A stretch of 24,424 bases of DNA from a virus, in IMG/VR virus record IMGVR_UViG_3300007775_000024, positions 1-24,424 of that record, one strand, 5' to 3'. Position numbers and translations under genes: made by a program. Of this stretch, positions 1-24,424 are shown piece by piece. The notes beneath the pieces were generated by a model. It had not been told where the DNA came from. It worked only from the letters and a program-made list of their open reading frames with translations, and did no database searches. The stretch's first letter is position 1. Every line of letters starts with the position of its first letter.

Positions 1-1358
1 GCCGTAATTTGGATATCAGTGGACCATGGCGTGATATCAATAATGTCACCAGTCTGCGTGCCATTTGCGGACGTGCCTCCATCATTGAGGACAGCGTTGT
101 GAACCTCGAACCCAGTCGCATTGACGCTAGTGGTAGCATCCCGGCACACCCCTTCGGCATGGATAACCATTGCTGTATCAGCAGCAATAGATCCGGAGGC
201 GATAACAGTCGGAGTAGCCGTGGTCGTAGTCGCAGTATACTGTACACCACGGTTGTTCTGCCATGCGAGCTGGCCAGCACCGTCAGTTACGAGCGCTTGC
301 CCAGCCGTCCCATCAGCCTGCGGCCATTTCTGTCCATCGAGAATGATATCCCCGGTTGTGTCCGGGGTGATAGTGATATCGCCCGCTGCGCTGGAGACGA
401 TACTCTGACTACCCACATCAAGGTCGCCACCAAGCGTGACAGGACCATTAAGAGAGAGGATGCCGGCACCCTGGGGCGAGAGTACAAGATCAACATCTGT
501 GTCATCTCCTGAAGCCTTGATCTCTGGTCCATTGGTGGTGGCAGCATTGGTAATCTCGATCTGATTGATAGCCGATGCCGTGGTGTTAAAGATAACCTGC
601 TCGTTGCCACCCTCGTCACCGATGAAGTTGGTGCTATCAATCAGGATGTTCTGACCATTAGCATCTAGGTTACCGCCGAGCTGGGGTGTGGTGTCACTGA
701 CCACATCAGCAGCCGTACCTATATCATGAACATGATCTGCCCGGGAATAGTCAGTGCTTACACCAGCCGACCCACCCGCAGCCGTGACATCCTGCGGTGT
801 AGCCGAAGAAGCCGTGGCCGCCGTAGTCGTTGAGCCGGTCAGCTCAAACCCATCACCGGTAGCATTTACAACTAGATACTCACCGGCCACCATGAGGGGT
901 AGATCTGGATCCGCCGCATTGACCTCTTTGTCGCCGACCTTAATCTGAAGGCAGCGGTCGATCTCTTCCTTGAGATCCTGTATTTGCCGGACCATATCAT
1001 CGAGAGTGAACTCCAGCACATCAGGTAAGTATCCACCCTGGTTCTCTAGATTAGTAGCCTGGGTTAGAGACTGCTTCCGGCGGATGACAATACTATCCCC
1101 AGTGGCTAGAGTGCCTCCACCTGTGGCCGGATACGTGATTGATCCTGCACCGGGATAGGCCGCCACGGTGACGCTATAATCCGTGGTACCAGTACCCTCA
1201 GAGAGAGTGGTCTCGGCGCCAGCAGAGCTAATTTTGATGGCTTCAAGATCATGGTCTACTCCCGTGTCGGGTTCGTTGACGGTGAAGGTGAAGGCGAACC
1301 CCGTAGTGGAGTCGTCACCATCATACTTTACCGCATTGACTTCGCTGCTAATGGTCAT
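1..1358 (-). CDS. Tail fibre protein, T7-type N-terminal attachment domain (3' end outside window)
   Basis: The frame is open from an ATG at 1358 to base 1 without a stop, giving at least 452 residues, so the receptor-binding C-terminus is missing. The ATG overlaps the TGA of the upstream gene (ATGA). Residues 1 to about 140 look like the T7 gp17 N-terminal domain that docks fibres on the tail: a beta-rich start, then DSIVIRRKQSLTQATNL near 88-104 and a helical end (DDMVRQIQDLKEEIDR). The shaft that follows carries repeats common in phage fibres, including YSRADHVHD (204-212), whose HxH may bind metal, TPQLGGNLD (224-232) and LSPQGAGILSLNG (293-305). The role as an anchored tail fibre is well supported by family features and by its place after the ejection proteins. 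Host specificity cannot be read. Confidence 0.85.
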   Translation of the reverse strand, partial: MTISSEVNAVKYDGDDSTTGFAFTFTVNEPDTGVDHDLEAIKISSAGAETTLSEGTGTTDYSVTVAAYPGAGSITYPATGGGTLATGDSIVIRRKQSLTQATNLENQGGYLPDVLEFTLDDMVRQIQDLKEEIDRCLQIKVGDKEVNAADPDLPLMVAGEYLVVNATGDGFELTGSTTTAATASSATPQDVTAAGGSAGVSTDYSRADHVHDIGTAADVVSDTTPQLGGNLDANGQNILIDSTNFIGDEGGNEQVIFNTTASAINQIEITNAATTNGPEIKASGDDTDVDLVLSPQGAGILSLNGPVTLGGDLDVGSQSIVSSAAGDITITPDTTGDIILDGQKWPQADGTAGQALVTDGAGQLAWQNNRGVQYTATTTTATPTVIASGSIAADTAMVIHAEGVCRDATTSVNATGFEVHNAVLNDGGTSANGTQTGDIIDITPWSTDIQIT

Positions 1359-3868
1359 TGTGCTGCCTCAAACATTTTACCTAGGTCGGGAAGCCGTTGA
1401 GCAGCGCCGCTGCCCGGCTTGGAAAAGAACTGCTGGCTACGCTCCTTATAATACTTGCGCTCCATGTCACTGAATTGCCGCTCAGCCTTGGGGTCAAGGA
1501 GCCGATCCAGATTATCGAAGATCAGCCGCTCGAGCGCCAGCCTGGCATACCAGGTGGTATGACCTGGCATATTCTGAGTGGTGAACCGGGCCAGCTCACG
1601 GCCAGCATTCGTATCCTTGCCTTCATAGAGCTGCTGGATATTACCCAGGGTAAGCCCACCAACCTGCGGCAGGAGACCCCATACAGGTCCCAGGAGCGTG
1701 TCTAGAGACGACCCGTACTTAGACTGGTCAGCCAATAAGGTATCGCCCAGGAGGCCAAATGAACCGCCCCTGACCAGGGCCCTACGCCAGAAGCCACCAG
1801 AGGCAAAGCTCTCCGGGTCTCGGCCACGGCTGATACTAGTGAGCTGCTCCCCCAGGGCGCCGATGGCTGTCATACCCAAGAAGAGCCAGGCCGCATACTC
1901 AGCTTTGGTCTTGGGATTGGCCTCAGACATCAGGCGCATCCAGTGGGTAGCCTGAATAGTGATGGGGAAGCTCTTGAAGACAGCCGTGTTACGCATGACC
2001 TCACCCCAAAAGGTACCGGCAGGCAAGCCATAGGTGAACATTGCCCGGACCCTGGCATTGGATGAGGGGATCGCATACTCCAGCTCTCGGGCCAGCATGG
2101 TCTGCACCTTGTTGCCGACCTCAAATCGCCGTCCTTCGAACGTGTCTCCTAATACATCCTCCGGTCGGATGAAGCTAGCGCCGCTATCCGGATGGTACCA
2201 TTGGGGCGTATTACGGAAGATATCCCAATCCTCCGGCGTGATGCCATGCGTGCTGAATAGCCGCTGGGTCTCTGGCTTAAGCTGGTCGAACCCCTTGCCA
2301 GCCTCTTGGGTTAGATAGGACAGCATCTCGACCGAATTCCCAAGGCGTCCGGCCTCAGTCCAAGGCGAGAGCCATGCTAGCCGCAGGGCTGTATCAGCCA
2401 GAACCTCAGTCCAACGGGAACCTACAGCTTCGCCCAGTACACGCTGGGACTGAATGGCCCGGGAGGCCCAACCCTCTACGCCAAAGCCCAGGTTGGCCGC
2501 CAGAAGACGGTCCTCTGTGCTATTAGTGGCGAACATGTGTATCACGCGGCCTAGGGCACGCGTCGGGGAAACACCATTCATCCGATGGGTCACGCCAGCC
2601 GTCACCGTATCTGCAATGGCTGCAAACCAGGAGCCACCCAGGGCCGATGCAGTCATGATAGAGCGAACGTCTGCGCTGATCTGAGACCATTTAGAATTGG
2701 CTGTGATGCCGGTACGACCGGACACAGTATTATACAACGCCCGAAGATGGACCTTAGGCGAGCCCAGTTTATCAGCCGCTTTACTGCCTAGCTTTCCAGA
2801 CTTAGAGATGGCATCCTCACCAAACCCCTTATCGATCAGTTTCTCCATATAGCGGACAGTAGCTTCCGGGTAAGGGCCTAGAACTTCCAGCATAGCCGTG
2901 TCACGGGCCATGCGGTCCATCCCAGTGATGATGTTCTCGTAGATATTACCCGTCCCGAACTTCTTCTCATAGGCCAGCCAAGCGTCGCTATCGCGGAACA
3001 CTAGGAACCGAGAATTAGCACGCTGGTTGATGTTCGAGGCTAGGAGTTTAGGACCAGGCGGGCCGGCCTTCATGTCAGACAAGCCGCGAGTAACGATACT
3101 ACTGTAGATCTGTTTGAGCTGCTGGTCCAGGAGGTTTGGGTTAATGGGCAGGCCATTGACATCAGTCATTCGGTCCATAGCCAGGTTGGCCTTGACGAAA
3201 TCCATCCACTCCTGTTCGCTTACAGCCGCTATCCGTACGGGGTCATGCGACTGGAACCAGCCCCAGTCCTCACGGTAAGGGATATCACCACCGGCCGCAT
3301 TATAGCGCTGCCGAGCATACTCAGTTGCACGGGTGAGCTGCTCCGCCAAGAGCTTGGCCTTCGGGTTACCTGTGTCCCGACCATACTTACCAAACTTCTC
3401 ATGGATCATCGGCTCGAGATTAGATAGGTCGCGATGGAAACCCGCATACGTAGAGCGGAATGCCTTGTAAACCTCTGACATCTTAGCTTGGTAGAGCTTA
3501 CGGAGCGCTGACGTACGGCTCTCAACATCCGCTAGGTGGCCAAAACGCCGGCGAAAATCCGGTGACAGATAGGCCATGACCAGTTTATCAACAGGCTGGC
3601 CAGCATCCCGGGCGATCTGGTATTCACGATCCAGCCCCTCTAGCACGCGCTTATGCTGGACTGCCATGCGCTTCTTGCGGGAGAGATTCTGCGTCTTCTC
3701 CTTCAGTAGGCGCTCGGCCACGAGGCGCTCATCCGCTGGGGTCTTAATATGACCACGCCCTCGAGCCTCCTCAACCCGATCCTGGATCTCCTTGACCAGC
3801 TTCTTAGCCTTAGACTCGGAGACAATGCCCTCAGCCGCCTTCATTAGCAGACAGGTATCAATGGCCAT
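1355..3868 (-). CDS. Large internal virion (ejection/core) protein, 837 aa
   Basis: This 837-residue, mostly helical protein has a basic, charged N-terminal 100 residues. Its middle (about 400-450) holds hydrophobic or amphipathic stretches, including IMTASALGGSWFAAIADTVT, and residues 640-720 are Gly- and aromatic-rich (AAWLFLGMTAIGALGEQL). I see no catalytic signature. Its start overlaps the stop of the 606-residue protein by one base (TAATG), and its own stop overlaps the fibre start (ATGA). Its place after a gp14-like protein and a lysozyme-bearing core protein, and before the fibre, is where T7-like phages encode the large proteins of the inner core that are ejected into the cell envelope with the DNA. 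The assignment as an ejection protein is inference from size, composition and order. Confidence 0.7.
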   Translation of the reverse strand: MAIDTCLLMKAAEGIVSESKAKKLVKEIQDRVEEARGRGHIKTPADERLVAERLLKEKTQNLSRKKRMAVQHKRVLEGLDREYQIARDAGQPVDKLVMAYLSPDFRRRFGHLADVESRTSALRKLYQAKMSEVYKAFRSTYAGFHRDLSNLEPMIHEKFGKYGRDTGNPKAKLLAEQLTRATEYARQRYNAAGGDIPYREDWGWFQSHDPVRIAAVSEQEWMDFVKANLAMDRMTDVNGLPINPNLLDQQLKQIYSSIVTRGLSDMKAGPPGPKLLASNINQRANSRFLVFRDSDAWLAYEKKFGTGNIYENIITGMDRMARDTAMLEVLGPYPEATVRYMEKLIDKGFGEDAISKSGKLGSKAADKLGSPKVHLRALYNTVSGRTGITANSKWSQISADVRSIMTASALGGSWFAAIADTVTAGVTHRMNGVSPTRALGRVIHMFATNSTEDRLLAANLGFGVEGWASRAIQSQRVLGEAVGSRWTEVLADTALRLAWLSPWTEAGRLGNSVEMLSYLTQEAGKGFDQLKPETQRLFSTHGITPEDWDIFRNTPQWYHPDSGASFIRPEDVLGDTFEGRRFEVGNKVQTMLARELEYAIPSSNARVRAMFTYGLPAGTFWGEVMRNTAVFKSFPITIQATHWMRLMSEANPKTKAEYAAWLFLGMTAIGALGEQLTSISRGRDPESFASGGFWRRALVRGGSFGLLGDTLLADQSKYGSSLDTLLGPVWGLLPQVGGLTLGNIQQLYEGKDTNAGRELARFTTQNMPGHTTWYARLALERLIFDNLDRLLDPKAERQFSDMERKYYKERSQQFFSKPGSGAAQRLPDLGKMFEAAQ

Positions 3869-5688
3869 TAGGCGCCTCCATTAAGACAATTGAGGAGCTC
3901 ATCGTAGAGTTTCTTATCGGAGTCCAATGCCTCCTTAAGCTCTGTGAAGGTACCAGCAAAGGTTGTCCCGTCCTCATTGGTTAATTCAATCTGACGGTCT
4001 GGGGTCTGTTCCACAGCCGCTGCCAGTTCCTCCTCAATACGCCCCTCATCCTTGACCGCTTTTTCGATCTCGGGGTCGATGGTCAGGGCATCCTGAGGGG
4101 TGTGATCGATATTATCCATGTAGTGCCATGGGGCCAGCGGGCTGGCCGCCTGGGCATCCTGACGCATACGCGCGCCCAAATCTGCCATAAAGCCAGCCAG
4201 ATCCTTGGTGCCTTGGTCCCATACGGTATTGGCTATGGCGGCCTTCACCGGGGCCGAACTATCGCCAATAGCCAGACGTTTGGTCTTCTTGACCAGCCGC
4301 TTCGTCTGCCGCTCTAGCTGCTTCTGCTTTTTCTGGAGAGACTTAAACTCATCCTTTAGCTTACCTTTCTCTTCAGCCAACCGCACTTGTGCACGGGCAG
4401 CACGGAGTTCTCCCCCGCCTTTGATATCGGCTTCACGGAGCTTGCGTTCAACCCTCTGCAACTTACGCCGATTAGCTGTGCTACGCCGAGCCTCGGACAG
4501 ACGCTTCTGCTCGTGACTAAGCTTTAAGTAGTCAGCCAGTTTACCGGTATCTCCCAGTGGAGTGGCAGCCTGCTCGATCTCAATCGCTTTGAGCCGGTTG
4601 TCGATTTCCGATGTACGCTGGACCGTCTGATCCAGCTCTTGGAAGAGAATAGGGTCGGACTGCCGGACCCGCGCTACATACTCATCGAGCGTCTCGCCGG
4701 CATTAATCACCGGCAGGTCCGGTCTTACGTCCTGGGGTAGCACACGGCCTACTGCGGTAGTCGTATTGTAGTAGGTGCTGCTAGCCTCAGGTCGCGCAAG
4801 ATTGTACATGGCCTCGTCCAATCGGCGGACGTGCTCCATGCGCCCCGGGATTGTATCCGGGAAAGGATTGTGTTGCTCCATCTCCATTTGACGCTCAAGG
4901 AGCTTCTCAGCCACCTTGACCTCATCAGTACGGAGATGCTTAGGAAGTTCTTTACTACGACGTATGAGTGAACGTACCCCCCATACGCCACCATGGATGA
5001 CACCTGTCAGGATGCCAGCACCGGCGCCTGCGGACAGCACAGCCGTGGCTGCGTCGTAAAAGCTCGGCTGCTCACCCGGGATTTGGGAACGGGTGGCTTG
5101 CACGGCAGCTTGCACACCCACTTCAGAGCCGGCCCCAATTAGCGCCTGGGTCAGGACATTACGAATAAAGCCCTGGGCAGCACCGCCTCCGAATGCCATA
5201 CTGCCCAAGACTAGCGGGTCCGTCATAGCCCCGCCAGCGCCACCGAGGAAAGAGGCTGCGGCATTGCCGAGCCCAGTCTCACGGCTGGCTACTTCAGCGC
5301 GGCGATCCCGGACATCCTTCCGGGACTTGGCAATATCTGCCAGCAATCTCTCGTGGTCAATCTGCGGAAGGGCCGGGTACTTCCCCCGCAGGTTCTTGAC
5401 TTGCTTAAACCAATCCGCGATGTTGAACTCGAACGCCCCCGGAGCCTCAGCAGCGAAGGGTCCATTACCATCCAACGGATTAGGCAGTACCTCACCAGTC
5501 AACTCCCGAATGCGTTTATTATAGGAGCTGAACTGGTCGTACTCCATATTATGGAAGGCGAAGGACGTCTCCGTCTGAGCCATGAGATCATACGAGGAGC
5601 GCAAGCTCTCGCCCATACTGGCCGGGAAATAAGGCGCAGCATTAGCGAAAGCAGTACGATCCTGGTTCGTTTTATCGAATAGGCTCAT
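3868..5688 (-). CDS. Internal virion protein with hydrophobic segment and basic coiled coil, 606 aa
   Basis: The 606 residues fall into three parts. The N-terminus is soluble. Residues about 138-240 are rich in Gly and Ala with long hydrophobic runs (AAASFLGGAGGAM, AVLSAGAGAGILTGVIHGG) that could insert in a membrane. A long charged helical region at about 340-480 has a Lys/Arg/Gln-rich coiled-coil core (KKQKQLERQTKRLVKKTKRL). The C-terminus is acidic. It joins both neighbours by TAATG overlaps, which implies coupled, near-equal expression. A protein that combines a membrane-active segment with a long coiled coil, next to the virion lysozyme, fits the inner-core proteins that form the DNA translocation channel during ejection. 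I do not recognise a named family. Confidence 0.7.
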   Translation of the reverse strand: MSLFDKTNQDRTAFANAAPYFPASMGESLRSSYDLMAQTETSFAFHNMEYDQFSSYNKRIRELTGEVLPNPLDGNGPFAAEAPGAFEFNIADWFKQVKNLRGKYPALPQIDHERLLADIAKSRKDVRDRRAEVASRETGLGNAAASFLGGAGGAMTDPLVLGSMAFGGGAAQGFIRNVLTQALIGAGSEVGVQAAVQATRSQIPGEQPSFYDAATAVLSAGAGAGILTGVIHGGVWGVRSLIRRSKELPKHLRTDEVKVAEKLLERQMEMEQHNPFPDTIPGRMEHVRRLDEAMYNLARPEASSTYYNTTTAVGRVLPQDVRPDLPVINAGETLDEYVARVRQSDPILFQELDQTVQRTSEIDNRLKAIEIEQAATPLGDTGKLADYLKLSHEQKRLSEARRSTANRRKLQRVERKLREADIKGGGELRAARAQVRLAEEKGKLKDEFKSLQKKQKQLERQTKRLVKKTKRLAIGDSSAPVKAAIANTVWDQGTKDLAGFMADLGARMRQDAQAASPLAPWHYMDNIDHTPQDALTIDPEIEKAVKDEGRIEEELAAAVEQTPDRQIELTNEDGTTFAGTFTELKEALDSDKKLYDELLNCLNGGA

Positions 5689-8423
5689 TAGTTAATTCCC
5701 GGTATCTGTCCAGTCCTAATGACTTCCACGTTCCGTTTACCGCGGTTCTTCACCTGCTTGTACCACTGGCTATCCTTAGCCGCCTTAGCAGCCAGGTTCC
5801 AGTCCTTATTGGCCACGGCCGCCAACATATCATGGAAACCGCTCAGACCGTCCGCACCAAGGTTGAAGGCCATATCAGTGAAAACCACCTGACGGGCCCG
5901 ATCGAGAGAAGCGAACCCGGGTACGATATTGGTAGCCTCTCGGCGGGCCTGTTCGTACTGGGTCTGATAAATGGCCGTGGCATCGGCAGGTGTTATCTCC
6001 TGCTTGCCCGCCAGCACAGCATCGTAGTTATAGCCATATGCCTCAATCGTCTGTTTGGCATCTGGCCTATTCAGATTGAACCCAATTCCGATAGTAGGCA
6101 CACCGCCGCTATCCTTGTAGACCTTGGTTGGTATGCCGTCCTTCGTATTATATTCAGCGCTGGCCGTGAACATCTTAGAGACGCTAAGCGGAATATCTAC
6201 CGGCGCCGTCTCCTGCGGAGGCACCGTAACCAAGCCCTCCGGCGGCGTGATAGTCTCCGGTGTGCTAATAGTGCCGGCACCGCCGGGGCCAACTAGGTAA
6301 CTATCCGGTAGCTGTAGTCCCGGCGGTACCTGAAGCCCGCTGTCTATGATCTGCCGTAGGTTCAGTTCATAAGGTGCTGATCCGTCAGAATTGAGCACAT
6401 AGCCCAAATGCGGGATCATGATCTGGTAGGTGCCGTTCATACTGTTGGAGACTAAATGGGCTTCCGAACTCCAGATACTTGATTGCAACATATCGACCGT
6501 GAAGTCATGCCCATTGGTAGTCTTGGGCAACTCGCCAGTGGAGTCCATCAGGTCTTGATTACGCAAGGCGCTCATGATCCGGTTCATGTCATCCTGCGTC
6601 ATATCAGGATAGGCTGGGAGGATCTGCTGTCCATTATGATCAACGAACCCGCCCATAATATCCGTGACGGTCTCACGATAAAGCTGCGGATTAAAGTCCT
6701 GGGCCCCATTCTGCTGGGCCCGGATAGCATAGAGACCGTCAGCAGCCGCTAGGATATCACCCTGCGCCTGCGCCGTGTCCTTGGTGAAGAAGTTACCGAA
6801 GACCGCTGCGCTATTCTCTAGCTTATCCCGATCACCCGGCTTATACTGCGGGTTCTCCAGCAGGAACCGCTGGCCCCTAAGAATATCCTGAGCCAACTTA
6901 GGCCGCTGGTTGCTGACTTGTAACGCCAGGGCCAACTCGGGATGCTTCTTCTCGATGGCATCCTTTACTATGAAAGCAGCCCCGTCTTCACCAAAGGCAG
7001 CCTGTGCATTAGCCAACATAAGGCTGACATCTTCCAAGGCCGGAGGCGTGGCTGAACCCTCACCTGTGACCTGGTTAATGAAGTCCGTAACGTCGGACTG
7101 CGTAAGCGGTAATACTGTGGTGCCGTAAGCCTCAGACGCTACATCGGCCATATGGGAACGCTGTAGCATAGCCGGGAGATCCCGGTAATCGAGAGGCTTA
7201 AGCGGCGGTACAATGCTATTGTTCGCTGCCACTTGGAGCCCGTTACCCTTAGCAAACTCCCGGGCATTGTTATTATAGGACTCGTTGAGATACCGAAGCT
7301 GCCGGCTCTCATCCAAGCTAAGACGTGCATTGGGATCAGGGGAAGATGCTCTAGCTCGGAAGGCAGCTATGACCTTCCCCTGCTCCGCAATCGGCTTCTT
7401 ATTGAACGCCGATACCACAGCCTGGTCCCCGACGGCATCTACCAGATCGAGGCGCAGGTTATCTAATGATTTGTCTACGTTCATAGGGATAGCATCTACG
7501 GCAGCCTGGGTCTCTGCCAGGTTGTCCGGAACAGCGCCAGAACGGAGAGATTTAATCGTCTCCCGGACCGTCCGCTTCACACCTGAAGCCGTCGCTGATG
7601 TATGCTGGGCAATCTTGTTTAGAATGTCTGTTTGCGTGGGGCCATCGATCTCGCCTTCATGCGCCTGGTAGTAAGCCATAGCACCGGTGAAATCTCCACC
7701 AGCTAGAATACGCTCGACAATACCCTGGTGCGCTAGTGACAGCGCCTCCTGCATCTTACTATCGATTACCTCCTGCGTGGCTCCCTTGTCTCGCTGATAG
7801 GTTTCGACCTCGGCACGCATCGCTGCAATATCCCGGTCACGTTGCTCGGGATCATTATAATGGGCAACGGCATTATCACCGAAGTCTTTGATACGGGCCT
7901 TATGGGTGTTGTCGTTGGCTACTACCGACTGGGCCTGGAAATGCCGGCCCACAACTTTCAATTCGCTATCCATCCGAGCGGCCGACGCCTGGTTGAACAT
8001 AGCAGCGATCTTCGGATTACCTGCTCGACCAGCTATGGAAGTACGGGCTTCCTCAAGCGCCGCCATAACCTCGGGCCTAGCTTTGACGGCTGCCTCGCCC
8101 CGAAGACCATAATAGCCCGGGTTCTCAGGCGTACCATCTCCATACATGAGATCACGAATACGCTTGGAATACGATATATCGAGCTGCTTGGCCTCGCGCT
8201 CATTGGCCATAATGAGATCATTAGTAGCCGCCTGCACAAGCACATCGCTGAGCTGCCGCCCACCCTGAGCTAAGTCCTGGGCAGCCCGGCCAACCCCAGC
8301 CCCAAAGTTCTCCGGAGTGACGCCTCCTGGATTAGAGAAGGTCGCGCTGGGAACCGCCTCACGGGGCGGCAGAATGCCGGTACCGCCGAGGCCGAACTGA
8401 TCGGGGCGTGGAATGCGTGCCAT
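5688..8423 (-). CDS. Internal virion protein with C-terminal GH24-type (T4-like) lysozyme domain, 911 aa
   Basis: I place the start at the ATG at 8423 (protein begins MARIPRPDQFG), because AAGGA lies 8 bases upstream and this start avoids the preceding gene; the open frame runs back to 8555 but that extension overlaps it. Residues 1 to about 730 are Ala/Gln-rich and helical with no recognised fold. Residues about 751-911 resemble GH24 lysozymes: DGIPTKVYKD (762-771) followed by T777 and GIG (779-781), then VVFTDMAFNLG near 847-857. Such a domain in a core protein lets the phage cut peptidoglycan as DNA is ejected. Compared with T4 lysozyme, Asp20 and Thr26 have counterparts (D771, T777), but the catalytic Glu11 position appears to be Asp (D762), and the His31 position is Phe782. 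Activity is therefore uncertain; E757 nearby is an alternative. Confidence 0.85.
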   Translation of the reverse strand: MARIPRPDQFGLGGTGILPPREAVPSATFSNPGGVTPENFGAGVGRAAQDLAQGGRQLSDVLVQAATNDLIMANEREAKQLDISYSKRIRDLMYGDGTPENPGYYGLRGEAAVKARPEVMAALEEARTSIAGRAGNPKIAAMFNQASAARMDSELKVVGRHFQAQSVVANDNTHKARIKDFGDNAVAHYNDPEQRDRDIAAMRAEVETYQRDKGATQEVIDSKMQEALSLAHQGIVERILAGGDFTGAMAYYQAHEGEIDGPTQTDILNKIAQHTSATASGVKRTVRETIKSLRSGAVPDNLAETQAAVDAIPMNVDKSLDNLRLDLVDAVGDQAVVSAFNKKPIAEQGKVIAAFRARASSPDPNARLSLDESRQLRYLNESYNNNAREFAKGNGLQVAANNSIVPPLKPLDYRDLPAMLQRSHMADVASEAYGTTVLPLTQSDVTDFINQVTGEGSATPPALEDVSLMLANAQAAFGEDGAAFIVKDAIEKKHPELALALQVSNQRPKLAQDILRGQRFLLENPQYKPGDRDKLENSAAVFGNFFTKDTAQAQGDILAAADGLYAIRAQQNGAQDFNPQLYRETVTDIMGGFVDHNGQQILPAYPDMTQDDMNRIMSALRNQDLMDSTGELPKTTNGHDFTVDMLQSSIWSSEAHLVSNSMNGTYQIMIPHLGYVLNSDGSAPYELNLRQIIDSGLQVPPGLQLPDSYLVGPGGAGTISTPETITPPEGLVTVPPQETAPVDIPLSVSKMFTASAEYNTKDGIPTKVYKDSGGVPTIGIGFNLNRPDAKQTIEAYGYNYDAVLAGKQEITPADATAIYQTQYEQARREATNIVPGFASLDRARQVVFTDMAFNLGADGLSGFHDMLAAVANKDWNLAAKAAKDSQWYKQVKNRGKRNVEVIRTGQIPGIN

Positions 8424-8436
8424 ACTCTCTATCCTT

Positions 8437-9045
8437 TTATCCGAAGCTCCAGAAGTCGCCGCCTTGGGAGTTGTAGTTATACCACTTGCTGGCCACGCTA
8501 GAAGCACCAGACAGCAGAGTTTGGCCAACATTAAATGCGCCTGCCACTTGAGCATTGACCGCCCCTCGTTCGGCTAGTCCAGCAGTTGCTTCATAATCGC
8601 GGGCCTTCTGAAGGTACTGCGCGCGGGCGTCGGCGGCGGAGAGTTGGATATCTCTCACGGCCCTGTCCGTATTACTGCGGATCGTTAGCGCCTGAAGTTC
8701 CGCTAGACCAGCCGTATTGGCTTGGATATCCCCGCCTGAGCCTGCGTCAATTAATGCGCCGGAAGCACCGAGACCAGCACGCTGCTGTCCTACAAGTTGC
8801 CGGGCCGAACTACGCAGATTAGCTTCTTGCTGTATACCCCGGGCCACCGCATCCTGGGCTGTGAGCTGCCCTCGGCGGTAGGCTTCCTGGGCCGCAGCCA
8901 AGGCGATCTGCTTATTGTTTCGGGCAACAGCAGCACGGTACTTCTGCGCCTCTTCATTGGCTGAGGCCTCTTGGGACGCACCACCAATGCCGAGAAGCGT
9001 AGTCCCTACATCTAGGATGCCTCCGATTGCACTGAAAAAGCTCAT
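8437..9045 (-). CDS. Internal virion protein, T7 gp14-like, 202 aa
   Basis: The protein starts MSFFSAIGGILDVGTTLLG, a hydrophobic Gly-rich N-terminus, and continues as a long Ala/Gln-rich helix with regularly spaced charges (AVARNNKQIALAAAQEAYRR). It ends with a short aromatic tail. Length and composition match the gp14-type internal proteins (about 200 residues) that T7-like phages eject first, to form a pore in the outer membrane. The ATG overlaps the stop of the gp13-like gene (ATGA), and the next gene starts 13 bases after its stop. The order gp13-like, gp14-like, then large core proteins repeats that of T7 and strengthens the call. The pore role is known for the T7 family and inferred here. 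Confidence 0.8.
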   Translation of the reverse strand: MSFFSAIGGILDVGTTLLGIGGASQEASANEEAQKYRAAVARNNKQIALAAAQEAYRRGQLTAQDAVARGIQQEANLRSSARQLVGQQRAGLGASGALIDAGSGGDIQANTAGLAELQALTIRSNTDRAVRDIQLSAADARAQYLQKARDYEATAGLAERGAVNAQVAGAFNVGQTLLSGASSVASKWYNYNSQGGDFWSFG

Positions 9046-9500
9046 CTCTTATATATCTCAAAACGGTGAAAGGGAATGCCTTCAGGTCCGAGGGGCTCCG
9101 GCGGCCGGATGTCCGCCCCGCACCATTGGAGCCAGCGGATCGCATCAGTGTACCGACTGTCCACATAGTTGGTCAGTAAGTCATAGTGCTCCAGCCAGTG
9201 GTTAATTAACTTCCGGCTGGCGAGAGCGAACCAGTAATGATTACCCTCTATTTTATCAGTCGAGAGCAGCCACGGCCAAGCAACGCCAGCCCACTTCGGA
9301 TCAGGGTCACAACCGAACATAGCCACCACTTTTCCATTAGCCAGGAAGACATGGTGTCCATGCTCAACACCGCGCTTAGCAACTTGCAAAGGCGTGAGGC
9401 CGAGAGCTTCGACCTCTGCGCGATCTGTCTTGCGGATATGTTTTGCCAGCTCCCGCGCGTGCTTCGGCATGGCCTTAACAATCTCACGCTTAACCGTCAT
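9042..9500 (-). CDS. T7 Gp13-like virion assembly protein with GNAT-like fold, 152 aa
   Basis: This 152-residue protein resembles the phage Gp13 family, distant relatives of GNAT acetyltransferases. The central HHVFLANGKVVAMFGCDPD and GVAWPWLLSTD look like the beta-strands of that fold, and the ending IRWLQWCGADI..FHRFEI is like the last strands. In T7, gp13 is needed for correct assembly of the internal core, and genes of this family usually sit just before gp14-like genes, as here. The start at 9500 has GGAGG six bases upstream and overlaps the end of the nozzle gene by 11 bases. Enzyme activity should not be assumed. Confidence in the family is good, lower for function. Confidence 0.75.
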   Translation of the reverse strand: MTVKREIVKAMPKHARELAKHIRKTDRAEVEALGLTPLQVAKRGVEHGHHVFLANGKVVAMFGCDPDPKWAGVAWPWLLSTDKIEGNHYWFALASRKLINHWLEHYDLLTNYVDSRYTDAIRWLQWCGADIRPPEPLGPEGIPFHRFEIYKR

Positions 9501-10884
9501 CCTCTACCTCCAACTCCGGAGCCACGGCCAAGACGGTCAGTGGAACCGGATCTTTCATCCGGATCGCAATCCGCCCGTGCGTGTTCCACTTGGGTGGGAT
9601 ATTCTGAACCCTGTCACCAGTCAGCAGCGCGGTCGGTTGGCCATAGGCTTCATTCTCACGCTGTTTGATCTGAACCATGTCTTCGAAGTTGGGACCAATG
9701 AGCGGCATCCGGGACTTATGGAAGCGAAGCGTCACGTCGGTGAGCTTCTTCCGTCCGCCCTGGATAGTACCTTTAGGCGCTTCGATATTGAGCGTCTCGA
9801 TATCGGCTGTATAGGGAAGGCCGATATGCGCCCTGGCAGCCAGCCGGGGCAAAGTCACCACGCCATCACAGACTTCCACCTGGATAACGTCACCATCTAC
9901 TAACGCATAGACCGGAGTACAACCTGTGCCGAACCACCAGAGACCCGTGATCTCTTTAGTAGTTAGGCGAGCCACACCACCCGATACATAAGTGAATGAG
10001 GGACAGGTTGCGACAACACCGCAGCAAGGCTCATTGGTGTCTTGGGCTCCTAAGTCCCACTGATAGATAAAGGGTGTGTTATTTGAACCCGCGCCTTCGC
10101 CTACATGCCAGAGCTTATTTACACATGCAGCTAAGCAAAATAGATCACTATCAGTAGTAAAGCTCTCATCAGCCGTAAGGTTATAACTATCAGCCGGTGT
10201 GGTGTTTATAGTTGTAATGTCATATGCTGTGCCAAAATCCAACTCAAACATCAAACGATTAGGTGAGCTGAATTGCGCGGTAATCAGTTTTGTACCGTCA
10301 TTAGATACACGGAAAGTTGTACCATAAGTGATACCAGTTACACTATTGATAGCAAAACTATTTCCCGTATAACTTAGAGATGTGATATCATAGGCGGCAC
10401 TAGCATCAAACTCATAGATGTTAGGGAATGTCCCATATGAATAGAACTTCGCACCATCATTAGCCCATGACCAAGCATAGCCAGAAAAGGTCCCAGTAGT
10501 CCCTGATAGATCAACCGTGTTGGTCAAGGACAGCGTAGTGACATCCCAGGCTATACCGAAGGTGTACTCCTTCATCTGATTGTTGCCAGTACCGCTGGCA
10601 TTATCATTTAGCCAGAGCGTTAGCCCATCACAACTTATCCAAATACTACTAGGATGATTGGTCGTATCAAGTCCAGGATCAAACGTATCGACGAATATGG
10701 CTGAACTAATATCATCTGTCGCACTCAGATCATATTGATCGAGTTGCGAAGCACCGTTCAACGCATATAGCCGAGTACCACCATCAGCAACAGCAATAGC
10801 ATTCAAACTACCGCCGGTCAGGGGCGTTTGCGAAGGCCTAATACTTAGGCTGTCATAAGAGAGATCGACTAGGTTCCAACTCAT
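9490..10884 (-). CDS. Second half of split tail nozzle: beta-propeller-like insert fused to nozzle C-terminal domain, 464 aa
   Basis: I choose the ATG at 10884: it overlaps the TGA of the upstream nozzle gene (ATGA) and has GGAG seven bases upstream; a TTG at 10902 is possible but less likely. Residues 2 to about 280 hold repeats of the form DGxKLY...YxFDxxxAYDITSLSY, with anchors near 35, 86, 143, 196 and 246, which suggests a five-bladed beta-propeller. From about residue 295 the sequence returns to the C-terminal part of a podovirus nozzle (tail tubular protein B type): FTYVSGGVARLTT, then ALVDGDVIQVEVCDGVVTL and HIGLPYTADIETLNIE. The segment around 286-340 has six cysteines. The DNA for residues 1-280 is much more AT-rich than its flanks. 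The product probably assembles with the 685-residue N-terminal half to form the nozzle, with the propeller exposed. Confidence 0.75.
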   Translation of the reverse strand: MSWNLVDLSYDSLSIRPSQTPLTGGSLNAIAVADGGTRLYALNGASQLDQYDLSATDDISSAIFVDTFDPGLDTTNHPSSIWISCDGLTLWLNDNASGTGNNQMKEYTFGIAWDVTTLSLTNTVDLSGTTGTFSGYAWSWANDGAKFYSYGTFPNIYEFDASAAYDITSLSYTGNSFAINSVTGITYGTTFRVSNDGTKLITAQFSSPNRLMFELDFGTAYDITTINTTPADSYNLTADESFTTDSDLFCLAACVNKLWHVGEGAGSNNTPFIYQWDLGAQDTNEPCCGVVATCPSFTYVSGGVARLTTKEITGLWWFGTGCTPVYALVDGDVIQVEVCDGVVTLPRLAARAHIGLPYTADIETLNIEAPKGTIQGGRKKLTDVTLRFHKSRMPLIGPNFEDMVQIKQRENEAYGQPTALLTGDRVQNIPPKWNTHGRIAIRMKDPVPLTVLAVAPELEVEDDG

Positions 10885-12938
10885 ACGACCTCTCCAGCGC
10901 AAGATATGGTGAATGTATTAGAAGTGACAGCAATGATCTCGTAGCGGTGGTCATTCAGAAAATCAAGCGGTATCTCATTACCAAACGCGTCAACCTCGAG
11001 CTCCCATATAATATCGGCGAACTCGATCACATCTCCGACCTGATACCCATGGGCATTCGCAGTCGTGATAACAACCGTGCCGCTACTTTCCAGGATGCCT
11101 GTGATCTGCACTTGCGGATCATAGGAAGAGCCCGCATCGATGAAGAAGCCATCCCGCTCATCCGCAAATTTTCGGGTGTGCAGGCGCTCGATTGTCCTAA
11201 TCCAATTGCCATTGACCTTACGCTTTACCACGAAGAAGATCGCATCCTCAACCGAGCTAAGCCCACGCCGGAGGCTGGCCGTGGCCTCAAACAGGCCCTC
11301 GGTGTCCCAGGTGGTCCAAGCAATAACGCCAGCATTCTTGTCGTAGGTCATCGTAAGAATTTGCCCGTCAGTCCGCACGGCAATCAGGCGGGGCTCCGGG
11401 AAATACTGGAAGCACCAGTCCCGCAGGATGTACTCATCAGGCGCGTCATTGGCCAGCATATGCTGAGATAGTGTGTTTAGGTTCTGCCCAGTATAGCCGT
11501 CGATCTGATAGCTAAATCCCATAGTGCGCACTCGCGCATTGCCATTCTCCGCGAAGATGTACTCATCACCCACACGAATAGGGCGGATATGCGAGCAGCC
11601 CCACTGCGACTGCGGCTTGTACTGCTGGGTCAACGGCGAGAAGGCCGCCGCCTGGCCGCCCGAATTGGCACGCCACTCACTACCGCTAGTAAAGATCAGC
11701 AGATCCTCGCCGGCTGCCAGATGCCTGATCTCGTTAACCTCCTGTGAGTTGAGTGTAGCCGTAATGGCGTCATCATCTTGTAAGGGGAACCGGATCGACA
11801 TATTGGTGCGATGGCCGGACTGGCTCGTGTACAGCGTATCTGGTTGGTTCGTAGTCCCGCCAAAGCATAGGCGCTGTTCGTAGTAGGTCACAGCTCCGGG
11901 TTTAGCGTCCGTAGCCGAGAACGGAGTGCGGGAGATCGGAGGTCCATCTAGTGTATCGGGATCGATATTATTGTCGTAGAAGCTACTGTCCTCGGTGGCG
12001 CCGATGAAGCCATATAGACCGTTCTCCTTCCGGTATACACGGTACTGTAACGCAGCACTTGAAGCATCCCAGCTCACGGTATTGGCTGGAGTGGTAGCGC
12101 CTGTGGTCAGAGTGTATTCGCCTACAAGGCTCTCCTCATACGTAAGAGCATTGGTGATAGTCACGCCGTAATAGTAGGTGGTGGCCCCAGCAGAGTCCGG
12201 GGTAGCTGTCACATTGGTGGGAACAGTCTGAGCCGGGGCAAACGTAATAACGTCCAGGCTCCAGACATCGTGGTCAGTGCGTGTCAGATCCCGTGGATCA
12301 TAGTCCGGGTGTACCAACGTCATGGTGTCGGCTGACTGAACGTACTTCAGTTTCGGCAGATCAGCGCTGAGATACGGGGTGGTCAACGTAAAAACACGCG
12401 CGACCGTCCCACCCGAAACGTAGGCCGACCAGCTCGTGCTGTCCACATCCGTGCCAGTGAACTGGTCCTGCAACGTAAAAGTCGTGGCAGTCTTATTGGC
12501 CACGAGGAACCGCCGCTTGTTTACCTCGGTCATACCGACCACGCCCTCGATATAGATCTCATCTCCATTCGAGTAACCATGGGCTGCTGCCGTGGTAACC
12601 TTGGTCATACCAGACTTAGCAATGGTGCTGATGTTCACGGCCGTCTCAACCACATGCCCATCATTCCGGATGACCCGCATATACTGGTCGCCGAATTCGA
12701 GCATATACTCGTCGGTCGTGTTATATTGGAATGGGATCAGCCGAGCATTCTCTTCGGAGTGGTCCTTCAGGGGCCCAATGAACACAGTGCCGGAGCGGTT
12801 AGAAATACCACCATATGTATGGATGATTGTGTTATGGGCCTTACGGAGGGCCTGCCGATACATGTCACTGTCAACCCGCCCATGAAGCTGGGGCGCCACT
12901 TCGCCCTTACTGAAATTGGGCTGGATCAGCTTAGCCAT
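10881..12938 (-). CDS. Tail nozzle protein, N-terminal part (tail tubular protein B-like) with FCCH-like repeats, 685 aa
   Basis: The N-terminus (PNFSKGEVAPQLHGRVDSDMY, here residues 7-27) is the hallmark of nozzle proteins in BPP-1/epsilon15-type and many other podoviruses. These form the distal, hexameric tail tube below the adaptor ring. Residues about 103-157 carry a repeat often annotated as E1 FCCH-like (VTTAAAHGYSNGDEIYIEG ... ATTFTL), and a second copy at about 610-685 (TTANAHGYQVGDVIEF ... NTFTI) runs to the stop. A fibronectin-like segment lies near 240-330 (TNVTATPDSAGATTYYYGVT). GGAGG stands seven bases before the ATG. The protein stops exactly where single-chain homologues would continue. 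The missing C-terminal nozzle domain is found in the next gene, started at an ATGA overlap, so this gene encodes only part of the nozzle. Confidence 0.85.
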   Translation of the reverse strand: MAKLIQPNFSKGEVAPQLHGRVDSDMYRQALRKAHNTIIHTYGGISNRSGTVFIGPLKDHSEENARLIPFQYNTTDEYMLEFGDQYMRVIRNDGHVVETAVNISTIAKSGMTKVTTAAAHGYSNGDEIYIEGVVGMTEVNKRRFLVANKTATTFTLQDQFTGTDVDSTSWSAYVSGGTVARVFTLTTPYLSADLPKLKYVQSADTMTLVHPDYDPRDLTRTDHDVWSLDVITFAPAQTVPTNVTATPDSAGATTYYYGVTITNALTYEESLVGEYTLTTGATTPANTVSWDASSAALQYRVYRKENGLYGFIGATEDSSFYDNNIDPDTLDGPPISRTPFSATDAKPGAVTYYEQRLCFGGTTNQPDTLYTSQSGHRTNMSIRFPLQDDDAITATLNSQEVNEIRHLAAGEDLLIFTSGSEWRANSGGQAAAFSPLTQQYKPQSQWGCSHIRPIRVGDEYIFAENGNARVRTMGFSYQIDGYTGQNLNTLSQHMLANDAPDEYILRDWCFQYFPEPRLIAVRTDGQILTMTYDKNAGVIAWTTWDTEGLFEATASLRRGLSSVEDAIFFVVKRKVNGNWIRTIERLHTRKFADERDGFFIDAGSSYDPQVQITGILESSGTVVITTANAHGYQVGDVIEFADIIWELEVDAFGNEIPLDFLNDHRYEIIAVTSNTFTISCAGEVV

Positions 12939-12941
12939 GTC

Positions 12942-13139
12942 TTAGCCTCCGTATAGTTTATCGGCCTTCGTCTGCTTCTTCTTTTTCTTCTGAAGTGCCT
13001 GCTGCCCTAGAACCTGCTGGAGAACGGAGAGCACTCGTTGAAACGAAGTTGCCTCAGGGCCACCAGGGATGGGCTTGCCGGCGAAGAAGTTGGTGATTGG
13101 ATCTACCGTCTGCTGCGGTGCCTTAGTCTTGACTGGCAT
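12942..13139 (-). CDS. Small hypothetical protein between adaptor and nozzle genes, 65 aa
   Basis: This 65-residue protein is unrecognised. It begins MPVKTKAPQQTVDPITNFF, has a predicted amphipathic helix in the middle (FQRVLSVLQQVLGQQALQ) and ends in a lysine-rich tail (KKKKKQTKADK). It sits in a gap of fitting size between the adaptor and nozzle genes, two bases after the adaptor stop and three before the nozzle start, which supports it being a real gene in the operon. GAGG lies nine bases upstream of the ATG. A basic tail could contact DNA or the acidic tail tube, but nothing in the sequence settles its role. Confidence 0.7.
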   Translation of the reverse strand: MPVKTKAPQQTVDPITNFFAGKPIPGGPEATSFQRVLSVLQQVLGQQALQKKKKKQTKADKLYGG

Positions 13140-13141
13140 TA

Positions 13142-13741
13142 TTAACGTCCTCTGATATGATCCGCATCCCGTGGTTCCCGTCCCACCCGCTCGTTGGCAT
13201 TCATAGCCGGAGCCATGATCTGCAAGTTAAGCACCTGCTTCAACGAACGATCCACATTAGACTGTTTACCAGTCAGCGAGTAGGTGACAAAGGATGCCAA
13301 CACCCACGCCAGGAGGTCCACAAAGAACGTCGAGAACGTGTTGGGATTGGTTTGGTCAAACGTATAGATGAGGATGGCGTCTTCGATATCCGTTAGGATA
13401 GTCTTGGTTTCGCCATCGCTCTCCATCTCGATTTCGAAAGGGTGCGCATCGGAGGTAACGCTAACGACATTCTGGATCTCCCGGGCCTGCACACAATCCG
13501 CAGGATAGCTATACCGGTACGTCCAAATACCGCTAGGTGCATCCTCATCCGCAAGTGAAAGGGCCTTGCGTTTACGAGCAAAGTTCCAATCAAACATTGC
13601 CAGGGCAGTCTTGCGTGCGTGATCGTACCACAACTTGCATTGCCATGCCTCGGTGCTGGCCTCATCCAAACTCTCGATCTTAGATCGGGAACCCGCATGG
13701 GCAAGCGCCATGTTACAGATTTGAATTTTGCTCAGCGCCAT
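13142..13741 (-). CDS. Head-tail adaptor / tail tubular protein A-like (T7 gp11 type), 199 aa
   Basis: The N-terminal pattern ICNMALAHAGSRSKIESLDE followed by CKLWYDHARKTALAMFDWNF is characteristic of gp11-type adaptor (gatekeeper) proteins, which form a dodecameric ring between portal and nozzle. The rest, with WTYRYSYPADCVQAREI and later LLAWVLASFVTYSLTGKQS, fits the usual C-terminal helices, and 199 residues is the usual length. Its place just before the nozzle gene is conserved in T7-like and BPP-1-like phages. The start codon overlaps nothing, lies two bases after the upstream stop and has only a weak AAGG ten bases away, so translation may depend on coupling to the upstream gene. Confidence 0.88.
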   Translation of the reverse strand: MALSKIQICNMALAHAGSRSKIESLDEASTEAWQCKLWYDHARKTALAMFDWNFARKRKALSLADEDAPSGIWTYRYSYPADCVQAREIQNVVSVTSDAHPFEIEMESDGETKTILTDIEDAILIYTFDQTNPNTFSTFFVDLLAWVLASFVTYSLTGKQSNVDRSLKQVLNLQIMAPAMNANERVGREPRDADHIRGR

Positions 13742-13743
13742 GA

Positions 13744-14133
13744 TTAGTCAGCCTTCTTTGCTTCTGCCTTGGCCTTCTTGGCAGCCCGGGCTTTCGCTAG
13801 GGCCTCCGTACGACGCAACTTAATAGCCCCTTGCCGCTTCTCTTCAGAAATGGCTGCCTGGCGATTATGCTCGTCCATGATTTCATTGAGCTTCTCATCA
13901 CCTACTCTCGCAGTATCAAATGAAGCCATTGTATTCTCAGTATCTACGACGACCATGGGCTCATCGCTGTTCTTTTCATCTAAGATCTCAGCGTCATGAG
14001 GCAGGAATTCTCGTAACCTATTATCTATTTCGTGGATGCCCTTCCGAAGGCGCCCACCGCTAATGGCCCGGGCATCGTTGAATGGTTTCTCAACTGCCGG
14101 ATAGAACCAGTCACGCTTGAGCTTAACGCGCAT
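13744..14133 (-). CDS. Hypothetical virion-region protein with basic C-terminal tail, 129 aa
   Basis: I do not recognise the family. The first 50 residues (MRVKLKRDWFYPAVEKPFND ... LREFLPHDAEIL) look like a compact folded domain. Residues about 60-95 are acidic and helical. The last 35 are almost entirely Lys, Ala, Arg and Glu (ALAKARAAKKAKAEAKKAD), a highly charged helix. AGGAG is placed six bases before the ATG. The gene is the first one after the hairpin that follows the cement gene and comes just before the adaptor gene, so a role in head completion or head-tail joining is likely from context only. Confidence 0.75.
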   Translation of the reverse strand: MRVKLKRDWFYPAVEKPFNDARAISGGRLRKGIHEIDNRLREFLPHDAEILDEKNSDEPMVVVDTENTMASFDTARVGDEKLNEIMDEHNRQAAISEEKRQGAIKLRRTEALAKARAAKKAKAEAKKAD

Positions 14134-14153
14134 CTATATCTCCTATTAAAGGG

Positions 14154-14173
14154 GAGGGGGCCGAAGCCCCCTC
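14154..14173 (-). terminator. UUCG-capped GC hairpin after the capsid/cement genes (partial terminator or mRNA-stability element)
   Basis: On the minus strand the RNA would form an 8-bp stem, GAGGGGGC / GCCCCCUC, closed by a UUCG tetraloop, 11 bases past the stop of the cement gene. It is followed by CCCUUUAAU rather than a clean U-run, so termination is probably incomplete. Such an element would lower expression of the tail genes relative to the highly needed capsid and cement proteins, or protect the 3' end of a processed capsid message. The hairpin is seen in the sequence; its effect is inferred. Confidence 0.65.
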
Positions 14174-14184
14174 TCACCTATAGC

Positions 14185-14637
14185 TTAGTTAGAGGCGTCC
14201 GGGTAGGACTTCCAACCGTGCTTATCGAGCGTGAGCCCGGCAGTAACGGCACCGGCCGTCGTCGTGGCCGAAGTCGTCACAACCTGACAACCCAGGAACT
14301 CCTCGTAAGCATCGAGGTTCTCCAGGGGGACCTCAACGAACACCGGGATCGCTCCCGCAACCAGTTCGCCAGTGTCAAACGCCCGGCTAGTGTAGTGGAT
14401 GGTCTGCGCCCCACCGGTATCGATTGCCGCACCGGAATCCGATGCAAGCTGGAAAGCAGCCTCCGCCGTGGTTCCTGTAGTGAAATCCGTAGTCACTACA
14501 ACGTAGAAGTAGATCGGCTGGCCATTGCCAAGATCACGGGCAACGGACATGTCAATCTGCGACGTGGTGTTCGCCGTGCCAGTGGCCGCCGAAACGTCCT
14601 CAGCAGTGGCGAACTCAGTGCGCTTGTCCAAGATCAT
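14185..14637 (-). CDS. Capsid cement (decoration) protein, Bbp16 family, 150 aa
   Basis: The start MILDKRTEFATAEDVSAATG and the mid-section FYVVVTTDFTTGTTAEAAFQ are typical of the Bbp16-type cement protein of BPP-1-like phages, which clamps capsid hexons and pentons from the outside. The later LGCQVVTTSATTTAGAVTAG is a final beta-hairpin in this family. At 150 residues it is of usual size. It lies directly after the major capsid gene, the conserved place. AGGAG stands seven bases before the ATG, and a strong hairpin follows the stop, as expected for a gene that must be made in as many copies as the capsid protein. Confidence 0.88.
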   Translation of the reverse strand: MILDKRTEFATAEDVSAATGTANTTSQIDMSVARDLGNGQPIYFYVVVTTDFTTGTTAEAAFQLASDSGAAIDTGGAQTIHYTSRAFDTGELVAGAIPVFVEVPLENLDAYEEFLGCQVVTTSATTTAGAVTAGLTLDKHGWKSYPDASN

Positions 14638-14660
14638 GTATTTTCTCCTATACTATTCCG

Positions 14661-15665
14661 TTAGGCCACGCGCGCTTCGTCAGCCGACAAAGCATCGACC
14701 CGACGAATTGGCACACCCTGGAAGCTCATGACCGGGACACCGCCGACCTGATCGATGGTCAACGTGCTACCACTCACCTTATTGGAGAGCTGCCGGCGCA
14801 GGAACGTACGCGTGTTCCGGCTCATGTAGAAGACCGGCCGACCTCCGGACATGTTCGGAACTAGCTCCATGGCCTGGAACATAAGATCCGGCAGATCCGC
14901 ACCCGCCGTCGCATCGGCAGTCAGAGCTGACTTGTCGATGTTCGGGATACGCACGATGTAGCGCCAGTCGCGGACCGTGAGGCCAGCATCCCAGCGATAG
15001 TGCGTACGGTATGCCTGCATACGCCCACCGAGGCCATCGACATCTTCGATGGTAACCTCGCCCATGTCCTTCATCTGAAGGCCAGCGGACGAGCCCTTGG
15101 GAACGATGCCGTGACAAGTCTGCGGGCCCCACACCACGAGCCAGATGCTCGCGTTGTCGGTCTGACCAACGGCCGACCCACCAAGAACGATGTTGTCACC
15201 ATTCGCAGCAGTCGTATCGTTGAAGCGGGGCGCCAGGCCAGTGAAGGCCTCGGGCTCCGTGCCCTCGTTGCCGTAGAACAGCGTAGAAGCGATCTCCTGG
15301 TTCATGCCCTCGATGTGGGCACGGTCCTCGAGTAGCCGAAACGCAGCGGTATTACCATTCAGATCTGCCAGGGCCTTATCGACCTCGGCATACGCCTCGA
15401 GCATACCAGTGTTGTCCGTGACCTGCACGGTCGTGGACTTGTTCGGCTGAACGCCCTGGTACATCCTACGCCACGTCGGAGCGGGGATACCGCTACGGAT
15501 GGTCGTACGATGCCCGGTCGGGAGGTTGCCCTCCATCCAGGACATATCTGCCAGGACTTCATTAGTCTCGTTGAGGATCTCAACGATTGCAGCAATCCGC
15601 CCATCCGGGTCCGTAGCCTTAGCCAGGTCCAGGAGGGTAGGATTGGTTACAGACAGAGCAGTCAT
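14661..15665 (-). CDS. Major capsid protein, epsilon15 gp7 / BPP-1 Bbp17 type (HK97 fold), 334 aa
   Basis: The sequence has the features of the gp7/Bbp17 capsid family: an N-arm with AAIVEILNETNEVLADMSWM, the E-loop region LPTGHRTTIRSGIPAPTWRR, the spine helix YAEVDKALADLNGNTAAFRL, and the P-domain IASTLFYGNEGTEPEAFTGL. The C-terminal half includes FYMSRNTRTFLRRQL near residue 280. At 334 residues the length matches the family. It follows a scaffold gene and precedes the cement gene. There is no sign of an N-terminal delta domain or of a protease, so capsid assembly should use the separate scaffold. AAGGA and AGGAA lie just upstream of the ATG. Confidence 0.93.
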   Translation of the reverse strand: MTALSVTNPTLLDLAKATDPDGRIAAIVEILNETNEVLADMSWMEGNLPTGHRTTIRSGIPAPTWRRMYQGVQPNKSTTVQVTDNTGMLEAYAEVDKALADLNGNTAAFRLLEDRAHIEGMNQEIASTLFYGNEGTEPEAFTGLAPRFNDTTAANGDNIVLGGSAVGQTDNASIWLVVWGPQTCHGIVPKGSSAGLQMKDMGEVTIEDVDGLGGRMQAYRTHYRWDAGLTVRDWRYIVRIPNIDKSALTADATAGADLPDLMFQAMELVPNMSGGRPVFYMSRNTRTFLRRQLSNKVSGSTLTIDQVGGVPVMSFQGVPIRRVDALSADEARVA

Positions 15666-15674
15666 TTCCTATCC

Positions 15675-16334
15675 TTACTTTTGGTTGGGGAAGAGGACGT
15701 GAGCCGGGTCCTTTGGTCCATCCGCAGATGCACCGCCGATCCGGATCTTATCCTCAGCGATTGCTTTACCCATCCGCGAGAAGACACGGATGAATTCAGG
15801 GTGGTTACCCATCCCGGTTTGTTCGAGAGCTTCGTAGAGCTTCTCCGTTCCAAAGGCATCAAGTGCCTTTTTAGCGGAAGAGAGGCTCTCATCGAAGGCC
15901 TTGCCACCGATCTCCTGGTCCTTCTTCACGTCCTCCTGCCAGGTGGTCATGATGTCGTTCCAGGCAGATTGCGTCTGCTCAACCTGCGACTTGATCCCAT
16001 CGGCATAGAAATCCACTAGCTTCTGCGCCTGGTCTTGCGTAAGACCGAGCTCTTTCGCTATTGGCTTAAACTCATCCATACGATTTCCATCGACGGTGAG
16101 TTCCTCTGGGATCTGGAAGTCCTCGTACTTCTCAGGCGCTCCAACCTTTTCGGACTTGTCGCCTTTGGCGTCCTGCTCCGCTGCCGGTTTAGTGCCCTCA
16201 GCCTCCACCACAGCGTCCGGGTTAGCCGCTGGGTTAGGCTGTTTACTGGTCAAAGCAGTTGTACCATCTGCCTGATCAGTGGTCTCTTTCGTCTCAGTAT
16301 TGGTAACAGCACCTTCCGTGTTCTCTACTGTCAT
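15675..16334 (-). CDS. Capsid scaffolding protein, 219 aa
   Basis: The first 70 residues are low in complexity, rich in Thr, Ala, Asp, Glu and Lys and probably disordered. The rest (about 75-200) is helical and charged, with AKELGLTQDQAQKLVDFYAD and KKALDAFGTEKLYEALEQTG. The ending NHPEFIRVFSRMGKAIAEDK is a common C-terminal part of podovirus scaffold proteins. It lies just upstream of the capsid gene, as scaffold genes do. The ATG overlaps the stop of the Bbp19-like gene (ATGA) and has AAGGAG five bases ahead. I see no serine protease motif. Confidence 0.85.
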   Translation of the reverse strand: MTVENTEGAVTNTETKETTDQADGTTALTSKQPNPAANPDAVVEAEGTKPAAEQDAKGDKSEKVGAPEKYEDFQIPEELTVDGNRMDEFKPIAKELGLTQDQAQKLVDFYADGIKSQVEQTQSAWNDIMTTWQEDVKKDQEIGGKAFDESLSSAKKALDAFGTEKLYEALEQTGMGNHPEFIRVFSRMGKAIAEDKIRIGGASADGPKDPAHVLFPNQK

Positions 16335-16639
16335 GTGTTCTCCTTACGGGCCTGCGCCTCGGCCCTAATTTTTGTATAGGCATTAGGCGCAACCTCATCA
16401 ACGCGGGATAAAGTAAGTAACCCAATCTGTCGGATGCCTTCATTAAAAGCTGCCTCATTGGGCTCCACGCTGAAGGTTGTTCGGTAGATGCCAGCATTCT
16501 CTAGCAGCCACCAGATGAAGGAGCGTCCTTCGTAGGTTTCGAGAACCTTACGAAGGTCCTCATCTTGGCGCTCCTGTTCAAGTTGCGCTTTAGATTTGCG
16601 CTTCTTGACTTGTTCCTTATCGCCAACGTCACTGGTCAT
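16331..16639 (-). CDS. Bbp19-family small protein, 102 aa
   Basis: The central segment RSFIWWLLENAGIYRTTFS followed by AFNEGIRQIGLLTLSRVDEV is diagnostic of the Bbp19-like family, small proteins coded between portal and scaffold in BPP-1-like and other podoviruses. The N-terminal 30 residues are charged and helical (KKRKSKAQLEQERQDEDL). Both ends are joined by ATGA overlaps, to the portal stop and to the scaffold start. The molecular role is not established to my knowledge; the constant position suggests a part in head assembly. Confidence 0.82.
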   Translation of the reverse strand: MTSDVGDKEQVKKRKSKAQLEQERQDEDLRKVLETYEGRSFIWWLLENAGIYRTTFSVEPNEAAFNEGIRQIGLLTLSRVDEVAPNAYTKIRAEAQARKENT

Positions 16640-18300
16640 CGGGTCTTATTCGCGAGATCCGTTAGCACGTTCGCGTCTCCTGTTTTTGCATCAGAGGCCG
16701 TCTTAACGGCGGAAGCAGCCTGATTGGCAGCCGCGAGTTTCATTTGCGCCTCCTGCAATTTAGCCCGCTGATCACGATTAGCCTGTACCACGTCGTCCGG
16801 GACAATGATTGCAGGCGGCCCGCCGATGGCTTTAGCATATTCATCCACCGCCTGGTCAGCATCGAACTTATCCGTTAGCTGTGGATAGAGCTGCGCCATA
16901 TTACCAACGAAGCCAGCTATGCGCTCGATCGGCTGCGTGGCCACGGCGCGCTGCGCCATTGCCAGGTTAGAGATGAAGCGGACATTGATCTCTTGTCCGG
17001 CGATCTCCGGGGGTGGATTATTAATGATGCCGGACTGGACACACTGATCGAAGGTCCGTTCAACTAGACGAGCCAGGAACTCACCATGCATCCTCTCTAG
17101 CACAGGGCCAAGTTGAAGTAGCCGTTCCTCATTGCGCTGCACCAGATCGTACTGATTACGCGGCTGAATGCCCTCCATCTGCGAGATGGCCAAGAACATA
17201 TCCACGTAGAAGGCTTCATCAATCCGCCGCTCGACCCGAGCAATATCCTCCTTCAAGTCCTGGAGGTTCGGATTAACCTGGTAGATCGGCTGCAATCCCT
17301 CGCGCCCCTGGATACCATTATATAGGGTTAGTCCACCAGGGAGGCTATTGACTGGGACGTTGCGCAACTCAGCCGGGCCCTTCAGGGGCGGATTGACCAT
17401 CTTATCGATAGCCTGTGCCTTGCGCTTCTCTTCGATCTGCAAACCCTTGATATCACCAAGAGCAATCATACCGGGGCAACTAGTCCCGTAGATATCCTCA
17501 CCGGTTACATCCCAACGCGGGACATAGGCAGGAAAATTATCAAAGCCAGAGCGACTGAGATACTTATCCTTGTCGCCACCGGGTTCATAATAAACCGAAC
17601 GGAAAGCCCGGTCCTTAGCCATCGGGCTACCTAACTTAACATCCGGGTTCGGTTCTATAAAATGTACAATCGGATACCAAGCATCATAGTTACCCTTATC
17701 ATAGGCATTTTTTACCGCAGCTGAGACATTCTCTTTAACAAACCATTTGATTATTTGAGAGACAGTAAGATCCTGCTCCCGGACCAATGTATTGATGACA
17801 TAGCGATCATCTTGGCCAATCATGTAGCTACCGGCAGTATGTGTATAGAACCGAGCCACGTCGGCGAAATCATCGACGTGCGTCATGCAGCCAGTGCCGA
17901 ATAACAGCAACTCCGAGATCATAGTCGGAGCCATGTTATAGAGATTACCCTGATTGAAGATCTCCCGGAGGAGGTTCTCTTGCTTATACAGCCAGACCTT
18001 AACGCGCTGGCTCTCCATGTAATCCGGGTTCACTGTCTCCAAGCGGAACCATGGACGGGATGGCGACATAGTGCCCGCCAGCATACCAGCGGTGGCAGCT
18101 CGCAGGGCCTGTGTAGCCTTAGAATTGATTATGTTCTGGAACCGCTTTTCGCCTCTATTACGGTTCTGCTGAATGAACCGCCCACGCCTCGGCTGTACGA
18201 AGTCGGCCAGATCTTTATAATGCGGAATGAACGACGAGCGCTCCGTCTTAAGAGACGAGCGGCGGCGCTCGAAATAATCCCGAAGCGTTTGATCTGCCAC
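16636..18300 (-). CDS. Portal protein (T7-like head-tail connector), 554 aa
   Basis: The start FERRRSSLKTERSSFIPHYK ... DFVQPRRGRF followed by ATAGMLAGTMSPSRPWFRLE is the signature of the T7/BPP-1-type head-to-tail connecting protein. It forms the dodecameric channel through which DNA enters and leaves the head. Helical regions around 330-400 (LKEDIARVERRIDEAFYVDM, then QYDLVQRNEERLLQLGPVLE) match the stem and wing helices. The C-terminal 60 residues are Ala/Gln/Lys-rich and likely form the coiled barrel. The start codon is GTG at 18300 with AGGAG six bases upstream. At 554 residues the length is ordinary for the family. Confidence 0.94.
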   Translation of the reverse strand: MADQTLRDYFERRRSSLKTERSSFIPHYKDLADFVQPRRGRFIQQNRNRGEKRFQNIINSKATQALRAATAGMLAGTMSPSRPWFRLETVNPDYMESQRVKVWLYKQENLLREIFNQGNLYNMAPTMISELLLFGTGCMTHVDDFADVARFYTHTAGSYMIGQDDRYVINTLVREQDLTVSQIIKWFVKENVSAAVKNAYDKGNYDAWYPIVHFIEPNPDVKLGSPMAKDRAFRSVYYEPGGDKDKYLSRSGFDNFPAYVPRWDVTGEDIYGTSCPGMIALGDIKGLQIEEKRKAQAIDKMVNPPLKGPAELRNVPVNSLPGGLTLYNGIQGREGLQPIYQVNPNLQDLKEDIARVERRIDEAFYVDMFLAISQMEGIQPRNQYDLVQRNEERLLQLGPVLERMHGEFLARLVERTFDQCVQSGIINNPPPEIAGQEINVRFISNLAMAQRAVATQPIERIAGFVGNMAQLYPQLTDKFDADQAVDEYAKAIGGPPAIIVPDDVVQANRDQRAKLQEAQMKLAAANQAASAVKTASDAKTGDANVLTDLANKTR

Positions 18301-18311
18301 TAGCGGCTCCT

Positions 18312-18686
18312 TTAATATTGCGGCCGGGTACGGCCACCAGTTAGCGCAAAGACACCACGCTGGAAATCTCCAACACGGTTATTGCTAAAACCAATTTGTC
18401 CAAGGAGCGTCTGGTTCTGCTTTGCGCGCTTAAGATCAGAAGTCAGAAAATTACTGGACAAGGTATCTTGTCGCGCTAAGAAACTAGTCGGAGGGGGAAT
18501 AACAGCCCCGCCGCCAGGGGCTAGGTTCTTCGGATCACCGAAGTAGTTAGCTCTCTCAGCGCTGGTCTGAGCGAAAGCACGTGCCCTCGGAGCAATCCGT
18601 GAGCCCGAGAGACGCCCCACAACTGTTTGGCCATAGCCTTGCTGTGGGCCAGCCCCGCCGCCAAGTAGTCCTGAAATCACCCCCAT
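18312..18686 (-). CDS. Small hypothetical virion-region protein, 124 aa
   Basis: The protein starts MGVISGLLGGGAGPQQGYG and is rich in Gly, Arg, Ala and Ser. The C-terminal part (LTSDLKRAKQNQTLLGQIGF) may be helical. I do not recognise a family. AGGAGG lies six bases before the ATG, and the start overlaps the stop of the 93-residue gene (TAATG). Its first residues resemble those of that neighbour (MGV-S-GL/F-GGG), which hints at a shared N-terminal docking peptide or an old duplication. Being directly upstream of the portal it may be a minor head protein. Confidence 0.65.
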   Translation of the reverse strand: MGVISGLLGGGAGPQQGYGQTVVGRLSGSRIAPRARAFAQTSAERANYFGDPKNLAPGGGAVIPPPTSFLARQDTLSSNFLTSDLKRAKQNQTLLGQIGFSNNRVGDFQRGVFALTGGRTRPQY

Positions 18687-18967
18687 TAGGAACCTCCTAA
18701 ATAAGTTGAAGTGCTTTTGGAAGGTCCGAGGAGTGTAGCGCGAAGCACTTTAGTGCCGCCTCGGGTTCGTCCGAGATAAGTCGAGCGCGCCTTAGAGAAC
18801 TCCCTAGCACGTTGAATATCGATAGCTGAAGGTTGGACTGGTTCAGGAATGGGGGGCGCCTTTGGTACTGCATTAGCCCCGCTGCCGCCATAGAGACCAT
18901 TGAATAGCGAATAGTCTGACCCTCCACCACCAAACAAGCCACCTACGAAATCTGAAACGACGCCCAT
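18686..18967 (-). CDS. Small hypothetical protein of the terminase-portal interval, 93 aa
   Basis: This 93-residue protein begins MGVVSDFVGGLFGGGGSDYS, has a Pro-rich linker (PKAPPIPEPVQPS) and ends with STYLGRTRGG ... TLLGPSKSTSTYLGGS. Short phage proteins with a repeated T-x-L-G pattern at the C-terminus are common between terminase and portal genes of podoviruses, so it likely belongs with them, although no function is established to my knowledge. It starts four bases after the glycine-rich gene with only a weak GGTGA upstream, which suggests coupled translation. Confidence 0.65.
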   Translation of the reverse strand: MGVVSDFVGGLFGGGGSDYSLFNGLYGGSGANAVPKAPPIPEPVQPSAIDIQRAREFSKARSTYLGRTRGGTKVLRATLLGPSKSTSTYLGGS

Positions 18968-18971
18968 ACTA

Positions 18972-19667
18972 TCACCACATTACAACGATTTGACCAGCGG
19001 CACCATTGCCGCCGGGGAAATTAGAACCCCAGCCGGCGCCACCCCCGCCGCCGCCTGGAACTACTCCGGCGCCCGCGTCATTAACGTTACTACCACCTTG
19101 ACCACCAACAGCACCGGTATAACCATCACCATTGTCGATACCTGCTGCGCCGCCTGCTCCACGGGTGGAGGGAGCGCCAGCAGTACCGTTGCTGCCATTA
19201 CCACCGGTACCGGCGGACCCGCCACCGCCGCCTCCGAAGTTGTTGCCGATGCCACCGGCATTACCCCCATTGCCGCCGTTGAAAGCAGTGTCGGCAATGC
19301 AAGAAGCTGCTTGGCCTCCGGCTGTGCCGGTCGTGGTGCCAGATGCCGTGGTGCCGCCTTTAATCAGGAAGGTGAGGCTATCTACAAACCAAGTGTCAGT
19401 GCCTTCGCCGCCTATGCTATAATTGATATTCGAACTTGGGGTAACTGCCATAGCACTATATCCGCAAGCACCCGCGCCAGCGCCAGCGGCTCCATCGAAG
19501 CCGACACTGTTTGACCCTCCGCCTCCGCCACCCCATCCAATTACCGTGACCGAAGTTACACCTGCGGGGACAGGCCAGATACCCGCACCTGCGCCACTGA
19601 GGACTTCAATATTGGGACCGGGGATCAAACCCAGTCTAGTCAGCGCAAGGCTGATGCCGATCTCCAT
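18972..19667 (-). CDS. Glycine-rich adhesin-like appendage protein, 231 aa
   Basis: After an N-terminal segment (MEIGISLALTRLGLIPGP) and a beta-strand motif (WPVPAGVTSVTVIGWGGGGG), the protein is dominated by Gly, Ala, Ser, Thr and Asn, with runs such as NGGNGGNAGGIG and FGGGGGGSAGTGG. It ends with GGNGAAGQIVVMW, a hydrophobic strand typical of Gly-rich tail-tip domains. Known phage adhesins with such composition (the Gp38 type of T-even relatives) fold as packed polyglycine II helices with variable recognition loops. AAGGAGG stands five bases before the ATG. Its location between terminase and portal, not next to the tail fibre, is odd. A receptor-binding or head-decorating role is inference. 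Confidence 0.7.
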   Translation of the reverse strand: MEIGISLALTRLGLIPGPNIEVLSGAGAGIWPVPAGVTSVTVIGWGGGGGGSNSVGFDGAAGAGAGACGYSAMAVTPSSNINYSIGGEGTDTWFVDSLTFLIKGGTTASGTTTGTAGGQAASCIADTAFNGGNGGNAGGIGNNFGGGGGGSAGTGGNGSNGTAGAPSTRGAGGAAGIDNGDGYTGAVGGQGGSNVNDAGAGVVPGGGGGGAGWGSNFPGGNGAAGQIVVMW

Positions 19668-19677
19668 AAAGGCCTCC

Positions 19678-19923
19678 TTAAAACAAGGCTACAATATCTG
19701 AAGCCGTGGTACTAGTGGAATTAACACGAACACATCGGATCGGAAGGATCGCCCCCGTCGGAACAGCGACAAATGTTATAGCCGTACCGTCACGATCCAC
19801 GGCCACTAGATCACCCCCTGTGCCTACATATAGTCCACGGGTTAGATTATCGCCGTCAATATTAGTCGCATTATCAGGCGTAACTGCGACATATAGATAT
19901 GAAGGATTATTTTGTGAACTCAT
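19678..19923 (-). CDS. Spike-base-like small virion protein (Rcc01079-like), 81 aa
   Basis: The pattern TRGLYVGTGGDLVAVDRDGT followed by FVAVPTGAILPIRCVRV and ending STTASDIVAL resembles a widespread small phage family that includes the head-spike base protein of the Rhodobacter gene transfer agent. The fold should be a small beta-barrel. AAGGAAG lies five bases upstream of the ATG. It sits between a C1q-like fibre gene and a Gly-rich adhesin-like gene, which is consistent with it anchoring one of these to the virion. The family resemblance is from memory of the pattern and not from a search. Confidence 0.65.
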   Translation of the reverse strand: MSSQNNPSYLYVAVTPDNATNIDGDNLTRGLYVGTGGDLVAVDRDGTAITFVAVPTGAILPIRCVRVNSTSTTASDIVALF

Positions 19924-19956
19924 TTATCTTCCTTAGAGTTTTAATTGCGGCTTTGG

Positions 19957-20715
19957 TCACGAAATTTTCCGTATCACCACGTTAGCGTAGACTTCACCAA
20001 CACCGTAGGAGCATTGGATGCCCATGCCGTTAGTGCCCTGCGTGGTCTGACACTGATGTTGCAGCTCTAAAACCTTGGTTCCGGCAATCGTAAACCTGCC
20101 GGAGATGAAGCTATCGACCTGTTGCGATGTAGCCGAAGATGTGACGGAATTGGAGCCGGCTATTACGTCAACGCTGTTAGTGATATTGCGCAGTTTGCAC
20201 TGATGCTTGTCCACCCGGTAGCCCGGCGCGCGCGCCTCGATATCGTAGGTTCCGGCAGGAAGGGTGATTTGATTGGATGAAAGCGAAGCGCCCGTGATAG
20301 TGTTGGCGACGGTGATATTCAGCGTACGTGTTCGCCACGCCCCGCTGGTGAAGCCGCCAGCGGGGTTTCCGTCCGCCTGCTGCTCCTGAACATGAAGGGT
20401 GTCAAGGGCGCCGCCGCCTGAAGCTAGCGCAGCTATGGCCTGCGCGACGCGCAGCGCCGTCCAGCGCCGGACGGTGGTAGCGGTCCCGGCCTCCGCCTCG
20501 GCTTGGGAAACTACGCTGACTTGGTTATTGTAAGCGGTCTCGATCTCTGCGTCGCTTTGGTCCGCTGTAGCACCGCTCTCAATGCCATCCAGCTTAGTTT
20601 GATCGGCAGAGGTAAAGATAGTACCTAGTAGGGTTTTTAGTTTACTGATCGATATCGTATCGCTAACGAGGCGCTGGCCGATCTGTCGCTTTATTACAAT
20701 ACGTTGACCAGCCAT
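19957..20715 (-). CDS. Fibre-like appendage protein with C-terminal C1q-like jelly-roll, 252 aa
   Basis: Residues about 34-55 (FTSADQTKLDGIESGATADQ) are a common phage-fibre linker. Residues 60-105 are helical, and from about 110 on (LHVQEQQADGNPAGGFTSGA ... NQITLPAGTYDIEARAPGYR) the sequence fits a C1q/TNF-like beta-sandwich, usual as the trimeric tip of short fibres. The end (YGVGEVYANVVIRKIS) is the last strand. AGGAG stands six bases before the ATG. Two 60-base stretches at 20401-20520 are about 72-73% G+C by hand count, against 45% at 20581-20640, so the middle looks mosaic. Next to a spike-base-like gene, it may be a head spike or a short side fibre. Confidence 0.7.
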   Translation of the reverse strand: MAGQRIVIKRQIGQRLVSDTISISKLKTLLGTIFTSADQTKLDGIESGATADQSDAEIETAYNNQVSVVSQAEAEAGTATTVRRWTALRVAQAIAALASGGGALDTLHVQEQQADGNPAGGFTSGAWRTRTLNITVANTITGASLSSNQITLPAGTYDIEARAPGYRVDKHQCKLRNITNSVDVIAGSNSVTSSATSQQVDSFISGRFTIAGTKVLELQHQCQTTQGTNGMGIQCSYGVGEVYANVVIRKIS

Positions 20716-20736
20716 TTAAGGCTCCTAAATTTAATT

Positions 20737-22272
20737 TTAGAAACTAGGGGAAAGCGGGTCATATTCATGCATGACCTTGCCGCCATTGGCGGTCTCTATC
20801 CGAGGGATCACCATGGCTGCGGTCTCCTGGTAGAAGGTACAGGAGAGCGCGTCGGCAATGTCAGGCGACTTAAGCTTCCGCTTCTTAAGATTGTCCTTAG
20901 TCTCAAGTCGCATCTTCCCAGCTAGATTATAGCCGAACTCCCGCTGTGTAAGTTGATTATAGAGATCTGGATCATCTGGCAAACTGAGCTTATACAGTGC
21001 ATCCCGCATTCTCCCCCACATCTGATCGACCATCAGAGCATAGCCCTCATCCCGTGCCTTCGTACCGAACTGCACTTCTATAGGCGAATAGCCAAGACGC
21101 CGCAGGATGTCGACAACGCCAGCTCCTAAGCCGCCTGCATCGATGAACAGGCCACTACAGTGCTTACCGAGCGCCTCAAACTCTTTGAGGAGATCTATGA
21201 TCTTATCGGCGACAGCATAGTTATCTAGGCCTTGGAACTTCCGGATACCCCAGGACTGCGCGTCGTATCCTATGCGGGGATAGATGACTGTCTCATCATC
21301 ACCGAAGCGAGCGACGTCAACGCCAATGATAAGCGGCGCTGACTTGTCCTCTACGGGGATGCGCGCCTGTGCCTCTTCGACTAGCTCATTAGCGATGAAC
21401 TGTGTAGAACCAGCCGAGGGAAAGACACCCCTGACCTTAACCTTAAAGAAGTCGCTATCCTCGCCGTAGTCGTGAGCCCATTCCTTGATGAGCTCTTTAT
21501 TGGTGATAGAGACGGATCGACTGTCGATGGAGTGTGTGATGAAGCGATGGCGAAACTTACCCACCGTGTTCTCGTAGAAGTAGCCGCTCTTACGCGTGGG
21601 GTTACCGAAGTCAAACCACATGGGCTCACCGTCAGTAGCACCACCGGAGCGGGCTTCGAAGATAGTGTCAGGGATACCAGAGGCCTCATCGAAGATGTAG
21701 AAGGGAGTAGCGCCCGCGGCGTGCAACCCCTGGAATGCCTCAGAGTTCTCTTCCCGGCAGGTCATTGCGTCACAACGCCAGCGTTCTTTGAACTGCTTGT
21801 GGGTGAGGGACATGGCCCCGCGACCGGAGCTATAGTCATACCAATGAGCCGTAACAGAGAGCTTGTGCCACTTTCCGAGCTCAGCCCATGTCTTAGTACG
21901 GAGCTGATCCGAAGTGTTTGCTGTGACCATGCCCTTCGAGAACGGTCGGGTGTCCATAATCCACTTGATGAGCCAAGCCACCAGCGTGGACTTACCAATA
22001 CCGTGTCCCGACGCAGTGGAGAACCGGATCGGCTCAACTGCTATCCTGCCATCAAATCCTCGCATTTCTACTTCGCTGCCGAGGCGGTCTAGGAAATCGC
22101 AAGCCCAGTCGTCCGGGCCATACTCGCAATTGAACCTTTTCCGGTTTTCCGGGGACAGCTTAACGAGTTGAATGGAGGGATCACTGTCCCATGGAAAGGC
22201 GAACATCACATAGTCCAGTGGCTTATTGTATAGCTGAGCGAGCTGGTCAGCCAACTGGCTAGTGCTATTCAT
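20737..22272 (-). CDS. terL: Terminase large subunit (packaging ATPase-nuclease), 511 aa
   Basis: The ATPase domain has a Walker A motif SGHGIGKST (88-96) and Walker B FYIFDEAS (191-198), with E196 as the likely catalytic carboxylate. The C-terminal RNase H-like nuclease domain has IGVDVARFGDD (316-326), LFIDAGG (375-381) and SPDIADAL (469-476), which give acidic residues D319, D378 and D471 for two metals. All key motifs are present, so the motor should work. It docks on the portal and drives DNA into the prohead together with the small subunit. The ATG overlaps the end of the Rz1-like gene by eight bases. It is separated from terS by five small lysis-region genes, which is less usual than direct adjacency. 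Confidence 0.96.
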   Translation of the reverse strand: MNSTSQLADQLAQLYNKPLDYVMFAFPWDSDPSIQLVKLSPENRKRFNCEYGPDDWACDFLDRLGSEVEMRGFDGRIAVEPIRFSTASGHGIGKSTLVAWLIKWIMDTRPFSKGMVTANTSDQLRTKTWAELGKWHKLSVTAHWYDYSSGRGAMSLTHKQFKERWRCDAMTCREENSEAFQGLHAAGATPFYIFDEASGIPDTIFEARSGGATDGEPMWFDFGNPTRKSGYFYENTVGKFRHRFITHSIDSRSVSITNKELIKEWAHDYGEDSDFFKVKVRGVFPSAGSTQFIANELVEEAQARIPVEDKSAPLIIGVDVARFGDDETVIYPRIGYDAQSWGIRKFQGLDNYAVADKIIDLLKEFEALGKHCSGLFIDAGGLGAGVVDILRRLGYSPIEVQFGTKARDEGYALMVDQMWGRMRDALYKLSLPDDPDLYNQLTQREFGYNLAGKMRLETKDNLKKRKLKSPDIADALSCTFYQETAAMVIPRIETANGGKVMHEYDPLSPSF

Positions 22273-22579
22273 TTAGTCTCTCTCTTGCTTCTAACATCCA
22301 GCGCATCAACTCGGCTGTGTTGAGCGCCAGGTTCTCATAATACTTAGGGGCCAAGCAGAACTGCCCATGATCTACTGTCCACTGCACAGGCCGCATATGG
22401 ACTGCCTCAATCGGAGGAAGGCTGACCGGAGGTTGGGGTGCAGTCGGGATCGGTGATACACTCGAACAGGCGCCCATCAGCAGCAGTAGCCCGATTGACA
22501 CGAAGTTCAATGAGACCGGGCTTGGCCTGGGCCAAGGCTGCCAGATCATGCCGATCGAAGAGAGCTTCCATTTCCACAT
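22265..22579 (-). CDS. o-spanin, Rz1-like outer-membrane lipoprotein, 104 aa (overlaps Rz)
   Basis: A hydrophobic signal (VSIGLLLLMGAC) ends in a lipobox with the lipidated Cys at residue 38. A proline-rich stretch typical of Rz1 follows (SSVSPIPTAPQPPVSLPP). The gene starts inside the Rz-like gene in another frame and shares 173 bases with it, then continues past its stop to overlap terL by eight bases. I keep the ATG at 22579 (GGAAGG three bases upstream, AAGGAGG twelve); the ATG at 22549 is a possible alternative that would give a shorter signal. The mature protein would reach into the periplasm to meet the Rz-like partner and fuse the two membranes at lysis. Confidence 0.82.
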   Translation of the reverse strand: MWKWKLSSIGMIWQPWPRPSPVSLNFVSIGLLLLMGACSSVSPIPTAPQPPVSLPPIEAVHMRPVQWTVDHGQFCLAPKYYENLALNTAELMRWMLEARERLNE

Positions 22580-22808
22580 AGACCTTCCGAGCCTCCTTGT
22601 GTGTTTTAACGCTCTTCTCTAGAGCTACCTTCATCTCGTTCCAGCGGTCTGCCCAGTTCTCTAGGGCGACCTGCTGTTGAGCGGTTTGAACTCGGAGTTG
22701 GTCCCGCTCCCTGAGAAGCGAAGTATAATGCCAGTAGCCGAACCCTATCACTGCCACCACTGCCACTATCGCCCCGATCTTCAGCCATGGAAAACCTAGT
22801 CCAAACAT
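22407..22808 (-). CDS. i-spanin, Rz-like inner-membrane protein, 133 aa
   Basis: One transmembrane segment lies near the N-terminus (residues about 9-26, KIGAIVAVVAVIGFGYWH). A periplasmic coiled coil follows (LLRERDQLRVQTAQQQVALE ... MKVALEKSVKTHKEARK). This is the standard architecture of Rz proteins, and the overlap with a lipoprotein gene in another frame confirms the pairing. The start lies one base after the holin-like gene's stop. The last 30 residues (TAADGRLFECITDPDCTPTS) have two cysteines, which may form a disulphide, as some spanins do. Identification rests on architecture and context. Confidence 0.85.
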   Translation of the reverse strand: MFGLGFPWLKIGAIVAVVAVIGFGYWHYTSLLRERDQLRVQTAQQQVALENWADRWNEMKVALEKSVKTHKEARKVYVEMEALFDRHDLAALAQAKPGLIELRVNRATAADGRLFECITDPDCTPTSGQPSSD

Positions 22809-22809
22809 A

Positions 22810-23049
22810 TTAGCCCTTCCGCTTCCAGATGGCCTCCATCCCTGAGGCGCCTAGGTATAGGCCTACAATGGCCGTCTCAGTCCAGAACAGACCGAGCAAT
22901 ACCCCCTCGGCTGCTCTCAGGTTTGCGGCCCAGGCGTCTCCTCCTAGGAAGACGCCAGCTAGTACGGCAAACCCTTGGATGAGGAGGGAGGCGAAGGCAA
23001 TCCGTCCCATCCGTCTACGAGCAAGCCGACGGCCGCTCTCAAGAGTCAC
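22810..23049 (-). CDS. Putative holin with two membrane segments, 79 aa
   Basis: Two hydrophobic helices are visible (IAFASLLIQGFAVLAGVFLG and VLLGLFWTETAIVGLYLG) after a very basic N-terminus (SGRRLARRRMGR), with a short basic C-terminus (WKRKG). A small two-helix membrane protein directly before spanin genes is most simply the holin. The start is uncertain. I prefer the GTG at 23049, which overlaps the TGA of the upstream small gene (GTGA) and so could be coupled; a GTG at 23094 would add 15 residues but has no visible ribosome site. No soluble endolysin is evident next to it within the window. Confidence 0.65.
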   Translation of the reverse strand: MTLESGRRLARRRMGRIAFASLLIQGFAVLAGVFLGGDAWAANLRAAEGVLLGLFWTETAIVGLYLGASGMEAIWKRKG

Positions 23050-23186
23050 TTCCAAACCCAGTAGGGCCAAGTGAGAGCCCTGATAACCGCACACTTGGTA
23101 CAGCCAGTTTCCTTCTTGAACCTCTTATAGAAGAGGGCAGCGTATGACGCCCACACCAGAACTAGTACGAAAACTGCATTGCCCAT
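23046..23186 (-). CDS. Tiny membrane protein of the lysis region, 46 aa
   Basis: An ATG at 23186 with AGGAG six bases upstream opens a 46-residue frame ending at the TGA at 23046. It has one hydrophobic helix (AVFVLVLVWASYAALFY, residues 4-20), then a basic stretch (KRFKK), a CTKC pair (29-32) and an aromatic end (LTWPYWVWK). It starts just after the stop of the 60-residue gene, whose end overlaps its ribosome site, and it ends at a GTGA overlap with the holin-like gene. This packing and a strong ribosome site support a real gene. It could be an antiholin or pinholin-type partner, but that is only inference from place and topology. Confidence 0.55.
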   Translation of the reverse strand: MGNAVFVLVLVWASYAALFYKRFKKETGCTKCAVIRALTWPYWVWK

Positions 23187-23195
23187 TAACTGCTC

Positions 23196-23378
23196 CTATT
23201 TCTCTGGAAAGATGTACCATGTGACTATGTGATTGGTGCTTGCGAAGTGCGTTGCCCAGGCATTTCCGGCGACTTGTGCCGCTGTCCCGGTCTCAAACCG
23301 AGCACTGAACGACGTAGCGTAGCCTCCTCGTAGATCAGTGAACTGGATTATCACCGTCAAGATGTGAGGCTTCTGCAC
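23196..23378 (-). CDS. Small hypothetical protein overlapping the end of terS, 60 aa
   Basis: The start is a GTG at 23378, inside the last codons of terS in another frame, with GGAGGAGG ending six bases upstream, one of the best ribosome sites in the window. The 60-residue product (MQKPHILTVIIQFTDLRGGY to the end HIVTWYIFPEK) looks like a small soluble alpha/beta protein with alternating hydrophobic strands and no signal or membrane helix. I do not recognise it. Coupling to terS and the tight join to the next tiny gene point to a real operon member. Confidence 0.6.
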   Translation of the reverse strand: MQKPHILTVIIQFTDLRGGYATSFSARFETGTAAQVAGNAWATHFASTNHIVTWYIFPEK

Positions 23379-23814
23379 CCTCTGCCTCCTCCAGCTCAGC
23401 CTTAACCGCAGCTATACGGTCCCTGCCTGCCTGGATGCGCCTGACAATATCGTCCTCTATGTTGAGGCTCACCTTGTCAGTCAGCATACCCAAGTGCTTG
23501 GCCAGGAGTTCCAAGGCTCTGAGCTTGTTAGCATGAGAGACATCCTCAGCCTCTACAATGGTCTTGATGTTCTCAATGATCCATTCGACACTGATGCTAG
23601 CCTTACGCTCCACTTCGTCTCTCCGCCTCTGTATCTCAGCTTGAACGTCAGCCCTACCGAAGACGTACTCAGGATGGTCGTTAGCAGTGATAGGTGAGAA
23701 CCCTGCTATACGCATAGCCTCTCCTTGGGACCTACCCTTCATGTACTCCCTGATAGCGATAAGGTAGCGCTCAGAGAGCTGCTTGCGTTTGCTGTCGCTA
23801 TCCTTGTCCATCAT
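23335..23814 (-). CDS. terS: Terminase small subunit, 159 aa
   Basis: An N-terminal helix-turn-helix-like segment (LIAIREYMKGRSQGEAMRIA followed by GFSPITAND) should bind the packaging site. A central helical oligomerisation region (ISVEWIIENIKTIVEAEDVS, then LRALELLAKHLGML) follows, and then an acidic C-terminus (AVKAELEEAEGAEA) that could contact the large subunit. This layout and size match small terminases of the Terminase_2 type. It is the first gene after the promoter. Two ATGs are adjacent (23814 and 23811); the second is better spaced from the GGAG, so the true start may be 23811. Its recognition site may lie in the nearby repeat-rich non-coding block, which is inference. Confidence 0.88.
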   Translation of the reverse strand: MMDKDSDSKRKQLSERYLIAIREYMKGRSQGEAMRIAGFSPITANDHPEYVFGRADVQAEIQRRRDEVERKASISVEWIIENIKTIVEAEDVSHANKLRALELLAKHLGMLTDKVSLNIEDDIVRRIQAGRDRIAAVKAELEEAEGAEASHLDGDNPVH

Positions 23815-23857
23815 ACTCCGTATAATATATATATATCACCCCGGGGGCCTCTATAGT

Positions 23858-23886
23858 ATTATACCTCTGAAATCGGAAAAGGTCTA
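23858..23886 (-). promoter_or_regulatory. Sigma70-type promoter for the late operon
   Basis: On the minus strand TAGACC (23886-23881; four of six matches to the -35 consensus), a 17-base spacer and a perfect TATAAT (23863-23858) precede terS by about 44 bases. Immediately upstream (23890-23919) the minus strand is almost all A and T with two long A-tracts, like an UP element. It is the only good promoter I see ahead of the leftward operon. Confidence 0.7.
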
Positions 23887-24021
23887 CAAAAATAATTTCA
23901 CTTTTTTTATTTTTTTTCAGTGTTGAATGATATCAAGGACTTAGCGGGATGGGTCTGAAATGGGCCCGGGGTTTCTAAGGGGGGTCTCGCGGGCAATGCC
24001 GGGGGGTACCCCCGAAAGCCC

Positions 24022-24197
24022 CCCTTGGCAACCCCCCCCTCCCTTGGCGCATGGGCCGGCAGGGGCCGGCATGGGCAGGGGGGACGCCTGGCATGGGCCG
24101 GGGGAGACCGGGGGAGACCGGGGCAATCTCTACCCATGCCAGTAACCCCCCCGTTAAAGCCCGATAGATGCCCCAGGGGGAGCAAGCGGCCCTTGGC
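24022..24197. repeat. Dispersed short repeats CCCTTGGC (three copies) and GCATGGGC (three copies)
   Basis: CCCTTGGC occurs at 24022-24029, 24041-24048 and 24190-24197. GCATGGGC occurs at 24049-24056, 24069-24076 and 24091-24098, twice followed by CGG, with an inverted partial copy (CCCATGCC) at 24133-24140. The clustering in non-coding DNA suggests binding sites for a phage protein, but low complexity may explain part of it. Confidence 0.5.
24088..24142. repeat. 10-bp inverted repeat enclosing a tandem GGGGGAGACC / G-quadruplex-type motif
   Basis: CTGGCATGGG (24088-24097) is perfectly complementary to CCCATGCCAG (24133-24142). The region between them, together with the last bases of the left arm, holds a 10-base unit (CCGGGGGAGA) repeated in tandem from 24098. 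G-runs at 24095-24097, 24100-24104, 24110-24114 and 24120-24123 have loops of 2, 5 and 5 bases, which meets the usual G-quadruplex pattern on the plus strand. Confidence 0.6.
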
Positions 24198-24265
24198 AGG
24201 TAGTAGGGGAGCGGCCAGGGGCTTTCGCGCATCCTGGCCCATCCTAGGGGCTTCTAGCGGCAGGC

Positions 24266-24293
24266 AAAGAAAAACCCCCGCAACAAGCGGGGG
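24266..24293 (-). terminator. Rho-independent terminator for the gene entering from the right
   Basis: On the minus strand GCCCCCGC/GCGGGGG forms a perfect 7-bp stem (24293-24287 with 24281-24275) and a five-base loop UUGUU, followed directly by UUUUUCUUU. It lies 28 bases past the TAA at 24322 and shields the late operon from upstream transcription. Confidence 0.88.
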
Positions 24294-24321
24294 CTTCTCC
24301 GGGTAGGCGAAGGGGGGGGGG

Positions 24322-24424
24322 TTACGTCATAGCAGCGGCCAGCCGTTCGGCATCGTCCCGCAAGCGACGGGAGGGGGACCGGGCCAAGCGTCGCAGCTTG
24401 TCGTTTTCTTCACGTTGTAAGGCC
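24322..24424 (-). CDS. C-terminal end of an upstream gene (5' part outside window)
   Basis: A minus-strand frame is open from the window edge to a TAA at 24322. The last 33 residues read as a charged helix (ALQREENDKLRRLARSPS followed by RRLRDDAERLAAAMT). The heptad-like spacing of Leu and the placement directly before a terminator support a true gene end. Function cannot be judged from this fragment. Ten consecutive cytosines on the minus strand (24321-24312) follow the stop. Confidence 0.55.
   Translation of the reverse strand, partial: ALQREENDKLRRLARSPSRRLRDDAERLAAAMT

Follow-up and report, generated by a model that had tools for sequence, protein, structure and literature searches.

The window analysed here is the whole 24,424-base IMG/VR virus record IMGVR_UViG_3300007775_000024. 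It carries, in order, genes for the small and large terminase, portal, protease, major head protein, adaptor, nozzle, internal virion proteins and a lysozyme-like protein, and this is the gene order of a BPP-1-like podophage. The nozzle is encoded by two overlapping genes, whose products we call chain 1 and chain 2, located between the adaptor gene (phrog_394, upstream) and the genes for internal virion proteins (phrog_308 and phrog_418, downstream). A 65-aa ORF lies between the adaptor and nozzle genes (12942-13139, minus strand). The features of the nozzle locus are as follows:

10881..12938, minus strand: chain 1, 685 aa, with N-terminal platform strands, propeller core, nozzle insertions and truncated FCCH2
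12804..12938, minus strand: expected N-terminal strands of a composite platform, first ~45 residues of chain 1 (placement inferred from T7 gp12, PMC6702177)
12387..12650, minus strand: FCCH1, complete, chain 1 residues ~97-184 (Pfam E1_FCCH 110-182; FCCH profile residues 99-183, 69.3 bits)
10899..11126, minus strand: FCCH2 without its last strand, chain 1 residues ~605-680 (FCCH2 profile positions 2-74 of 104, 47.3 bits)
10889..10895, minus strand: ribosome binding site GGAGAGG within the last codons of chain 1, also found in the related contig L002
10881..10884, minus strand: ATGA stop/start overlap of chain 1 and chain 2
9490..10884, minus strand: chain 2, 464 aa, ATG start, with propeller-like repeats, last FCCH2 strand and C-terminal platform
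10009..10884, minus strand: inserted beta-propeller-like repeats, chain 2 residues 1-~292 (repeat profile of Roseobacter phage CRP-9 gp42)
9958..9996, minus strand: FTYVSGGVARLTT, last strand of FCCH2, chain 2 residues 297-309 (FCCH2 profile positions 88-104)
9493..9954, minus strand: C-terminal platform domain, chain 2 residues 311-464 (8ck1_A 668-824 by sequence and fold)

A preliminary description of this DNA had proposed that the nozzle is split into two polypeptides. When the sequence was re-checked, the ORFs, frames and motifs, the ATGA overlap and the GGAG seven bases before the ATG of chain 2 were all as described there.

Comparison with the PHROG_376 profile (712 positions) showed that chain 1 covers positions 4-577 (E 3e-136) and chain 2 positions 556-711. 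The same division was obtained with the 830-aa Carin1 nozzle (8ck1), which chain 1 matches in sequence at residues 11-597 (E 4.5e-80) and chain 2 at residues 668-824 (E 4.5e-20). The AF2 model of chain 1 (pLDDT 86.7, pTM 0.81) gave 8ck1_A as its best Foldseek match (E 1.8e-37), and the top structural matches were all nozzles, namely those of Carin1, LME-1, T7 and relatives. For chain 2, the C-domain was modelled with pLDDT mostly 80-94 and its best structural match was again 8ck1 (E 9.7e-11, 158 columns, 3.3 A). By sequence and predicted fold, the C-terminus of chain 2 is thus the platform, and the nozzle C-terminal domain sits in the next gene, as had been claimed. We also looked for the contrary result, a chain 2 C-terminus that does not complete the nozzle fold, and did not find it in the sequence or the predicted fold of the C-domain.

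The exact break point could be placed within a domain. Pfam E1_FCCH (PF16190) scores 50.6 bits in chain 1 against a cut-off of 29.5, in two stretches. Of the two FCCH-like domains, the first is complete and the second breaks off after the strand NTFTIS; in the chain 1 model the last strand is at residues 675-679, and residues 682-685 have pLDDT below 50. Seventeen single-chain relatives supplied the FCCH2 domains for a profile of 104 positions, in which chain 1 matches positions 2-74 and chain 2 matches positions 88-104, and the residues between both matches are replaced by the chain 1 end, the stop/start and ~290 residues of chain 2. When the FCCH2 pieces of both chains were joined, the score rose to 61.5 bits vs. 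47.3 for chain 1 alone, a gain of 14 bits. Chain 2 alone gives a weak match of 2.7 bits, which carries force because of its position directly before the C-domain and its recurrence in a second virus, the IMG/VR contig L002. The chain 2 segment FTYVSGGVARLTT aligns with AYVSGGEVRKMV of the single-chain nozzle ct8d5349. The preliminary description had placed the missing FCCH2 continuation ~295 residues into the next gene, and FTYVSGGVARLTT indeed begins at chain 2 residue 297.

Upstream of this strand, chain 2 consists of repeats resembling a beta-propeller. Four of them match the repeat profile of CRP-9 gp42, a large Roseobacter phage protein, with a full-sequence E of 5e-18 in a two-sequence search, and tblastn against CRP-9 gave E 7e-10. 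The profile matches chain 2 of both viruses. CRP-9 gp42 itself matches SGL (PF08450) with 42.4 bits (cut-off 26.3). Chain 2 matched no Pfam family at E <= 10, and we therefore do not file the inserted domain as an SGL/YbhE-like member; "propeller-like" denotes resemblance only. AF2 gave no usable propeller for the insert, with a shallow alignment and pLDDT below 50 over most of residues 128-301. The insert would be exposed near the fibre-dock position, and its position, divergence and weak similarity suggest that it may bind the host or a fibre.

L002 (IMGVR_UViG_3300037628_000105, 49 kb; L178, L323 and L344 are the same contig) encodes a chain 1 that is 69% identical to that of the window across its full length and ends at the same point, followed by the propeller-like part and C-domain in a second ORF. 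At its junction GGAGAGG lies 7 nt before a GTG start, and the two ORFs share a 4-nt overlap, GTGA, at 8076-8079. Synonymous sites are saturated between the two viruses, which leaves no computable dN/dS for the conserved parts, and we give the proportions pN and pS instead: chain 1 has 0.217/0.75, the truncated FCCH2 0.231/0.905 and the C-domain 0.217/0.811. The low pN across a saturated synonymous distance indicates that both nozzle halves are kept by selection. The propeller-like part has diverged much faster (27% amino-acid identity, pN 0.528, vs. 70% identity for the C-domain). A sequencing or assembly error, the other result named beforehand as counting against a real split, was looked for and not found, and on the evidence of the two sequences the split junction is no sequencing error. 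Splits are rare, and breaks elsewhere in two other nozzles may be errors of this kind, yet two contigs of 69% identity share the junction and its ribosome site, and selection is strong to either side of it, which makes an error or a decaying gene very improbable as an explanation. The two other breaks differ in place from that of the window. In L006 (OM418631.1, phage UFJF_PfDIW6) the annotation divides the nozzle between two overlapping genes (1957-2433 and 2414-4426) after ~158 residues, which is either a real split or a frameshift error; in L032 the nozzle is broken mid-core between overlapping frames (7373-7479), probably by an assembly frameshift.

We also considered whether one polypeptide could be made across the junction. 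Read-through of the stop or a recoded TGA was rejected, as the frame meets its next stop 3 codons on in the window and 1 codon on in L002. A shift of the ribosome into the -1 frame within the short overlap could additionally make a fused nozzle, so that the two-chain products would not be the main form. Tail genes can use such a shift, as in lambda gpG/gpGT, and chain 2 does lie in the -1 frame, which is open before its start for 11 codons in the window and 5 codons in L002. However, no X-XXY-YYZ slippery heptamer was seen by eye in the overlap of either virus, GGAGAGG stands at normal initiation spacing in both, and closely packed genes behind Shine-Dalgarno-like sites are the usual pattern in the window. 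We regard frameshifting as improbable.

To place the split among related nozzles, we used alignments of the N-part and the C-part, together with clade-specific ones, to gather loci from IMG/VR, phage records and genome contigs; the counts rest on the best 80 matches per scan and so describe a sample, no census. Both nozzle parts were found in one ORF at at least 303 loci (at least 273 distinct ORFs). An ORF that has the C-domain but lacks the N-part occurred, among the matches listed, only in the window and the L002 contig. The alignment of homologues thus bears out the view of the preliminary description that single-chain nozzles are the rule and two-chain ones unusual, with L002 split likewise. 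A single polypeptide is the usual, not strictly defining, trait of phrog_376 or gp12-like nozzles, and the two ORFs of the window and L002 depart from it. Nozzles of this family sit in the virion as a hexamer on an adaptor of 12-fold symmetry. In the 273 distinct ORFs listed, the stretch between the N and C profiles measured 0-20 aa in 106, 21-79 aa in 1, 80-110 aa in 145 and 111-200 aa in 21, and exceeded 200 aa in none. Searches with single proteins and junction DNA gave no split nozzle besides L002, the N-chain scan of genome contigs returned nothing, and all 37 loci among the matches listed from the C-domain scan of genome contigs were single-chain. Among the openly available papers covered by a literature search, we found none that describes a split or two-gene nozzle.

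A tree built from the 70 nearest nozzles (midpoint-rooted only; L052 is not included) places the split pair as one clade (100/100) within a clade of single-chain FCCH or nested-FCCH forms (99/95), to which L181, L229, L051, L057, L045, L103, L179 and L180 also belong. Given this nesting in the midpoint-rooted tree, the simplest view is that the split arose from a single-chain nozzle. FCCH2 is intact at the break site in the closest single-chain relatives, including L181, L229, L051 and L057 and the nested-FCCH nozzles L045, L052, L103, L179 and L180. In the latter five, a third, complete FCCH domain lies in frame within the very FCCH2 loop that is broken in the window, which indicates that the loop is an insertion site of its own and tolerates insertions. 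Unlike in the window, the loop of these single-chain IMG/VR relatives is either empty or holds a third FCCH, not a propeller-like domain.

Among known nozzles, Carin1 gp36 (PDB 8ck1) belongs to the same nozzle family by sequence and fold and has its adaptor (connector) gene just upstream, as in the window, but it is one 830-aa chain that lacks the propeller-like insert and has an unrelated domain of ~90 aa at the site. In gene order and nozzle core the window resembles Bordetella phage BPP-1 (nozzle Bbp13, 35.6% identity to chain 1) and BcepC6B (nozzle gp12), whereas each of these nozzles is a single chain in which the site has no insertion. The nozzles of T7 (gp12) and SU10 are of the same fold class as chain 1 (Foldseek) and were absent among its phmmer matches; they build the platform from both chain ends, but of one chain, and neither has a second propeller as its fibre dock. 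T7 gp12 uses its first 45 residues to supply three strands of the barrel that forms the C-terminal platform, with the fibre dock placed between this platform and the end of the propeller (PMC6702177). The SU10 nozzle likewise has a platform with an N- and a C-terminal part and a fibre dock at blade 1 (PMC9509320). In both nozzles the dock is at or near the place of the junction.

These structures explain why chain 2 should belong to the nozzle: if the T7 platform architecture holds here, the platform and FCCH2 would each be two-chain, with the extra domain pointing outward near the fibre-dock position. As an extra domain and a stop/start in one loop divide the nozzle gene in two, this spout of the short tail would have to be assembled from two pieces. 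Judging from the junction, a ribosome that has completed chain 1 would begin again at the ATG in the overlap, downstream of GGAGAGG, and make chain 2 in step with it. Chain 1 would contribute the platform strands of the N-terminus, the propeller core that forms the channel and the larger part of FCCH2; chain 2 would add the propeller-like insert, the strand that FCCH2 lacks and the platform, which would attach to the adaptor ring. The chains would pair without a covalent link, chain 2 completing FCCH2, and the platform sandwich would form from strands of both, by analogy with the T7 and SU10 nozzles. The extra domain would sit exposed at the position of the T7 fibre dock, with host or fibre binding as its probable role. 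We consider it likely that a working two-chain nozzle is made in this way by coupled translation, with platform and FCCH2 each built from both chains; the split genes are known from two metagenomic contigs.

Alternatively, chain 2 could be a separate receptor-binding protein anchored by a nozzle platform, with chain 1 alone acting as a shortened nozzle. The fast-diverging propeller-like domain at the start of chain 2 would suit such a protein. On the other hand, neither the window nor the 49-kb L002 contig contains a nozzle C-domain besides the one in chain 2, all of the intact homologues listed (at least 303) have this domain in the same ORF as the core, and chain 1 ends mid-domain with the missing strand correctly placed in chain 2. 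A separate receptor-binding protein seems to us quite unlikely.

The reading we favour is that of a two-chain form of the nozzle common in podophages, in which the parts are ordinary and the arrangement is not. Since the nozzle restrains pressurised DNA and forms its exit channel, a stable non-covalent version in two pieces would mean that the covalent link between the channel core and the adaptor-docking platform is non-essential. The break marks a loop where a phage nozzle can gain domains, and such a natural split offers a way to dissect the nozzle in the laboratory. Somewhat doubtful, though possible, is the idea that the break itself is useful: the domain at the fibre-dock position would then be a separately encoded and quickly replaced host-binding module, and the conserved nozzle parts would be reunited as strands of the two chains complement each other in FCCH2 and in the platform.

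Two small adjacent genes of the window, remote from the tail genes (19678-19923 and 19957-20715, minus strand), match parts of tail fibre families (phrog_12296; phrog_24210, positions 138-302 of 303). Among the collected loci, Limnohabitans phage DC33 (PQ492659.1, L017) is filed under Inoviridae, yet its 39-kb genome has a nozzle gene of the podophage type, and its taxonomy looks wrong.
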